A stretch of DNA of 64,000 bases from an uncultured Poribacteria bacterium (GTDB lineage Bacteria > Poribacteria > WGA-4E > PCPOR2b): the NCBI GenBank assembly GCA_958296125.1, contig OY282444.1, positions 4,001,623 through 4,065,622 of the forward strand, written 5' to 3'. Of the stretch, positions 1 to 64,000 are shown piece by piece. Both the position numbers and the translations under genes were made by a program. The notes beneath the pieces are model-generated. The model worked only from the letters and a program-made list of their open reading frames with translations. It was not told where the DNA came from and did no database searches. The stretch's first letter is position 1, and every line of letters begins with the position of its first letter.

Positions 1-360
1 CGCGGTATTGCTAACCTTAAACGATTGCTCTTGAGCGTAGGGAACGCGGATCTGCGTTCCTTACCTGAGACAACAGCCCTACTCCCGAACTACCCCAACC
101 CGTTCAATCCGGAGACGTGGATACCGTATCGCCTCGCCCACGCCGCCGATATAACGCTCACGATTTATGACAAACAGGGCGCACCGGTGCGTCAATTCAA
201 TTTAGGCTATCAGCCTGCGGCGTATTATACCGATCGAGCAGTGGCAGTCTATTGGGACGGTCGCAACGATGGGGGAGAACAGGTCGCAAGTGGGGTTTAC
301 TTCTACAGTCTGTCCGCAGGGGATTATTCGGCAACGCGGAAGATGCTCATTTTGAAGTAG
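1..360 (+). CDS. C-terminal end of a secreted protein with FlgD-like sorting domain (5' truncated by window)
   Basis: The reading frame is open from the first base, so the gene starts outside the window. The visible 119 residues contain the motif PNYPNPFNPETWIPY followed by a beta-sandwich of the FlgD-Ig/type-A sorting kind, ending in MLILK and a TAG. This tail is typical of secreted poribacterial proteins and is thought to direct export or surface attachment (family knowledge). Bases 4-175 are almost identical to 2600-2771 of the next gene, after which the two diverge, so the missing front part may also be a WD40 protein (inference). The next gene starts 37 bp downstream. Confidence 0.8.
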   Translation, partial: RGIANLKRLLLSVGNADLRSLPETTALLPNYPNPFNPETWIPYRLAHAADITLTIYDKQGAPVRQFNLGYQPAAYYTDRAVAVYWDGRNDGGEQVASGVYFYSLSAGDYSATRKMLILK

Positions 361-397
361 GATTGGCACTTGTAATCAATGCAGGAGAAGCTAACTG

Positions 398-2956
398 ATG
401 AAAACAGCACAATTTTCCATACTCATGCTCTTGTTTTTGGAGCTGCTTCTATTTTTACCAAATATCTACGCCCAGAGCTACACCAAATGGGGCTTACCCG
501 AAGGTGCCAAGGCCCGCTTGGGCAAAGGTTGGATAACTGGAGAGATAGCGTATTTCCGCAACGGTAGTCGTCTGGCGGTTGAGGGATCTATTGGGACATG
601 GATATACGACACTAAGACTGACGTAGAGCTTGACCTCCTTATAGGAGTTTCAAGTGTCACGTTCAGTCCGGATGGCACGATGCTCGCAAGTATAGAAGAG
701 AGTTCGGATGGAAAAGATAGCACGGTGCAAATCTGGGACGTTGCGACAGGGCAGCTCAAAGCCACCCTCACAGGGCATACCGACCAGATCAATAGCATAG
801 TGTTTAGTCCGGATGGCACGATGCTCGCCAGTGGCGGTAACGACGATATGGTGCGGCTGTGGAATGTTTCCACAGGGCAGCACAAAGCCATCCTCATGGG
901 GCACACGGGCGGTGTCGCGTTCAGTCCAGATGGCGGTACACTGGCAAGTGGGAGCTGGGACGGAACAGTGCGACTGTGGGATGTAGATACAGAACAACAA
1001 AAAGCCACCCTCACAGAGCATACAGACGATATCAGTATTGTAGTGTTCAGTCCAGATGGCGGTACACTAGCAAGTGGGAGCTGGGACGGAACAGTACGAC
1101 TGTGGGATGTAGATACAGGACAACAAAAAGCCACCCTCACGGGGAATACCGACCATATCTATGGTGTCGCGTTCAGTCTGGATGGCAGTACACTCGCAAC
1201 TGGAGGTTACGACCGCGCAGTGCGGCTGTGGGATGTTGCTACCGGGCAGCCCATAGTTACCCTCGCTGGGCATGCGGACGGTATCGGAAGTGTAGCATTC
1301 AGTCCGGATGGCACCACGCTGGCAAGTGGGAGTTGGGATAACACGGTGTGGCTGCGGGATGCTACCACGTGGGAGCCGAAAATCATCCTCAAAGATTATA
1401 CGGGCAGAGTCAGCAGTGTATCGTTCAGTCCGGATGGCACTACGCTGGTAAGTGGGGGAGGTTGGCGAGATGGCAAGGTGCGGTTGTGGGATGCAGATAC
1501 GGGACAACACAAAGCCACCCTTGCAGGGCATGCAGACGGTGTCGGCGGTGTCGCGTTTAGTCCGGATGGTGCCACGATTGCAACTGGAGGTTACGACCGC
1601 GCAGTGCGGCTGTGGGATGTTGCTACCGGGCAGCCCATAGTCAGCCTCGCTGGGCCTGCGGGCGATATCTTAAGCGTAGCATTCAGTCCGGATGGGGCTA
1701 TATTGGCAGGTGGAAGTGAGGGCGACACCGTGCGGCTGTGGGATGTTGCCACCGGGCAGCCCATAGTCAGTCTCGCTGGGCATACGGACGGTATCTTAAG
1801 CGTAACATTCAGTCCGGATGGGGCTATATTGGCAAGTGGAAGTATGGATAACACGGCGTATCTGTGGGATGTTATTACGGGACAGCACATAGCCACCCTC
1901 ATGGGGCATAGGGGCCGTGTCAGCAGTGTGACGTTTAGTCCGGATGGAAGCATACTCGCCTGTGGGATTTGGGATTGGCTTGGCACTGGGGCGGTGCAGC
2001 TGTGGGATGTTACCACAAGGCAACTTACAGCCACCCTCACGGGTCACACGCTTTCGGTCAATAGTGTAGCGTTCAGTCCGGAGGGTAGGACACTGGCCAG
2101 TGGGAGTTCAGACGACACGGTGCGGCTGTGGGACGTTGCCACCGGGCAGCACAAAGTTACTCTCACAGGTCATAAAAGCGGTGTCAACAGTATAGCGTTC
2201 AATCCGGATGGCACCACGCTCGCCAGTGGGAGTGAAGATGGCACGGTGCTCCTATGGAACCTCGCACCTCCAACGGATACAGTGCCGCAGGTGTCCGCCT
2301 ACGATGTCAACCAAGATAACATCGTAAATTTCCTCGACTTGGCAACAGTCGGAGAACTGTTTGGGCGGAAAGGAGAAGGGCTATTGGGAGATGTCAACGA
2401 CGATGGCATAGTCAACATCTTTGATTTGGTCACGGTCAGTGCACATCTTGAAACGACCCCCCCCGCAGCACCCGTAGTCCGTAGGGCGCACCGATCGTTT
2501 GTCCCTACACCGATTGGTGTTCCTGTCGCTCCTGAAAGAATTCAGAAATGGATTACTATGGCGCACACGGCAGATGATGGCTCACTCACTTTTCGGCTCG
2601 GTATCGCTAACCTCAAACGATTGCTCTTGAGCGTAGGGAACGCGGATCTGCGGTCCTTACCTGAGACAACAGCCCTACTCCCGAACTACCCCAACCCGTT
2701 CAATCCGGAGACGTGGATCCCGTATCGCCTCGCCCACGCCGCTGATGTAACGCTCACGATTTATGATACAAAAGGAGTGCCGATACGTCGGTTCGATTTG
2801 GGGTATCAACCTGCGGGGTATTATACAGATCGGACAAAAGCGGTATATTGGGATGGCCGTAACGCGAGTGGAGAAGCTGTCGCGAGTGGAGTATATTTTT
2901 ATCATTTCCGCGCGGGTGATTATCTTGCGTTACGCCGTATGTTAATCCTCAAGTAG
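398..2956 (+). CDS. Secreted WD40-repeat protein with dockerin-like motifs and C-terminal sorting domain
   Basis: This 852-residue protein begins with a signal peptide (about residues 1-25, cut after YAQ). It is followed by fourteen WD40 blades with [10 protein letters not shown] and TVRLWDV hallmarks (about 45-620), enough for two seven-bladed propellers. After a short linker come two dockerin/EF-hand-like calcium motifs (DVNQDN at about 634 and DVNDDG at about 664). The tail has PNYPNPFNPETWIPY near 761 and a FlgD-like domain ending in MLILK. WD40 propellers are protein-interaction platforms, so an extracellular or surface binding role is likely, but the partner is unknown. Some blades are nearly identical in DNA (around 1190-1260 and 1575-1645), showing recent internal duplication. 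The start follows a purine-rich AGGAGAAG site. Confidence 0.9.
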   Translation: MKTAQFSILMLLFLELLLFLPNIYAQSYTKWGLPEGAKARLGKGWITGEIAYFRNGSRLAVEGSIGTWIYDTKTDVELDLLIGVSSVTFSPDGTMLASIEESSDGKDSTVQIWDVATGQLKATLTGHTDQINSIVFSPDGTMLASGGNDDMVRLWNVSTGQHKAILMGHTGGVAFSPDGGTLASGSWDGTVRLWDVDTEQQKATLTEHTDDISIVVFSPDGGTLASGSWDGTVRLWDVDTGQQKATLTGNTDHIYGVAFSLDGSTLATGGYDRAVRLWDVATGQPIVTLAGHADGIGSVAFSPDGTTLASGSWDNTVWLRDATTWEPKIILKDYTGRVSSVSFSPDGTTLVSGGGWRDGKVRLWDADTGQHKATLAGHADGVGGVAFSPDGATIATGGYDRAVRLWDVATGQPIVSLAGPAGDILSVAFSPDGAILAGGSEGDTVRLWDVATGQPIVSLAGHTDGILSVTFSPDGAILASGSMDNTAYLWDVITGQHIATLMGHRGRVSSVTFSPDGSILACGIWDWLGTGAVQLWDVTTRQLTATLTGHTLSVNSVAFSPEGRTLASGSSDDTVRLWDVATGQHKVTLTGHKSGVNSIAFNPDGTTLASGSEDGTVLLWNLAPPTDTVPQVSAYDVNQDNIVNFLDLATVGELFGRKGEGLLGDVNDDGIVNIFDLVTVSAHLETTPPAAPVVRRAHRSFVPTPIGVPVAPERIQKWITMAHTADDGSLTFRLGIANLKRLLLSVGNADLRSLPETTALLPNYPNPFNPETWIPYRLAHAADVTLTIYDTKGVPIRRFDLGYQPAGYYTDRTKAVYWDGRNASGEAVASGVYFYHFRAGDYLALRRMLILK
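648..2265 (+). repeat. WD40-coding tandem repeat (about 126 bp units)
   Basis: The DNA is a run of degenerate units of about 126 bp, one WD40 blade each, recognisable by the repeated word agtccggatgg. Several neighbouring units are close to identical, which favours recombination and copy-number change. These are coding repeats, not CRISPR. Confidence 0.85.
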
Positions 2957-2993
2957 CACCGCTGCGTCAGTTGCTGACACCCCGTTGACCGCT

Positions 2994-3030
2994 CCCCGCC
3001 CTAAAGGACGGGGATTCTTTTTTGTTTTTT
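2994..3030 (+). terminator. Rho-independent terminator after the WD40 gene
   Basis: CCCCG (2994-2998) pairs with CGGGG (3009-3013), with further C-G pairs inside and a TAAA loop, followed by a T-rich run interrupted by single C and G bases. It lies 38 bp after the WD40 stop codon. The same hairpin style also occurs at the ends of IS200/IS605-type elements, but no transposase remnant is visible nearby. Confidence 0.75.
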
Positions 3031-3236
3031 CCCGCCGTGTAAATTTATCATCTACCCAACAGAACAGTTGTGTGGTAAAATCTATAGGTACTTCTCAGCT
3101 TGGTTGCCAACTCCAAGCCCTTTCCCTAAATATGCTATGGATTTGTCAATCCACAGGGAGCGATATTAACCGATATGGTGGATTATACCACCGCAAGACG
3201 AATGAAATGGTGATTCTAAAATATAAGGAGGCAACT

Positions 3237-5102
3237 ATGAAAACTCGAAGATTGACGATGGGCCAAGCTGTCGTTGAATTTCTCAAAAACCAGTATGTTG
3301 AACGCGATGGCATCGAACATCAGTTTTTCGCGGGTATGTTCGGCATCTTTGGACACGGTAACGTCGCTGGAGTTGGTCAGGCACTGCATCAATACGCGGG
3401 CTCGTTCCGATTCTATCAGACACGCAATGAGCAGGCGATGGTGCATACCGCTGCGGCATTTGCGAAGATGAGCAACCGCCTGCGCACCTTTGCCTGTACC
3501 TCTTCGATCGGACCGGGGGCGACCAACATGGTTACCGCCGCTGCCGGTGCGACAATCAATCGGATACCCGTGCTACTGCTACCGGGCGACATTTTCTCAA
3601 CACGCCTTGTCGCGCCCGTCCTACAGCAGCTCGAGTCACCCAGTTCGCAGGATATTTCAGTGAACGATTGCTTCAAGCCGATTTCGCGCTATTGGGATCG
3701 AATCAACCGTCCGGAACAGATTATCACCGCGCTCCCGGAGGCGATGCGTGTTTTGACCTCACCGTCGGAAACGGGTGTCGTCACGTTGGCATTGCCGCAG
3801 GATGTGCAAGCCGAAGCCTTTGATTATCCGTCCACGCTGTTTGAGAAGCGGGTGCAGACGATTCCACGCCCCCGCGCCGACGTGAAGTTACTGAAAAAAG
3901 CCGCTGAATGGATTCGTGCTAGCAAACGGCCGCTTATCATCGCGGGCGGTGGCGTGAAATACAGCGAGGCAACCGATTCGCTCGCTCATTTCGCTGTGCA
4001 GACCGGCATCCCTGTCGCCGAAACATTCGCAGGCAAGGGCTCGCTCCGTTATGACCAGCCCCAATGTTTGGGTGGGATGGGTGTCTCCGGCACGCGGGGT
4101 GCGAATATTATCGCCCGCGATGCGGACCTCATCATCGTGGTTGGCTCCCGCTTGAGCGATTTCATAACAGCTTCAAAGACAGCATTCCAGCATCCGGATG
4201 TGCGCTTCATCACCATCAATGTGGCAGAGTTTGACGCTGCCAAGCACGCGGCACTATCGCTGACCGCGGATGCGCGCGTAACGCTTGAGGAGCTCAGTGA
4301 CACCGTTCAAGGTTATCATGTCAATGCGGACTACGGTGCCCAAATCGCCAGATTGCGTGAGGAATGGGACGCTGAGGTAGAGCGAATCTATCACCCTGAC
4401 CACGGTCAAACCCTCAGTCAGGGCGAAGTAATTGGGGTGGTCAATGAGTTCTCAGATCCGAAGGATGTGCTTATCGGTGCAGCAGGCAGTCTACCCGGCG
4501 ACCTTCAGAAACTTTGGCGGGCTCGGGATCCCAAGGGGTATGATGTGGAGTTCGGCTACTCGTGCATGGGCTATGAAGTTGCAGGCGGGCTAGGCATCAA
4601 GATGGCAGATCCCAGCCGCGAGGTCTACGTGCTGGTTGGTGATGGTTCTTACCTGCTGATGGGACAGGAGATTATGACGGCTGTTCAGGAAGGGTATAAA
4701 CTGACCATCGTGCTAGTAAACAACTATGGCCACAGCAGCATCGGTGGACTTTCCGAGGCGACGGGTGCTCAAGGCTTTGGAACGAAATTCCTGTATCGTA
4801 ACGATGCCACGGGCCAGCTTGACGGTGAGGTGTTACCGGTAGATTTGGTTGCGAATGCCGCAAGCCTTGGGGCACACGTCATTGAGGCGGATTCGGTAAC
4901 AAGCCTAAAAGCGGCACTCGGAGCAGCAAAGATGTCTGATTGCACAACAGTGATCAAGGTTGATGTCGATTTTGGGAAGCGCGTCCCCGGCTACGAATCG
5001 TGGTGGGATGTACCCATCGCCCAAGTCTCTGAGGTAGACACTGTGCAGCAGGCTTACAAGGAATATGAGGTTGCAAAGCAGAAAGAGCGTTACTTTCTTT
5101 AA
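3237..5102 (+). CDS. iolD: 3D-(3,5/4)-trihydroxycyclohexane-1,2-dione hydrolase, thiamine-diphosphate enzyme of inositol catabolism
   Basis: The 621-residue product matches the IolD family along its whole length (Bacillus IolD is about 637 residues). IolD opens the ring of the trihydroxycyclohexanedione formed from myo-inositol, giving 5-deoxyglucuronate. Visible features are the IFGHGNV segment near residue 37, the ThDP-activating Glu in RNEQ (about 65), the ISRYWDRI and RPEQ blocks of the central part, and the C-terminal ThDP/Mg motif GDGS...NN from about 468. The frame is open upstream to 2985, but the ATG at 3237 has a perfect AAGGAGG site and is chosen. No other clear iol gene is adjacent; the oxidoreductase at 18288 and the isomerase at 52390 are only distantly suggestive. 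Confidence 0.9.
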   Translation: MKTRRLTMGQAVVEFLKNQYVERDGIEHQFFAGMFGIFGHGNVAGVGQALHQYAGSFRFYQTRNEQAMVHTAAAFAKMSNRLRTFACTSSIGPGATNMVTAAAGATINRIPVLLLPGDIFSTRLVAPVLQQLESPSSQDISVNDCFKPISRYWDRINRPEQIITALPEAMRVLTSPSETGVVTLALPQDVQAEAFDYPSTLFEKRVQTIPRPRADVKLLKKAAEWIRASKRPLIIAGGGVKYSEATDSLAHFAVQTGIPVAETFAGKGSLRYDQPQCLGGMGVSGTRGANIIARDADLIIVVGSRLSDFITASKTAFQHPDVRFITINVAEFDAAKHAALSLTADARVTLEELSDTVQGYHVNADYGAQIARLREEWDAEVERIYHPDHGQTLSQGEVIGVVNEFSDPKDVLIGAAGSLPGDLQKLWRARDPKGYDVEFGYSCMGYEVAGGLGIKMADPSREVYVLVGDGSYLLMGQEIMTAVQEGYKLTIVLVNNYGHSSIGGLSEATGAQGFGTKFLYRNDATGQLDGEVLPVDLVANAASLGAHVIEADSVTSLKAALGAAKMSDCTTVIKVDVDFGKRVPGYESWWDVPIAQVSEVDTVQQAYKEYEVAKQKERYFL

Positions 5103-5144
5103 AGCGTAAATCTGCCTACGTTTGACTCTATAAGGAGGCTACCC

Positions 5145-6071
5145 ATGAAAGTTAAATTTATCTTTTCTTTTTTCTGTCTGATGATATTGTTGAGTGGTTG
5201 TGGTGGAGATGAGGGGACTAAACCTGAGGAAGATCTCGAGCTCACCTCCGTTGAGTTTACCCCGCTTCTAAACACCCAAGTGGGCCTCGAATTTGCCGAA
5301 GTCCCTTGGGATGTGAATGAGGACGGGAATATAGATCTGTTTGATTTAGTGATAGTGGCCAGTCATTTCGGCGAAAATGTGGAGATTTCGGTTCAGCCGG
5401 GAACAGGTCGGACCTTAGAAGTCATCAATAAGCAACAAACGGAAAAGACAATCCGAGTGACCGGCAGCGGTTCAGTCGTTGGCGAACCAGATGTGGTTGT
5501 GTTGAGTGTTGGGGTTTCGGTCGAGCGGGATTCAGTGAAGCAGGCACGAACAGATGCCGCTGAAGCCATGGACGGAGTGATCGAGTCCCTAAAAGGCAAT
5601 GGCCTCCTTGACCCGGATATTCAGACCCAGCATTTCAGCATCCAGCAGCAGTTCGATTATGCTCAAGGTCGGCAAGAGTTTCGGGGATATAGCGTTACGA
5701 ATAGCGTATCTGGGAAGATTCGTGATTTGGGCATCGTCGGTCAAGTGATTGACGATGCGGCGGAAGCCGGTGGGGATTTGGTGCAAATCAATTCGATTCA
5801 GTTCACAATCGAGGACACCACAAAATTAAGGATGCAGGCTCGCGTGGCGGCGATGCAGGATGCACAAACAAAAGCACAAACGTTAGCAACGGAAGGTGGG
5901 GTCACGCTTGGGAAGCCAATTTCTATCTCCGAGGTAGAAGGTCCGTATGTAGCGCGGTCTGCCGATTTCAACCTCGCATTTGCCGAGGACGCATCAGCGG
6001 CGAAGACACCCATCCAATCTGGCCAACTTCGTATCGCAGTAACAGTGAATGTCATCTATGAAATTGAGTGA
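5145..6071 (+). CDS. SIMPL-domain (DUF541) lipoprotein with a single dockerin-like motif
   Basis: The 308-residue protein starts with a lipoprotein signal (LLSGC, lipidated Cys about residue 19). It then carries one dockerin-type calcium motif (DVNEDGNIDLFDLV, about 64-80) closely resembling those of the WD40 protein at 398, and a SIMPL/DUF541 domain (about 95-308) with the RVTGSGSVVGEPD start typical of the family. SIMPL proteins are periplasmic or envelope-attached, and their biochemical role is not settled. AAGGAGG precedes the ATG. It converges with zapA across 53 bp. The half-dockerin insertion is unusual. Confidence 0.85.
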   Translation: MKVKFIFSFFCLMILLSGCGGDEGTKPEEDLELTSVEFTPLLNTQVGLEFAEVPWDVNEDGNIDLFDLVIVASHFGENVEISVQPGTGRTLEVINKQQTEKTIRVTGSGSVVGEPDVVVLSVGVSVERDSVKQARTDAAEAMDGVIESLKGNGLLDPDIQTQHFSIQQQFDYAQGRQEFRGYSVTNSVSGKIRDLGIVGQVIDDAAEAGGDLVQINSIQFTIEDTTKLRMQARVAAMQDAQTKAQTLATEGGVTLGKPISISEVEGPYVARSADFNLAFAEDASAAKTPIQSGQLRIAVTVNVIYEIE

Positions 6072-6124
6072 TTCATACTCTAAGATGACTTGTGTGGGTA
6101 TTGTGGATCGAATGCTAGCGTAGA

Positions 6125-6448
6125 TTATTGTGAATCAGGAGCGGACTGACCTTCGATTGTCTTCTCTAGCTCCTCGATCATGTGCCGGATCGACTGCTGG
6201 AACCGTTTCTGGTCTTCGCACATCTGCGCCGCAATTTGTAACGCAACCATGATCGCAATATCGAATTTATCGCGAGAGGTTTTTCGACTCATCTCATGCA
6301 GCCGCCCGTCCAGGTAAGCAGCTAGCTCGCGAATTTCGTCGGCTGGCAAATGTTCAGTTGGCTGTATAAGATATTGCGAATGAAAAATATCCACCTTAAT
6401 CGGCGCGGATGGCGAGGTTGTCGGAGAAAAAGATTTTTCGATACTCAT
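6125..6448 (-). CDS. zapA: Cell division protein ZapA-like
   Basis: The 107-residue product has the ZapA layout: a short N-terminal beta region, the turn containing LAAYLDGRLHEM, the DKFDIAIMVALQIA helix and a C-terminal coiled coil. ZapA binds FtsZ at midcell and stabilises the Z ring. The frame is open for 37 more codons upstream inside aroE, but the ATG at 6448 has a GAGAG ribosome site and sits 10 bp after the aroE stop, so it is the likely start and the gene is the last one in the nadK-recN-aroE run. The N-terminal 25 residues are longer than usual and Ser/Pro-rich. Confidence 0.75.
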   Translation of the reverse strand: MSIEKSFSPTTSPSAPIKVDIFHSQYLIQPTEHLPADEIRELAAYLDGRLHEMSRKTSRDKFDIAIMVALQIAAQMCEDQKRFQQSIRHMIEELEKTIEGQSAPDSQ

Positions 6449-6458
6449 AATTAATCTC

Positions 6459-7319
6459 TCACTTTTGATCGAATGCTCCTTGGAGTGCTTGCCGCATGGC
6501 CTCAACGGGCGGATAGACACCAGTCCATTTCTCAAAAGCAATTGCTCCTTGATGAACAAGCATACCTAAGCCGCCGATTGTGTGACATCCCCTCTCCACC
6601 GCAGCTTGTAAAAGTCGCGTTTCGGGAGGCGTGTAGACAATATCATAAACGATGGATTGTGGTTCTAACCACGCGGGGTCAATCAACAACGGGTGTGCAA
6701 CCTCCATACTAGCAGATGCTGTATTGACGATTAACTGACTAGTCCCTACAGCATTTGGTAGTTTGGGATCATCAAGGCCTATTCCGTAGATTGATACACC
6801 TATTTTCTCCGAAAGATTCTCGGCGAGTGCAACGGCTCTTGAGACGGTCCGATTGGCAATGAAAATGGTCCGCACCCCGGCAAGGGAAAGGGCGACAACA
6901 ACTGCGCGTGCTGACCCACCGGCTCCAATCACAACAGCCGAACCCCCTTGAGGCACTTCAAGTCCGGCTTCCCGCATTGCTTGTAAGAAACCAGGTGCGT
7001 CTGTATTCTCGCCGATAATCTCTTCCTCGTTGAAAATCAATGTATTGACGGCACCGATGAGGATTGCTTCCCTCGATATCTCATTTAGGTGTGGCATCAC
7101 GCTCTGTTTGTGTGGAATTGTCACGTTAATACCGACCAGATTGATTGCTTTGAACCCTTCAATCGCTGCGCCCAAATTGTCAGGCTGAACGTGAAAGGGG
7201 ACATAGACATAGTCCAACCCCAGTGCGGCAATTGCCGCATTGTGTATCTGCGGAGAGCGGCTATGCTTGATCGGGTCACCGATAATTCCAACGATTTTCG
7301 TTTGACCTGTGATTTGCAT
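6459..7319 (-). CDS. aroE: Shikimate dehydrogenase
   Basis: This 286-residue enzyme reduces 3-dehydroshikimate to shikimate with NADPH in aromatic amino acid synthesis. Substrate-binding SRSPQIHN (about 20), the NVTIPHK catalytic Lys motif (about 65-71), NTDAPGF and the nucleotide-binding GAGGSARA (about 133) are all present, so it looks functional. Its stop is followed 10 bp later by zapA, and it starts 26 bp after the oxidoreductase gene. A tryptophan/phenylalanine-related link with the upstream indolepyruvate oxidoreductase is possible but not proven. Confidence 0.95.
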   Translation of the reverse strand: MQITGQTKIVGIIGDPIKHSRSPQIHNAAIAALGLDYVYVPFHVQPDNLGAAIEGFKAINLVGINVTIPHKQSVMPHLNEISREAILIGAVNTLIFNEEEIIGENTDAPGFLQAMREAGLEVPQGGSAVVIGAGGSARAVVVALSLAGVRTIFIANRTVSRAVALAENLSEKIGVSIYGIGLDDPKLPNAVGTSQLIVNTASASMEVAHPLLIDPAWLEPQSIVYDIVYTPPETRLLQAAVERGCHTIGGLGMLVHQGAIAFEKWTGVYPPVEAMRQALQGAFDQK

Positions 7320-7345
7320 GGCGTATAACGTGAGGCGTGAAAACT

Positions 7346-10300
7346 TTACGGATTACGCAATAGTGCTTCGACTTTTTTTCTGGCGTTTTCCATCTTTGGA
7401 TAACGGACTTCTCGATATCCACGGACCTCTTCGGGGGTTTCTAGCGCGCTGACATGAGCTTCATAGCTCGCGCTATCATGTGGTGCGAAGGTATTAATCA
7501 CTTCGGCGATATACCAATCACGGAACACTTTTTCTAGTTTATGCCACTGCGATAGCCAACGTCTGATAAACCGCATCCGTTTCATCAAATTTAGTTGCCA
7601 GTTCTTGGTACTCATATCCCACTGAAAATCCCTACCCATGATAGTGAAGCGGGGGCGGTTGAGGTGGACGTACTTAATTTTATCCCCGTTAGACTCATCA
7701 ACATTATACAGTGCTGTGTCACGTCTTAATTTGGTCTCGCTGGTCAATAGGTGAGCGACATACACTTCATCCTTGATGAGCATCACCTTATGCAGATATT
7801 TAATCGCAGCTTTCGTTGCACGGTAGTCCATCTCAGACAAATCTTTGGAATGGATCTGTTTCACCTTTTCAACGTACAGACGAGCGTAGTCCAAATCCTC
7901 GAATTGGATGAGGTCATAGACATACAAGGCAAATCGTCGATTGGTTTCGTCATCCAATTCCAGCTTTTCCACCATTTGTTGAACAAGCACTTCATACTGG
8001 TAGGCGATCGCTTCACCCCGCCGCTTACGAGCTAAACTCTCGCATTTTTCTCGAAGTAAAGTTTTGTATGCTTGCCACTGCGGTGCCGCCGCAAAAGTGT
8101 CCGGATCGATTGCGAGGTGTCTGCCCATGTCAAAAGCGCGTTGGTTCGTTGCTAAGTCTGCCGGTCTTACAGCCAATTTTAACGCCGATTGAATGGCTTC
8201 CAGTTCAAGTGGCAAATGCCCCCGCTGAAAAGCAACACCGAGCAGCATCGTGTTGGCATAGAGTTTGTTTCCGAGAAATCTTTCAGAAACCTCGAACAGA
8301 TTTACTCCGAAATACGCCTCTGCGTCGGTGTAGCGCTGTAACCATTTCTCTAAATCTGCGAGCTGGAAGTCATCCTGACCGATGAGGGTTTTCACCGTAT
8401 CTGTTTTGGCGGTGTTAACGATGGCGACTGTCCGATCTGGTGCCGCAACACAGAATCCGGCATTGGTGTCGATACCGCGCACCGCTTCCAGCATATCCAT
8501 GCCGATCAGCAAATCCGCTTTCCCGTAGGGAATGATCGGAGAGAGCACCGCTGCTGTCTTTGAATAAATCAAGTTTGTGTAGACCCCCCCGTTGCGGATT
8601 GCCAATCCCTTCTTGTCAAAAAATTGCACCTGATATCCCTGCGCTTGGCCTGCAAGCACCAACACCTTGGAGATTGTGCCAATCCCCATCCCGCCGACAC
8701 CCGCGGCATGGATATTCCATGTCCGATCGAAGGGACAGGGTGGCGGCGGTGGGAACTCCGTTAAATCAGCTGACATGGCACCCAGATCTACTTTTTGGCG
8801 CGGTGGACGCTTGCGGGTGATAATCACTTCTTCAAAGGAGGGGCACGCCCACTTGATTCGTGCACAAGCACCATCGGAGACACAGTTTGATTGATCGATA
8901 CCGATTTTCGGTCCATAATCCGTTTCAGTCACTTTCAAACCGGGACAGCCTGTTGCTTTGGTGCATTCAAGGCAGAATTCGCAGACTTCGGGGGTGATAT
9001 TGATATGTTTTTCGACGGATAGAAAACCACGCTCTTTGATTGTTTCTTGGTGCTGATGCCGCAGCCGACGGTGGTAGGTGATTCCGCACTCCTTATCGGC
9101 GATGATAATTTTGGTGCCTGCCTTGAGAACCGTCTCTTCGACTAGTTTTTTGTACTCAACCCGGTTCTCCGGGTTGGTTCGGATGATAAAGAGGTCTGAA
9201 TCGCCCGCGAGTCCTTCGACAACTTTTTCGATGTCCTGTGCAAAGGTTGGATTGCCGAGGATGTCATCTTCCGTCGATGGTGTGGGTTGATGCCCTGTCA
9301 TCCCGGTGGTCTGGTTGTCCAAGATGACGTAGGTGAGATCTTGACCATTTTTAATCGAGTCGGAAATCGCTGACATCCCGCCGTGGAAGAATGTCGAATC
9401 TCCCATAAAGACAATCTGCTTATTCTTAATGAATGGATCGATGCCGGCACCTGCCCCGCCGCCGAGTGCCATCGCCGAGAGGTTGTGCATCAAGCGCGGA
9501 AACGGTTCATACTTCAGCATTGAATAGCAACCGATGTCTCCATGAAAGACAAGGTCAACGGGAGACTGTGCGTGGTGCCTCTCCATATATTTCGCATCCA
9601 TAAACAGATCGGCAATCTCCTTGAAAACGCTCGCAGAGTCACGATGCGGGCACCCAGGGCAGAAAGTGGGCGTACGTGCGGGAATGTGAACTTGGTGGGC
9701 ATTAACCTGCTCGATGCATTGCTCCTCACGGACAAACACGTCCGGATCGATTGCGATAGATTTGTCTTTGCCATCAAACTTATACCGAAAGAGCTGAATC
9801 AGTCGTTGTATTAGTATTGATGGGTTGAGCCCGAGCGAATCAGGGATTCCCTCCAAACCGTTTGGGAATTCCTTTCCCCACACCTGCACAAGCTGATTCA
9901 TTTCGCCATTTTGATAAAGCTGGTTGACAATCGCCCTGATGTCCTTTTCAAGGAGCGGCCGCTTCTCTTCAACCACGTAGATTTCACGAACATGCGATGC
10001 AAATTCGCGCACAATTTCTTCATCAACCGGATGCGTCAATCCAAGTTTAAGGATTGGGATACGTTCTTGGAATTCCAGTTCGTAAAGCGCGTGTTCGAGA
10101 TAGGAATACGACAACCCTGAGGTGACAAATCCGATTTCGTATTCCGAATCATTTAGATAGCAGATCCGATTCAGGTTATGTTCCCGCGCAGCCTTCACTG
10201 CATTTGGGAATCGTTCCGTTAAGGTTTCAATCTCAATCCGAGGTGTGTCCGGCGGCAAAATGATGCGGTTTGAACCGTTAATCAATGCCGTATTGATCAC

Positions 10301-10900
10301 CGTCTGATTTTTCGTAGAGGTCTCAGGATAACGGTTCGGACGCAGTTGGACACTTCCCCCACCTTCTGCCTGATTGAGTGTAACTAGGTAGGTTATATAC
10401 AGATTGGATTTGGCAGAGATTTCAAAGGCAGCGTTCAACCCGTCCTTGATTTCCTGAAATGTGCTCGGTTCGATAACTGGCGTATACAGGTGACGGGCTA
10501 AAAAGCGTGAATCCGCTGGCACTTGCGTGCTTGCCCCCCATGTATCATCCCCAACGATGACAACAGCACCGCCCGTTGTCCCAGCCAAATTGCTGATTGC
10601 CAACGCATCGGATGCCACATGCATCCCAACGTTCTTCATAAAAGCAGCTGCGCGTAAATTCGCCATTTGTGAACCGTTGAGCCTTGCAACACTGAGGGCT
10701 TCATTGTTTGCAATCTGCGCGAGGATACCGTGTTCTTTGAGGAGTGCTGCATTGCTTTTAATCACATCGAACACCTCCGCCAATGGCGAACCGGGGTATC
10801 CTGTGAGCAAATTGACTTGACCTTCGAGGGCACCTTTGACTAGCAGTTCGCAACCTGTGTAGACATTCGTCCCACTCTCTTGAGTGAATCTTTTATCCAT
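7346..10900 (-). CDS. Indolepyruvate ferredoxin oxidoreductase, fused large form
   Basis: The 1184-residue polypeptide joins the modules that are separate in archaeal IorA/IorB. It has an N-terminal pyrimidine-binding domain (GYPGSP near 38), a ThDP-binding domain (CPGCPHRDS near 416, then GDS...NQTTGMTG), a Cys-rich iron-sulfur segment (about 638-690), a gamma-type domain (GVGGMGIGT, from about 735) and a long C-terminal region (about 930-1184) found in the bacterial fused family. Family members oxidatively decarboxylate aryl pyruvates such as indolepyruvate to acyl-CoA while reducing ferredoxin. Its ATG is only 1 bp after the recN stop, so it is co-transcribed and probably translationally coupled. 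Confidence 0.88.
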   Translation of the reverse strand: MDKRFTQESGTNVYTGCELLVKGALEGQVNLLTGYPGSPLAEVFDVIKSNAALLKEHGILAQIANNEALSVARLNGSQMANLRAAAFMKNVGMHVASDALAISNLAGTTGGAVVIVGDDTWGASTQVPADSRFLARHLYTPVIEPSTFQEIKDGLNAAFEISAKSNLYITYLVTLNQAEGGGSVQLRPNRYPETSTKNQTVINTALINGSNRIILPPDTPRIEIETLTERFPNAVKAAREHNLNRICYLNDSEYEIGFVTSGLSYSYLEHALYELEFQERIPILKLGLTHPVDEEIVREFASHVREIYVVEEKRPLLEKDIRAIVNQLYQNGEMNQLVQVWGKEFPNGLEGIPDSLGLNPSILIQRLIQLFRYKFDGKDKSIAIDPDVFVREEQCIEQVNAHQVHIPARTPTFCPGCPHRDSASVFKEIADLFMDAKYMERHHAQSPVDLVFHGDIGCYSMLKYEPFPRLMHNLSAMALGGGAGAGIDPFIKNKQIVFMGDSTFFHGGMSAISDSIKNGQDLTYVILDNQTTGMTGHQPTPSTEDDILGNPTFAQDIEKVVEGLAGDSDLFIIRTNPENRVEYKKLVEETVLKAGTKIIIADKECGITYHRRLRHQHQETIKERGFLSVEKHINITPEVCEFCLECTKATGCPGLKVTETDYGPKIGIDQSNCVSDGACARIKWACPSFEEVIITRKRPPRQKVDLGAMSADLTEFPPPPPCPFDRTWNIHAAGVGGMGIGTISKVLVLAGQAQGYQVQFFDKKGLAIRNGGVYTNLIYSKTAAVLSPIIPYGKADLLIGMDMLEAVRGIDTNAGFCVAAPDRTVAIVNTAKTDTVKTLIGQDDFQLADLEKWLQRYTDAEAYFGVNLFEVSERFLGNKLYANTMLLGVAFQRGHLPLELEAIQSALKLAVRPADLATNQRAFDMGRHLAIDPDTFAAAPQWQAYKTLLREKCESLARKRRGEAIAYQYEVLVQQMVEKLELDDETNRRFALYVYDLIQFEDLDYARLYVEKVKQIHSKDLSEMDYRATKAAIKYLHKVMLIKDEVYVAHLLTSETKLRRDTALYNVDESNGDKIKYVHLNRPRFTIMGRDFQWDMSTKNWQLNLMKRMRFIRRWLSQWHKLEKVFRDWYIAEVINTFAPHDSASYEAHVSALETPEEVRGYREVRYPKMENARKKVEALLRNP

Positions 10901-10901
10901 G

Positions 10902-12617
10902 CTATTGTCCCTTCAACAACTCCCTCGCATGTGCGAGCGTCGTTACAGTCGTTTCGCCGCCATGCATCCGAGCCATTTCCTCAACCCGCTTTTCCGGTGT
11001 TAGTAGGTTTGCCGTAATCGTTGTGCGATTTCCTTCTACCCCCTTTTCAACCCGAAAATGCTGGTCCGCAAAACGCGCAATTTGCGGCAAGTGGGTGATA
11101 CAAAAGACTTGGCGAAAACGCGACAGCTCCTTCAGTTTCTGTCCGACGATATCTGCGGTATGCCCGCCGATGCCCGCGTCAATTTCGTCGTAGATCATTG
11201 TCGGAATCGGATCAATTTGAGCGAGCACGGTTTTCAATGCTAGCATTACGCGAGAAATTTCCCCACCTGACGCTATTTTCGCCAGCGGTTTTGGCTCGGA
11301 TCCAACGTTGGGAGAAATGAAAAATTCGATTTCATCCATCCCATCAGCCCGTAGTTCATAACGTTGGTCCTCAATTTCTAAGGGACCATCGGCAGACTCA
11401 ATGGGAGACACAAAGATTTGGAAAACCGCTTTTTCCATTCCCAGCGTCTGAAGTTCACACTCGATCAAAGATTCAAGTTGGGTCGCGGTTTCTCTCCGTT
11501 TTTTGGAAAGTTCAATCGCGAGTTTTTGGGCTTGTTGTGTAACAAGGTCAATCTGATCTTTCAATTCTTCGATGCGCTCGGAACCGACTTGAAGCTCCTC
11601 AAGTGTTTGGGAGGCTTGTGCTTGGTAGGCTAAGATTTCGGGGACTGAATTGCCATACTTCCGCTTGAGTCGATGGATTAGGTCTAAACGTTCCTCAACT
11701 TCTGCAAGGCGATGTGGATTAAACTCAACCCTATCACGATAATCACGGATTTGATAGGTAATGTCCTCTAACTCATACAGGGTGGACTCAAAACGTGCGT
11801 TTAGTTCTGACAGGCTTTCATCTAACTCGCAGAGTTTTGAAATGGTGCGACTCGCCCTTTTCAGCCCGTCTAGCGTCGAAAATTCCGATTGCCCGCCGCC
11901 ATAGAGTTGGTCGTAGAGTTGGTTGGCTGATTCAAAGAGGGTTTCTGCATTGCTGAGGATATGACGTTCGTTGACAAGCGTGTCTTCTTCCCCTTCTTGA
12001 AGCTGGGCTGCCTCTAGTTCTTCAAGTTGAAACTCCAAGAGCTCCTTCTCCCGCATTGCTTCACGGAGTGTTTGGGAGAAATCAGCGAGTTGTGCTTGGG
12101 TGGTGCGGAGTTCGTCGTACTTTTTATGGACTTGCGCCTTCAACGCCTCATGCCTGCCAAATGTATCGAGCAGATCGAGATGGGTTTCAGATCGGAAGAG
12201 GGATTGGTGTGCATGCTGCCCGTGAATATCGACAAGCAAATCGCCGATGGCACTCAAGAAGGTCAAGCTCACCAGCTGGCCATTGGTGCGGCACCGACTG
12301 CGCCCGTTGGCGTTGATCTGTCGGGATAAAACCAACGTTTCTTCTGCCTCCAAAACGTCGGCAAAATTTGAATCGCTAAAATCGGTCCACACGGGATGAT
12401 CCGGTGGCGGTGCAACCGCGATCTGAATTTTGGCGTTGGTTGCCCCATCTCTTACAATTCCAGAGGTGCTGCGTTCACCGAGTGCAAGCCCTACAGCGTT
12501 TAAGATGACAGATTTGCCGGCACCCGTTTCCCCGGTGAAGACATTGAGCCCGGGGGAAAACTCCAACTGGAGCTCATCGATAAGGGCAACATCGCGTATG
12601 TAAAGTTCTTCAATCAT
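10902..12617 (-). CDS. recN: DNA repair protein RecN
   Basis: This 571-residue SMC-like ATPase has Walker A GETGAGKS (about 29-36), a long coiled-coil middle section rich in Glu, Leu and Gln, the ABC signature SGGEISR and the Walker B region DEIDAGIGG. RecN is recruited early to double-strand breaks. The length fits the family (about 550-570). It lies 33 bp after nadK, a neighbourhood seen in many bacteria, and ends 1 bp before the oxidoreductase start. Confidence 0.95.
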   Translation of the reverse strand: MIEELYIRDVALIDELQLEFSPGLNVFTGETGAGKSVILNAVGLALGERSTSGIVRDGATNAKIQIAVAPPPDHPVWTDFSDSNFADVLEAEETLVLSRQINANGRSRCRTNGQLVSLTFLSAIGDLLVDIHGQHAHQSLFRSETHLDLLDTFGRHEALKAQVHKKYDELRTTQAQLADFSQTLREAMREKELLEFQLEELEAAQLQEGEEDTLVNERHILSNAETLFESANQLYDQLYGGGQSEFSTLDGLKRASRTISKLCELDESLSELNARFESTLYELEDITYQIRDYRDRVEFNPHRLAEVEERLDLIHRLKRKYGNSVPEILAYQAQASQTLEELQVGSERIEELKDQIDLVTQQAQKLAIELSKKRRETATQLESLIECELQTLGMEKAVFQIFVSPIESADGPLEIEDQRYELRADGMDEIEFFISPNVGSEPKPLAKIASGGEISRVMLALKTVLAQIDPIPTMIYDEIDAGIGGHTADIVGQKLKELSRFRQVFCITHLPQIARFADQHFRVEKGVEGNRTTITANLLTPEKRVEEMARMHGGETTVTTLAHARELLKGQ

Positions 12618-12650
12618 GATAATATTGAATTGGCGGTATCACATAACGTC

Positions 12651-13520
12651 TCACATTTTTCGCTTCGTTCCTTCTCCCAACATTAATTTCGTTTGCAAGA
12701 CTTCGTAATTGCTATGATGTTGAGAACGAATTAGTTGGATTGTCTTATTCGCTTTACGCACACGAATTAAGGAGTTTGGGACAACTGCGTGTGTCTCACG
12801 TGGCCCATCAACAAGCAGATTGACGCTGCTATAATCGGATTGCATAATCACTGTAATCTCTGAATCCCCATGTGCGATAAAAGGGCGCATGGTTAATGAA
12901 TGGGGGGCAATCGGTGTCAGGAGAATTGCGTTGAGATGCGGTTCAACGATTGGCCCCCCACATGCCAAGGAATAGGCGGTTGAACCACTTGATGTGGCGA
13001 TAATCAGTCCATCAGCGTTGTAGGTGATGAACGGCTTGCCATCAATGTAGGTGTCTAATTCGATGAGTTGCGTGTAGTGACGAATCACAACATCGTTAAG
13101 GGCAAAAGAATCGGAAAACTCTTGCTCGTGGTTATCGACGCTGACCTCTAACATCATCCGCGGATCAATTGTGTAGTCACCATTAAAAACATTGGTCAAG
13201 GCAGCGTAAAGCTGGTCGCGAGAGACATCGGTCAGGAAACCAAGGCTGCCGAGATTCACCGCGAGGATTGGGACCTTCTCGATTTCGGGTATATGTGCAG
13301 CGTCAAGGAGTGTGCCATCGCCTCCAAGGAGCAACAACAGGTCAGATTGAGCGACGACTTCATGCCGATCGCAGCCCGCGCCTGTAAGACCAAGCAGCGC
13401 AGCTTCCGCATCGGGAACCAGCAGGTTCGTCCCACGCTTTCGGAGCCAGTCATAAGCCTTCGCGGCAACTTGTGGGGCATAGGGTTTGGCAGTATTAACG
13501 AAGAAACCAACTGTTTTCAT
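12651..13520 (-). CDS. nadK: NAD kinase
   Basis: The 289-residue protein contains the diagnostic GGDGTLL (about 66-72), the NLGSLGFL segment, the YNADGLIIATSSGSTAY block and the LxPIAPHSL motif of bacterial NAD kinases. It phosphorylates NAD to NADP using ATP or polyphosphate. It begins the nadK-recN-oxidoreductase-aroE-zapA run. A 302-bp spacer separates it from the DUF368 gene upstream. Confidence 0.94.
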   Translation of the reverse strand: MKTVGFFVNTAKPYAPQVAAKAYDWLRKRGTNLLVPDAEAALLGLTGAGCDRHEVVAQSDLLLLLGGDGTLLDAAHIPEIEKVPILAVNLGSLGFLTDVSRDQLYAALTNVFNGDYTIDPRMMLEVSVDNHEQEFSDSFALNDVVIRHYTQLIELDTYIDGKPFITYNADGLIIATSSGSTAYSLACGGPIVEPHLNAILLTPIAPHSLTMRPFIAHGDSEITVIMQSDYSSVNLLVDGPRETHAVVPNSLIRVRKANKTIQLIRSQHHSNYEVLQTKLMLGEGTKRKM

Positions 13521-13822
13521 AAACTGTAATTTGCTCCGGGAAAAATCCTTTCATTTTGTATCGGGACAGGCGAGACCAGGGGGCCATGCAAAATCACATC
13601 TAATTATAACACATGCCTTAGTTTGGTGTAAGATAAAAATCGCGGGGTTTGACCCAACGCTGTCCGTGCCACCGTTCCGTGTGCCCCGCGAACGGGACAG
13701 GCAGGCGAGACCTCCGCGAACGGGGCAGGCAGGCAAGCATTGGGATTGTGAGAAATTCTTTCATTGCACTCTATTTTTACATGAGCCACATTCTTTTTTG
13801 CGTTTTTAAGGGACATTAAATA
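13521..13822. repeat. Spacer with three copies of a CGGGRCAGGC-type repeat
   Basis: This 302-bp gap between the DUF368 gene and nadK has no convincing gene. It holds a tandem pair at 13687-13714 and 13715-13738 (CGCGAACGGGRCAGGCAGGC, one variable base) and a third partial copy at 13562-13577 (CGGGACAGGCGAGACC). The GC-rich repeats stand out against the AT-rich flanks. The nadK promoter should lie in this gap, but I cannot define it. Confidence 0.6.
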
Positions 13823-14851
13823 TCACCTTCTTTGACTGTCCAAACGATAAAACAGGAGCACCACCCCGCAACCGATGAGAGATGCTAAAACCGTGATGGC
13901 TAGATTCATATTAGGCTGTGGCAGAATATGAGCGATGTTGATACGTTCCTCACCGACCATTGCATAACTTCGGAAGGGCCAGAGCTCGTATAGTGAGGCA
14001 ACCATCAATCCAATTAAGAAGGATACCGTCAAATTGTGATGGCGTTCAAGGACATAATTTAACAACCGGGTGAAAGCTAACAGTCCGACGATGCCGCCCA
14101 AAGCGACAACCCCTATGACAATCCAGTCCCGATTATTCACCGATGCCAGTATGTCAAAGTAAACGCCTAGCAAAAGAAAGATGAATGAACCGCTGATGCC
14201 GGGCAGGATCATCGCGGAAACTGCGATAGCACTACAGAACGACAGATAAAATAGCCTGCCAACCGCGTGATTCGTGCCTTTTGGAATCTCTCCCGGGCTA
14301 ACTTTGAGGGTTTCCGTTCCTGTTATTGTATTTCCGCCGAGGTGACTCTCCTTCAGTGCGTGTTTCCGTCGCTCACTTTCCAGTCTTTTTTCTCCGCTCA
14401 TGTTCAGTGTCAGTCCCACCGTCAATGCCGCAGCAAGGAGCAGGGAAACAAACCCTTTAGCGGTAAACCGTTTCAGCATTTTGACTGGAATGATAACGGA
14501 GGTCAGCACCAATCCACAAAAGAAACCGTAGGTCGGATCATGTTGCTCGTTCAGCAGATAAATGATTAATCTGGCTGACGCGACAACAGCGAGCAGTGCG
14601 CCGAAGGTAATAGCTACCAAAAATCCAAAATCAATACGATGCAACTCCGCACGCGCTTCAGATATTGCCCCCTTTTTTAGGGTAAGAATCGCTAAGAGTT
14701 TTCTTACAGTTGAAAATCCAATGTGGTGCAAGGCGCGAATCAATCGTTCATAAATACCAAGCATAACCGCCATCGTGCCGCCGCTCACACCGGGAATAAT
14801 ATTTGCCACCCCGATACAACACCCCTTGAGAACAAGAATTAAGTAGCGCAA
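13823..14851 (-). CDS. DUF368 integral membrane protein, possible undecaprenyl-phosphate translocase
   Basis: The 342-residue protein is almost entirely hydrophobic, with about eight to ten membrane segments. It carries the DUF368 hallmarks GVANIIPGVSGGTMAV near the N-terminus and the mirrored MILPGISGSFIFLLLG in the second half, an internal two-fold repeat. DUF368 proteins (PopT type) have been implicated in returning undecaprenyl phosphate across the membrane for cell-wall synthesis. The gene follows surE by 20 bp on the same strand. Confidence 0.85.
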   Translation of the reverse strand: MRYLILVLKGCCIGVANIIPGVSGGTMAVMLGIYERLIRALHHIGFSTVRKLLAILTLKKGAISEARAELHRIDFGFLVAITFGALLAVVASARLIIYLLNEQHDPTYGFFCGLVLTSVIIPVKMLKRFTAKGFVSLLLAAALTVGLTLNMSGEKRLESERRKHALKESHLGGNTITGTETLKVSPGEIPKGTNHAVGRLFYLSFCSAIAVSAMILPGISGSFIFLLLGVYFDILASVNNRDWIVIGVVALGGIVGLLAFTRLLNYVLERHHNLTVSFLIGLMVASLYELWPFRSYAMVGEERINIAHILPQPNMNLAITVLASLIGCGVVLLFYRLDSQRR

Positions 14852-14871
14852 GCCTCCCCCTCATTTTCAGG

Positions 14872-15642
14872 TTAGAGTTGCAGGTTCTCATCATCCAACC
14901 AAGCCGTTAGTGGTGTGATGAGGGTGTGGTCTGTAAAGTCAAGCTGCACGGGCGTAATCGAAACGCGCCGATTGTGAATCGCATGGAGGTCTGTATCTCC
15001 GCCAAAGTCAATTTGGGTGCGTTCTCCGCCGATCCAGTAGTAAGGTCGTCCGCCTCGATCCAGTCGTGTGACAGCGTTTATACTGTAGTTCCCTCGGTCT
15101 TGCCGTGTTATCTTGATACCTTTAACCTCCGAAAGCTGACAATTCGGCACGTTGACATTAAGCAGGATATGGCTTGGCATCCCCTTCTCGACTACCTGCT
15201 TGGCAATGCGACACGCAATCGTTGCCGCTGTTTTGTAGTGGAAGTTTGATTGTTCCCCTACCCCGTCTAAAGCGAGGGAAACTGCAATCGATGGAATCCC
15301 TGAGAGCGTTCCTTTTTTCGCCGCCCCAACCGTGCCTGAAAAGTGAATGTCAGCCCCAAGATTCTGCCCTCGATTGATGCCAGAGACCAGCAGTTTTGGT
15401 GGTTTGGGCAGCAGGGTGCCTAGTGCAAGGTCCACGCAATCGACCGGCGTTCCATCAACTGCGTAGGCACGGGGCCAAACCTGTTTAGCTCTTAGCGGCT
15501 GATGAAGCGTGATTGCCATGCCGACGGCACTCCGTTCCCGATCTGGTGCCACCACGTAAACCTCATCAAGGGTTTCGAGTGCCTCCGCGAGAACCTTCAA
15601 GCCCGGTGCGTCAATCCCATCGTCGTTGGTTACAAAAATCAT
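14872..15642 (-). CDS. surE: 5'/3'-nucleotidase SurE
   Basis: This 256-residue phosphatase has the SurE start IFVTNDDGIDAPGL with its two metal-binding Asp residues (about 7-8), then VVAPDRERSAVGMAIT and the SGINRGQNLG loop. It hydrolyses nucleoside monophosphates and is linked to stationary-phase survival. The length is normal. It lies between tyrS (77 bp upstream) and the DUF368 gene (20 bp downstream), all on the minus strand. Confidence 0.95.
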   Translation of the reverse strand: MIFVTNDDGIDAPGLKVLAEALETLDEVYVVAPDRERSAVGMAITLHQPLRAKQVWPRAYAVDGTPVDCVDLALGTLLPKPPKLLVSGINRGQNLGADIHFSGTVGAAKKGTLSGIPSIAVSLALDGVGEQSNFHYKTAATIACRIAKQVVEKGMPSHILLNVNVPNCQLSEVKGIKITRQDRGNYSINAVTRLDRGGRPYYWIGGERTQIDFGGDTDLHAIHNRRVSITPVQLDFTDHTLITPLTAWLDDENLQL

Positions 15643-15662
15643 ATTTTAACCTAAGTATGCTG

Positions 15663-15680
15663 TCGAGATGTGAATCTCGA
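15663..15680. other. Perfect 7-bp hairpin between tyrS and surE
   Basis: TCGAGAT, loop GTGA, ATCTCGA. It lies downstream of the tyrS stop on the minus strand without a following T tract, so it may be an attenuating or mRNA-end structure rather than a full terminator. Confidence 0.45.
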
Positions 15681-15719
15681 TCTACACGCTTCCGCCCCCT
15701 AATCAAATACAAAATAACA

Positions 15720-16949
15720 CTAAATTATTACCTTCGCAAACCGCCGCTTCCCGACTTGCAGGATGGCTCCTCCTTGCGGGGAGACCTCTAGTCCTGGATC
15801 TGTGATTCTGTCGCCATCGAGGCGCACTCCTCCTTGCTGCACCAATCGTCTCGCGTCGCTGGAACTCTTGGCAAAACCGGCTTGCTGCATCAGATGAGCG
15901 ATCCATATTTTGCCGTCAGTGAGGGAAGCTGCCGGAATAATAACTTCGGGGAGATCATCGGGCAGCTGTCTATCGCGATGTACCCGATCAAACTCCGCCT
16001 CCGCTGCGTGCGCTGCATCTGCGTTGTGGTAGATTGTCACGATCTCGCGGGCAAGCCGCTGTTTGACTCTCTTGGGGTGCAAGCTTCTGTTTGCTAATTG
16101 TGTTTCAAGCGTGCGAATTTCGTCGAGCGGAACATCCGTTGCCAACTCAAAGTAGGTAGACATCAGTTCATCGGGGATGGACATCAACTTGGCATACATT
16201 TCGTTAGGCGGTTCGTAGATCCCAACGTAGTTCCCTAGTGATTTGCTCATTTTCTCAATCCCATCAAGGCCAACGAGTAAGGGCATTAACAGTGTCACCT
16301 GCGGTTCTTGGCCATAAGCACGTTGGAGGTCGCGTCCCATCAGGATATTGAATTTCTGATCTGTCCCGCCCATCTCTACGTCTGCTTCCAAGATGACCGA
16401 ATCGTAGCCCTGACAAATCGGGTAAAGGAGTTCATGCATCCCGATCGAAGCACCGTCTTGAAGCCGATTTGTAAAGTCATCCCGTTCCAAGATTCGCGCC
16501 ACTGTTGTTTGGGCACTAAGTCTTATGACATCCGCGAAGGACATCTCATCAAGCCATTCGCTGTTGAAGACAACACGAGTTTTAGCTTCATCCAAGATCA
16601 TGCAATACTGGTCTGCATAGGTTTTGGCGTTATGCTGGACCTCTTCCTCTGTCAGCTGTGGTCGTGTTTTCGATTTGCCACTTGGATCGCCAATCGTCGC
16701 CGTAAAGTTGCCAATGATAAGGATAACCTGGTGCCCGAGGTCTTGAAACTGGCGAAGTTTGCGTAAGACAACTGCGATGCCGAGGTGGATATCCGGTGCT
16801 GTCGGATCCAATCCAAGTTTGATACGAAGGGGCCGTTGCTGTGTTTTGGCGGTCTCCAATTTTTGAGCGAGTTCCACCTCAGAGATAATCTCCGCCGTGC
16901 CCCTACGGATGAGTGCCACCTGTTCGTCAATGTTTAATTCTGCCTGCAC
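15720..16949 (-). CDS. tyrS: Tyrosyl-tRNA synthetase
   Basis: The 409-residue class I synthetase has [13 protein letters not shown] (the HIGH equivalent, about 46-57), GDPSGKS, the tyrosine/tRNA block MGGTDQKFN, the KMSKS loop (about 233-237) and a C-terminal S4 RNA-binding domain ([12 protein letters not shown]). It is the TyrZ-like form common outside enterobacteria. The start is GTG at 16949 with GAGGA 8 nt upstream. A likely promoter at 17192-17221 gives a leader of about 240 nt, which contains a hairpin (16971-16987) just above the ribosome site and a repeat element; no T-box motif was found in it. Confidence 0.95.
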
Positions 16950-16970
16950 GTTGTATTCCTCAATACCTCC

Positions 16971-16987
16971 CCCGATAAAGGATCGGG
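16971..16987. other. Hairpin next to the tyrS ribosome-binding site
   Basis: CCCGAT, loop AAAGG, ATCGGG: a perfect 6-bp stem ending about 20 bases above the tyrS start in the leader. It could affect tyrS translation, or it may simply be a dispersed repeat, since a similar ccctcgataaaatcgggg occurs near 32920. Confidence 0.4.
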
Positions 16988-17003
16988 ACTAAGCAGTCTG
17001 TTG

Positions 17004-17163
17004 TTTAGAACCTGTTTTAATAGTCGTAGGACTTACGCAGTTGAACGCTCAAAGCCACCCCCCTGCCGAGGGGGCTCCGTGCCGAGATCAGGATGTCGAA
17101 AAAATTGAGTATTTCTGTTTCTTCTGCCACGGTTCCTTAGATTTTTAAACAGGCTCTTAGAAG
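17004..17163. mobile_element. Possible small non-autonomous element (MITE-like) with imperfect terminal inverted repeats
   Basis: Left end TTTAGAACCTGTTTTAA (about 17004-17020) and right end, read in reverse, TTCTAAGAGCCTGTTTAAA (about 17144-17163) are imperfect inverted copies enclosing about 120 bp with no gene. Inside lies the dispersed word GTAGGACTTACGCAGTTGA. It sits in the tyrS leader. No target-site duplication was confirmed. Confidence 0.35.
17026..17056 (+). repeat. Dispersed repeat, copy 1 (GTAGGACTTACGCAGTTGA...)
   Basis: A 31-bp word shared with 20306-20336 at 28 of 31 positions, and partly with 48882-48902. All copies are intergenic. Confidence 0.65.
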
Positions 17164-17191
17164 CAATATCATTTGAAGAATGTGTTGGTTA

Positions 17192-17221
17192 ATTATACTA
17201 CAGATTGAAAGATTGCGTCAA
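17192..17221 (-). promoter_or_regulatory. Sigma-70-type promoter for tyrS
   Basis: Read on the minus strand, TTGACG (17221-17216), an 18-bp spacer and a perfect TATAAT (17197-17192). It points toward tyrS and would give a leader of about 240 nt. Confidence 0.6.
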
Positions 17222-17254
17222 CAGATGATTTCTACCCTCTTTATAGAATTCCCA

Positions 17255-17283
17255 TTTCCAAATCGAAATCCACGTGCTATAAT
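17255..17283 (+). promoter_or_regulatory. Likely promoter for the ABC ATPase gene
   Basis: TTTCCA (17255-17260), 17 bp, perfect TATAAT (17278-17283), about 65 bp before the GTG start at 17349. It is divergent from the tyrS promoter. Confidence 0.5.
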
Positions 17284-17348
17284 GTGATTGGAGTGTTGCT
17301 TTTGTGGGTTTTTGACCCCTTTTCCCCAACTTCGGAGATTTTCAAGTT

Positions 17349-18266
17349 GTGATTCACGTCCAAGAACTGTGCAAATCTTTTCAGCAAAAATCGATTCTTA
17401 CCGATCTGAATTTTCATTTAGAAGCTGGGGATCGTTTGGGACTGTTGGGTCCAAATGGTTCAGGCAAGACGCTTCTCATAAAGATTATAGCGACGCTGAT
17501 TAAGCCGACCTCTGGATCTATAGAGATTGCTGGATATGATGCAATGAAGGACGTTCGGGCTGTCCGCCCACTCATCGGCTATGTTCCCCAAACTTTTGAG
17601 GGGTATCCCACTCTCTCCATTCAGGAATATCTTGAGTTTTTCGCCGCCGCATACAAATTAGAAAAAGGACAGCGTGCGACGGGTATCCAAGACGTTCTAG
17701 ATTTAATGGATCTGGCGACGCTGCGAGACGAACAGATCCAACACTTGTCACTGGGGCAGAAGCAGCGATTGTGTTTAGCCAAAACCTTCTTGCACGACCC
17801 GTTGGTCTGGTTGTTTGACGCGCCGATTTCGCCTTTAGATCCACAAGGACAAGCCGAAATGGGGGCATTAATCGACGAACTGGGCGCGATGGGTAAAACG
17901 GTGATTCTGGCGACGAACTGTCTGGCAGATGTAATAACGCCGTGCAACCGTGTTGGCATTCTGAATGAGGGTCGTCTTGCGTTTTACGGGGAGATGCGCG
18001 CTGTTTCCGAGCGGCATGGCGAGCGGCATCGACTGGAAATCGAAGTTGCATCGGGCATGGATGCGGCTCAAGCCATTCTCGACGAAAGGTCGGATGTGAT
18101 TTCGCTACAAATTACAGGTGCACTAATCCAGATTGAATCACAAATGACAGAGACAGAAACCGCCAACTTACTGAAAGATTTGATTCGTGGAGATGTCGCG
18201 GTTTTACGTTTTCAGAGAACCGAATACGGGTTAGCGGATCTATTTTTAGAGGTTACGACAGATTGA
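17349..18266 (+). CDS. ABC transporter ATP-binding protein, degenerate catalytic site
   Basis: This 305-residue GldA/CcmA-like ABC protein starts at a GTG with CGGAG upstream. Walker A GPNGSGKT (34-41), the Q-loop (YVPQ, about 78-81) and a modified signature LSLGQ (about 133-137) are present. However, the Walker B region reads LFDAPISPLDP, so the catalytic Glu after the Asp is Ala (about 158), and the H-loop His is Asn in ILATNCL (about 190). Such a subunit would be expected to bind ATP but hydrolyse it poorly, and would usually pair with an active partner. No permease is adjacent; the nearest ABC-2 permease is at 46426. Confidence 0.85.
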   Translation: MIHVQELCKSFQQKSILTDLNFHLEAGDRLGLLGPNGSGKTLLIKIIATLIKPTSGSIEIAGYDAMKDVRAVRPLIGYVPQTFEGYPTLSIQEYLEFFAAAYKLEKGQRATGIQDVLDLMDLATLRDEQIQHLSLGQKQRLCLAKTFLHDPLVWLFDAPISPLDPQGQAEMGALIDELGAMGKTVILATNCLADVITPCNRVGILNEGRLAFYGEMRAVSERHGERHRLEIEVASGMDAAQAILDERSDVISLQITGALIQIESQMTETETANLLKDLIRGDVAVLRFQRTEYGLADLFLEVTTD

Positions 18267-18287
18267 GAATCGCTAAGGAGTCATAAT

Positions 18288-19283
18288 ATGATCAAAATCG
18301 CCAAACTCAGTTTTGCTCACGTTCACGCCAGAGGCTACGCCAATCAGATTCTGGAAAACCCGGAAACTGAATTGGTTGCTGTTTGGGACGAAGAGGAATA
18401 CGGCGGCAAACAGGCTGCCGAAGAATACAAGGTCCCATTCTATTCGGATCTGGACCAAGTCCTTACCCGGGGCGACATCGATGCCGTTGTTGTTAATGCT
18501 GTGACTTCAGATCATCCTAAAGTGATGATTGCGGCGGCGGAAGCGGGCAAACATATCTTCACCGAAAAAGCGCTCGCCATCACTGTCGATGAATGCGACC
18601 GAATCATTGAAGCGGTAGAGAAGGCGGGGGTGAAGTTCATGATTTCGCTGCCATCGCGTTGTAACGCCGATCTTGTGCTAGCGAAGAAAGCCCTTGATGA
18701 CGGGCTCTTGGGCGACCTCACCTTTGGTCGTGGACGGGTTGCACATTCGGCGGGATTGGATAAATGGTTCAAAGGTTCCAGTCTCTGGTTTGGGGATGCG
18801 AAGCGTGCCGGCGGCGGTGCCTTGTTCGATCTCGGTTGTCATCGGGTGGACGTTATCCGCTGGCTCATGGGTGAACCGAAAAGTGCCATCTCTAAAATTA
18901 ACAACTTCACGGGCAACTACCCAATTGATGACAACAGTGTATCGGTGGTTGAGTTTGCGAACAAGGCACTTGGGGTCCTTGACGTTTCATGGACGCACCG
19001 TTCTGGTCCCAACATGCTGGAACTCTACGGGACGGAAGGTTCGATTGTTATCGATCATGGTGATCTGCATTTTGAAACACGCAAGTTCTCGGACAAAGAA
19101 AAAGCGGAATACATCGCCCGGCGCCCGGAATCGCCATCTTCGGCGATGCAGCAGTGGGTCAATAGCATTCTGCGGGATGAGCCGATGGACATCACGATTC
19201 AGGATGGACGTAACCTCACTGAACTGATGCAGGCGTTTTACATGTCCGCTGATCGAGGATGTTCAATAGACCTGCCCTTGTAA
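18288..19283 (+). CDS. Gfo/Idh/MocA family oxidoreductase
   Basis: The 331-residue protein has the two-domain layout of the family: an N-terminal Rossmann fold, the catalytic Lys motif EKALAIT (about 94-100, the usual EKP with Ala for Pro) and a C-terminal alpha/beta domain with GGGALFDLGCHRVDVIRWL carrying the conserved DxxxH. Members oxidise or reduce sugars or inositols using NAD(P). AAGGAG precedes the ATG, 21 bp after the ABC gene. The N-terminus KIAKLSFAHVHARGY is unlike the usual glycine-rich GxGxxG loop, so cofactor binding may differ. The substrate is unknown. Confidence 0.85.
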   Translation: MIKIAKLSFAHVHARGYANQILENPETELVAVWDEEEYGGKQAAEEYKVPFYSDLDQVLTRGDIDAVVVNAVTSDHPKVMIAAAEAGKHIFTEKALAITVDECDRIIEAVEKAGVKFMISLPSRCNADLVLAKKALDDGLLGDLTFGRGRVAHSAGLDKWFKGSSLWFGDAKRAGGGALFDLGCHRVDVIRWLMGEPKSAISKINNFTGNYPIDDNSVSVVEFANKALGVLDVSWTHRSGPNMLELYGTEGSIVIDHGDLHFETRKFSDKEKAEYIARRPESPSSAMQQWVNSILRDEPMDITIQDGRNLTELMQAFYMSADRGCSIDLPL

Positions 19284-19367
19284 AAGAGAAGGTATGAAAA
19301 CAGGGGAGAGAAGGTTGGAAGGAATGGGAGAGTCCCGTAGGGAATTTGTATCTTCTATCTTTTTTGC

Positions 19368-19396
19368 TTGCAATCGCTTTCGGTATCTGTCATAAT
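19368..19396 (+). promoter_or_regulatory. Possible promoter for the PHP gene
   Basis: TTGCAA, 17 bp, CATAAT, about 110 bp before the ATG at 19509. Each box has one or two mismatches to consensus. Confidence 0.4.
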
Positions 19397-19508
19397 ATCT
19401 GAGTAATCTGATAATTAATTCCAACGTTAGATTAAAAAAATCACTGTTTGCAATCATACGTTAATCAGCCAATGTGTTGGAGTTGTCTTTATTGAAGGAG
19501 TCGAAAGA

Positions 19509-20279
19509 ATGTTTGCTTGTGATTATCACATACACACGAGACTTTCCCCTTGTGCTGCTAGGGATTTTGATATAGAGAAGGTTATTCAGATCCAACAAGA
19601 GCGCGGCATGAAGGAAATTGGCATCACCGATCACGATTACGCGTATGGCTATAAAGCCAAAAATATTGAAGAGGCCAGAAAAATTATCCAGAAATGTGAG
19701 GCTCCAATTCCTATTCACTTTGGCGTTGAATCACACATCTTGGAATACCGAGTTGCTTCCATCAATATCCAACTGGCATCATATTTTGATTATGTTTTGA
19801 TGGCACCAAACCATTATCATCTGCGTGGGGTTGCCCTCCCCTCAGATCTCGGCAATCCAAGAAAAGTCGCGAACCATGAGCTCTATATGTTTGAAGCCGC
19901 TATTGCTTGTCCGTTGACCGATGCTGTCGCGCATCCATTCGTTCTGATGCCGAATGTTTTTCGTTTGTCCAAAGAGGAGGTATCAGCATTCGGGAGTGAG
20001 GTGATGCGACACATTGATCAGAAACGACTGATTCATCAGTTAGACCTCGCTTCTCAGCGCGAAATTGCCATTGAGATTAGCCCAAGGTTTATCCGATATA
20101 GTCAGCGGCACTTAATCGAGTTTTACCAGTTGTGTTTGGAACGGGAAGTGAAACTACTTATTGGTAGCGACGCGCATAAAGCCGAGGAACTGGGAGAATT
20201 ATCAGAACTTGATCCGATTTTGGAGGAATTGGGTGTCCAAGAAGAGCATCTGTGGCGTCCTAAGGAATGGCGATGGTAG
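19509..20279 (+). CDS. PHP-domain metal-dependent phosphoesterase, histidinol-phosphatase-like
   Basis: The 256-residue protein has the PHP metal ligands in order: DYHIHTRLSP (His7, His9 region), GITDHDY (about 36-42), the Glu in HFGVESHI, the His near AVAHPF, and the late motif LLIGSDAHKAEE. PHP enzymes hydrolyse phosphoesters using three metals; members of this length include HisK-type histidinol phosphatases and YcdX-like proteins. AAGGAG lies 8 bp before the ATG. It stands alone, with a 547-bp gap afterwards. Confidence 0.8.
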   Translation: MFACDYHIHTRLSPCAARDFDIEKVIQIQQERGMKEIGITDHDYAYGYKAKNIEEARKIIQKCEAPIPIHFGVESHILEYRVASINIQLASYFDYVLMAPNHYHLRGVALPSDLGNPRKVANHELYMFEAAIACPLTDAVAHPFVLMPNVFRLSKEEVSAFGSEVMRHIDQKRLIHQLDLASQREIAIEISPRFIRYSQRHLIEFYQLCLEREVKLLIGSDAHKAEELGELSELDPILEELGVQEEHLWRPKEWRW

Positions 20280-20305
20280 ATAGAGCCATTGCATGTAAAT
20301 ATCGT

Positions 20306-20336
20306 GTAGGACTTACGCAGTTGAGTGTTCAAAGCC
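20306..20336 (+). repeat. Dispersed repeat, copy 2
   Basis: GTAGGACTTACGCAGTTGA followed by gtgttcaaagcc. It matches 17026-17056 at 28 of 31 positions and abuts the hairpin at 20339-20390. Confidence 0.65.
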
Positions 20337-20338
20337 TC

Positions 20339-20390
20339 GTAGTTCGGCGATTCATCGCCCGTTCGGAAGCGCAATGAATCGCGTTACTAC
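20339..20390. repeat. REP-like palindromic hairpin
   Basis: An imperfect 52-bp inverted repeat: the left arm GTAGT..GGCGATTCATCGCC mirrors the right arm GCGCAATGAATCGC..ACTAC around a short loop. It resembles mobile intergenic hairpins rather than a terminator, as no T tract follows. Confidence 0.6.
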
Positions 20391-20561
20391 AGACACCGCC
20401 TGGCTTGGATCAGCTTTCACTAATTTATCCGACTTGTGAATTCGTCTCGTTTCTTGAATCATGGCTTCCAAAGAGCCAAAGGGTTGATTAACAGGGCACC
20501 TTGGCAAATGATGACGAATACCCAGGCAATAATACATTGGCCGAAAAGCCGTTTTTTTCAT
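20391..20561 (-). pseudogene. Decayed start of a secreted protein (tentative)
   Basis: The ATG at 20561 is preceded by AAAGGTGAG at good spacing and followed by a seven-A run. If one A is removed, the frame reads a lysine-start, strongly hydrophobic signal-peptide-like segment (MKKRLFGQCIIAWVF...) ending at TGA after about 33 residues. Undisturbed, the frame gives 69 residues with no recognisable domain and runs into the REP-like hairpin. I read this as the remnant of a secreted-protein gene. The rest of the 20280-20826 gap shows only repeats and a TATAAT at 20658-20663. Confidence 0.3.
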
Positions 20562-20826
20562 CGTTCTCACCTTTCTATGTGAAATCGTATTATCACCATC
20601 GCTTGCCGCCTTCAGTCCAGTCAACGTTCTGGTAAGTTCCCTCCGCAACGGTTTCCGTATAATAACCGTAGGGCGCGCCTACAAGGAACGCCACACGCCT
20701 TCGGATATTCTAACAAATTCCGCAACAGAAAGTCAGAATTTTCTGATAGCGCGGGTGCGACTCTGACTACATCCAACAAAATTTAGTTATCTTTCTTTGG
20801 GTTCCGTGCCATAATATCGATTCGTG

Positions 20827-21384
20827 ATGGAAAAATTACAAGCCCCTATCCCTATCTACACTATCGGTTACGGTAGCCGCTCGATCGAGCAATTTATCGA
20901 AGTGCTACAGCAACATGAGATTGCCTACCTTATTGATGTGCGCTCGACTCCCTATTCTCGCTATAAACCCGAATTTACCAAAGCGGAGCTGGCGGCGGAG
21001 CTGCAACGGCACCGGATTCAGTATGTGTTCATGGGCGACACGTTGGGCGGACACCCCGATGACGAAACTTGTTATGATGCAAAGGGGCAGGTAGACTACG
21101 AAAAGGTGAAAAATACCGAAAGCTACCAGAGCGGGATTAAACGTCTCCAAACGGCCTTTGCTCAACAACAATGTGTTGCTCTCATGTGTAGCGAGGGAAA
21201 GCCGGAGCAGTGCCATCGGAGCAAACTCATCGGAGTCTCGCTCTCGACAGAGGACATTCCTGTGCTTCATATTGACGAAAACGATGAGCAGCAGACGCAG
21301 GATAACATTATTGAGCATCTGACAAAAGGACAAATGCTCTTGTTTGGCGAGCACACATTCCACTCGCGCAAACAATATCGGTAA
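20827..21384 (+). CDS. DUF488 family protein (first of pair)
   Basis: This 185-residue protein has the DUF488 blocks: YTIGYGSRSIEQF (N-terminal strand and turn), LIDVRSTPYSRY (about 38-49), GDTLGG and the C-terminal ALMCSEGKPEQCHRS with its Cys and CHR. The family is small and alpha/beta in fold, with no firmly established activity; the Cys/His/Arg residues suggest a nucleotide or nucleic-acid related catalytic site (inference). An in-frame GTG lies 3 bp upstream, but the ATG is preferred. It opens a compact module with the next two genes (6-bp gap, then a 4-bp overlap). Confidence 0.88.
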   Translation: MEKLQAPIPIYTIGYGSRSIEQFIEVLQQHEIAYLIDVRSTPYSRYKPEFTKAELAAELQRHRIQYVFMGDTLGGHPDDETCYDAKGQVDYEKVKNTESYQSGIKRLQTAFAQQQCVALMCSEGKPEQCHRSKLIGVSLSTEDIPVLHIDENDEQQTQDNIIEHLTKGQMLLFGEHTFHSRKQYR

Positions 21385-21390
21385 TTCACG

Positions 21391-21879
21391 ATGAAACCTA
21401 AAATTGTCACCATCGGTGTATACGGATTTGACGAAGACAGTTTTTTTGAGGCTTTACGCAAGGTAAAGGTAGACACCTTCTGTGATATTCGTAATCGGCG
21501 AGGGGTCCGTGGTTCTACTTACGCTTTTGCTAACAGCTTGCGTTTGCAAGCACGACTCGCGGCCCTCGGCATCCGCTACCTCTATCGCAAAGACCTCGCC
21601 CCTACGCAAGCGGTCCGCGACCGACAAGCGGCAGCGGATAGCGCGACGAAAACTGCCAAACGCAAACGGACGGCATTGGGAGAGGCGTTTATTACAGCAT
21701 ACCGCGCCGAATGCCTCGCAGCGTTTGAGCCAGACAGTTTACTGAATGACCTTGAAGCGGACGCACAGGTTGTGGCTCTCTTTTGTGTTGAAAAAGATCC
21801 CGAGGCATGTCACCGATCGCTGGTAGCGGATAAACTGGCGAAAGAACTGAAGCTAAAAGTGGAGAATATTATGCCATGA
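21391..21879 (+). CDS. DUF488 family protein (second of pair)
   Basis: The 162-residue paralogue of the previous gene belongs to a different DUF488 subgroup. It has VTIGVYGFDEDSFFEAL, FCDIRNRRGVRGS in place of DVRS-P, and the conserved end ALFCVEKDPEACHRSLVAD. A basic, charged stretch (about residues 77-95) replaces the GxLGG loop. Its last codons overlap the ATG of the RecQ gene by 4 bp (ATGA), implying translational coupling. Two divergent DUF488 proteins side by side suggest a heteromeric pair (inference). Confidence 0.88.
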   Translation: MKPKIVTIGVYGFDEDSFFEALRKVKVDTFCDIRNRRGVRGSTYAFANSLRLQARLAALGIRYLYRKDLAPTQAVRDRQAAADSATKTAKRKRTALGEAFITAYRAECLAAFEPDSLLNDLEADAQVVALFCVEKDPEACHRSLVADKLAKELKLKVENIMP

Positions 21880-24353
21880 AAGTCCTGATTGTCGCCAAAA
21901 CCCGAATGGGTGGTGGCGCGTGTATCGGAGCGATTACAGAGGAGGGTAAAAGTGTCCGGCTCATCCCATTCGACGATGACCCGCATGACGGGGCGAATCG
22001 AGAATATGAGGTCGGAGATGTTTGGGAGATTTCCTCGACACCCGCAACGCCCCCGATTCCGCCGCATAACGAAAACATGGTTGTTTATGAAAAGCGGCAT
22101 CTTCTCAACAGAAGAGAGTTAGAAGGGGCGATTGAACGCTTGATGCCGCCAACAGTCGGGGGGCCAACCGTGCTTTATGAGGGCTTGTTGCAATCGACTG
22201 GAAGCGGCGCACTCTATATTGCCAAGCAGAGCGGTGTTCCATCCTACAGCACGACGTTTTGGCGACCGGATCAGCCGCTCATCCGCGATACGAAAGGGAT
22301 GCGCGTCCGGTATCGCTATCCTACCGAAAATGGTGGTTACACACTCACCTTCGTCGGTTTCCAAGAACCGCTTGAAGTCATTCCCGCGGGTGCACTTGTG
22401 CGTGTCTCACTGGCACATTGGTGGCGACCAGAAGATACGCCGGAAGCAGAGGAATGCTGCTACGCGCAACTTTCTGGTTGGTTTCTCCAAGAAGAACCTA
22501 AACGTTCCATTGAGATGGAATCTCCTCCACCTCGAACGCTGCCTCAAACGCCCTTAAAAATTCTCAAAGACGTTTTTGGGCATGAGGAGTTCCGGTCATT
22601 ACAGGAAGAAATCATCAACCATACCCTCAACCGGCACGATACGTTGATTGTTTTGCCAACGGGTGGTGGTAAGTCGCTATGCTATCAACTGCCTGCCCTT
22701 AGCTTCGATGGTGTAACCGTTGTTGTATCTCCGCTCATTTCGCTTATGCAGGACCAAGTGATGCAGCTGCGACAGCGGGGTATCCATGCCCTTTTTCTCA
22801 ACAGCACCCTCAGCCATCAAGAATATGTTGCGACGATGCAACGTATCAAACAGGGGGAAGTCAAGCTACTTTACGTTGCCCCTGAAACGCTCATGCGGCC
22901 TGAAATTTTGTTAATGCTCGATGAATCGAATGTAGCATGCCTCGCGATTGATGAAGCCCACTGCATTTCACAGTGGGGGCACGATTTTCGCCCGGAGTAT
23001 CGACAACTAGTTTCCGTCCGGGAGCGATTCGCAAACGCTGTCTGCGTCGCGCTGACCGCTACCGCCACTCCACGGGTTCAACAGGATATCAAACAATCGC
23101 TCAAGATTCAGGATGACAATGAATTCATTGCTAGTTTTGACAGAGAAAATCTCTTCATCGCCGTTGAGCCGAAGGTTGATTTGCCCAGGCAGGCACTGAA
23201 GTTTCTCAATGCCCATCGTCGTGAATCCGGCATCATCTATTGTCAGACGAAGAAACAGGTTGAGTCGCTGTCTCGTGAATTAGTTGAACATGGGATTTCG
23301 GCACGCCCCTATCACGCAGACTTGGATAGCGAAGTCCGCAGGCAGAATCAGGAGGCCTTTATCAACGGCGACACCCGGGTGATAATTGCAACAGTTGCTT
23401 TCGGAATGGGCATTGATAAAGAAGATGTGCGTTTCATACTACATGCGGGTTTGCCACAGGAACCTGAATCTTATTATCAGGAGATTGGGCGCGCTGGACG
23501 AGATGATAAGCGGGCAGAATGTCTCTTACTTTTTAGCTATGGCGATGTAGACACCATTCACTATTTCATCGATCAGGGCGCGCCATCTGAGCGAGAAGGA
23601 CGGTTGGAACGATTACAAGTGCTGGTTGAGTGGGCAACTTCTATAGAGTGCCGCCGCAAAGGGTTATTGGCTTATTTCGGAGAGCACTACGAAAAGCAAA
23701 ATTGTGGGATGTGTGATAACTGCTGCCAGGCGGAGATGGAGCGGGTTGACTTGACGATACCCGCTCAAAAATTTCTATCATGTGTTGTTAGGACGAATCA
23801 GATTTTTGGGGAAGCGTATATTATCGATGTCTTGCGCGGGTCAAAAGCGCAAAAGGTTGTTAAGAATGGTGCCGATAAACTCTCTGTCTACGGCATCGGT
23901 ACGGAGTACAGCAGAGAACAGTGGAAACGTCTGGCGTTACAATTCCTCCAACACGGACTTCTTGATAGAGATCCAGAACATGGGAGTCTTCGTTTGACGC
24001 AGAGAGGATGGGCAGTGCTCAGAAGTAAAGAGCAGTTCCAGGGGGTTCTGGCGAATTCGGTAAACCACATGGCTGAAGAGCCGAATACTTATGATAAGAT
24101 CTCCGAAGAATCAAACGAATACAGCCATGAACTTTTCGAGCAGCTTCGCACTACGCGCAGAGAGTTAGCGGACGCTGAACATGTACCGTCGTACGTTGTT
24201 TTTCAAGACAGATCGTTGCGAGAGATGGCTGCCCAATTACCACAATCGGTGGAAGCGTTCGTGCAGATTCACGGTGTCGGGCCCGCAAAAGTTGAGAAAT
24301 ATGCCGATGTCTTTTTGCCTATCATTTGTGCCTATTGCCAAGAACACGGTTGA
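21876..24353 (+). CDS. RecQ-type DNA helicase with an additional N-terminal domain
   Basis: The 825-residue protein has an N-terminal module of about 205 residues (KTRMGGGACIGAITEEGKSV..., with WWRPED near its end) that resembles OB-fold domains found before nuclease or helicase genes of DNA-conflict systems (tentative). A full RecQ core follows: Walker A TGGGKS (about 259-265), DEAHCISQWGHDFRPEY (about 357), TATATP, GIDKEDVRF, QEIGRAGRD, a four-Cys zinc site (ECRRKG...CGMCDNC, about 590-616), an RQC winged helix and a C-terminal HRDC domain (about 765-825). RecQ unwinds DNA 3' to 5'. It is coupled to two DUF488 genes, which an ordinary housekeeping recQ is not. Confidence 0.9.
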   Translation: MKVLIVAKTRMGGGACIGAITEEGKSVRLIPFDDDPHDGANREYEVGDVWEISSTPATPPIPPHNENMVVYEKRHLLNRRELEGAIERLMPPTVGGPTVLYEGLLQSTGSGALYIAKQSGVPSYSTTFWRPDQPLIRDTKGMRVRYRYPTENGGYTLTFVGFQEPLEVIPAGALVRVSLAHWWRPEDTPEAEECCYAQLSGWFLQEEPKRSIEMESPPPRTLPQTPLKILKDVFGHEEFRSLQEEIINHTLNRHDTLIVLPTGGGKSLCYQLPALSFDGVTVVVSPLISLMQDQVMQLRQRGIHALFLNSTLSHQEYVATMQRIKQGEVKLLYVAPETLMRPEILLMLDESNVACLAIDEAHCISQWGHDFRPEYRQLVSVRERFANAVCVALTATATPRVQQDIKQSLKIQDDNEFIASFDRENLFIAVEPKVDLPRQALKFLNAHRRESGIIYCQTKKQVESLSRELVEHGISARPYHADLDSEVRRQNQEAFINGDTRVIIATVAFGMGIDKEDVRFILHAGLPQEPESYYQEIGRAGRDDKRAECLLLFSYGDVDTIHYFIDQGAPSEREGRLERLQVLVEWATSIECRRKGLLAYFGEHYEKQNCGMCDNCCQAEMERVDLTIPAQKFLSCVVRTNQIFGEAYIIDVLRGSKAQKVVKNGADKLSVYGIGTEYSREQWKRLALQFLQHGLLDRDPEHGSLRLTQRGWAVLRSKEQFQGVLANSVNHMAEEPNTYDKISEESNEYSHELFEQLRTTRRELADAEHVPSYVVFQDRSLREMAAQLPQSVEAFVQIHGVGPAKVEKYADVFLPIICAYCQEHG

Positions 24354-24650
24354 TGGCGGGTGTTCACAAGATGGTGACATCTACTTGCGTAACGGCGGGA
24401 TCAACGATTGGGCATAGGGGGATCCAAGTCTGAACCCGTTGAGTTTATGCGCGGCTGCTCCGGGGCAGGGTAGAAAAATGGGTGTTTGCGCGTTATCCCC
24501 AACAGTTACATCGGTTTGGTTGATGTGTGAATGGATGAAGTCAAGAAGTCAAAGCCTTGCAAGGGCAGCAAGCGGGCGTAAATGGGGAAGTTCTTGGAGG
24601 GGAGGCGAACAACGCTTGTGGGCCTAAGTTTGGTCTGGATCGGGAATTAC
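24354..24650. other. Gene-free spacer with possible retroelement debris
   Basis: These 297 bp contain no convincing gene. At 24531-24581 a short frame reads MDEVKKSKPCKGSKRA and then stops; it resembles the start of some group II intron reverse transcriptases (memory-based, not searched). The GC-rich sequence around it could be a decayed intron 5' part. No domain V-like hairpin is visible. Confidence 0.3.
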
Positions 24651-25370
24651 TCAGGTTGACAGATCTTTGCGAGCTAAAGGGAAGGTGTGCAATATCTGGC
24701 ATTGCGGACACGGCTTTTGCAAGATGGCTTGCGAGAGATCAATATGAGTCACCCGTATTTCACCGATGTCGATACACCGCAATCCGTCCATTTTGGATTT
24801 GAGCGCCTTTAATCCTTTCAGGTTTTTCAATCCGGCGATACTGACGTGGGGAAGCCAATCTTCACCTTCAATCGAATAGGTAGGCACCAGCGTCGCATCT
24901 TTGTGAAACCGTCCTTGAATTTGAGCAATTGCCCCGTTATCTTCGACCTCTATGATGATGAAGCTGGCTAATCCATTTACACTTTTTAATCGGATAGAAA
25001 ACTCTGGAATTTGGGTGAGAATCTGATTGCTTTGCTCTAGCATCTGTTCAAAGGTTTGCGGTTCAATGTCGTAGTCGTGTTGTTTCTGATCTGTCAGAAA
25101 ACCTAACCACTTGACAGTGATATGGTAGTATTCCGGTGGCATGATATATAGGCCCGGGATGTGGCGAATCTGATCTGTAATCGATTGAATCCGCTTGATA
25201 ATTTTGGGTTGGTCAATGCGAATACTGAGCAGGCAGCTATTTCTTCGACCATTGCAGCCTGCAGCTTCTTCCGGATTGTAAATTGATGGTTTGTGACCAT
25301 TCCGGAACTGGTCCCAAAGATAGTTGAATTTTTGACAGTAAATTTCCTGCGCTGCTTGTATTTTGTTCAT
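24651..25370 (-). CDS. 2H phosphoesterase superfamily protein (2'-5' RNA ligase-like)
   Basis: The 239-residue product has the paired HxT/S motifs of the 2H fold, HITVKWLG and, about 95 residues later, HVSIAGL. Such enzymes hydrolyse or ligate 2'-5' or cyclic phosphodiester bonds in RNA or nucleotides. An extra N-terminal region of about 65 residues contains CNGRRNSC. The frame extends 24 codons further upstream to a TTG, but the ATG at 25370 is chosen; its ribosome site is weak. The gene is isolated, converging on the RecQ module. Confidence 0.75.
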   Translation of the reverse strand: MNKIQAAQEIYCQKFNYLWDQFRNGHKPSIYNPEEAAGCNGRRNSCLLSIRIDQPKIIKRIQSITDQIRHIPGLYIMPPEYYHITVKWLGFLTDQKQHDYDIEPQTFEQMLEQSNQILTQIPEFSIRLKSVNGLASFIIIEVEDNGAIAQIQGRFHKDATLVPTYSIEGEDWLPHVSIAGLKNLKGLKALKSKMDGLRCIDIGEIRVTHIDLSQAILQKPCPQCQILHTFPLARKDLST

Positions 25371-25507
25371 AAAGACAGATGGACAATCTCCGCTGTGCCT
25401 TTTCGGCGACAGGATGATTTGTTCTACCCCCTCTCGTAACAAGAATCAAACGGATTCCAAGAAGTTCGTTTCATAGATTTGATTTACAGGCTTGCCCTCG
25501 AATTTTC

Positions 25508-26551
25508 TCACCATTTCCAACAGATGTCAACTTTTAATTCTTCTGCAAGATTCGCTAAATCGTGTAGATGGTTGATATGAAGCGGAATGCCGCTTTCGAC
25601 CCACGCTTCGCGTTTGCGCCACTCAATTTCGCCGGGCAGATACACCTGATCAACCCCCTCAACAGGCTTTGCCGCCTGAATAATGCGAATGCCCTGATCG
25701 ATTGCTGCGGTGTAGGCTTCAAAGTCTGTGAAACTCGCCACATTGATTGCAATGAAAAAATGTTCCGAAGAGGCATCGCCAAGTTTCTGGCATGACATCA
25801 AGCCGCCCACCAAGGGCCCGGCTAAAATCCCCATGATCAGCCCTAAGCCGTACCCTCTCGGTCCGCCTGCCGGTGTGAGTATCTGTCCTTCGTTTGCGTC
25901 CTCAGTCGGTTCTCCATCAGCAGTCAACAGCCACCCTGGCGGAATTGGCAGACCATACATTTGCAGTGTGCGAACCTTGCCCCACGACGAAGCACCGCAC
26001 GCCATGTCTAACACGATGGGACGTTCTTCACCGGCGGGGAGGGCATAACTGAGTGGATTGTTCGCAATCACAGGTTCAGCAGCCCCCGGCGCGCCGACAG
26101 AGGGGCCGCCTGTGTTCGTCGTTGAGAAACCAATCATCTTCGCTTCGGCTGCCATCATCGAGTAACAGGCGGCGGCCCCGAAGTGTCCCGCATTGTGCAC
26201 CCCTGCTGCAGCGATGCCTGTTAAGCGTGCTTTTTCTATTGCCATCTGCATCGCTAAGGTGCTCGGTGGGTGCCCCAAACCGTTGTCTCCATCAATGACA
26301 GCAAAGCCGGGCCCTTCTTGGACAACGCGAATATCTGGACTGGGGTTCATCGCTCCGTCGAGGATGCTGCGCACGTACCAAGGTATCATGCGGGTGCCGT
26401 GCGAGTGGACACTTCGCAAATCGGTTTCGACTTGGAGGTCAGCCATCAATTGAGCGTGTTCCTGGTTAACTCCCGCTTTTTGGTAGAGTGCAAACGCAAA
26501 TTCATGAAGCGGCTCTGGTTGAACGAGGATATCTTGCCCCTCTTGGTTCAT
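25508..26551 (-). CDS. Malate/L-lactate dehydrogenase family (Ldh2-type) oxidoreductase
   Basis: The 347-residue protein has the Ldh2/MDH2 family blocks DLRSVHSHGTRMIPWYV (about 45-60), DGDNGLGH, AAAGVHNAGHFGAAACY with the active-site His region (about 115-130), the NNPLSYALP loop and GPRGYGLGL. The family reduces 2-oxo acids with NAD(P)H; members act on malate, lactate, ureidoglycolate or 2,3-diketo-gulonate, so the substrate is open. AAGGAG precedes the ATG. A consensus promoter and palindrome lie directly upstream, suggesting tight control. Confidence 0.87.
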   Translation of the reverse strand: MNQEGQDILVQPEPLHEFAFALYQKAGVNQEHAQLMADLQVETDLRSVHSHGTRMIPWYVRSILDGAMNPSPDIRVVQEGPGFAVIDGDNGLGHPPSTLAMQMAIEKARLTGIAAAGVHNAGHFGAAACYSMMAAEAKMIGFSTTNTGGPSVGAPGAAEPVIANNPLSYALPAGEERPIVLDMACGASSWGKVRTLQMYGLPIPPGWLLTADGEPTEDANEGQILTPAGGPRGYGLGLIMGILAGPLVGGLMSCQKLGDASSEHFFIAINVASFTDFEAYTAAIDQGIRIIQAAKPVEGVDQVYLPGEIEWRKREAWVESGIPLHINHLHDLANLAEELKVDICWKW

Positions 26552-26580
26552 AGATTCTCCTTCAAAAATTCTTTCTGACG

Positions 26581-26613
26581 GCTATAATGGGCTCAATATT
26601 GAGCTATTATAGC
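26581..26613. promoter_or_regulatory. 33-bp near-perfect palindrome, candidate operator
   Basis: GCTATAAT and ATTATAGC form the outer arms around GCTCAATATTGAGC, itself a perfect palindrome; only the connecting bases (GG versus T) are asymmetric. It covers the -10 box and the presumed start of transcription of the dehydrogenase at 25508-26551, as expected of a repressor site. Confidence 0.6.
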
Positions 26614-26634
26614 ATTCCCGAAATTTGCTGTCAA
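26606..26634 (-). promoter_or_regulatory. Perfect sigma-70 consensus promoter for the Ldh-family gene
   Basis: On the minus strand, TTGACA (26634-26629), exactly 17 bp, TATAAT (26611-26606). Transcription would start near 26598 with a leader of about 46 nt ending in AAGGAG and the ATG at 26551. A fully consensus promoter usually needs a repressor, and the palindrome provides a site. Confidence 0.75.
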
Positions 26635-26773
26635 CAAATCAATTAGGTTTTTCTGGGATAAAAACACCACTTTTAGGCTACCGCTATATTCCTGAAAATC
26701 TGCGCGGGTTGTCGAGACAACATGGGATCAACACACAACTGGATAGATCGGCTCAATAGCGATGCAGCACTAT

Positions 26774-27721
26774 CTAATACCCCTTCTGTTTATCTACAAC
26801 ATTGACCAACGGTTCGCCCTTAACGTCGTGGTGTAAGTTCTCGATAAACAGACTCATGGCCCGCTTGCCAATGTGCTGTGATCCACCCGCGGTGTGAGAT
26901 GCCAAAATCACATTCGGTCTCATCCATAACGGCCCATCTTCCGGATACGGTTCGGTGTAAGTTACATCCAAACCTGCCCCCGCTAGCTTACCGCTATCGA
27001 GTGCAGCGATCAAGGCATCTTCATTGACGACCTTGCCACGGCTGACATTGACGATGTAACTTCCATCCGGCATTGCATTAAATTGATCGTGCGATAGAAG
27101 TTTATGCGTCTCCGGGGTGATTGGACAGCAGACCATCAGAATGTCGGTTTGGGCTAGAAAATCCAGCAGCGAATCCATCTGACCAAGCTGATCGACCGTA
27201 TCTGGCTTTTCAACAGGCTCTTTATCGACGGCGATCACTTTGAGGTCGAATGCCTTCGCTCTTACGGCGACAGCGCGACCAATACCGCCTAGCCCAAGGA
27301 TTCCCATAGTCATGCCCGCAATTTCGATGGATGGGGCCCATTCCCAGTGCTTCCGTCTCATGAAATCGAGTTGAGTTACAATGCCTCGTGTAAGCGAGAG
27401 CAGGAGTGCGAAGGCGTGCTCGGCAATCTGGGGACCGTATAATACGCGGCTGTTGACTAGGCTTACATCGCTGTCCCTGAAGGCGGGATATCTTGCCCAT
27501 TCAACCCCAACGAAGGGTTGTTGTATCCAACGCAACGCTTTCGCCTTAGAGAAATCTTCTTCGCTGATAGCACCGTAGAGCACTTCGACATCCGAGATAT
27601 GATCTCCGAGTTTTTCGCCTGCGGGCAGGAAGCAGATTTCGACTTCTGATGGAGCATCTTCGAGCATGGCTTCAATTTCTGGGCCCGGTCGGCTTGTAAT
27701 CAAGACTTTTGGTTTGGACAT
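26774..27721 (-). CDS. D-isomer-specific 2-hydroxyacid dehydrogenase
   Basis: The 315-residue protein has the NAD-binding GLGGIGRAVA (about 147), the catalytic Arg in NVSRGKVVNEDAL, the Glu in DVTYTEPYPEDGPLW and the His in ASHTAGGS near the end. Such enzymes interconvert 2-oxo acids and D-2-hydroxy acids (glycerate, phosphoglycerate, lactate). The frame extends six codons up to a TTG, but the ATG at 27721 has AAAGG at good spacing. It lies next to another oxo-acid dehydrogenase, with separate regulation likely. Confidence 0.88.
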   Translation of the reverse strand: MSKPKVLITSRPGPEIEAMLEDAPSEVEICFLPAGEKLGDHISDVEVLYGAISEEDFSKAKALRWIQQPFVGVEWARYPAFRDSDVSLVNSRVLYGPQIAEHAFALLLSLTRGIVTQLDFMRRKHWEWAPSIEIAGMTMGILGLGGIGRAVAVRAKAFDLKVIAVDKEPVEKPDTVDQLGQMDSLLDFLAQTDILMVCCPITPETHKLLSHDQFNAMPDGSYIVNVSRGKVVNEDALIAALDSGKLAGAGLDVTYTEPYPEDGPLWMRPNVILASHTAGGSQHIGKRAMSLFIENLHHDVKGEPLVNVVDKQKGY

Positions 27722-28002
27722 TACGGTTTCCTTTCTCAAATTTTGTAAAATGTGACATAATACATGATGCGTGAAAGAGCAAATATAGTGTATAATATCA
27801 CAGATCGATTATTGATGACGATCATTCATTTGATAAGGGCTGGTTTCAAAAACCGTTTCTGAAAATCAACGGATCTCGTTCATTTTAGATCAACCCACAA
27901 GACCTAAATATAGTCAAACGGTGGCATTAAGAATTTCTCCCCGTTTATTTGCATCATAAATCCTTTTCTATATTTGGAGGTTTAAGTTAAGTCAAACGCA
28001 CT

Positions 28003-29316
28003 ATGAAAATTGCCTCAACTGGCGCACTAGAGACAGCGTCTCAGGATGGGAAAGAGAAGGCCAAGGAACAGAAACGCACCTTTTTGCTAGCTGTTGCTCA
28101 AGGCACATTTATACGCATCTCTTTCGCTTTCGCTGATTCCACAACGATCCTCTCTGCTTTTGTTTATAGACTCACTACCTCGAATACCCTCATCGGTTTG
28201 ACCGGCTCAATCGGCATGGCTGGTTGGATGTGGCCCCAGCTATTCATCTCAAATCTTTTAGAACACCGCTCCCGTAAGATGCCCTTCTACGCCCTCGGTA
28301 TGGGTCTCCGCACTTTCGCGTGGGTCGCCATCTTTCTGGCTGCGCTTCTAATCGGTCCGCGCAACTACGGGCTGCTTGCCACCTGTTTTCTCTGTTTTTA
28401 TTTTATCGGTTCTTCATCAATGGGTGTTTCGACGCTTCCATACATGGACATTATTTCTAAGGCAATTGGACCCCATCGACGCGCTCGATTTTTTAGCCTG
28501 CGTAACATCACGGGCGGGATTTGTAGCTTCTTCATCGGTTTTTTCGTTTTATATGTCTTAGATGATGATTTCGGATTAGCGTTTCCACATAACTACGCCC
28601 TCCTATTTGGCTGTGGTGCGATCTCCATTGGAATTGCGTGCACCATTTTTCTGAAAATCCGCGAACCTATTAGCTCGGTCGAATCCAAACGCCGCACGCT
28701 TCGCCAACACCTGAAGCAGGGACCGCAATTTCTTCGGACAGATCGAAATTATCGATTATTCCTGTATTTTCGGATCTTCGAGCATGCGGCAGGAATGTGT
28801 GGCCCTTTCTACGTTCCGTATGCACTGAACAAATTAGCAATTCCGGAATCGACTATTGGGTTGTTCATTGCCGTTAGCGCGGCCAGCGGTGTCATCTCAA
28901 ACTTTTTATGGATCTACGCCGCGGAAAAATATGGCGAGCGATGGATACTGATTCTCACATCAGCAATGGCTTGCGCGTCACCGATGGTCGTTATGTGTGT
29001 ACAGTACCTGCCGCCGGTTTGGTGGGTACCAATCTACCTGTCAATCTTTGCCCTTAACGGCGGAGCGATGAGCGGTATGATGGTGGGCTTTATGACGTAT
29101 ATGATTAATATCGCGCCACCTCGGATTCGCCCGACCTATCTCGGTTTTATGAACACGATACTATTTCCCTGTGGTTTCATGCCAGTGCTTGCGGGTAAAC
29201 TGGTTGGGCTACTTAGCTACGAAGGAATCTTCTTGATGTCCGTGGGGATGGGGGTATTTGGATTTTTAATAGCAACCCGGCTAAAGGATGTGTATCATGA
29301 GGAGGAGACTGCTTAA
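28003..29316 (+). CDS. MFS transporter (first of tandem pair)
   Basis: The 437-residue protein has twelve predicted membrane segments and a cytoplasmic N-terminus with many charged residues. The segment HRRARFFSLRN after TM4-5 and the central cytoplasmic loop KRRTLRQHLKQGPQFLRTD fit the major facilitator fold. The substrate is unknown. A TTTGGAGG lies about 20 bp before the ATG, which is rather far. The next gene is its paralogue of identical length, starting 20 bp downstream, so the pair arose by tandem duplication. Confidence 0.85.
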   Translation: MKIASTGALETASQDGKEKAKEQKRTFLLAVAQGTFIRISFAFADSTTILSAFVYRLTTSNTLIGLTGSIGMAGWMWPQLFISNLLEHRSRKMPFYALGMGLRTFAWVAIFLAALLIGPRNYGLLATCFLCFYFIGSSSMGVSTLPYMDIISKAIGPHRRARFFSLRNITGGICSFFIGFFVLYVLDDDFGLAFPHNYALLFGCGAISIGIACTIFLKIREPISSVESKRRTLRQHLKQGPQFLRTDRNYRLFLYFRIFEHAAGMCGPFYVPYALNKLAIPESTIGLFIAVSAASGVISNFLWIYAAEKYGERWILILTSAMACASPMVVMCVQYLPPVWWVPIYLSIFALNGGAMSGMMVGFMTYMINIAPPRIRPTYLGFMNTILFPCGFMPVLAGKLVGLLSYEGIFLMSVGMGVFGFLIATRLKDVYHEEETA

Positions 29317-29336
29317 AAAGGAAGCCGACACCAGCT

Positions 29337-30650
29337 ATGAAAATTGCTTCGACGGACATGCCAGAACCACAGCTCCACGCGGAAGAAAACAGAACGCGAG
29401 AACAGAACCGTAACTTTTGGATCGCTATCTTTCAAGGTATATTTGGGCGAATTTCTTTCTCCTTATCGGATAGCACGACTGTTCTTTCTGCCTTTGTCTA
29501 TAAGCTAACTGCCTCCAACATCTTCGTCGGCTTGACCGGCTCACTGATGTCTGTGGGGTGGATGTGGCCCCAACTGCTAATCTCAAATCTGCTGGAACAC
29601 AAACCCCGCAAGATGCCATTTTATATCCTCGGCATGAGTGTGCACACCGCTGTGTGGCTGGGGATTACCGTGTGTACGGTGTGGGTCGGTGCGCGTAATT
29701 ACGGGTTACTCGCTGCAGGTTTTATCTTCCTCTATTTTGCAGGCACTTCGTCAATGGGCGCGTCATCCGTTGCGTATATGGACATAATCTCCAAAACCAT
29801 TGAACCGCTACGGCGCGCACGATTTTTCAGTTTGGGCAATTTCATCGGCGGGTTTTTCACGATATTCATCGGTTTTCTGGTTCGCTACATTTTGAGTGAC
29901 ACCTCCGGATTCGTTTTCCCGAATAATTACGCGCTTTTGTTCTTTGGCGTTGCCGTTATGGCGGTAATTTCGCTCATCGTTTTTCTGAAAATCCGTGAGC
30001 CAATCCGTCCCGTTCCAGCCAAACGCAAAACGTTCTGGCAGCACATCAAACAGGGGCCACACTTCCTTCAAACGGACCGGAATTATCGAGAATTCATCGT
30101 ATACCGGATTTTCGTCAATGTCGGACGGATGTGCATGCCTTTCCACGTGCCTTATGCCTTGGACAAATTGAGCATTTCAGATGCAACCATTGGGCTATTT
30201 CTCGCGGTTGGTGCTGTGAGTGGGGTTTTGTCGAATATTTTATGGGGCTATATGAGTGGGCAATACGGTGTGAGATGGATCCTGATTTGCACCGCGTTAC
30301 TTGCTTGCACGGCACCGTTAGTGGCAATTTGTGTGCGCTACATCCCACCTATGTGGCAGTTACCGTGCTATTTTCTGACGTTTGTCCTCGGCGGTGCATC
30401 AATGAGCGGCATGATGGTCGGATTCATGACATATATGATTAATATAGCGCCCCCACTGAATCGGCCCACCTATATCGGTTTCATGAACACGCTGGTATTC
30501 CCCTTCGGTTTTATGCCGGTGATTGCGGGGCAACTGATCCGTTGGATCGGCTATGAATATACTTTTGCGATTGCCTTGGGCGTGGGATTCTTCGCATTCC
30601 TTACAGCAACCCACTTAGAAGAAGTGTACCATGACGAAGAATTCAGATAA
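29337..30650 (+). CDS. MFS transporter (second of tandem pair)
   Basis: The 437-residue paralogue of the preceding gene has twelve membrane segments. It keeps the same signatures (SDSTTVLSAFVYKLT, GWMWPQLLISNLLEH, RRARFFSLGN, MSGMMVGFMTYMINIAP) while differing throughout, so the duplication is old. AAGGAAG lies upstream. Both copies are intact, implying that each is used, possibly with different substrates or as a heterodimer (inference). Confidence 0.85.
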   Translation: MKIASTDMPEPQLHAEENRTREQNRNFWIAIFQGIFGRISFSLSDSTTVLSAFVYKLTASNIFVGLTGSLMSVGWMWPQLLISNLLEHKPRKMPFYILGMSVHTAVWLGITVCTVWVGARNYGLLAAGFIFLYFAGTSSMGASSVAYMDIISKTIEPLRRARFFSLGNFIGGFFTIFIGFLVRYILSDTSGFVFPNNYALLFFGVAVMAVISLIVFLKIREPIRPVPAKRKTFWQHIKQGPHFLQTDRNYREFIVYRIFVNVGRMCMPFHVPYALDKLSISDATIGLFLAVGAVSGVLSNILWGYMSGQYGVRWILICTALLACTAPLVAICVRYIPPMWQLPCYFLTFVLGGASMSGMMVGFMTYMINIAPPLNRPTYIGFMNTLVFPFGFMPVIAGQLIRWIGYEYTFAIALGVGFFAFLTATHLEEVYHDEEFR

Positions 30651-30719
30651 CACGTTCCGATCGGGAGTTAGCGCGTCTTTCGTCCAAAAATCGAGCTCGG
30701 TTCATTCCTATAAACAGCA

Positions 30720-31085
30720 ATGGATAAACAAGCAGCCCTCAAAAAAGGCATCCAAGAGTTTAATGATGGCGATTACTTCGAGTGCCATGAAACTTTAGAG
30801 GATATATGGATGATCGAGGTTGGGCCAGACCGTTCCTTTTATCAAGGGCTGCTCCAACTAAGCGTTGGGTGCTTTCATCTCTTGAACGGAAATTATGTGG
30901 GTGCGGAGAGCCAATGGTGTAAAGCCCATGCCAAGCTAAAACACTTTGGGGCCCGGCATTTGGGGGTTGAGCTCAAATCACTCATTGAGCAGCTTCTTCG
31001 TTGTCAGCAAATGCTAGCGATGGTTCGGAGTGGGCAGCGGAGGGGATTTGACCTTTCGGTCATTCCCCAGATTCAGTGTGCCTGA
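30720..31085 (+). CDS. DUF309 family protein
   Basis: The 121-residue all-helical protein carries the DUF309 motif FNDGDYFECHETLEDIW (about 14-30) and FYQGLLQLSVGCFHL (about 40-54). The family has no assigned role; the conserved His/Glu pair and helical bundle suggest a small metal- or ligand-binding protein (inference). It lies 69 bp after the MFS pair and 52 bp before the next gene, all on the plus strand. Confidence 0.8.
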   Translation: MDKQAALKKGIQEFNDGDYFECHETLEDIWMIEVGPDRSFYQGLLQLSVGCFHLLNGNYVGAESQWCKAHAKLKHFGARHLGVELKSLIEQLLRCQQMLAMVRSGQRRGFDLSVIPQIQCA

Positions 31086-31137
31086 GTTGTCCCCTCCCTC
31101 TTTTATTTTTTTAACGACAGTAATAAGGAGATAAGTT

Positions 31138-32898
31138 ATGCCGATACCACACCTGAATAGGAAGTCCTTCTCAGTGGATAGACCTATTCCACCGCCAACT
31201 TGGGCACTTTTGGAGCGGGAACTTATCCGTGCCCAAACCCTCGCCTGCGAGGCATTTTTTGATCGTTATTTTGACGAGCGCGGTTATCTAATCTGCATCC
31301 CGCGCTGGGGTGGGAACGATGGGCCAGACGATGCCATCGAAAATCTCACAGGTTGGCCAATCTTGCATGCGCTTGGTGCCTCAGATAGCATCTTGCATAT
31401 GTATAAGCAGGCATGGGAGGGACATCTACGCCAATATACAGAAGCGAAAACGGTGGAGGTTCCCATCGCCCGCGACGGGATGTACTATAAGGAATTTTCC
31501 GTCATGTTTGACTGGTTTCATCACGGCGAGGGACTGACGGTCTTTAACTTGCAGGGATTGTCAGATCCCTACGATCGCCTTTTCCAGAATCGGGTGAGGC
31601 GTTACGCCGGTTTCTATATGAACGAAGATCCGCAGGCTCCGAATTACGACCCGATGCACAAGATTATTCGCAGCATGTTCAACGGGAGTCGAGGGCCGCT
31701 TCTACGCAAAGCGACCGCTCTGGATTGGGCGGGAGACCCTATCGGAGTCGAGGGCCGCTTCGATGCAAAACACGGAGAGCGCAACTTTGAGGAGATGCTA
31801 GCACATTTCAAGGATTATACCGACATCGTCGGCGACCATCCGCTTAATCTGGCTGCGACAACCTTGGCAATCAATGCCTACATGCTCACCGGTGAAGAGA
31901 AATACAAGGCGTGGCTTCTTGAGTACGTTGATGCTTGGGCGGAGCGAACAGCTAGCAACGGCGGCATTATCCCATCTAATATCGGGCTGGATGGCACAAT
32001 AGGAGGGGAGTGCGATGGTAGATGGTATGGTGGGTGTTACGGTTGGGGTTTCACGGTCGTTGTTCCACAAACGGGCGCATTGGCAGATCGCAACGCGCAT
32101 GTTCGAGGGATTGCCGGTTTCGGGAATGCCCTACTGGCTACAGGCGATCAAAGCTATGTGGATGTGTGGCGGAAAATGATCGAGACAATTAATTCAAACC
32201 AGAAGACAATCGACGGTCAGGTGATGTATCCCCACATGCACGGCGATGATGGTTGGTACAGCTACACGCCGCAGCCGTACAACCAAGGAGCGCTGGATGT
32301 CTACTATTGGTCAATGAACCGCGAGGCCCTCAAGTGGCTGCCCACAGATGGCTGGATCGGATTTCTGGAAGGGAGCAACCCGGGCTATCCGACAGAGGTC
32401 TTACAACGGGACTTCAGCACGCTGCGCCAGAAGGTGCAGGGGATGCATGAGGATACCACGACACTGGATACGCGCTTGTCGGACGATCCGCTGGGCTTCA
32501 ACCCTGCGGTGGTTGGCAGTTTAATCGAACTGATGCTCGGTGGCATTCCACCGCGGCACGGCGAGCCCCTACACTGTCGTGTGCGTTATTTCGATCCCGT
32601 GAACCGTCGCGCTGGGATACCGGAAGACGTTGCCGCACTCGTTGAAAAGCTGACCGATGACGAGACGACGCTCTCACTGGTTAATATCAATCCCGTTGAA
32701 GAGCGGATGGTCGTTGTTCAGGGAGGAGCTTATGCTGAACACCAGCTCGTCTGTGCCACTATCGATGACAAGACCCTGTCAATAGATAAACCCGCTTTTA
32801 CCGTCCGTCTGGCTCCCGGGGCGGGGGGACGTATCGTTCTCAAAATGAAACGTTATGCAAATCAACCAACACTTGTATTCCCTTGGGACAGGGATTGA
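31138..32898 (+). CDS. Uncharacterised protein, probably an (alpha/alpha)6-barrel (six-hairpin glycosidase-like)
   Basis: I do not recognise a named family. The 586-residue soluble protein lacks a signal peptide and is mostly helical with many aromatic residues and Gly-Trp/Tyr pairs (CIPRWGGNDGPDDAIENLTGWP, GGCYGWGFTVVVP, MHGDDGWYSYTPQPYNQG). This pattern is typical of alpha/alpha-toroid carbohydrate-active enzymes. A beta-rich C-terminal part starts at about 500. AAGGAG precedes the ATG. An 18-bp word occurs twice within it in different frames (31685-31702 and 31744-31761). Flanking sugar-acid genes favour a glycan or sugar substrate (inference). Confidence 0.6.
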   Translation: MPIPHLNRKSFSVDRPIPPPTWALLERELIRAQTLACEAFFDRYFDERGYLICIPRWGGNDGPDDAIENLTGWPILHALGASDSILHMYKQAWEGHLRQYTEAKTVEVPIARDGMYYKEFSVMFDWFHHGEGLTVFNLQGLSDPYDRLFQNRVRRYAGFYMNEDPQAPNYDPMHKIIRSMFNGSRGPLLRKATALDWAGDPIGVEGRFDAKHGERNFEEMLAHFKDYTDIVGDHPLNLAATTLAINAYMLTGEEKYKAWLLEYVDAWAERTASNGGIIPSNIGLDGTIGGECDGRWYGGCYGWGFTVVVPQTGALADRNAHVRGIAGFGNALLATGDQSYVDVWRKMIETINSNQKTIDGQVMYPHMHGDDGWYSYTPQPYNQGALDVYYWSMNREALKWLPTDGWIGFLEGSNPGYPTEVLQRDFSTLRQKVQGMHEDTTTLDTRLSDDPLGFNPAVVGSLIELMLGGIPPRHGEPLHCRVRYFDPVNRRAGIPEDVAALVEKLTDDETTLSLVNINPVEERMVVVQGGAYAEHQLVCATIDDKTLSIDKPAFTVRLAPGAGGRIVLKMKRYANQPTLVFPWDRD

Positions 32899-33018
32899 CC
32901 ACCGTGGCGCAGAACCTACCCTCGATAAAATCGGGGTTTCCTAACCTGCGAAGCGAGCAATCGAAGCGCGTGAGTCCTAGGGAACTTTTGGCTTCCAGAA
33001 ATTAGAAAGGATAACCCA

Positions 33019-34308
33019 ATGAAAGTGACAGCGGTCGAACGCATTGTCGTTGATGTGCCGTTTACCTCCCGGCAGCAAAAGATTACCCGCAACAGTATTT
33101 CGTCTGTTTACAATTGGTCGGTTTTGGAATTGTGTAAGGTCACAACGGATACCGGGCACGTCGGTTGGGGCGAAACAGTTATCCGCTACACTTATGGCAG
33201 GGTAACTGACCAGACCGTGGAAAGGGTCCTGGGTCAACGCCCAGCTGAGCTGATGAACGACGATTCCCTCGGTGCCGGTTTGCAGATGGCACTCTTTGAT
33301 GTCGTTGGTAAGATTTTGGAGACACCGGTCTATCAACTGATTGGCACGAAGGTGCGGGCTTGGACACCGATTTCCTGGTGGTGTATTGATGCCTCCCCCG
33401 AAGATTGGGCTGCCGAAGCAAAGGACGCTGTGGCAAACGGCTACACCAGTCTCAAGAATAAGCCACGTCCATGGTGGGACATTGTTGCCCAAGTTGAGTC
33501 AGTTTCCGAGAGTGTGCCGCCGCATTTTAAGCTAGACCTTGATCCGAACGGTTCGCTCCAGAATGCCTCCGCTGCTATTCCGGTCATGAAGAAACTGGAA
33601 CGCTACCATAACGTCGCCATGTTTGAAACGCCCATCCCACAAGATGATATATTGGGCAACAAGCAGATTCGTCAATCAGTCAATCGACCGATTGCCATGC
33701 ACTTCGGAAATCCACCTTACATCACTAGCATCCGTGAGCAGGTGTGCGATGGATATGTCATCGGCGGCGGAAAATCCGAAGTTGTGCGTCAAGGGGCCTT
33801 GAGCGCAGAAGCGCAGATGCCCTTCTGGTTGCAGTTGGTAGGCAATGGCTTAACAACAACGTGGGCTGCTCACTTGGGGGCGGTCCTGACCCACGCGACT
33901 TGGCCCGCGATTAGCTGCATCAACATCTACAGTCATCATCTCCTGAAGAAACCGATTGAGGTAGTGGGTGGGTATCAGCAAGTTCCTGATGGGCCCGGAC
34001 TGGGGGTTGAGGTGGATGAGGACGCTGTCGAAAAATACCGGGTTTCTCAAGAGCGGTTGGATGGCTTTGAGAAACGCGGAGAACCGATTCACCCGCAGCC
34101 GGAAACTATCCAGACAGTTGTCTATCCAGATGGAAGCTGCATACACATGATAGATCAGGGACTTGGATACTTTAATGCAGGTAACGGTCCCGCTTATGTG
34201 GAAGGTGTGCGTTTGGAGATTTGGGAAAACGATGGATCCAGTGAGTGGAAAGATTTGTTTTCGAGGGCTCAGGAGCAGCCTGTGCGCGACCACTGGAGAC
34301 AACGATAG
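33019..34308 (+). CDS. Enolase-superfamily (mandelate racemase/muconate lactonizing-like) protein
   Basis: The 429-residue protein has the N-terminal capping domain, a barrel with KNKPRP on the second strand, metal ligands Asp in LDLDPNG (about 172-174) and Glu in FETPIP (about 203). The third ligand position reads IAMHFG, with His (about 228) where Glu or Asp is usual. Family members abstract the proton alpha to a carboxylate, mostly dehydrating sugar acids. The C-terminal extension after PGLGVEVDEDAV (about 60 residues) is extra. GAAAGGA precedes the ATG. Cupin and methyltransferase genes follow on the same strand. Confidence 0.82.
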   Translation: MKVTAVERIVVDVPFTSRQQKITRNSISSVYNWSVLELCKVTTDTGHVGWGETVIRYTYGRVTDQTVERVLGQRPAELMNDDSLGAGLQMALFDVVGKILETPVYQLIGTKVRAWTPISWWCIDASPEDWAAEAKDAVANGYTSLKNKPRPWWDIVAQVESVSESVPPHFKLDLDPNGSLQNASAAIPVMKKLERYHNVAMFETPIPQDDILGNKQIRQSVNRPIAMHFGNPPYITSIREQVCDGYVIGGGKSEVVRQGALSAEAQMPFWLQLVGNGLTTTWAAHLGAVLTHATWPAISCINIYSHHLLKKPIEVVGGYQQVPDGPGLGVEVDEDAVEKYRVSQERLDGFEKRGEPIHPQPETIQTVVYPDGSCIHMIDQGLGYFNAGNGPAYVEGVRLEIWENDGSSEWKDLFSRAQEQPVRDHWRQR

Positions 34309-34355
34309 TTAAAACAAGACGATATATTATCCTTTACAACCTAAGGAGGCATCCC

Positions 34356-34751
34356 ATGTCATCGGTTGCTGAACAGATCAACGACCCTTTGCTTTGTGTG
34401 GTGTATATAGGGAAGGGTGAGAGAATTACTGGGGTATTGGCGGAGTTGCTGAACCCGGTCAATTCAGCAAGTTTTCACGAATATCGTCTGCCTGCAAACT
34501 CAGATGTCGAACTTCACTATCACGATTACGATGAATATTGGCTGTTCACGGCGGGTAATCCCAAGGTGACGCTGCGCCTCCCAACCGGGGTCACAAAGAC
34601 GGTGCAGCTTGGACCCGGGGATATGGTGGCGTGCGTGCGGGGTGTGGAGCATACGCTATGGGCGGACCACGAACTAGTTTATTTTCAGTTTTCCAGTGTC
34701 CTTGAAGGTGGCGAGCGTCGTGGACACCTGATTAGGTCTGGTGCCGCGTAG
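34356..34751 (+). CDS. Cupin-domain protein
   Basis: The 131-residue protein is a single cupin barrel with ELHYHDYDEYWLFTAG (His, His, Glu metal ligands, about 46-60) and PGDMVACVRGVEHTLW (second motif with His). Small cupins bind metals and act on sugars or act as sensors. The start is fixed by a perfect AAGGAGG 6 bp before the ATG at 34356, although the frame is open earlier, inside the previous gene. It is probably co-transcribed with the enolase-superfamily gene. Confidence 0.85.
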   Translation: MSSVAEQINDPLLCVVYIGKGERITGVLAELLNPVNSASFHEYRLPANSDVELHYHDYDEYWLFTAGNPKVTLRLPTGVTKTVQLGPGDMVACVRGVEHTLWADHELVYFQFSSVLEGGERRGHLIRSGAA

Positions 34752-34814
34752 TATCCCTGTCGAGTAGTCAGATAGCAATTATGGATTCACCCACACTGAT
34801 TGTAAGGGAGTATA

Positions 34815-35597
34815 ATGGATCAAATTCACGACGCTGTGCGTCAACAGTTCAGTCAACATGCCGAATATTATGCCCAGAGCAAGGTTCACTCGGAAGGCGA
34901 GACGCTGGGCGTGCTTGTCGATTTTGCAGAGCTGAATGGCACCGAAAAAGCCCTCGACATCGCCACCGGGACAGGCTTTACTGCCTTCGCTCTCGCGCCA
35001 AAGGTGGTGAACGTCACCGCGACGGATTTGACCCCTGCGATGCTAGATCAGGCGAAAACCCTCGCCCGTGAACGTGGGCTACGAAATATTGACTTCCAAG
35101 TTGCCCCGGCGGAAGCCTCCCCCTTTGAAGCGGAATCTTTCGATCTGGTGACCTGCCGGATCGCCCCGCACCATTTTCGGAATGTGCCGCAATTTTTGTC
35201 AGAGACCTATCGGGTGTTGCGTCCGGGTGGATTGTTCTGCATGGTAGATTCCGTTTGCCCAGAGTCGGAGCGGCTTATCGAATGGCAAAACCGCGTGGAA
35301 AAACTGCGAGACCGCTCCCATGTATGGGGATATCCCCCTTCGCAGTGGCGAGAGATGATTGAGCAGTCCGGATTCAGCGTCGAGAGAGAGGCGCATACGC
35401 ACAACGCCCTTCAACCGTTTTCGTGGTGGGCCGACCGCCCCGGCAATTCACCGGAGCAGGTTCAGCAGATCCGCGCCGCCTTTGATGAACTGACACCGGA
35501 GGAGGAGCCAATCTTTGCTATTCGGCGGGAGGCGGGGGAATTATACTTTGCGTGGCCCATGTACTGTGTTAAAGCACGAAAACCAGCTTTATCATGA
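34815..35597 (+). CDS. Class I SAM-dependent methyltransferase
   Basis: The 260-residue protein has motif I LDIATGTGFTAFAL (about 48-61), the acidic residue in VTATDLTPAML, motif III-like DLVTCRIAPHHF and YRVLRPGGLFCMVD, a layout typical of UbiE/Coq5-like enzymes. The substrate is unknown. AAGGGAG lies just before the ATG. It follows the cupin by 63 bp and converges with the PhyH gene. Confidence 0.88.
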   Translation: MDQIHDAVRQQFSQHAEYYAQSKVHSEGETLGVLVDFAELNGTEKALDIATGTGFTAFALAPKVVNVTATDLTPAMLDQAKTLARERGLRNIDFQVAPAEASPFEAESFDLVTCRIAPHHFRNVPQFLSETYRVLRPGGLFCMVDSVCPESERLIEWQNRVEKLRDRSHVWGYPPSQWREMIEQSGFSVEREAHTHNALQPFSWWADRPGNSPEQVQQIRAAFDELTPEEEPIFAIRREAGELYFAWPMYCVKARKPALS

Positions 35598-35702
35598 AGC
35601 TGATGTTACCGCAAGTTGCTAGTCGTAGGCATGTTGCCCGATCCATAGCTCCAACGGGACGATATGTGTATAGAATGGCAAAACCCTTTTCGATGAGCCC
35701 CG

Positions 35703-35770
35703 TAGGTTAGGCTTCCTAGTCCGATTACCTCAATGCACCGATGAACAGATGGTTTTCACGTTTCACGTCC
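35703..35770 (+). repeat. Dispersed hairpin repeat, copy A
   Basis: GGTTAGGCTTCCTAGTCC is followed by a stretch resembling 37881-37957 (aatgcaccgatgaacagatggttttcacgtttcacg). Here the hairpin arms are partly mutated. It lies between converging genes. Confidence 0.5.
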
Positions 35771-35793
35771 TTAGTGTTTTGCACTTTCGAGCC

Positions 35794-36627
35794 CTAACTG
35801 TTTGCGATGAGCTTGTTCGGTTCTCTCGGTATCAGTGCTAGCGGTTGAACGATCTGCCGACGCTCAGGGGTCAAGCGTTCCAACAGTTCCGGTGAGGGTT
35901 GATAACCGTAGCGGAAATTGCCCCAAGACGGTCCGTAGCGATAGACGATAGTTCGGCGGATACCAGGGTTCACCCGTTTCGCTGAACCGTGTGAAATCCC
36001 GTCTACGAAAAGCAGAGCGTCACCGGCGTTGATATAAATTTCAACAGCTCCTTCGATCCCTTCGACTGTCGCGCCTTGCGCCATTTTGTGTTTGTCGTAG
36101 TGCGGGTGTCTGAAGTTGGATTTGTGACTGCCGGGGATAATCATCGTGCCCCCGTCGCCGGGGCCAAAATCTGTCAGCGCGATGAGTATATCGATTTGTC
36201 CGCACATGAAGCGGCCGTTGTGATACCGGAACTGGTTTCGATGGATGGGCGGGTATCCTCCGGAATGCAGCCCAATAGCTTCTCCCGACCCTCGAAAGGT
36301 GGCGAAGTTCTCGTCTATAAATAGGGGCCCGTGGTGATAATCGAAGGAGCCTTCTCCGCCAACGAAGTGTTTCACCTTGTCGATCCATGAAGGGTGATCA
36401 ATCAATCTCTCGAAGGGTTCGCCTGCTTCATAGATTTGCTGTAGATTGAAACCGTCGGTCGTGCCATACCGGTGTGCGTGAACGTAACCGTACCATTCAC
36501 CCGCTTTCAGCGAAGGGATTGCCTCGAGGCCTTCGTTGAGTTCTGCAACCTCTTTGGGGGTTAAGGCGTTTGGTAAAACAACGTAGCCGCGTAAATCAAA
36601 CAGATAAATTTCGAGATCGGAAACCAT
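35794..36627 (-). CDS. Phytanoyl-CoA dioxygenase (PhyH) family protein
   Basis: The 277-residue Fe(II)/2-oxoglutarate oxygenase has the PhyH layout: FDLRGYVVLPNALTPKEV at the start, the iron-binding His-x-Asp/Glu region (around IGLHSGG and CGQIDILIALTDF), GDGGTMIIPGSHKSNF, and a late GISHGSAKR with the distal His and Arg. Such enzymes are greatly expanded in poribacterial genomes (established observation). The substrate cannot be read. AGGAGGA precedes the ATG. Confidence 0.87.
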   Translation of the reverse strand: MVSDLEIYLFDLRGYVVLPNALTPKEVAELNEGLEAIPSLKAGEWYGYVHAHRYGTTDGFNLQQIYEAGEPFERLIDHPSWIDKVKHFVGGEGSFDYHHGPLFIDENFATFRGSGEAIGLHSGGYPPIHRNQFRYHNGRFMCGQIDILIALTDFGPGDGGTMIIPGSHKSNFRHPHYDKHKMAQGATVEGIEGAVEIYINAGDALLFVDGISHGSAKRVNPGIRRTIVYRYGPSWGNFRYGYQPSPELLERLTPERRQIVQPLALIPREPNKLIANS

Positions 36628-36694
36628 AAATCCTCCTTCAGTTGCACGGATTTCAGTTGAAATTTGTTAATTTGTCCCATCTGCAATCCAGTAA

Positions 36695-37825
36695 TTATCG
36701 GTCTTGCACAGACCCATCAAAGCCGATCGGTGTATCCAGCACTTTGTCCTGAACGGGGTAGCTCAAAGCTGCTTCGTTCAGCTCAATACCTAATCCGGGT
36801 CCCTCGGGCACCGTCAGATAGCCGTCCTTCAGCTCCAACGATTCAACAAGCAAATCGCTCTTCGGCGGCTCCGACTCGCCGGTGTACTCCTGAAGTGCGA
36901 AATTTGGGATCGACGCATCCAACTGCACACACGCTGCCGTGCTCACCGGGCTAAGCGGGTTGTGTGGAATAACTTTAATGTGGTGCGCCTCCGCCATCCC
37001 CGCCACCTTCTTGCACCCTGAAAGCCCGCCGCAGAGGCATAGGTCGGGGCGGATATAGGAGGTCGCCTTGGCTTGCAGGAGTTGTTGATACTCAAAGAGG
37101 CTTGCGAATCGCTCGCCTGTTGCGATAGGCAGGTTGCACTGTTCCTGCACGTCACCCATAATCGCCGGGCTGTCGGGCAACATTGGGTCTTCGTAGAAGT
37201 AAGGGTTGAACTGTTCCAACCGCCGTCCGAGCCAGATTGACTCTGCGGGGTTCATCTGCCGGTGAATTTCGACGCAGATATCGACCGAATTGCCGACAGC
37301 ATCGCGGACCGCCCCCACGCGACGCACTGCCTCATCTGCCCATTCTGAGTAGGATTTATGGAGGTGGAAGTCTTGGGGGAATGGCGAGAAACGAAGGGCA
37401 GTGAAGCCTTGGTCCGCCTTTTTCACGGCATCTGCTACTAGGTTATCCAAGGTTGTGCCGCCCACGTGCATGTAACAACGGACGCGGTGGCGCGTCATAC
37501 CTCCCATGAGGTCATAGATTGGCACCCCCAGTCGCTTCCCTTTGATGTCCCACAGTGCGATGTCAATAGCTGAAAGCGCGCCTTGAATGACCGCGCCCAT
37601 AAAGTGCGATGAGCGATACAGCCATTGGTAGTGGTGTTCGATGAGCGACGGATCTTTGCCGATCAGATACGGTGACATGACCTCTAGCATCGTCTGGGTT
37701 GGGCGTTGCCAGCCGTGAACCCCGCCCTCGCCAATCCCAACTGTCCCGTCTTCGCAGTGAATCTTTACCAAAAGCCAGCGATCCCAAAGAATCGTTTCTA
37801 CACGTTCAATCCTTGTTTTCTGCAT
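36695..37825 (-). CDS. Enolase-superfamily sugar-acid dehydratase, galactonate dehydratase-like
   Basis: The 376-residue protein has the capping domain, ALWDIKGKRLGVPIYDLMGG, the metal ligands (CVEIHRQ, YEDPML, TGERF) and the catalytic His in VIPHNPLSPVSTAA. The EIHR and PHNPLSPV blocks resemble D-galactonate/D-gluconate-type dehydratases, so dehydration of an aldonic acid to a 2-keto-3-deoxy acid is likely. AAAGGG precedes the ATG. It follows the PhyH gene in genome order, with 67 bp between them on the same strand. Confidence 0.85.
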   Translation of the reverse strand: MQKTRIERVETILWDRWLLVKIHCEDGTVGIGEGGVHGWQRPTQTMLEVMSPYLIGKDPSLIEHHYQWLYRSSHFMGAVIQGALSAIDIALWDIKGKRLGVPIYDLMGGMTRHRVRCYMHVGGTTLDNLVADAVKKADQGFTALRFSPFPQDFHLHKSYSEWADEAVRRVGAVRDAVGNSVDICVEIHRQMNPAESIWLGRRLEQFNPYFYEDPMLPDSPAIMGDVQEQCNLPIATGERFASLFEYQQLLQAKATSYIRPDLCLCGGLSGCKKVAGMAEAHHIKVIPHNPLSPVSTAACVQLDASIPNFALQEYTGESEPPKSDLLVESLELKDGYLTVPEGPGLGIELNEAALSYPVQDKVLDTPIGFDGSVQDR

Positions 37826-37880
37826 ATTGCCCTTTCTTTTTGTATGAGCTCCGTATCCGTTTGTATGAGCTCCGTATCCG

Positions 37881-37957
37881 TGGGTCGGGCTTCCTAGCCC
37901 GACTGACCCAGTGAACCCATGAACAAATTATTTTCACGGATCACGTTTCACGCCCTT
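37881..37957 (+). repeat. Dispersed hairpin repeat, copy B
   Basis: GTCGGGC, loop TTCCTA, GCCCGAC is a perfect 7-bp stem (37884-37903) flanked by TGGG and CCCA, followed by sequence shared with 35703-35770. No T tract is seen, so it is a repeat rather than a terminator. Confidence 0.55.
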
Positions 37958-38034
37958 CGCGTGTGCCCCGTTCTTTTGAGATGAACCGCTCCTGTTCGTA
38001 TGTGAGCAGCCCCGCAGATCCTACCCACTCAATG

Positions 38035-38832
38035 TCAAGAAAGCTCAAGCACCTGCCCATCATACGCCAAATAGACATTTTCGGGTAGATCAATGTCCTG
38101 TTCCGCGCACTGATCCGGAAAGTGATGATGGTCGAGCCGATGCATGATGTGCGTAAAGTAGGCATGCTTGGGCTGCAGGGCTCCAACAACTTCGAGTGCT
38201 TCCCCGACCGAGAAATGGGTTGGATGGCGTGGATTGAAGCTGAGCGCATCAATGATTAGTAAATCGATGCCTTGCAGCAAGGCTTTAGAAGAATCGGGCA
38301 GCCGTTTCACATCGGGCACGTAGCCGAAGTTACCGATTCGGTAGCCGTAGGTTTGGACAGCGGCGTGTTCAACCGGAATCGGGATGAGCTCAAACCCGTG
38401 TAATTGGAATGGTGCTTCGACGATGTTGGGCAGCAGGTGCCCTACGCCTCCCCCCTGAAAGGTTTCTTTGCTAAACATATAATCAAAATTGCGCTGCAGG
38501 ATGCGGATGGTTTGCTCCGGACCGTAGATGGGCATGTCCATCTGTTGTTTCCGGCACGGCATGACGATGTCGTTTGTCCCGCTCACATGGTCTGCGTGGC
38601 AATGGGTAAAGACAACAGCGTCAATCCACTCAATTTCGTTGCGGTCAATCTGGTCTATGAAGTTGGGACCGAGATCGAATTGCAGATGCTTCTCATCCTT
38701 TTCGATGTGAATTGATGGGCGCGTCCGATAATTTTTGGACCCGAACTTTCGGGCATCTTGACAGGTTTCACATTCGCACTTATATTCGGGAACACCTGTC
38801 GAAGTGCCTGAACCGAGAACCGTAATTTTCAT
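38035..38832 (-). CDS. MBL-fold metal-dependent hydrolase, PhnP-like
   Basis: The 265-residue protein starts VLGSGTSTGVP and carries the Cys-rich insert CECETC typical of PhnP-type phosphodiesterases, then the zinc motif THCHADH (about 81-87), further His ligands (PVEHAA, HIMHRLDHHH) and Asp in DALSF. PhnP hydrolyses cyclic phosphodiesters of ribose in phosphonate breakdown; other relatives have different targets, and no phn genes are nearby. The ATG at 38832 with GGGGGGA upstream is chosen over an upstream ATG four codons earlier. Confidence 0.83.
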   Translation of the reverse strand: MKITVLGSGTSTGVPEYKCECETCQDARKFGSKNYRTRPSIHIEKDEKHLQFDLGPNFIDQIDRNEIEWIDAVVFTHCHADHVSGTNDIVMPCRKQQMDMPIYGPEQTIRILQRNFDYMFSKETFQGGGVGHLLPNIVEAPFQLHGFELIPIPVEHAAVQTYGYRIGNFGYVPDVKRLPDSSKALLQGIDLLIIDALSFNPRHPTHFSVGEALEVVGALQPKHAYFTHIMHRLDHHHFPDQCAEQDIDLPENVYLAYDGQVLELS

Positions 38833-39081
38833 ATATCCCCCCATGTCCTGTTGAGAATTGCTGCCAGAACCCCTGCGGATTGTGGCAGGCTTTATGATAT
38901 ATCAGGCGGGGGAAGAATGCAACATCAAAATCGTATCAGGATTCGCAGGCTTCTTGGTCCCGATGCTTCATTGGGGATTCAAGGATTAACAAGAGGTTGG
39001 CGATAGATGTGAGCGGCCACGCCCTCAACGGTCTTTACTTTCAAGGGAATATGAAGCTGATGCTGGTATTGACCAGAGATA

Positions 39082-39284
39082 TTATTCTGCAAGGGTGGAC
39101 GGTGTGAGCTCCCACAGGAGGATCGTGCCGTCGCCGCTGCCACTGGCCAGTGCCCTCCCATCGGGACTGAACGCTACGCTTGAGACCCCACCCATATGCC
39201 CGGTGAGGGTGCGTTTGTGTGCGCCCGTGTTCACATCCCACAGCCGAACCGTATTGTCGCCACTGCTACTGGCCAGTGCCCCCC
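39082..39284 (-). pseudogene. Out-of-frame 3' end of the giant WD40 gene
   Basis: After the C6 tract at 39279-39284 the WD40 reading continues in another frame ([19 protein letters not shown]...[12 protein letters not shown], stop at 39082). All sister units read gccctcccatcggg, but here a T is missing (gccccccatcggg). Adding one base restores the last one and a half blades and gives a product of about 1246 residues. Confidence 0.8.
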
Positions 39285-42200
39285 ATCGGGACTGAACGCT
39301 ACGCTTGTGACCGAACTTGTATGCCCGGTGAGGGTGCGTTTGTGCGCGCCCGTGTTCACATCCCACAGCCGCACCGTCTGGTCGCCACTCCCACTAGCCA
39401 GTGTGTTTCCATCGGGACTGAATGCTACGCTTCTGACCGAATCCGTATGCCCGGTGAGGGTGCGTTTGTGCGTTCCCATGTTCACATCCCACAGCCGCAC
39501 CGTCTCGTCGTTGTAACCTCCAGCACTAGCCAGTATGTTTCCATCGGGGCTGAACGCTACGCTTGAGACCCCACCCGTATGCCCGGTGAGGGTGCGTTTG
39601 TGCGCGCCCGTGTTCACGTCCCACAGCCGCACCGTGCTGTCATTACTCCCACTAGCCAGTGTGTTTCCATCGGGGCTGAACGCTACGCTTTCGACATCCC
39701 CCGTATGCCCGGTGAGGGTGCGTTTGTGCACGCCTATGTTCGCCTCCCACAGCCGCACCGTATCGTCCCAACCCCCACTACTGGCCAGTGTATTTCCATC
39801 GGGACTGAACGCTACGCTTAAGACCCAATCTGTATCGGTGAGGGTGCGTTTGTGCGTTCCCGTGTTCACATCCCACAGCCGCACCGTATCGTCCACACTC
39901 CCACTGGCCAGTGTATTTCCATCGGGACTGAACGCTACGCTTGAGACCGAATCCGTATGCCCGGTGAGGGTGCGTTTGTGCGCGCCCGTGTTCACGTCCC
40001 ACAGCCGCACCGTCCGGTCCCAACTCCCACTGGCGAGTGTGTTTCCATCGGGACTGAACGCTATGCTATTGACATCCCTCGTATGCCCGGTGAGGGTGCG
40101 TTTGTGCGCGCCCGTGTTCACATCCCACAGCCGCACCGTGTCGTCGGCACCCCCACTGGCTAGGGTGTTTCCATCGGGGCTGAACGCTACGCTATTGACC
40201 CAATCCGCACGCCCGGTGAGGGTGCGTTTGTGCGCGTCCGTGTTCACATCCCACAGGAGGAGCGTGCCGCCCCCACTGGCGAGTGTGTTTCCATCGGGAC
40301 TGAACGCTATGCTATTGACATCCCTCGTATGCCCGGTGAGGGTGCGGGTGTTCACGCCTGTGTTCACCTCCCACAGCCGCACCGTCTGGTCCCAACTCCC
40401 ACTAGCGAGTGTGTTTCCATCGGGGCTGAACGCTATGCTTGTGACCGAACTTGTATGCCCGGTGAGGGTGCGGGTGTTCACGCTTGTGTTCACCTCCCAC
40501 AGCCGCACCGTGTCGTCGGCACTCCCACTAGCGAGTGTGTTTCCATCGGGACTGAACGCTACGCTATAGACCGAACTTGTATGCCCGGTGAGGGTGCGTT
40601 TGTGCACTCCCGTGTTCACATCCCACAGCCGCACTGTCCGGTCATCACTCCCACTGGCCAGTGCCCTCCCATCGGGACTGAACGCTACGCTATTGACATA
40701 CCCCGTATGCCCGGTCAACAGAGCGACCTCTTGATCTGTGGCGGTATCGTAGAGCCAAATACCGATGCCACTCGCCACCGCGAGCCGAGTGCCATCGGGA
40801 GAATACGCGATATTACCAGATAGCCGCCCTTTACCCAGGCGCGCTTTGGCACCTTCGGGTAGGTGCCATTGTGAGGAATCTTGGGCAAAGGTGTCCTGAT
40901 TGGTATCACCATTTGTGACTTGTGGGGTGTTTGTAGAAGCGGACGGTGTGAGCTCCCACAGGAGAATCGTGCCGTCGTTACTCCCACTAGCAAGTGCCCT
41001 CCCATCGGGACTGAACGATACGCTAAAGACATCCCTCGTATGCCCGGTGAGGGTGCGTTTGTGTGCCCCCGTGTTCACGTCCCACAGCCGCACCGTATCG
41101 TCCAAACTCCCACTCCCACTAGCCAGTGTGTTTCCATCGGGGCTGAACGCTACGCTACTGACATCCCCCGTATGCCCGGTGAGGGTGCGTTTGTGCGCGC
41201 CCGTGTTGACATCCCACAGCCGCACCGTCTCGTCGTGACTCCCACTGGCCAGTGCCCTCCCATCGGGACTGAACGCTACGCTCCAGACCGAACTTGTATG
41301 CCCGGTGAGGGTGTGTTTGTGCGCGCCCGTGTTGACATCCCACAGCCGCACCGTCTCGTCCAAACTCCCAGTGGCGAGTGTGTTTCCATCGGGGCTGAAC
41401 GCTACGCTTGAGACCCCCTCCGTATGCCCGGTGAGGGTGTGTTTGTGCGCGCCCGTGTTGACATCCCACAGCCGCACCGTAGTGTCGTAACTCCCAGTGG
41501 CGAGTGTGTTTCCATCGGGGCTGAACGCTACGCTTGAGACCCCCTCCGTATGCCCGGTGAGGGTGTGTTTGTGCGCGCCCGTGTTCACGTCCCACAGCCG
41601 CACCGTATGGTCGTAACTCCCAGTGGCGAGTGTGTTTCCATCGGGGCTGAACGCTACGCTTGTGACATAATCCGTATGCCCGGTGAGGGTGCGTTTGTGC
41701 GCGCCCGTGTTCACTTTCCACAGCCGCACTGTCTGGTCTTTACTCCCACTAGCCAATGTGTTCCCATCGGGGCTGAACGCTACGCTTCTGACCGCACTCG
41801 TATGCCCGGTGAGGGTGTGTTTGTGCGCCCCCGTGTTCACGTCCCACAGCCGCACCGTATCGTCCGTATCGTCCCAATTCCCACTCCCAGTGGCGAGTGT
41901 GTTTCCATCGGGGCTGAACGCTACGCTATTGACAGAATCCGTATGCCCGGTGAGGGTGCGTTTGTGCGCCCCCGTGTTCACATCCCACAGCCGCACCGTA
42001 TCGTCCCAACTCCCAGTGGCGAGTGTGTTTCCATCGGGGCTGAACGCTATGCTAAAGACAGACCTCGTATGCCCGGTGAGGGTGCGTTTGTGTGCTCCCG
42101 TGTTCACCTCCCACAGCCGCACCGTAGCGTCCGAACTCCCACTAGCGAGTGTGTTTCCATCGGGACTGAACGCTACGCTATTGACCCAAGCCGTATGCCC

Positions 42201-42600
42201 GGTGAGGGTGCGTTGGTGCGCTCCCGTGTTCACCTTCCACAGCCGCACCGTAGTGTCCCAACTCCCACTAGCCAGTGCCCTCCCATCGGGACTGAACGCT
42301 ACGCTTCTGACCGAATCCGTATGCCCGGTGAGGGTGCGTTTGTGTGCTCCCGTGTTCACCTCCCACAGCCGCACCGTAGCGTCGTCACTCCCACTGGCCA
42401 GTGCCCTCCCATCGGGACTGAACGCTACGTTTGTGACTCCCTCCGTATGCCCGGTGAGGGTGCGTTTGTGCGCGCCCGTGTTCACCTCCCACAGCCGCAC
42501 CGTATTGTCCCAACTCCCACTAGCCAGTGCCCTCCCATCGGGACTGAACGCTACGCTCGTGACTCCCTCCGTATGTCCGGTCAACAGAGCGATTTCTTGA
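39150..42600 (-). repeat. WD40-coding tandem repeat (126-bp units)
   Basis: About 28 units of roughly 126 bp, each coding one blade, with many stretches of more than 30 identical bases between units. The open frames on the opposite strand are by-products of this repetition. Confidence 0.9.
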
Positions 42601-42821
42601 CCGGTAGCGGTATCGTAGAGCCAAATACCGATGGCACTCGCCACCGCGAGCCGAGTGCCATCGGGAGAATACGCAATATTACCAGATATCCCGCCTTTAC
42701 CCAGGCGCGCTTTGGCACCTTCGGGTAGGTGCCATTGTGAGGAATCTTGGGCGAAGGTGTTTGGTGGAAACGTGAACGTCATAAAAATAAGTGCAAGCAT
42801 CCAAGAAAGTATTGTTTTCAT
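39231..42821 (-). CDS. Giant secreted WD40-repeat protein made of two fused 14-blade units, frameshifted near the end
   Basis: As read, it is 1196 residues. It has a signal peptide (about 1-25, cut after TFAQ), then a 14-blade WD40 region with a closing blade [12 protein letters not shown] (about 625). A remnant dockerin start ([12 protein letters not shown]) follows, joined to a second copy of the mature N-terminus ([21 protein letters not shown], about 640) and a second WD40 region cut by a frameshift at about residue 1179. Dockerin and sorting tails seen in the gene at 398 are absent. GGAGA precedes the ATG. Blades are 42 residues and very uniform ([20 protein letters not shown]). Role unknown; protein binding at the cell surface is likely. 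Confidence 0.88.
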
Positions 42822-42870
42822 TATGTTGTTCTCCGTTTTGGAAACTGATTGTTAACAAGTTACAAAGTAG

Positions 42871-42890
42871 GGTTCAACGATCGTTGAACC
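42871..42890. promoter_or_regulatory. Perfect 20-bp palindrome upstream of the giant WD40 gene
   Basis: GGTTCAACGATCGTTGAACC, 50 bp before the WD40 ATG. One arm supplies a -35-like TTGAAC followed after 17 bp by a weak TAACAA. A dimeric regulator site is the simplest reading. Confidence 0.5.
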
Positions 42891-43134
42891 TTGCTAGTGT
42901 GTAGCTTCTAATATGGTAAACGAAAACTACAAACCCTGCAAGCAGAAATACACTCTCACAGCACATAAACTTCATCGGGTATGTTGAACGGGGGTAGCAC
43001 GCGCCATCGATCAAAACCCTACAGCGGATCGGTGTTCCCTCCTAAAGTATGTCAAAGCCACCTCCGCATTTTTTCCTTGATTATTTCCTCAGAATCGCCT
43101 ATCATCCCTGAAGTGCTAACTATGTAAGCCGATC

Positions 43135-43154
43135 GGCGAGTTTGGAAACTCGCC
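43135..43154. repeat. Hairpin repeat GGCGAGTTT-GG-AAACTCGCC
   Basis: A perfect 9-bp stem with a 2-base loop, followed by CTACAAAC. It belongs to the same style of intergenic hairpin as 20339, 37884 and 55908. Confidence 0.55.
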
Positions 43155-43218
43155 CTACAAACAGTCCATGGCTAAAGGGGGGCATCTGCTACGGGTTTCC
43201 AAGCCCGACACCCGTAAA

Positions 43219-44193
43219 ATGAAACCGATGCAGCACATTCTGTTGGACACCGATATCGGCGTGGACGATGCCCTGGCAATCATCCTCGCGCTCAATTCGC
43301 CGGAGTTGAAGGTGGAAGCGATAACTTCCGTTAGCGGCAATGTCCATGTCGATCTCTGCACGCGCAATTTGCTGATGACGCTCGAAGCGATGCGGGTGCG
43401 TGAATATCCGATCTGTGCCAAGGGGGAGTCGCAGCCACTGATTAAACCGCTTGTGACCGCGGCACATGTTCACGGATCGGATGGACTTGGAGATGTGACA
43501 CGGTTGTTGACGACCGATGGCTCACGTCTCTACCCAGACCCCGAACCGCAGTTAGCAGCGATGGCCGCCGTTGACCTCATCATAGACCTCGCCGGGCAGT
43601 ATCCGGATGAACTCATTCTCGTTCCAGTTGGGCCGCTGACAAACATCGCCAAAGCGATGATCAAACATCCAGCGCGGATGCGGAGAGTTCGTGAGATTGT
43701 GTTGATGGGAGGGGCCTTTGAAACTTATGGGAACGTCACAACAACTGCTGAATTTAACATCTTTGCCGACCCGCACGCAGCACAACTGGTTCTCGATTTT
43801 GGTGTGCCGATCACGATGGTGCCGCTGGATGTAACACACCAAGTTATTCTGACGGGAAAACGCTTGGACGCTGAAATTGGTGAACGGGACGATAGATTAT
43901 CGCAATTTCTCCGAGACGCGACGCGAGCCACTATGGAATATCATCAGTCCCACGAAAGATTTTATGGAACCTACATTCATGATGCGCTTCCCATTGGTCT
44001 ACTGACCTCCCCCGAATTTTTTGAGACGGTGGAGGCTTTCGTTCAGGTAGAAACCTCAGGTGATTTGACGCAGGGAATGACCATCGCCGATTTACGGTCC
44101 GAAAGACCCCGCCCAAAACCCAACGCTCGCGTCTGCGTGAGAGTGCACGCTGAAGCTTTCCTACGACACTTCTTTGATCGGATACTACGATAG
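43219..44193 (+). CDS. Inosine-uridine preferring nucleoside hydrolase family protein
   Basis: The 324-residue product (from the ATG at 43219) has the calcium-binding N-terminal motif LLDTDIGVDDALAI, the VGPLTNIAKAM loop, MGGAF followed by EFNIFADPHAA, and a late His-Asp (YIHDALP). These hydrolases split the N-glycosidic bond of ribonucleosides, feeding salvage. The frame is open back to 43168, but MKPMQHILLDTD fits the family start better; no strong ribosome site is visible for either. Confidence 0.85.
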   Translation: MKPMQHILLDTDIGVDDALAIILALNSPELKVEAITSVSGNVHVDLCTRNLLMTLEAMRVREYPICAKGESQPLIKPLVTAAHVHGSDGLGDVTRLLTTDGSRLYPDPEPQLAAMAAVDLIIDLAGQYPDELILVPVGPLTNIAKAMIKHPARMRRVREIVLMGGAFETYGNVTTTAEFNIFADPHAAQLVLDFGVPITMVPLDVTHQVILTGKRLDAEIGERDDRLSQFLRDATRATMEYHQSHERFYGTYIHDALPIGLLTSPEFFETVEAFVQVETSGDLTQGMTIADLRSERPRPKPNARVCVRVHAEAFLRHFFDRILR

Positions 44194-44252
44194 GTAGGAA
44201 TAAAAAACGCCGCTCATGTTAAACATGTTAAGGGGAGTTAGAGGGGGTAATT

Positions 44253-44627
44253 ATGGAATGGGTGCTAAATCTTTTTTCCGAATATCTTGAAAACGATTTC
44301 AAAAAACGCCTCGGCGTTCCCAAGCCGACGGTTGACCAGCTATGGGAAGTGTTCAAGGTGCTTTTTCCCACGACCTCCGCGCGTCTTTTGGTGCAAGAAC
44401 CGGTAGGCAACACGGTGAGATTCAAGCCCCTCGCCTTCTATCACGCCGACGAGATGGGACCGCTAATCGATGATCCGATGGGTTACATCAAAGACAATTT
44501 TGGTGGCGGGAAATTCAAAATTAACTTCTATCAGGGGATGCAGTTCATCGCAACAATAAACTTTAAGCCGGGGGGTCCTGAAATCTGGCGCGATTTGCCG
44601 GAGTTGGATGAGTCAGAAATACAATGA
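44253..44627 (+). CDS. Conserved-looking hypothetical protein
   Basis: This 124-residue protein has no family that I recognise. It is soluble, with a helical first half (LNLFSEYLENDFKKRLG) and a beta-rich second half ending in acidic residues. GAGGGGG precedes the ATG. Its last 4 bp overlap the start of the next gene (ATGA), so the two are translated together and probably work together. Confidence 0.7.
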   Translation: MEWVLNLFSEYLENDFKKRLGVPKPTVDQLWEVFKVLFPTTSARLLVQEPVGNTVRFKPLAFYHADEMGPLIDDPMGYIKDNFGGGKFKINFYQGMQFIATINFKPGGPEIWRDLPELDESEIQ

Positions 44628-45055
44628 ACTCTCAATCGACGCTTACAGAATGCCCAAGTTGTCATAGCAAAAACGTGCGGGCAGTCGGTAAAGATGAGTG
44701 GTTTTGCCTCGACTGCGATTGGGATAATCTGTCCGCCGTCACGGGAGAGATGGATGCATTGATTTCCACCCTGCGGCACGGCGACGCGGAGGCACGGCGA
44801 GAGGCAGCGCAGGCGTTAATCAATATCGGTGATTTTGAACGCCACCTTGCCACGAGTGATGACCTGACTCCTTTGCTCGAAGCCCTTGACGATATAGATG
44901 ACGATGTCCGCTATTTTGCAACCGTTGCGCTGGGGAAACTTGGGGATAGGCGTGCCCTGCCGAAACTGAAACAGGTCGCACGAGAGGATACCGCGACTTT
45001 AGCGCGAGAGGGGGCGAAAACTGCGATTGAACGACTCCGTTCCGAGGGTTTTTAA
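44624..45055 (+). CDS. Small zinc-ribbon and HEAT-repeat protein
   Basis: The 143-residue protein has an N-terminal zinc ribbon (CPSCHSKNV...WFCLDCDWD, Cys pairs about residues 10-13 and 28-31) followed by HEAT-like helical pairs (DAEARREAAQALINIG and DDDVRYFATVALGKLGDRRALPKL). HEAT repeats bind proteins or phycobilin-type cofactors; the pairing with a ribbon suggests an adaptor. It is translationally coupled to the previous gene. Confidence 0.75.
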   Translation: MNSQSTLTECPSCHSKNVRAVGKDEWFCLDCDWDNLSAVTGEMDALISTLRHGDAEARREAAQALINIGDFERHLATSDDLTPLLEALDDIDDDVRYFATVALGKLGDRRALPKLKQVAREDTATLAREGAKTAIERLRSEGF

Positions 45056-45095
45056 CTTGAAACTTGAAGAAATTCACAGGTGAACTAGGAAAAAA

Positions 45096-45512
45096 ATGAT
45101 TACCATCTCTGAATTACCCGCAGTGAATGCCACACTGAACGCGATCAGCACTATTCTGCTAATCGCTGGTTTCGTGATGATCCGGCGGCGCAAAATTATC
45201 GCCCACAGAAACTGTATGATTGCGGCGTTTGTGGTATCGGCGTTCTTCCTCACCTCCTATCTGATTTATCATTACCATGCCGGATCAACCCCTTTTGAAG
45301 GGAGTGGGTGGATACGTTCCGTCTACTTTGCCGTTCTCATCCCTCATATTATCCTCGCCGCTTCGATCCTCCCGCTTGCTTTGATAACGCTCTATCTCGC
45401 TTTACGGAAACGGTTTATCAAGCACCGGCGCATCGCCCGTTGGACGCTGCCGATATGGCTGTATGTCTCTGTAACCGGGATCATCGTTTATTGCATGCTC
45501 TACCATCTGTGA
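45096..45512 (+). CDS. DUF420 membrane protein
   Basis: The 138-residue protein has four membrane segments and the DUF420 hallmarks HRNCMIAAFVVSAFFLTSYLIYHY and HRRIARWTLPIWLYVSVTGIIVY, including conserved His residues. Members of this family (YozB/CtaM-like) are linked to cytochrome oxidase assembly. AGGAAAA precedes the ATG. The heme-related gene next door fits that role. Confidence 0.8.
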   Translation: MITISELPAVNATLNAISTILLIAGFVMIRRRKIIAHRNCMIAAFVVSAFFLTSYLIYHYHAGSTPFEGSGWIRSVYFAVLIPHIILAASILPLALITLYLALRKRFIKHRRIARWTLPIWLYVSVTGIIVYCMLYHL

Positions 45513-45611
45513 GAAAAACACAATTCGGTTTGAAATTGAGGAGGACGGTGTAGTATACTGTGAATCGAATCTACTAGAAAAATCAAAAGGAATAATGAGG
45601 AAAATAAATCC

Positions 45612-46418
45612 ATGCGTTCCCAAAATGCCGCTAGCCCCCGACATCGTCGGGATTCAGAGCGACTCCGTTCCGAGGGGTCTCAACCTGAGAGGCCTGTTCA
45701 ACCGATTGATGCCCCAGAAATTTGTGAGATAGGTGCGCCAATCAATGGCGAACCCCAATACAGTACACGCCGATTATTTTTGCAGCTTCAGGTGTTCACG
45801 GGTTGTTCTCGACCTCACGAGCTAATCGAACCATTAAAAGCCAGTGATCTGGAAGCGGTGCTCTATCACGATTTGAATGATCCGAAGGGTGTCGGCTTGC
45901 TTTTTATGACGGAGGATGCGGATTCCCTTGTGACTGAGACGAGACGAATTCTCACGGGTGAGCCATTTAACGCCCTTCACCCAAGGCCTGAGTTTACCAT
46001 GGTGGGTAGAACCTATGCCTCTGGACGGGAGCCGGACCTAGAGGATTGGCTGCTCGTTAAACCCCGCCGCAATACGCTTAACCCTGAACTCTCGTGGGCA
46101 ATCTGGTATCCACTCCGTCGGCAACCGGAGTTCTATCGACTTCCTAAACCGGAACAGGGAAAGATCTTGATGGAACATGCGATGATTGGTAGAACATACG
46201 TGGAGGCAGGATACGCGCATGACATTCGGCTGGCGTGTTTTGGGTTGGATGCACGCGATAACGATTTTGTGATCGGATTGATGGGCGCGACCCTTCACCC
46301 CTTGTCCCACCTTGTGGGTGAGATGAGAAAGTCGCAACAGACCGCTCAATATCTCGAATCGCTGGGTCCATTTTTTGTTGGCAAAGTCTGCTGGCAGAGT
46401 CCTTGTGATATTGGCTGA
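45612..46418 (+). CDS. Chlorite dismutase/HemQ-like heme-binding protein
   Basis: The 268-residue protein belongs to the Cld/HemQ fold. The ferredoxin-like core starts around residue 54 (RRLFLQLQVFTGC), with the proximal heme His in LMEHAMIGRTY (about 188) and DFVIGLMG near the end. HemQ makes heme from coproheme; peroxide-driven or chlorite-splitting roles are alternatives. The first 45 residues are unusual: they include a CCCGACATCGTCGGG palindrome (45637-45651) and the word cgactccgttccgaggg also found at the end of the HEAT gene. GAGGA lies before the ATG. Confidence 0.82.
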   Translation: MRSQNAASPRHRRDSERLRSEGSQPERPVQPIDAPEICEIGAPINGEPQYSTRRLFLQLQVFTGCSRPHELIEPLKASDLEAVLYHDLNDPKGVGLLFMTEDADSLVTETRRILTGEPFNALHPRPEFTMVGRTYASGREPDLEDWLLVKPRRNTLNPELSWAIWYPLRRQPEFYRLPKPEQGKILMEHAMIGRTYVEAGYAHDIRLACFGLDARDNDFVIGLMGATLHPLSHLVGEMRKSQQTAQYLESLGPFFVGKVCWQSPCDIG

Positions 46419-46425
46419 GGGGAAA

Positions 46426-47151
46426 ATGAAAAACATCGCTGTAATCGTCACTAAAGAATTGTATACCTACTTTGTCTCACCCATCGCCTACTTCGTGTTC
46501 TTCATTTTTACGGCGGTCTCCGGCTTCCTATTCAGCGTAATTCTGTTGAGTTATGCTGCGTATCAGTATTCAACAACTGATGTGATGCAGACCTTGTTTA
46601 ACAACGTCAGTGTCACCCTCCTCTTTTTCACCCCGGCTTTGACGATGAAACTTTTCGCGGAAGAAAAGAAAACAGGTACAATCGAACTGCTGATGACCTC
46701 CCCGATCAAAGATACCGAAGTCGTTCTTGGGAAATTCTTGGCGAGTTGGATTCTGTTATTTGGGATGCTGCTGTTAACCCTGATTTTTCCGTTGATAACG
46801 ACTCGATTCGGCGATTTAGATATCGGACCAGTTATTAGCGGATATTTGGGGCTGCTGCTGCTCGGTTCGACCTTCCTCTCGCTTGGCGTGATGATATCTT
46901 CAATGACGAAAAACCAGATTGTTGCCGCCTTGACCAGTTTCGGTCTGCTACTCTCTCTCTGGATTATCGGTTTCCTATCAAGTCGCGGTGGAAAGATGGG
47001 TGATTTCTTGGGGTATCTGTCTCTCACCGAACACTTCAACGATTTTTCGCGGGGGACCGTATCCCTCAAGCACGCTGCTTACTATCTGAGTTTCACAATC
47101 GTCTGTCTCTTCTTTACGGTTAAATCATTTGAATCATCAAAGTGGAGGTAA
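46426..47151 (+). CDS. ABC-2 type transporter permease, GldF-like
   Basis: The 241-residue protein has six membrane segments and the ABC-2 features KELYTYFVSPIAYFVFFIF and LTMKLFAEEKKTGTIELLMTSPI before TM3. It is similar to gliding-motility GldF and copper-resistance NosY-type permeases. It begins 8 bp after hemQ (ATG at 46426 chosen over an earlier in-frame ATG) and is followed after 5 bp by the GldG-like gene. No ATPase gene is adjacent. Confidence 0.87.
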   Translation: MKNIAVIVTKELYTYFVSPIAYFVFFIFTAVSGFLFSVILLSYAAYQYSTTDVMQTLFNNVSVTLLFFTPALTMKLFAEEKKTGTIELLMTSPIKDTEVVLGKFLASWILLFGMLLLTLIFPLITTRFGDLDIGPVISGYLGLLLLGSTFLSLGVMISSMTKNQIVAALTSFGLLLSLWIIGFLSSRGGKMGDFLGYLSLTEHFNDFSRGTVSLKHAAYYLSFTIVCLFFTVKSFESSKWR

Positions 47152-47156
47152 TTTCG

Positions 47157-48821
47157 ATGCACGAAACGCCACGCCCGGAAGATGTAAAATCACGAACAGG
47201 CAATCAGTGGGCACCGCTGCTCGGTTTTCTCACGCTTATCCTTCTGTTTGCAACGCTGTCGAGTGTTTTGCTGCGTCTACGCCTCGCTATGTGGATTTTC
47301 CTCGTGCTTGGAATTGTGTCTCTGACCGTTTTTGTAATTCTGAAACGTCAGGCGGTAGCTCGCTTCTTTGTGAGCCGTCAAGTTCGCTACGGCACAAATG
47401 TTGGCATCGCTGTTTTGCTGATGACCGGGATTGCTGTCATTGCCAACGTTATCGTCGCGCAAAGGTTTGATATATCCGCAGACTGGACAGGGGATAAGAT
47501 ATATACCCTGTCGGATCAGACGAAGAAAATTCTGCACGGGTTAGATCGGGAAGTTCGGGTGATTGCCTTCTTCAGTCTTAACGCTGCTAATGATCAATTG
47601 GCGCGCGAACGTCAACGTGCGGAGGAGCTATTGGAGAGATATCAACACGAGACTGACAAACTCACGGTCGAGTTTATAGACCCCTATGCGGGAGCGATGC
47701 AGAGTAAGAAATATGAGATTCAGCGTGATGGGACGACGGTATTCGAGAGCGGTGAGGTGCGGGAGCGTATCACAACTGTCGATGAGCAGAAGTTTACCAG
47801 CGCAATTCTGAAAGTGGTCCGTGACGAGTTGGTGAAAATCTATTTCTTGACAGGCCACGAGGAACAGGCGATTGACGATTTTGATGAGAACCGAGGCTAC
47901 AGCTATACCAGAGAGGAACTAGAAAAGCAGAATTACAGGGTCGAGCGGTTATCTCTGGCAGTGCAGCCGGCAGTCCCCGCTGATTGTGCGGCACTCATCA
48001 TCCCTGGTCCCAAAGCACCGCTGATGGCTCACGAAGTCAACGCGATCTCCAAATACCTGAACAAAGACGGCAAGTTGTTCCTGATGCTTGATCCCTCGGT
48101 GAACTCGGCGAAAGAGCCGAATCAAGGGTTGGTCGACTTGATGGACAGATGGGGGGTTACGATTGGTAATGATCTCGTTTTGGATCACATCCGTCCCGCG
48201 TTCTTCCTGTTCGGTGGTAGTCATCCAGACGCACCGACGCTTGGTGACTTTGAGTTCCATCAAATCACACAGGATGTGTCTCGGCAAATAACATTTCAGC
48301 TCGCCCGGTCTGCCACTCCGAAGCCGAATGCAGGAGGCGACCTCAATGTCAAATCACTCGCAAAGGCCACCGATGAGATTGGCGGCAGCTGGGGCGAGAC
48401 AAAACGGACAGCTGACGGTACTTTTGAAACAGATCCCTCATATATGGAAGGCGAGGATACACCGCCTCCGGTGTCTCTCGCGGTTGCGATCCAGCACACA
48501 GGCAGTGAATCAACCCCAGAGAATGACGGACCTGATGATACACCAGAAGCAAGCGGAACGCGAATCGTCGTCGTTGGGGACTCCGATTTTGCAACCAATT
48601 TATTTTTTCACGGCACCGGGGGCGGTGATTTCTTTCTAAACGCGGTGAACTGGTTGACACTGGAGGAAGACCTGATTGCCATCCGTCCGGTGAATCCAAG
48701 TGAGCGAAGCCTACGGATGGTGACACCGCGCGAAGTCGCATTCGTGCAGATGATGGCAATTTTTCTGATCCCGTTAATCATCTTTCTCATCGGTGTGGGG
48801 GTCTGGTGGCGACGGCGATAG
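47157..48821 (+). CDS. GldG-like ABC-transporter auxiliary protein
   Basis: The 554-residue protein has three membrane segments near the N-terminus, a large outside domain (about 100-520) typical of the ABC_transp_aux family (VIAFFSLNAANDQLARERQRAEELLERY, LTGHEEQAIDDF, LFLMLDPSV) and a C-terminal segment followed by WWRRR. In gliding bacteria GldF and GldG form a complex with the ATPase GldA. The ATG at 47157 with GTGGAGGT at 8 bp is preferred to the GTG at 47142. A Ser/Thr/Pro-rich acidic loop at about 445-470 is poorly ordered. Confidence 0.85.
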   Translation: MHETPRPEDVKSRTGNQWAPLLGFLTLILLFATLSSVLLRLRLAMWIFLVLGIVSLTVFVILKRQAVARFFVSRQVRYGTNVGIAVLLMTGIAVIANVIVAQRFDISADWTGDKIYTLSDQTKKILHGLDREVRVIAFFSLNAANDQLARERQRAEELLERYQHETDKLTVEFIDPYAGAMQSKKYEIQRDGTTVFESGEVRERITTVDEQKFTSAILKVVRDELVKIYFLTGHEEQAIDDFDENRGYSYTREELEKQNYRVERLSLAVQPAVPADCAALIIPGPKAPLMAHEVNAISKYLNKDGKLFLMLDPSVNSAKEPNQGLVDLMDRWGVTIGNDLVLDHIRPAFFLFGGSHPDAPTLGDFEFHQITQDVSRQITFQLARSATPKPNAGGDLNVKSLAKATDEIGGSWGETKRTADGTFETDPSYMEGEDTPPPVSLAVAIQHTGSESTPENDGPDDTPEASGTRIVVVGDSDFATNLFFHGTGGGDFFLNAVNWLTLEEDLIAIRPVNPSERSLRMVTPREVAFVQMMAIFLIPLIIFLIGVGVWWRRR

Positions 48822-48881
48822 CTGCAAGTCGAAGAAAGCAAAACGCAAGGATGCTAAGCGAGCAAGGGAGAATAAAAAAGG

Positions 48882-48902
48882 GTTAGGACTAACGCAGTTG
48901 AA
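48882..48902 (+). repeat. Dispersed repeat, copy 3
   Basis: GTTAGGACTAACGCAGTTGA, one base changed and one inserted relative to the copies at 17026 and 20306, in the gap between converging genes. Confidence 0.5.
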
Positions 48903-48948
48903 TCCCTTGCGTTAAATTCAGAGGCGATTTGTCTCTCACCGCGGTACA

Positions 48949-49353
48949 TCACTTCTCCCTTCCCAAGCATTCCTGATAATGCTGCGGGTAGATCTGGATG
49001 CCCGTCTTAATCAGAGGAGCGAGTGCCATAATTTTTGAGAGTGAACCTGTGGGCACAATCTGCCGCTTGGTGATTGCGCCCATGACATTAATTTCTCCCA
49101 ACCAAAAATGATGGGCGGTATCCCCGGTCATAGCAAGTTCCACGTCCGGTTTTTCGTTGCACTCTCCATAGTGGACGGCACCCTCACCGTTATGTGCAGT
49201 AAGCGTAATGGAAGCTGCTGGCTTTGTGTAGTTGAACCTCACTGTTAATTTCAGCGATGCCAATACTGTCTGCACTTGCGTCTGAGATTTCATCCGCTCA
49301 AATAAGCCACCGAGGCATGTGTAGAGTGCGTCCGCAGTTTCAAAAACTGGCAT
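48949..49353 (-). CDS. SCP2 sterol-transfer family protein
   Basis: The 134-residue protein has the SCP2 fold: a hydrophobic strand/helix pattern with LKLTVRFNYTKPAASITLT, CNEKPDVELAMTGDTAHHFWLGEINVMGAITKRQI and a C-terminal hydrophobic helix. Such domains bind lipids or fatty acyl groups. It is the last gene of the leftward sugar-acid cluster, 30 bp after the preceding stop. Confidence 0.82.
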   Translation of the reverse strand: MPVFETADALYTCLGGLFERMKSQTQVQTVLASLKLTVRFNYTKPAASITLTAHNGEGAVHYGECNEKPDVELAMTGDTAHHFWLGEINVMGAITKRQIVPTGSLSKIMALAPLIKTGIQIYPQHYQECLGREK

Positions 49354-49383
49354 GGCTCAAAATCCTTCCCTGAAGCGCAGACA

Positions 49384-50643
49384 TTAGCTCCAAAGCCGAT
49401 CGTGCGAACGTTCTTTGTCCCACGCTGTTGTCGGGGCAAAGTACTCCGGATCGTCCGGGTGCAGATGTTCCTTGATAGCGTCCGGATTGAGTTCAATGCC
49501 GAGCCCCGGTGCCTCTGTCACTTCCATATACCCATCTTGGATAATTGGATCGGGAAGCCCAGTCACCAACTCATTCCACCACGGATTATCAACAGAATGG
49601 TTTTCCAAAACAAGGAAGTTCTGTGTCGCTGCGGCGCAATGAATACTTGCCATCGCACATACCGGTGTCCCCGCCATGTGTAGTGCCATGGCGATGCCGT
49701 GCTCTTGCGCGAGGTCACCAATCTTCTTGGTCTCCAAAATCCCGCCTGATGTCGCGATATCCGGGTGACAAATGGAGATGGCTTTCGCTTCAAATAGTTT
49801 TATAAACTCCTCTTTGCAGTAGATATCCTCACCTGTGCAGATCGGTGTTGCACACGCGTTTGAAAGTCGGAGGTACTGATCCGTAAATTGCCACGGCACC
49901 ATATCCTCCAGCCACGCCAGATTGTACTTCTCCAAAGCCCTGCCGAGGCGGATACAGTCCTCGATTCCAATATGACCAAAATGGTCAGTTGCAAGTGGAA
50001 TCTCGTAACCGATAATTTCCCGCACTGTTTCGACGTACTCACATAAAAGCGCAATCCCTTTGTCTGTGAGGCGGATGCCGGTGAACGGATGCATCAGGGT
50101 GCTCGTATCGAGATGTCCTGACGGCGCGCAGAGGGTTCCTGGAATATCCCTAATGAGTCCGATACCAACGTCCATCTTCAAGAAGGTGAACCCACGGTCT
50201 ATCCGTTCTTTGAGTTTCTTTCCCATCTCCTCCGGGTCTTTAAGGGATGGCGTGTCGGCGTAGCAGCGGATTTTGTCGCGGAATTTCCCGCCCGCGAGCT
50301 GGTAGCAGGGGACACCATAAGCTTTACCTGCGAGATCCATCAGTGCCATCTCGATTCCGCATACACCTCCCCCTTGGCGTGCATGGCCCCCAAACTGCTT
50401 AATCTGGCGAAAGATTTTATCGACATTGCAGGGATTTTCCCCCAATATTCGACTTTTGAGTAGGAGTGCGTATGTTTTACTCGCTCCGTCGCGCACTTCG
50501 CCGAGTCCATAGATTCCCTGATTCGTATCCAGTTTGAGGATGGGCCCCCCGGTTGCTGTGTGGGCGAGGCGCATATCGGTAATTTTCAGTTGAGATGGAC
50601 GAGAATTCGTGTTTACATTTGATGAAATTTCTGTAGATGTCAT
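49384..50643 (-). CDS. Enolase-superfamily (mandelate racemase-like) protein
   Basis: The 419-residue protein has KMDVG on the second barrel strand, metal ligands Asp in TDHFGHI, Glu in WLEDMVP and Glu in TGEDIY, and the catalytic His in ALHMAGTP. The DHF triad and HMAGTP resemble galactarate/glucarate- or altronate-type dehydratases. The substrate is not known. GGGAG precedes the ATG. It is part of the seven-gene leftward cluster. Confidence 0.86.
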   Translation of the reverse strand: MTSTEISSNVNTNSRPSQLKITDMRLAHTATGGPILKLDTNQGIYGLGEVRDGASKTYALLLKSRILGENPCNVDKIFRQIKQFGGHARQGGGVCGIEMALMDLAGKAYGVPCYQLAGGKFRDKIRCYADTPSLKDPEEMGKKLKERIDRGFTFLKMDVGIGLIRDIPGTLCAPSGHLDTSTLMHPFTGIRLTDKGIALLCEYVETVREIIGYEIPLATDHFGHIGIEDCIRLGRALEKYNLAWLEDMVPWQFTDQYLRLSNACATPICTGEDIYCKEEFIKLFEAKAISICHPDIATSGGILETKKIGDLAQEHGIAMALHMAGTPVCAMASIHCAAATQNFLVLENHSVDNPWWNELVTGLPDPIIQDGYMEVTEAPGLGIELNPDAIKEHLHPDDPEYFAPTTAWDKERSHDRLWS

Positions 50644-50733
50644 TCAATCTCCCTCAAATAGATGTGAGTTGGGTCGTAACCAATGGTGCTAATTTACAAC
50701 TGTTGATATGCTCTTGCATGAGGCGTGAAGTGA

Positions 50734-50772
50734 GTTCATTGGTACATTGACTGAACTCTTGAACCAATGAAC
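50734..50772. terminator. Hairpin after the M14-like gene
   Basis: GTTCATTGGT and ACCAATGAAC form a perfect 10-bp stem with a 19-base loop, about 15 bp downstream of the stop of the gene at 50787-51512. No T tract follows, so termination is uncertain. Confidence 0.4.
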
Positions 50773-50786
50773 CAGGGGAGGGTTCT

Positions 50787-51512
50787 TTAGGTCAGAGCCT
50801 CAAGCGCGGCATCCAGTGCTGTTAGATGAGCCGCTGTCCGTTGGTCAAGGGGCCAACTCGTTGGGGTCTCACAAATCATAACATGGTCTGCGTTAAAGTG
50901 GAAGAGGTAAGAGACCAACCCCGCATCTCCCCAAGCGGGGTCTACCTGCAAAACGCCGTCAGCGATTGGCAGGTCGTTTTCCCCTGCCTCTCCATCAATC
51001 CGCCCAATCTTTTCGATTTGACGGGTTATTTCGGGTCCAATCCATCGCTTATTGCGTTGGGCTTCGTAGAGGTATACCCCCTCCGCTTCCCAATCCTCAT
51101 GGAAGTCGATGCAAAAATCGAAACGTTGTCCTTCAATCGTTTTTTTGACGAGGTCAACCTCAGCGATCCCGGTTTCTCCAAATAGGCGGTTCAGATCTAC
51201 GTCCCGCTTGTTCTCCCTTGTGTTGTGCACGTAACCGTAGGGGTTGATACACGGTAGAATCAGGAACTTGAACCGTTGCAACAGATGGGCGTTATCCCGC
51301 TCCAAGAAACGCAAAACCGACGCTGGCCCAGCGGGCTCATCGCCGTGAATACCTCCGGCAATCAAGATATTTTTCTTGACCCCTAGCCCGTCCTCTAGCG
51401 AAACGCGATGGCAGGGATAGTCGTCCACAACACCTACGGTTTCTATCCGCGTGTGGGGCGAGTTTAGGGATTCCAACCGTTTCGTGAAGCGAGTATAATC
51501 TCGGCGATCCAC
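50787..51512 (-). CDS. Zinc carboxypeptidase/aspartoacylase-like (M14-type) hydrolase
   Basis: The 241-residue protein has the M14 zinc motif GGIHGDEPAG (about 59-68), INPYGYVHNTRENKRDVDLNR with the conserved Asn-Arg pair, a late DFHE and the Glu in ETPTSWP. Family members remove acyl or amino acid groups. The frame runs back to 51680, overlapping the rraA-like gene, but the GTG at 51512 has AGGAGGG 9 bp upstream and gives a normal family length. Its Shine-Dalgarno site starts inside the stop codon context of the upstream gene. Confidence 0.85.
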   Translation of the reverse strand: MDRRDYTRFTKRLESLNSPHTRIETVGVVDDYPCHRVSLEDGLGVKKNILIAGGIHGDEPAGPASVLRFLERDNAHLLQRFKFLILPCINPYGYVHNTRENKRDVDLNRLFGETGIAEVDLVKKTIEGQRFDFCIDFHEDWEAEGVYLYEAQRNKRWIGPEITRQIEKIGRIDGEAGENDLPIADGVLQVDPAWGDAGLVSYLFHFNADHVMICETPTSWPLDQRTAAHLTALDAALEALT

Positions 51513-51528
51513 CTTCCGTGGCCCTCCT

Positions 51529-52338
51529 TTAAAGGTCTTGGGTTTTAACCCACTCCGCGAAATCCGCATTAATCTCGTCCGACCATGCTCCATCAATCTC
51601 ACCGGGGGTATACTTCCCCTCCTGCAAACGTTGATGCCCAAAGCGGTCGCGCATACGAATCTCCTCGGAGCGTTCAACAACCTCCTGCGCTAGGTGGGGT
51701 GGGATAAAAATGACCCCCTCGCGCCGCCCGAGCACAATATCCCCCGGCAGGACTGTTGCTTCGCCGATCCGAACCGGAATATTGATTCCTGTCAAAGTGA
51801 CATCGGCGATGGCACTGGGGTCAACCCCGCGCACAAAAGTTGCAAAGTCCGGGAGGCTATAAATGCCATCGAGGTCGCGGATGCCCCCATCAATGACCAT
51901 ACCTGTTCTGCTACGCGCAAAAATCGCATTGCCGAGGTTGTCACCCGCGAAAGTGCCATTCTTCACCTTGCCGAATAGGTCGACAACAATGGTGTCATTT
52001 TCGAGGAGCGTATCAATCACCCACGAGTTTTGTCCACCGATGCGTTTATCTTTCTCCCCTTGTGCTGCAACGACGTTTTGGAAGTCCGGACGTAGCGGAA
52101 TAAACATGCACGTCACCGCTCTTCCGACCAAGATACGGTCTGGATGCAGGTTCATCCAATCCCCGTCAAACTGAAAACGGTAGCCCTGTCCTTGGAGTAC
52201 GCCCCACGCTTCCTCGATTGTCACCTTTTTCATCCGTTCAACGATGTCGTCTGACACGCGAGGTCTCCCGTCCGGGAACCGCTCGCCTTCCCACTCTCTC
52301 GTAATTTCGAGTATATTTTCTTTATTGATAAGCTGCAC
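51529..52338 (-). CDS. RraA-like (HMG/4-carboxy aldolase-type) family protein
   Basis: The 269-residue protein has the RraA fold with the GDNLGNAI and VIDGGIRDLDGI motifs (Arg-Asp pair about residues 150-156) and VLPGDIVLGRREGVIFIPP. Many members are aldolases splitting 4-hydroxy-4-methyl-2-oxoglutarate or related 2-keto acids rather than RNase E inhibitors. The start is GTG at 52338. A keto-acid aldolase next to sugar-acid dehydratases suggests a catabolic sequence. Confidence 0.86.
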   Translation of the reverse strand: MQLINKENILEITREWEGERFPDGRPRVSDDIVERMKKVTIEEAWGVLQGQGYRFQFDGDWMNLHPDRILVGRAVTCMFIPLRPDFQNVVAAQGEKDKRIGGQNSWVIDTLLENDTIVVDLFGKVKNGTFAGDNLGNAIFARSRTGMVIDGGIRDLDGIYSLPDFATFVRGVDPSAIADVTLTGINIPVRIGEATVLPGDIVLGRREGVIFIPPHLAQEVVERSEEIRMRDRFGHQRLQEGKYTPGEIDGAWSDEINADFAEWVKTQDL

Positions 52339-52389
52339 AGTTGTTAATTATCCTTCCGTTATTTTTAATAATCCTACGGGATTGATGAT

Positions 52390-53247
52390 CTACGCCAGGC
52401 CCGCTTGTGCCCACACTGTATCTAGCGATTCAGCAGCGGTTTGTGCAGCAGCCTGAGGCCCCATCGCGTTAAGCTTCGCACTGAAGGGCTCAACCGTCAC
52501 GGGCCCATCGTAGCCAATACCGCCGAGAATTTGCATTAATTCGGCGAGGGGGATTACCCCCGTCTCGGCGGGAAGGCAGCGCACACTGTCAATCTGCTCA
52601 TCCGGGTCGATTCCCGCGGGGGCATCGTTGATGTGGACGTACACCACGTCTGCTTTGGAGAGTTTTCTGACATCGTCGAGGGTGGAACGGCAGGTGTACC
52701 AATGCCACATATCGAATAGCAGTCCAACGTTGCCTGTCCCAATCCCAGCGGCGAGTCCGAGCACCGCGTCCATCGTATAGGTGAACAGATGCTTCGCTGA
52801 TTTACGGCTCGTCGCCGGACCGATAAACTCAAGCCCAAGCGAGTGCCCATAATCCTTCAAGACCTCCGCAACGGGACGCAGCCGTTTGATGTGAAAATCC
52901 CAGTTTTCTTGGAATGAACGGTCATTTGAACTCGGTGACACAACGGTTGTCGTGCGATGGCAGCCGAGGTCTGCGGCGAGTTTTGCTAAGTTGGGGAGCC
53001 TTGATAGGCTTTCGTTGTATTCCGCGTCGCTTCCACGATAGTTGACCGACAACCCCCACCCCCCTATCTTCAAGCCTGCCTCCGCCCAGAGGTTTTTGAC
53101 GTGATCGACAGAGTGTTCGTTTGCCAATGTATTCGCTTCGCTGATATTCAGGTCTAGCCCCTCAAAGCCCGCCGACTTTGCCAATGCTAGTCCTTCTTCG
53201 ATATTCGCCTGAATGCCAATGGCACCCGGGCTCAGATTTTTGAACAT
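52390..53247 (-). CDS. Sugar phosphate isomerase/epimerase family protein (AP endonuclease 2 fold, IolE-like)
   Basis: The 285-residue TIM barrel has the metal-binding residues LEFIGP (Glu), LFDMWHWY (Asp, His), VHINDAP (His, Asp) and VTVEPF (Glu) in the correct order. Members include inosose dehydratase, L-xylulose-phosphate epimerase and hydroxypyruvate isomerase; the specific reaction cannot be read. GGAGG precedes the ATG. It lies between two enolase-superfamily genes. Confidence 0.86.
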   Translation of the reverse strand: MFKNLSPGAIGIQANIEEGLALAKSAGFEGLDLNISEANTLANEHSVDHVKNLWAEAGLKIGGWGLSVNYRGSDAEYNESLSRLPNLAKLAADLGCHRTTTVVSPSSNDRSFQENWDFHIKRLRPVAEVLKDYGHSLGLEFIGPATSRKSAKHLFTYTMDAVLGLAAGIGTGNVGLLFDMWHWYTCRSTLDDVRKLSKADVVYVHINDAPAGIDPDEQIDSVRCLPAETGVIPLAELMQILGGIGYDGPVTVEPFSAKLNAMGPQAAAQTAAESLDTVWAQAGLA

Positions 53248-53389
53248 ATTATGCCTCCATGTACAGTTTGGTATACACGGACTCCACTAAAAAACGGTTA
53301 TTTCGACACCTGTAATCAAGATCTCTTATAGATTGTGTAAAGAATGACGGTTTGGGTCGTCAACCCCCTCGGGCGGACATTTGCCATTT

Positions 53390-54520
53390 TTACTGATCTA
53401 CTCGATACTTCTCCAACGCATCTATATCCAATTCACAGCCCAATCCGGGTGATTGAGGAACGGGGGTGTAACCCTTCTCGAAGGTGAATCCTTCCGTAAT
53501 CAAATCATCAACGCGGGTCCAACTCCCGACGAAATCGCTGGCGAGGACACAGTTTGGCGCGACGGAGGCGGCGTGAAGATAAGACCGTTCCATAATACCA
53601 AGGTCGTTTCCTGATCCGTGCCACACGGGGATGCCCGCTGCTTGTGCAATCGCAGCCGCCTTGACAAAGTTGACCATCGAACCGCCGAGATTGAGATAAT
53701 CCACCGCGTCAGCGCGAATCGCTTTAATCACGTCTGACGCACCGCCGAGGTGAAGTGCCAATGGAAACGGTAACTCCCGACGCATGTATTGATACTGCGC
53801 TAGGACATCGTCCCGCAAGCCTTTCTTCGGGATGGGATCTTCAAACACTTCAACGTTCTCAAGTTCTTTTATCTGCTCGGCGAGTTCAAGGGTTTGTTCA
53901 ACGGTATAAAAGCGTTCATTCGGATCAACCGTCATTTTGAAGGCCGATCCGCCAACTTCCCAGACTGCTCGTATCCGTTCAGCCATTGGCTCTTGGATTC
54001 GGCATTTCGTTTTGAGGCCGGTAAACCCGCGTTCAATGGCAATTTTTGCACTGCGTCCTGTATGTTCTGGTGTCTGGTGCCCGATCCAAAAATCTGCCCG
54101 TACCTTGTCCCGACAGGCACCGCCCAGCAGCGCGTGAGCCGGTACATTGAGTCGTTTGCCGACGAGGTCAAAGACTGCCATTTCAAACGCCTCGTATCCG
54201 ATGGGGTAGGGACCGAGTTCTATTTCCCAATCTTCCGGTGATTCGGGATTCGGCTTGAGTGGCTCCGTGCGAAAGACGTTCTGCAAACACATCTTCATCA
54301 CGTCCCTGCCCCTCAACTGTTCAGCCGCTTGAGCCACTGTTTCTGTTGATTGCCCCCGCCCCGTTTCACCGATTCCGGTGATATCCTCGTCGGTATGTAT
54401 CCGAATAATCTGTTTGGGCATTCTTGCCCAGTCAGGGTAACCACCGTATTCCTCGCTATGTACTGCTTCGGGGAATACTGGAACGACAACTGTCCAAACA
54501 TCGATCTGTGTAATTTTCAT
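53390..54520 (-). CDS. Enolase-superfamily (mandelate racemase-like) protein with altered metal site
   Basis: The 376-residue protein has KTKC on the second barrel strand, VDPNERF (Asp ligand, about 199) and FEDPIPK (Glu ligand). At the third ligand position it has LALHLG with His (about 257), as in the gene at 33019. No PHNPLSP-type catalytic His block is visible; instead WHGSGND follows. AAGGG precedes the ATG. It is probably a sugar-acid enzyme but may bind metal differently. Confidence 0.83.
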   Translation of the reverse strand: MKITQIDVWTVVVPVFPEAVHSEEYGGYPDWARMPKQIIRIHTDEDITGIGETGRGQSTETVAQAAEQLRGRDVMKMCLQNVFRTEPLKPNPESPEDWEIELGPYPIGYEAFEMAVFDLVGKRLNVPAHALLGGACRDKVRADFWIGHQTPEHTGRSAKIAIERGFTGLKTKCRIQEPMAERIRAVWEVGGSAFKMTVDPNERFYTVEQTLELAEQIKELENVEVFEDPIPKKGLRDDVLAQYQYMRRELPFPLALHLGGASDVIKAIRADAVDYLNLGGSMVNFVKAAAIAQAAGIPVWHGSGNDLGIMERSYLHAASVAPNCVLASDFVGSWTRVDDLITEGFTFEKGYTPVPQSPGLGCELDIDALEKYRVDQ

Positions 54521-54636
54521 CAGCGAACCCTTTCTATTGCGCTATCCCTAAACTCAAAGAAAATTCCTCAACCTCCCAGTCCTTGGCTGTCATCGGGTGC
54601 TGACTGAGAAGTGATTGTGCATTACCGTTCCTATTC

Positions 54637-55692
54637 CTACCAATTCTGCCGCCCAACGTAAAGGCCTCGATTTGCCAACGGCAGCGATACCTTCGCGCCA
54701 CCGTGCCGTTGTGATTCGATGAAGCCGAGAATCATCTCTTGACTACGGCAGGCGATTTGGATATTGCCCGCCGTTTCGCGGCCTTCTTCAATTGCGGCAA
54801 CGATGTCGTCAATCGCCCCAACGGTTCCGCTCATGCGCGGCGGTTCAGGGAACGGCACCACTTCGAGGATATTCCACTTGTCCTGTGCTTTGCGCCATTG
54901 ACACGACACACTGTCGTTGAAGGTGCGGAGTTTACCCTTTGAACCGCTGACCTCAAACTCAAAGCCGCTACTCGCGAGCAGGTAACCGCGGACACCGTTC
55001 TTAAACGTTACATATCCCATCGGAATCCCCGGATCGTCGTCCACGCGATTCCCGACAAAGTCTGCTAAATCAACATTCACGTCGCCCTGCACATACTCGA
55101 TTTCAGAGTCGCTTGCCAAGTAGAGCAGCATATCAGAGGTATGTGTGTGTCCCCACTGTGCTGCGCCGATGCCGACATGTCCAATCACAGCTTGAATCTC
55201 TCCCAACTCTCCTTGATCTATCAGTTCTCGCATTTTCTGAAAAAATGGCATATAGCGACGTTGCGTGCCGTAATTGAATTTGACACCGTGTTTTTCGCAC
55301 GCTTCCAGCATTGCATCCGCCTCTTCCATTGAGCAGCAGAGCGGTTTCTCGCAGTAGATGCCCTTGACCCCATTTTCCGCCGCAAAAATCGTGATTTCGG
55401 CATGCGTCGCCGGACGAGTGGCGATACTCACAATATCCGGTTTTTCTTTCTGAATCATTTCACGATAGTCGGTGTAGCCTTCAGGGACGTTGTATCGCTC
55501 TTGAATCGTTTTCACCTTTTCGGGAACAACATCCGAGATAGCAATCAGATTGGTGTGTTCTGAAGCAGTATGCCCGGCGGCGTGCGAGTAGGGCATCCAT
55601 CGAAAACTTTGGGGATGATCTCGAACTTCGTCATCGATTGTCGCCCCCATCCGCCCGCAGCCGATGAGGCAGGCACTGTATCGTTTCGCCAT
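54637..55692 (-). CDS. Gfo/Idh/MocA family oxidoreductase
   Basis: The 351-residue protein has the Rossmann motif IGCGRMG (about 10-16), the catalytic Lys in YCEKPLCCS (about 118) and a C-terminal domain with GHTHTSDMLLYLA carrying the HxxD-like catalytic residues. It starts the leftward sugar-acid cluster, with AAGGAG before the ATG. Substrates are typically sugars, inositols or their acids. Confidence 0.87.
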   Translation of the reverse strand: MAKRYSACLIGCGRMGATIDDEVRDHPQSFRWMPYSHAAGHTASEHTNLIAISDVVPEKVKTIQERYNVPEGYTDYREMIQKEKPDIVSIATRPATHAEITIFAAENGVKGIYCEKPLCCSMEEADAMLEACEKHGVKFNYGTQRRYMPFFQKMRELIDQGELGEIQAVIGHVGIGAAQWGHTHTSDMLLYLASDSEIEYVQGDVNVDLADFVGNRVDDDPGIPMGYVTFKNGVRGYLLASSGFEFEVSGSKGKLRTFNDSVSCQWRKAQDKWNILEVVPFPEPPRMSGTVGAIDDIVAAIEEGRETAGNIQIACRSQEMILGFIESQRHGGAKVSLPLANRGLYVGRQNW

Positions 55693-55862
55693 GTTTGAGC
55701 TCCTTGATCGATTCTGAATATCTCTATGGAACAGTCGAGCGTATTTCCATTCGATTGTCGCCCTATTCTATTACGCGTGCAGCCTTAGTGTCAAGTAGAA
55801 ATCTGCAAATGCTAGGGCTATTTAGTTTTCCGTTTTTTGATCGAAGAAATCTACAAATGCAC

Positions 55863-55890
55863 TTGATGTTTTGAGGTGTTCTGGTATAAT
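55863..55890 (+). promoter_or_regulatory. Likely promoter for the P1 peptidase gene
   Basis: TTGATG (55863-55868), 16 bp, perfect TATAAT (55885-55890). Confidence 0.55.
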
Positions 55891-55907
55891 ATATAGTAGA
55901 TTATGCG

Positions 55908-55930
55908 AGGTCGGGCAAGATGACCGACCT
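55908..55930. repeat. Hairpin repeat AGGTCGG-GCAAGATGA-CCGACCT
   Basis: A perfect 7-bp stem in the leader of the peptidase gene, similar in style to 37884 and 43135. Confidence 0.5.
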
Positions 55931-55998
55931 ACGGGAGAATTGTTGTTCTGGTATCATGGATATCAGATTATATCTACCCTCAGAAGGCAGGCCTTCCA

Positions 55999-57117
55999 AT
56001 GCAAACACCTATTAAACCGAATCGGCCACGCGCCCGTGAAATTGGCATCCAAATTGGCAATCTACCGACCGGTGAACTCAACGGAATAATCGATGTTCCC
56101 GGTGTCAAAGTGGGGCATGTTACACGCATAGCGGGAGAAGGTTCTCTCTCCCCCGGCAACGGTCCAATCCGCACAGGCGTGACAGCCATCTTGCCACACG
56201 ACAGCAATATTTTTCGTGAAAAAGTGACAGCAACGGCGCATATTATCAATGCCTTCGGCAAATCAATCGGCTTGCCGCAACTGCTTGAATTGGGAAATAT
56301 CGAGACCCCGATCCTCCTAACGGGCACACTCAACGTCTGGACTGCTGCCGACGCGCTAGTGGATTATGTCTCAGCTCAGAACCCGGGTGTCTATTCATTT
56401 AATCCAATCGTCGGCGAATGCAACGACAGTTTTCTCAACGATATTCTAGGTCGTCATGTCCAACGGGAGCATGTCTTTGAAGCGTTGGAAACTGCTACTC
56501 ACACGAATGTCGAGGAAGGTGTTGTTGGTGCCGGCGTAGGTATGAGCGGTTTTGGCTGGAAAGCTGGGATCGGAACCGCTTCGCGTGTCGTTCACGTGGA
56601 AGGGACCGCATATACAGTTGGCGTTTTGGTCCTGACCAATACCGGAGCGGTGTCCGATTTGAGGATAGACGGTTTTCCGGTTGGACAGCACCTAACGCCA
56701 GAGGAGAGCTCGGAGGAGCGGCCAGGGTCGATCATGATCATCGTTGCGACGGATGCGCCACTTTCCCATCGACAACTCACCCGCGTTGCTAGACGGGCGA
56801 CATTTGGGCTCGCGCGAACCGGGGCAGTTGCATCGCACGGCAGCGGCGATTTCGTCATCGCCTTCTCGACAACCAACCGCATCGGGACATCTCCGCCTGA
56901 AGGTGGAGGTTCGCTTTCAACGTTTCATGACGAGAGCGCATTAACCTTCCTCTTTCGGGCTGTCATTGAAGCGACTGAAGAATCAATCATTAACTCGCTG
57001 CTCAAAGCGCACACGGTTGTCGGCCGTGACGGTAACGTTAGATATGGCATTCCGATCCATCGCATCGTCGAAATCTTAGGGATCCAGCCACCCGAAACAC
57101 CGCCTTGGGACGAATAA
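55999..57117 (+). CDS. P1 family peptidase (DmpA-like N-terminal nucleophile aminopeptidase)
   Basis: The 372-residue precursor has the family start TGELNGIIDVPGVKVGHVT, the NGPIRTGVTAILPH block, and the self-cleavage junction Gly243-Ser244 in PGSIMIIVATDAPL, which frees the catalytic Ser as the new N-terminus. Such enzymes release D- or L-amino acids from peptides and amides. The ribosome site is weak (GAAGG about 11 bp upstream). It is followed by the Nramp-like gene on the same strand. Confidence 0.88.
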   Translation: MQTPIKPNRPRAREIGIQIGNLPTGELNGIIDVPGVKVGHVTRIAGEGSLSPGNGPIRTGVTAILPHDSNIFREKVTATAHIINAFGKSIGLPQLLELGNIETPILLTGTLNVWTAADALVDYVSAQNPGVYSFNPIVGECNDSFLNDILGRHVQREHVFEALETATHTNVEEGVVGAGVGMSGFGWKAGIGTASRVVHVEGTAYTVGVLVLTNTGAVSDLRIDGFPVGQHLTPEESSEERPGSIMIIVATDAPLSHRQLTRVARRATFGLARTGAVASHGSGDFVIAFSTTNRIGTSPPEGGGSLSTFHDESALTFLFRAVIEATEESIINSLLKAHTVVGRDGNVRYGIPIHRIVEILGIQPPETPPWDE

Positions 57118-57241
57118 TACTATGGCATTAGAAACGGGACGTTGAGTAAACCAGGGTGGTCAAGTGTAGATCTGCCCCATCGCGCCGGTGATTATTGGAT
57201 TACGGCGTATCAATAAAGTCACAATATAAATTGGAGCGAAA

Positions 57242-58654
57242 ATGGAACAATCCAACACAAATACTAGTGATTCTTCAGATGAGAAAGTCGATGGTGGCTG
57301 TCTGCCCGATTGGGAAGTCGCAGATCTACCCGCTCCGCCGCCCTACCGTTTCAGCCGTGCGTTTCGGAGTGTTTTGGGACCGGGGATTATCGCGCTGGGC
57401 GGATCGATAGGTAGCGGCGAATGGCTGCTGGGTCCGGCAATCACCGCGCAATACGGCGGACGACTCCTTTGGATCGCGACGGTTGCCATCCTACTCCAAT
57501 CCTTCATCAACACGGAGGCTATTCGCTACACGATTTATACCGGGGAACCGATGTTCAGCGGTTATATGCGCTGCAAACCGGGCTCGCGATTCTGGGCGTT
57601 TTTTTACTCGGGCATAGATTTCTTCGGTATTTGGCCCGGTTGGGCAGCGACCGCTGCTACCGCTATTGCGGCGGCATGGTTGGGATATATGCCGGGAGAA
57701 GCTGACCAAGGTATAGTGCGACTCTTTGCGTATCTGGCGTTCTTCTTATGTCTGGGAATTGTCCTGTTTGGCAAGAAAATATACAATGCCCTTGAAAAAG
57801 TCCAGTTGGCGATGGTCATCTGGATTATCGGCTACCTGTTCTTGATCGATCTGTTTATGGTGCCTCCCAAGGTCTGGTGGACTGTGATCAAAGGATTCTT
57901 TAGCTTTGGTGCGTTGCCATCAGCGGAGGGCAGTAATGTTGATTGGTTGTTGCTAGGTGCGTTTGCTGCCTATGCGGGAAGCGGTGGACTGGGCAATGTC
58001 GGTATCAGCAACTACGTTCGTGACAAGGGTTGGGGGATGAGCAGCCTCGTCGGCGCGATCCCCTCTCTGATTGGGGGACAGCAGGTGACTTTAACGCACA
58101 TCGGCAAAGTTTTTCGGGTAACCCCTGAAAATTTGGAACGCTTCCGCGAATGGTGGAAATATAACCGCTTCGAGCAGTATTATATATGGGTTATCGGTTG
58201 CTTCTTTGGGCTAGCGCTGCCCGCCATGTTGACAGTTGCCTTCGTTCCTGCGGGCCAACAGATAGATCAATGGTCAGCGGCAGCGTTTCAGGCGGAAGGG
58301 CTTGCCGAAAAAGGAGGACAAATCTTCTGGTATCTCACGCTGCTGTGTGGATTTTGGGTGCTCTTTTCAACCCAGTTGGGCGGTGTGGATGGAGTCCCCC
58401 GTCGTTACACAGACATTATCTGGACCGGATTTTCACGTGCGCGAAAACTGGAAGAGCACAACGCGAAATGGATCTATTACCCAATCCTTGTCATTTATAT
58501 CCTTTGGGGTGTAGTGGCTCTCTACCTAGCACAGCCGTTTTTCATGATCTTGGTTTCCGCGACAGTCGGCGGGTACTTGCTGGTGATCACTGCGCTGCAC
58601 ACCCTTTACGTGAATCGCAGGTTCCTACCGAAAGAGATTCAACCCTCGATTTGA
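57242..58654 (+). CDS. Nramp-like divalent metal transporter without the usual metal-binding motifs
   Basis: The 470-residue protein has about eleven membrane segments and an Nramp-like pattern. In TM1, where Nramp has DPGN, it reads GGSIGSGEW; in the segment equivalent to TM6, where MPH is expected, it reads AGSGGLGNVGISNY. It may carry another substrate. A Gly-rich, aromatic C-terminus and a charged N-terminal tail (SDSSDEK) are present. TTGGAG precedes the ATG. Confidence 0.7.
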   Translation: MEQSNTNTSDSSDEKVDGGCLPDWEVADLPAPPPYRFSRAFRSVLGPGIIALGGSIGSGEWLLGPAITAQYGGRLLWIATVAILLQSFINTEAIRYTIYTGEPMFSGYMRCKPGSRFWAFFYSGIDFFGIWPGWAATAATAIAAAWLGYMPGEADQGIVRLFAYLAFFLCLGIVLFGKKIYNALEKVQLAMVIWIIGYLFLIDLFMVPPKVWWTVIKGFFSFGALPSAEGSNVDWLLLGAFAAYAGSGGLGNVGISNYVRDKGWGMSSLVGAIPSLIGGQQVTLTHIGKVFRVTPENLERFREWWKYNRFEQYYIWVIGCFFGLALPAMLTVAFVPAGQQIDQWSAAAFQAEGLAEKGGQIFWYLTLLCGFWVLFSTQLGGVDGVPRRYTDIIWTGFSRARKLEEHNAKWIYYPILVIYILWGVVALYLAQPFFMILVSATVGGYLLVITALHTLYVNRRFLPKEIQPSI

Positions 58655-58770
58655 CGGCAGATTGGACTCGTCGCGTGTGCAGGATTCTATTCAATCTTTG
58701 GAACGTTGACAGTCATTCAGACGGTAATACCTAAGCTAATTTCGCTTATATTGGGATAGGAGAAAACGCA

Positions 58771-59541
58771 TTGGATCTAAAACTCAAAGATAAAGTTGTC
58801 ATCGTCACCGGTGCCAGTCGAGGCATCGGGAAAGCAATCACACTCGGTTTCGCAGCGGAAGGCGCGAAATTGAGTATCTGCGGCAGAACCCCGGAAACGC
58901 TTGAAGCGGCTGCCAACGAGGTTAAGGCACTTGGAGCGGAGGTATTTGCCAAGCTTGCCGATGTCACAAAAGTCAGGGATGCCGACGCATTTGTAGAAGC
59001 GACGTTAGATCGATATGGGCGGGTCGATGTGCTGATTAACAACGTTGGTGGGAGCAAGTGGACACCGACCCCTGAGATTTCCGATGAGGAGTGGCATGAA
59101 ATCATCGACCTGAATCTCGTTTCCGCCGCCCGCATGAGTCGAGGTGTTATTCCGACGATGCAGGCGCAAGGGGGCGGTGTTATCATCACTATCTCATCAA
59201 TTTATGGACGGGAGGGCGGTGGACATATCACCTATAACGCAGCGAAGGCGGCGGAGATTAGCATGTCGAAGTCCCTCGCGGGTGAGCTTGCCAAGGACAA
59301 CATCCGCGTCAACAGCGTTGCCCCCGGTTCCATTCTATTCCCCGGCGGCGGCTGGGAGCGGCGGCAAAAAGCTGACCCGGGAGGGATAGCTGCATTCGTC
59401 GAAAGGGATATGCCGTTGGGGCGGTTTGGAAAACCTGAAGAGGTGGCGGACGTGGTAGTATTTCTCGCCTCTGAACGCGCGAGCCTCGTTACTGGTGCGT
59501 GCATCAACGTTGATGGTTGTCAGTCAAAGTCGAATATCTAA
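58771..59541 (+). CDS. Short-chain dehydrogenase/reductase
   Basis: The 256-residue SDR has TGASRGIG (about 12-19), NNVGG (about 91), SSIYGREGGGHITYNAAK with the catalytic Ser, Tyr and Lys, and ASLVTGACINVDG at the end. The start is TTG at 58771 with AGGAGA upstream. The substrate is unknown; sugars or 3-oxoacyl compounds are typical. Confidence 0.9.
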   Translation: MDLKLKDKVVIVTGASRGIGKAITLGFAAEGAKLSICGRTPETLEAAANEVKALGAEVFAKLADVTKVRDADAFVEATLDRYGRVDVLINNVGGSKWTPTPEISDEEWHEIIDLNLVSAARMSRGVIPTMQAQGGGVIITISSIYGREGGGHITYNAAKAAEISMSKSLAGELAKDNIRVNSVAPGSILFPGGGWERRQKADPGGIAAFVERDMPLGRFGKPEEVADVVVFLASERASLVTGACINVDGCQSKSNI

Positions 59542-59589
59542 GGTCAAGTCCAGTGAGCATCTGCCCGTTGACCCCGGTAAAAATTGGGT

Positions 59590-59607
59590 CTCCCAATCCT
59601 TTGGGAG
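59590..59607. terminator. Hairpin after the SDR gene
   Basis: CTCCCAA, loop TCCT, TTGGGAG, 49 bp after the SDR stop and without a T tract. The rest of the 294-bp gap 59542-59835 shows no gene. Confidence 0.45.
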
Positions 59608-59835
59608 GGAACCTCACCCCTTTAGCATTGAGTGGTGACTGCTTATCCCGTTGCAACGTTTCCTCTTCCGCGGTGGCTCTCAGTCCGTTTTAAGATTCAA
59701 TAACGTAAGACGATGTGGCCGGGTTTTTTTATCATAAAATTTCTGGTATTCAGGTGGGACGGATGATAGAATTGTTTCTTGGACACTTAATTTCGTTGAA
59801 AGTCGCCTTCCCCGTGGGTTTGTGTCATGCGGCGT

Positions 59836-60177
59836 TCATGTCGTTGGAATCGCATCGTATAACGGCGCATTAAATCCAACGAAAAATGTATCTCCAATCT
59901 GTAACGTGGGTGCCCGTAGATTGCCGCTTCTGCCCATAATTGCTTTAAGGATAAGGGCTTGTGAATTGATATTTGGGGCAAAGACCTCAACTTTTTTGCC
60001 TTTAGCGACGTGAATGGATTGAGCCGTTTTGATACGTTCCCAAACCTCGGTTGGATTCAACTTCTCCTTGCGGGCATCCGTTCGACTGTCTACTTGAATA
60101 TTGTTTGCGTCAAGAAACTCTTGCGCTTTTCGACAGGAAGTTCAGCTGTTCCTGAAAAACATCCAATTTACTGTCAT
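59836..60177 (-). CDS. Spx/ArsC-like thioredoxin-fold selenoprotein (UGA read as Sec)
   Basis: The frame from the ATG at 60177 (GGAG 7 bp upstream) reads MTVNWMFFRNS-U-TSCRKAQEF and runs to a final TGA at 59836, giving 113 residues with one in-frame UGA as codon 12 (60142-60144). SUTSCRKA matches the SCTSCRKA redox motif of Spx, with Sec replacing the first Cys. The end has LRAPTLQIGDTFFVGFN, like the LRRP...VGYN end of Spx/ArsC proteins. The part after the UGA alone is open from 60060, so gene callers would call only the tail. It probably acts as a selenol redox protein or reductase. It lies 66 bp after the amidohydrolase gene on the same strand. Confidence 0.82.
60107..60126 (-). promoter_or_regulatory. 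Candidate bacterial SECIS hairpin
   Basis: On the minus strand GCG-CAAGA-GTT-TCTTG-A-CGC folds into an 8-bp stem with one bulged A and a loop starting with G. The loop lies 23 nt after the UGA, inside the distance range known for bacterial SECIS elements. It is inside the coding sequence, as bacterial SECIS must be. Confidence 0.55.
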
Positions 60178-60243
60178 CAACTTTCTCCATTTTTTATTAT
60201 TATCTTTGTATGAGTCAGCAGGAAGATTCACACGCTGCTGCTC

Positions 60244-61452
60244 TTAGTGGTTTGATGTATAGCAAACTTTTCCACCAACAACTGTTAATAGGTTCTCAGA
60301 AGAACTATCAAGAACCTGTTCAATGGGGGGACGACCATCGTTTGGAATTTGGATCGCGATGATATCCGCCTGCCATTCCTTTTCCAACCGTCCGACCTGC
60401 GCTAAACACAGTCCCTTTGCACCGTTATAGGTCACCATATCGAATAGCGTTTCAGGGTGGATACACAGTTGGGTACGTGCGAGGAATTTCAACTCATCGA
60501 GTAGACTCAGGGACCAATTGCTTGCCAGACTATCGGTCCCGATAGTGACATTGATTCCCTTTTCAACTAGTCTCACAACGGGGTGGTCGGTATGATAGAA
60601 GTAATGGTGGCTCCGCGGGCAAAAAACCACAGATGCGCCACTCTGCACAAGCAGCTCCACATCTGCATCAGTCAGGTAGTTACAGTGGACTAAGAGCGAA
60701 TCCTTTCGCAAGATGCCCAACGTTTCCATATACTGTATAGGTGTTATTTGCGGAGGGTGCCACTCGGCTGTTGAAATGCCAAACGCTTCTAGGTAATCTA
60801 AAAATGCACCCGTACCGCTGGAGAGAAACTCAAGCTCCTCCTCGGTTTCCGCTATATGGGTGCAAACTGACAAGTCGGACGTAACGCATTGACGATAAAT
60901 ATCAGCTGATGTAGAATAGGGAGCGTGTGGCGACAGCGCAGGTGTCAACAACGAATCGGGAACAGGGGGAGCCCCCAAATATGTCGCAAGTCGAGCGAGC
61001 CCCATGGCGGCGCGTTCGCCGGAAAAACCGAGTGCCTCAAAGAAAACCATCTTCCGAATCGGAGTATTCCGCAGAATTTGCACGGATTCCCCGGTTCCGT
61101 CGATATCTCCAACTGTTGTCGCACCACCGGCTAAACTTTGCTGCACCCCTTCGCGAATAGACGGTTCTATTGTTGAGGGGTTTCGCTTCCCAACAATTTG
61201 GAATATCCAATCGATAAATTTGGGGGTGCGTTGAATGGAATCGGCACTGCTTGTCAGATCAAGGTGGGTATGAGCATTCACTAAGCCGGGCATGAGCACC
61301 GTTTCGCCGAAGTCGCGTATCGGGGGTGAACCGCTGTTCCGAACTGTCGGGTAAAAGCCGACATCGACAATCTGTGAGCCTTGAATGGCAACCGCGCCAT
61401 TTTCGATAATCGTGCGGCTATTTGGTATTACATATTTTGCGCGTAAAATCAT
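60244..61452 (-). CDS. Amidohydrolase family protein (chlorohydrolase/TRZ-type)
   Basis: The 402-residue protein has the metal motif LVNAHTHLDL (about 61-70), a second His in ALSPHAPYST, HIAETEEEL, LLVHCNYLTD and the Asp in GTDSLASN. It belongs to the cytosine/S-adenosylhomocysteine deaminase-like branch of amidohydrolases, which deaminate or dechlorinate N-containing compounds. The ATG at 61452 fits the MILRAKYVI start of the family; another lies four codons upstream. The selenoprotein gene follows on the same strand. Confidence 0.86.
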   Translation of the reverse strand: MILRAKYVIPNSRTIIENGAVAIQGSQIVDVGFYPTVRNSGSPPIRDFGETVLMPGLVNAHTHLDLTSSADSIQRTPKFIDWIFQIVGKRNPSTIEPSIREGVQQSLAGGATTVGDIDGTGESVQILRNTPIRKMVFFEALGFSGERAAMGLARLATYLGAPPVPDSLLTPALSPHAPYSTSADIYRQCVTSDLSVCTHIAETEEELEFLSSGTGAFLDYLEAFGISTAEWHPPQITPIQYMETLGILRKDSLLVHCNYLTDADVELLVQSGASVVFCPRSHHYFYHTDHPVVRLVEKGINVTIGTDSLASNWSLSLLDELKFLARTQLCIHPETLFDMVTYNGAKGLCLAQVGRLEKEWQADIIAIQIPNDGRPPIEQVLDSSSENLLTVVGGKVCYTSNH

Positions 61453-61576
61453 ACAGAGCCCCATGCGCGAAGCACAAAACGTAGTTAGCTAAGTTGCTTA
61501 GACATATTTTCTTTGAACGGAGATTTAAGCCGCTTTACGATATACAACAACTTCTGCCAACAAATAAGGAAATTCC

Positions 61577-63163
61577 ATGAATGCCAAGATTACCGGGCAT
61601 GCAACCTCACAAGCGACACAAGCCTTCGCCGATCGGATGAACGCGCACAACCCTTCCTTTGAAGCGAATGCGTATCGCCGGCTCACCGGCACGGACCTGA
61701 TAACATCCAAAATCGGTTACGGCACTTACCGCGTGCATAACCGAGACGAGACACACATTGAAACGCTGGAATCGGCAATCGAAGCGGGGTGTAATCTGAT
61801 TGATACCTCCAGTAATTACACCGATGGCGGTAGCGAAACTTTAATAGGTAATGTCCTACAAAAGAAGATTTCTGCCGGCGAGGTTAAGCGGGAAGAAATC
61901 ATCGTTGTATCCAAAGTCGGCTACATGCAGGGTCAAAACCTCGATCAAGCACAAGATCGAGAAACAGCAGGTAATCCGTGGGGAGAGGTTGTCAAATATA
62001 TGGAAGGTTGCTGGCACTGCATCCACCCCGATTTTCTGACCGACCAGTGGACGCGTAGCACCAATCGATTGGGGTTGGAAACGATTGATGTTTACCTGCT
62101 ACACAACCCGGAATACTTCATGGTTGATGCCAAAAACCGATCCTCCCAATCTAGCTGGGACGTAATTGGGGATACCTTCTATGATCGTATCTACCGCGCC
62201 TTTGTGCAAATGGAACAGTTCGTGGTTGATGGCAAGATTCGCTACTACGGTATTTCGTCAAATACCTTTCCTGCCCCACAAACTGACTTTGAGCATGTCT
62301 CCCTCAATCGCGTTTATGAAGCGGCTGCCAAAGCGGCAGAGACTGTGTATGGAGAACATGCGGTGAGCCACTTCAAGGTGATTCAACTCCCATACAACCT
62401 GCTGGAATCCGAGGCATTGACAGCAGCGAATAACGAGATTGACGGAAAACGCATCGCCGTCCTTGAGGCAGCAAAATCCCTTGGACTCGGCGTTCTCGTG
62501 AATCGTCCCCTGAATGCTTTCAAGAACAATCGGATGACCCGCTTAGCACAATATGAACACCATCCAAACGCCGATTATCCTCGGATGATGTCCTTAGCAG
62601 AAGGCACATTAACCCAAATCGAAACCACGATGGAGCAGACACTAAAAGGTTGGGGAATTTTCGATTCGGTACAAAATCAGGTGAATGTCCATCTCTTTTA
62701 CGATGTTGCCCAACAACTGGGCGAATTTATGTCGCGTGTCCAGGATCGCAATCAATGGGAACAAATCTTACAGCAGCACCTGATTCCACAGATTAATGCC
62801 TATCTGCGGCAGACCGGGATTGCTTGTCTGAATCAACACCAAACAGAATGGGAAGGCTTGCTCGCTCAATATGTAGATGCCCTGAACTCGCTGTTCGCAA
62901 CGATAACGGAAATCTTTAACCGTGTGGATGCGGAGAAGGTTGAACCCATCTCTCAGGCTTTGAACCTACATCTCTCCGATGTTCAGGGGGCGTTAACCCT
63001 CTCTCAGCGGGCGTTGAACTTTGTGACTTCATCGCCGGGGGTGTCCGTTGTGCTGAATGGGATGAAACACGAAGTGTATGTTGAAGATTCGATGCAGATT
63101 ATGGAGGTGCCTGATTTTCCACAACCACTTGCGCTCGTCGAAAGCCTAGCGAGTGAAACATAA
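61577..63163 (+). CDS. Aldo/keto reductase with a helical insertion
   Basis: The 528-residue protein is much longer than the usual 300-340. The catalytic tetrad is visible: Asp76 and Tyr81 in DTSSNYTDG, Lys113 in VVSKVGY and His176 in LLHNPE. Late barrel motifs are also present (KIRYYGISSN, GLGVLVNRPLNAF). About 110 residues (roughly 350-465) rich in Gln, Leu and Asn form an all-helical insert before the end block FVTSSPGVSVVLNGM. AAGGAA precedes the ATG. The role of the insert is unknown; it may mediate oligomerisation. Confidence 0.82.
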   Translation: MNAKITGHATSQATQAFADRMNAHNPSFEANAYRRLTGTDLITSKIGYGTYRVHNRDETHIETLESAIEAGCNLIDTSSNYTDGGSETLIGNVLQKKISAGEVKREEIIVVSKVGYMQGQNLDQAQDRETAGNPWGEVVKYMEGCWHCIHPDFLTDQWTRSTNRLGLETIDVYLLHNPEYFMVDAKNRSSQSSWDVIGDTFYDRIYRAFVQMEQFVVDGKIRYYGISSNTFPAPQTDFEHVSLNRVYEAAAKAAETVYGEHAVSHFKVIQLPYNLLESEALTAANNEIDGKRIAVLEAAKSLGLGVLVNRPLNAFKNNRMTRLAQYEHHPNADYPRMMSLAEGTLTQIETTMEQTLKGWGIFDSVQNQVNVHLFYDVAQQLGEFMSRVQDRNQWEQILQQHLIPQINAYLRQTGIACLNQHQTEWEGLLAQYVDALNSLFATITEIFNRVDAEKVEPISQALNLHLSDVQGALTLSQRALNFVTSSPGVSVVLNGMKHEVYVEDSMQIMEVPDFPQPLALVESLASET

Positions 63164-63201
63164 GCGTTTTTACATCTCACGCACGTATTAATCGGTGTTA
63201 C

Positions 63202-63999
63202 CTACTGAGGGGTGTAATTCCTATTTGGTTTGAGCGCCCCTACCTTAATACTCGCAACCTCTGCCTTTCCAATTTTGGCGTAAGCAGATTTGCTGAACAC
63301 CTGAATTTCCTCTAATCCTGCCCGACGGATTGCGTCCAGATATTGGGCTTCGGGCAGTGCCCCGGAAATACAATTCGCCCAGTTGCTAATCATTGATCTC
63401 ACCCGCTTGGGTAGATGGTTCGCGACGATGTCCGACACCAATAACTTCCCGCCCGGCTTGAGGACGCGATGCGCTTCCCGAAAAACCGAATCTTTGTCCG
63501 GGGCGAGGTTAATCACGCAGTTAGAGATAATCCAATCAACGCCTTCACTTTCAATCGGCATTGACTCAATCTCGCCTAACCGGAATTCAACATTTTTTGC
63601 ATCCGCCGCCTCGGCATTCTTTCGTGCTTTTTTGATCATCTCCGGTGTCATGTCGATGCCAATCGCCCGCCCACTTTCGCCGACGAGTTGTGCCGCAAGC
63701 AGCACATCAATGCCCGATCCTGACCCAAGGTCAAGGACGACATCGCCCTCACAAATGTCAGCGTACATCAGTGGATTTCCACAACCGAAGGAATTTTCAA
63801 CAGCATCGGCAGGGATACTGGAAAGCTGCACATCGGTATATTGGTTCTGATTTGCAAACTCCCCTTTGAGGGAGGTTTCAATATTGATTTCTGTGTCGCA
63901 GCAGTTAGAAGATGAACAACAAACTTCATCGCTTTTTACTAAACCTGTGTAATGTTCACGGACAGCTGCTTTGATCTGCTCTGCGTTGTGGGTTGTCAT
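63202..63999 (-). CDS. ArsM-like SAM-dependent methyltransferase (arsenite methyltransferase type)
   Basis: The 265-residue protein has the Cys-rich N-terminal segment DEVCCSSSNCCDTE (about 25-38), the ENSFGCGNPL block, motif I LDLGSGSGIDVLLAA, IGIDMTPEMIKKA and EAHRVLKPGGKLLVSD, which fit ArsM/AS3MT-like enzymes that methylate arsenite (or related metalloids). It is complete, with its ATG at the window edge (63999), so its promoter lies outside. Confidence 0.83.
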   Translation of the reverse strand: MTTHNAEQIKAAVREHYTGLVKSDEVCCSSSNCCDTEINIETSLKGEFANQNQYTDVQLSSIPADAVENSFGCGNPLMYADICEGDVVLDLGSGSGIDVLLAAQLVGESGRAIGIDMTPEMIKKARKNAEAADAKNVEFRLGEIESMPIESEGVDWIISNCVINLAPDKDSVFREAHRVLKPGGKLLVSDIVANHLPKRVRSMISNWANCISGALPEAQYLDAIRRAGLEEIQVFSKSAYAKIGKAEVASIKVGALKPNRNYTPQ

Positions 64000-64000
64000 A

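What the first reader, a model, noticed from the sequence alone, without database searches (positions are those of the whole stretch)
59836..60177. Hidden selenoprotein: an Spx/ArsC-like protein with Sec in place of the first redox Cys
A short frame on the minus strand (60060-59836) ends like Spx/ArsC proteins. Reading back through an in-frame TGA gives a complete thioredoxin-fold N-terminus with SUTSCRKA, matching the Spx motif SCTSCRKA exactly except U for C. A clean ATG with GGAG lies at the correct place, and a hairpin starts 15 nt after the UGA with a G-headed loop. Several independent signals agree, and standard annotation would miss the active site.
Basis: partly seen in the sequence, partly recalled or inferred. 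Interest (0 to 1): 0.85.

Follow-up and report, generated by a model that had tools for sequence, protein, structure and literature searches.

The report
Selenocysteine redox protein in Poribacteria
This is a real gene for a small thioredoxin-like protein that carries the rare amino acid selenocysteine in its active site; it belongs to a selenoprotein family already named in databases and the literature, but what the protein does has not been shown.

Summary
The finding holds up. On the minus strand, 60177-59836 reads ATG, UGA at codon 12, then an open frame to the stop, giving a 113-residue thioredoxin-fold protein with a UxxC motif (S-U-T-S-C-R-K-A). It matches NCBIfam NF041106, 'ArsC family (seleno)protein', at E=2e-35. 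The genome (a Candidatus Poribacteria bacterium) has a complete Sec system: selA-selB-tRNA-Sec in one cluster, and a selD with its own in-frame UGA. The gene is present in 71 of 85 genomes of the phylum; every copy has the UGA and no Cys copy was found. Codons upstream of the UGA are under purifying selection (pN/pS 0.21, against 1.00 upstream of the ATG). The predicted SECIS hairpin, 15 nt after the UGA, shows no synonymous variation in its core across 63 distinct sequences (pS 0.06 against about 0.65 elsewhere). One lower-stem pair has compensatory change, and the hairpin meets the published bacterial SECIS constraints. So this is a genuine selenoprotein, but not a new kind: UxxC 'arsenate reductase-like' selenoproteins have been catalogued since 2008, and NF041106 models this family. 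By sequence and fold it is nearest to Spx and glutaredoxin, not arsenate reductase proper. The best-supported role, which is inferred, is a selenol-thiol oxidoreductase.

The parts
59836..60177 (-). Selenoprotein gene of the ArsC_rel_Se_1 family: ATG 60177-60175, Sec-UGA codon 12, stop TGA 59838-59836; 113 residues
   Evidence: NF041106 E=2e-35; 71 of 85 genomes of the phylum
60142..60144 (-). In-frame UGA read as selenocysteine 12 (first position of the UxxC motif)
   Evidence: TGA in 63 of 63 distinct homologous sequences; Cys10 of Spx aligns here
60133..60135 (-). Cys15, resolving cysteine of the UxxC motif
   Evidence: invariant in the 31-sequence alignment and in 63 distinct sequences
60107..60126 (-). 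Predicted SECIS hairpin: GCG-CAAGA-[GUU]-UCUUG-A(bulge)-CGC; apical loop 60118-60116
   Evidence: no synonymous variation in codons +7 to +11; U-A/C-G exchange at pair 20-37; pS 0.064; fold -8.5 kcal/mol
60185..60188 (-). Shine-Dalgarno-like GGAG, 7 nt before the ATG
   Evidence: read directly in the sequence; similar G-rich stretch in most relatives
60244..61464 (-). Upstream co-directional amidohydrolase (aminofutalosine deaminase/TRZ-ATZ type), 66 nt upstream; same neighbour in the genus only, not a demonstrated partner

Best explanation
The locus encodes a genuine selenoprotein. During translation the UGA at codon 12 is decoded as selenocysteine by tRNA-Sec and SelB, directed by a short hairpin that starts 15 nt downstream inside the coding region (supported by conservation, not shown by experiment). 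The product is a single-domain thioredoxin-fold protein with an Spx/ArsC-like insert, and its Sec12 and Cys15 occupy the positions of the Spx/glutaredoxin CxxC. Inferred mechanism: the selenol of Sec12 attacks an oxidised substrate (a disulfide, peroxide or oxyanion), the resulting species is resolved by Cys15 as a Sec12-Cys15 selenenylsulfide, and a cellular thiol system then re-reduces it. The substrate is not known.
For: NF041106 E=2e-35, over its cut-off. Complete Sec machinery: tRNA-Sec 76.6 bits and ARAGORN anticodon TCA, SelB 370 bits, SelA 601 bits, SelD 370 bits with its own in-frame TGA. TGA at this codon in all 71 matching genomes across four families of the order and in 63 distinct sequences. 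Upstream codons selected as protein: pN/pS 0.21 against 1.00 before the ATG. Hairpin codons frozen: pS 0.064 against 0.61-0.75 elsewhere in the frame, with pair 20-37 changing T-A/C-G/T-G and pairing in 61 of 63. SECIS constraints published in PMC13188914 all met by the fold: loop 3 nt, stem at least 4 bp, G first in the loop, 23 nt from UGA to loop, -8.5 kcal/mol. UxxC invariant together with Arg9, Lys17 and LRAPT. AlphaFold2 model pLDDT 92.4, nearest folds Spx, then ArsC-related proteins, glutaredoxins and NrdH.
Against: No direct evidence of Sec insertion or of activity. The 43-nt stretch alone is not unusually stable (z = -0.7), and the upper stem of the hairpin never varies, so it gives no covariation evidence; only one lower pair shows clear compensatory change. 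No Rfam family matched the hairpin. The neighbourhood does not point to a substrate: neighbours are shared within families, not across them.
Confidence: 0.93

Rival explanations
1. The UGA is a real stop: the gene is a truncated remnant or starts after the UGA (TTG at 60060), and the upstream match is chance or relic.
For: Mechanical ORF calling gives only the 74-aa ORF.
Against: The same TGA is kept in 63 distinct sequences with synonymous-only drift around it, and pN/pS is 0.21 upstream. The region between the UGA and the TTG (codons +1 to +27) is also conserved and holds the second redox Cys. Full Sec machinery is present.
Confidence: 0.02
2. The protein is a selenium-using arsenate reductase (ArsC enzyme), with Sec12 as the arsenate nucleophile.
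For: Literature name 'arsenate reductase-like' (PMC2398784, PMC9312934, PMC13188914); an arsenite methyltransferase gene lies about 3 kb upstream (window 63202-63999, NF008823 over cut-off) in all five genomes of the genus examined.
Against: No Pfam ArsC match in the protein or the genome; profile comparison with E. coli ArsC fails (probability 0.2%); invariant LRAP where E. coli ArsC reads NRP, so the Arg next to that Pro is absent; a second Cys three residues on, as in redoxins and Spx, where E. coli ArsC has CGTS; the arsM neighbour is not seen outside the genus in the 20 neighbourhoods fetched.
Confidence: 0.15
3. The protein is an Spx-like redox-switch regulator that binds RNA polymerase alpha, with a selenenylsulfide switch.
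For: Spx is the best match by profile over full length (E about 7e-4) and by fold (E 2.6e-4); CxxC of Spx aligns with UxxC.
Against: Low identity (about 20%) and TM-score of about 0.5; scores far below the NCBIfam Spx cut-offs (22.4 against 123 bits); the second Arg of Spx LRRP is Ala; the modelled insert contains a beta-hairpin at 54-66. Spx regulators are otherwise known from Bacillota (own knowledge).
Confidence: 0.1

Closest known systems
NCBIfam NF041106 ArsC_rel_Se_1, 'ArsC family (seleno)protein'
   Same: Full-length match 1-107 of 107, 121.6 bits against a cut-off of 85; UxxC; listed as 'arsenate reductase-like protein, NF041106, UxxC, 1 Sec' in PMC13188914
   Different: Nothing essential; this is a member
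'Arsenate reductase 2' (cd03032, UxxC) of the Global Ocean Sampling selenoproteome (PMC2398784) and 'Arsenate reductase-like protein' UxxC, MAM02162.1 (PMC9312934)
   Same: Same motif and fold class, marine metagenome origin; PMC13188914 assigns NF041106 to the entry of this name
   Different: Those sequences could not be fetched here, so direct identity was not computed
Spx (Bacillus subtilis; PDB 1z3e, 3gfk, 6ghb)
   Same: Overall fold and CxxC position
   Different: Sec for the first Cys; Ala for the second Arg of LRRP; shorter C-terminus; different insert; about 20% identity
Glutaredoxin / NrdH redoxins (PF00462)
   Same: N-terminal beta-alpha unit with CxxC-type motif and a Pro-containing loop
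   Different: Insert of about 40 residues; below the Pfam cut-off (20.7 against 22.9 bits)
E. coli ArsC arsenate reductase
   Same: Distant fold class
   Different: No significant profile alignment; catalytic and substrate motifs differ

Membership tests
NF041106 ArsC_rel_Se_1 | Score over the curated cut-off, full length | tested here: met
   121.6 bits against 85; profile 1-107 of 107
NF041106 ArsC_rel_Se_1 | UxxC with Sec encoded by in-frame UGA | tested here: met
Bacterial selenoprotein gene | Complete Sec machinery in the genome (selA, selB, selC, selD) | tested here: met
Bacterial selenoprotein gene | SECIS: loop 3-9 nt, stem 4-16 bp, G in the first two loop positions, 16-37 nt from UGA to loop, MFE <= -7.5 kcal/mol | tested here: met
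   Constraints as given in PMC13188914; GUU loop, 23 nt, -8.5 kcal/mol; conserved in 63 sequences
Bacterial selenoprotein gene | Selenium present in the product | not testable with these tools
   needs mass spectrometry or 75Se labelling
ArsC arsenate reductase | Match to the ArsC family model (PF03960) | tested here: not met
   no match in the protein or genome; control genomes ring
ArsC arsenate reductase | Arg next to the conserved Pro (arsenate binding; own knowledge of the Arg60/94/107 triad) | tested here: inconclusive
   Ala89-Pro90 here against Arg-Pro in E. coli ArsC by motif; the profile alignment is not significant
Spx regulator | Score over NCBIfam Spx cut-offs | tested here: not met
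   22.4 against 123 (NF002459) and 21.1 against 75 (TIGR01617)
Spx regulator | Binding of RNA polymerase alpha C-terminal domain | not testable with these tools
   -

The most novel reading that the evidence does not exclude
An obligate-Sec redoxin, kept as Sec without any Cys version through a whole order of sponge-associated and other Poribacteria, with a modified Spx/ArsC fold (beta-hairpin insert) and a dedicated new substrate or partner, so that it is a functional class of its own rather than an ArsC or Spx variant.
Probability: 0.25. Interest if true: 0.5.

Novelty: new member of a known kind. Interest (0 to 1): 0.33.

Why it matters
It confirms that reading through a UGA by eye can recover a real selenoprotein, and it gives a clean, testable case. 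One short gene is kept as Sec in 71 of 73 genomes of an order, with a SECIS core frozen at the synonymous level and no Cys homologue seen in the phylum. It also shows selenium use as a phylum-level trait in Poribacteria: no paper in the held library contains both 'selenoprotein' and 'Poribacteria'. The function of the family is unknown, which is the open question.

Tried and rejected
Genomic context as a clue to function: 21 neighbourhoods from 9 genera show shared neighbours within families (amidohydrolase, SDR and arsM in the window's genus; Gfo/Idh-type dehydrogenase upstream and an NAD-dependent epimerase-like gene downstream in family f4) but none across families, so no partner is claimed. 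Rfam: no match. PADLOC: no match. One search searched tmRNA (RF00023) by mistake for tRNA-Sec; corrected. G019 (same genus) and G023 (same order) lack the gene, as do all 12 genomes outside the order; a more sensitive search of G019, G023 and three of the outside genomes also found nothing; loss and assembly gap cannot be told apart. One paper search failed on syntax.

Full report
What is there. On the minus strand of the window, an ATG at 60177-60175 preceded by GGAG (7 nt) opens a frame that meets TGA at codon 12 (60144-60142) and then runs to a TGA stop at 59838-59836. Read through, it gives MTVNWMFFRNSUTSCRKAQEFLDANNIQ..., 113 residues. Mechanical ORF calling gives only the 74-residue part from a TTG at 60060.

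What it is. The read-through protein matches NCBIfam NF041106 (ArsC_rel_Se_1, 'ArsC family (seleno)protein') over its full length at E=2e-35, 121.6 bits against a cut-off of 85. Pfam gives only a weak glutaredoxin match below its cut-off. Close relatives come from Candidatus Poribacteria genomes, so the window is from that phylum.

Sec machinery. The genome has tRNA-Sec (76.6 bits; ARAGORN anticodon TCA), selB (370 bits) and selA (601 bits) in one cluster at G000:C1:47917-51463, and selD (370 bits) elsewhere with its own in-frame UGA. SelB scores over its cut-off in 76 of 85 genomes of the phylum.

Conservation. Of 85 genomes of the phylum, 71 have the gene; each match contains exactly one stop codon, a TGA. 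These 71 are all in the window's order (71 of 73); the 12 genomes outside it have no match. Among 63 distinct sequences the TGA is invariant. Codons -9 to -1 before the UGA have pN/pS 0.21, while the stretch before the ATG has 1.00, so the part upstream of the UGA is translated in this frame and under selection as protein. Downstream, codons +7 to +11 show no synonymous variation at all (CAA 63/63, GAG 62/62, CTT 63/63, GAC 61/61 of the codons for the majority residue), pS 0.064 against 0.61-0.75 in the rest of the frame. This is where the hairpin GCG-CAAGA-[GUU]-UCUUG-A-CGC lies. Pair 20-37 is T-A in 44, C-G in 11 and T-G in 6 sequences (61 of 63 paired), a compensatory change; the upper stem never varies and so is not evidence by covariation. 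The fold gives -8.5 kcal/mol. The constraints of the bacterial SECIS model as printed in PMC13188914 are met: loop 3 nt, G first in the loop, 23 nt between UGA and loop, energy at or below -7.5. The 43-nt stretch is not unusually stable against shuffles (z -0.7), only the 24-nt core is (z -2.8), so stability alone would not have been convincing. The selD UGA of the same genome is followed by a comparable hairpin with an AGUU loop.

Protein. An alignment of 31 relatives has invariant Trp5, Arg9, Sec12, Ser14, Cys15, Lys17, Gln19, Lys37, Trp46 and the block G-R-x-G-x-L-R-A-P-T. The AlphaFold2 model (Cys in place of Sec; pLDDT 92.4, pTM 0.86) is a thioredoxin-type fold with an insert that contains a beta-hairpin at 54-66. 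In the PDB the nearest folds are Spx (E 2.6e-4 to 7e-4, TM about 0.5), then ArsC-related proteins, glutaredoxins and NrdH. A profile search by sequence likewise puts Spx first, E about 7e-4. Cys10 of Spx aligns with Sec12. E. coli ArsC gives no significant profile alignment, no Pfam ArsC match is found in the protein or the genome, and the Arg-Pro of E. coli ArsC corresponds by motif to Ala-Pro.

How it probably works (inferred). Sec12 and Cys15 form a UxxC redox pair. The selenol attacks an oxidised substrate, Cys15 resolves it as a selenenylsulfide, and a cellular thiol system recycles the protein. I put this general redox mechanism at about 0.7, arsenate reduction at about 0.15 and an Spx-like regulatory role at about 0.1. 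That it is a selenoprotein at all I put at about 0.95. The Best explanation confidence (0.93) refers to the selenoprotein claim; the enzyme mechanism is the less certain part. The neighbourhood does not resolve it: an arsenite methyltransferase gene lies about 3 kb upstream in the window's genus, but neighbours differ between families.

What is known. UxxC arsenate-reductase-like selenoproteins were reported from the Global Ocean Sampling data in 2008 (PMC2398784, 'Arsenate reductase 2', cd03032, 42 sequences with Sec), were listed in 2022 (PMC9312934), and NF041106 is in the 2026 catalogue (PMC13188914), which says that functions of nearly all such families remain uncharacterised. The present gene is therefore a new member of a known kind. 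The held library has no paper with both 'selenoprotein' and 'Poribacteria', but that library is incomplete.

Verdict. Observation confirmed, interpretation supported, novelty modest.

Noticed in passing
G000:C1:47917-51463 (locus L053:7914-11503): selA-selB-tRNA-Sec cluster, all on one strand in that order, followed by mutL; outside the window but in the same genome.
   Followed up: partly
L058:1498-2421 (G000:C1:1302552-1303472): selD of the same genome has an in-frame UGA (TCGU at residues 8-11 of the stretch read) and a hairpin with an AGUU loop about 10 nt later; SelD is itself a selenoprotein here.
   Followed up: partly
window 63202-63999: Arsenite methyltransferase (NF008823, over cut-off) upstream on the same strand as the selenoprotein gene, kept in five genomes of the genus but not in the other neighbourhoods fetched.
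   Followed up: partly
L067-L079 (family f4, genera g8-g11): In family f4 the selenoprotein gene lies between a Gfo/Idh-type dehydrogenase and an NAD-dependent epimerase-like gene on the same strand, in places with overlapping or near-overlapping ends, so probably an operon.
   Followed up: partly
G019 and G023: Two genomes of the order have no detectable copy: G019 (same genus, 95% complete, 260 contigs, selB present) and G023 (80% complete, no SelB over cut-off); loss or assembly gap.
   Followed up: partly
window 61577-63163: 528-residue protein with an aldo-keto-reductase-like N-terminus and only weak family matches (best E 1.1e-9), divergently placed between arsM and the amidohydrolase and conserved in the genus.
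   Followed up: no
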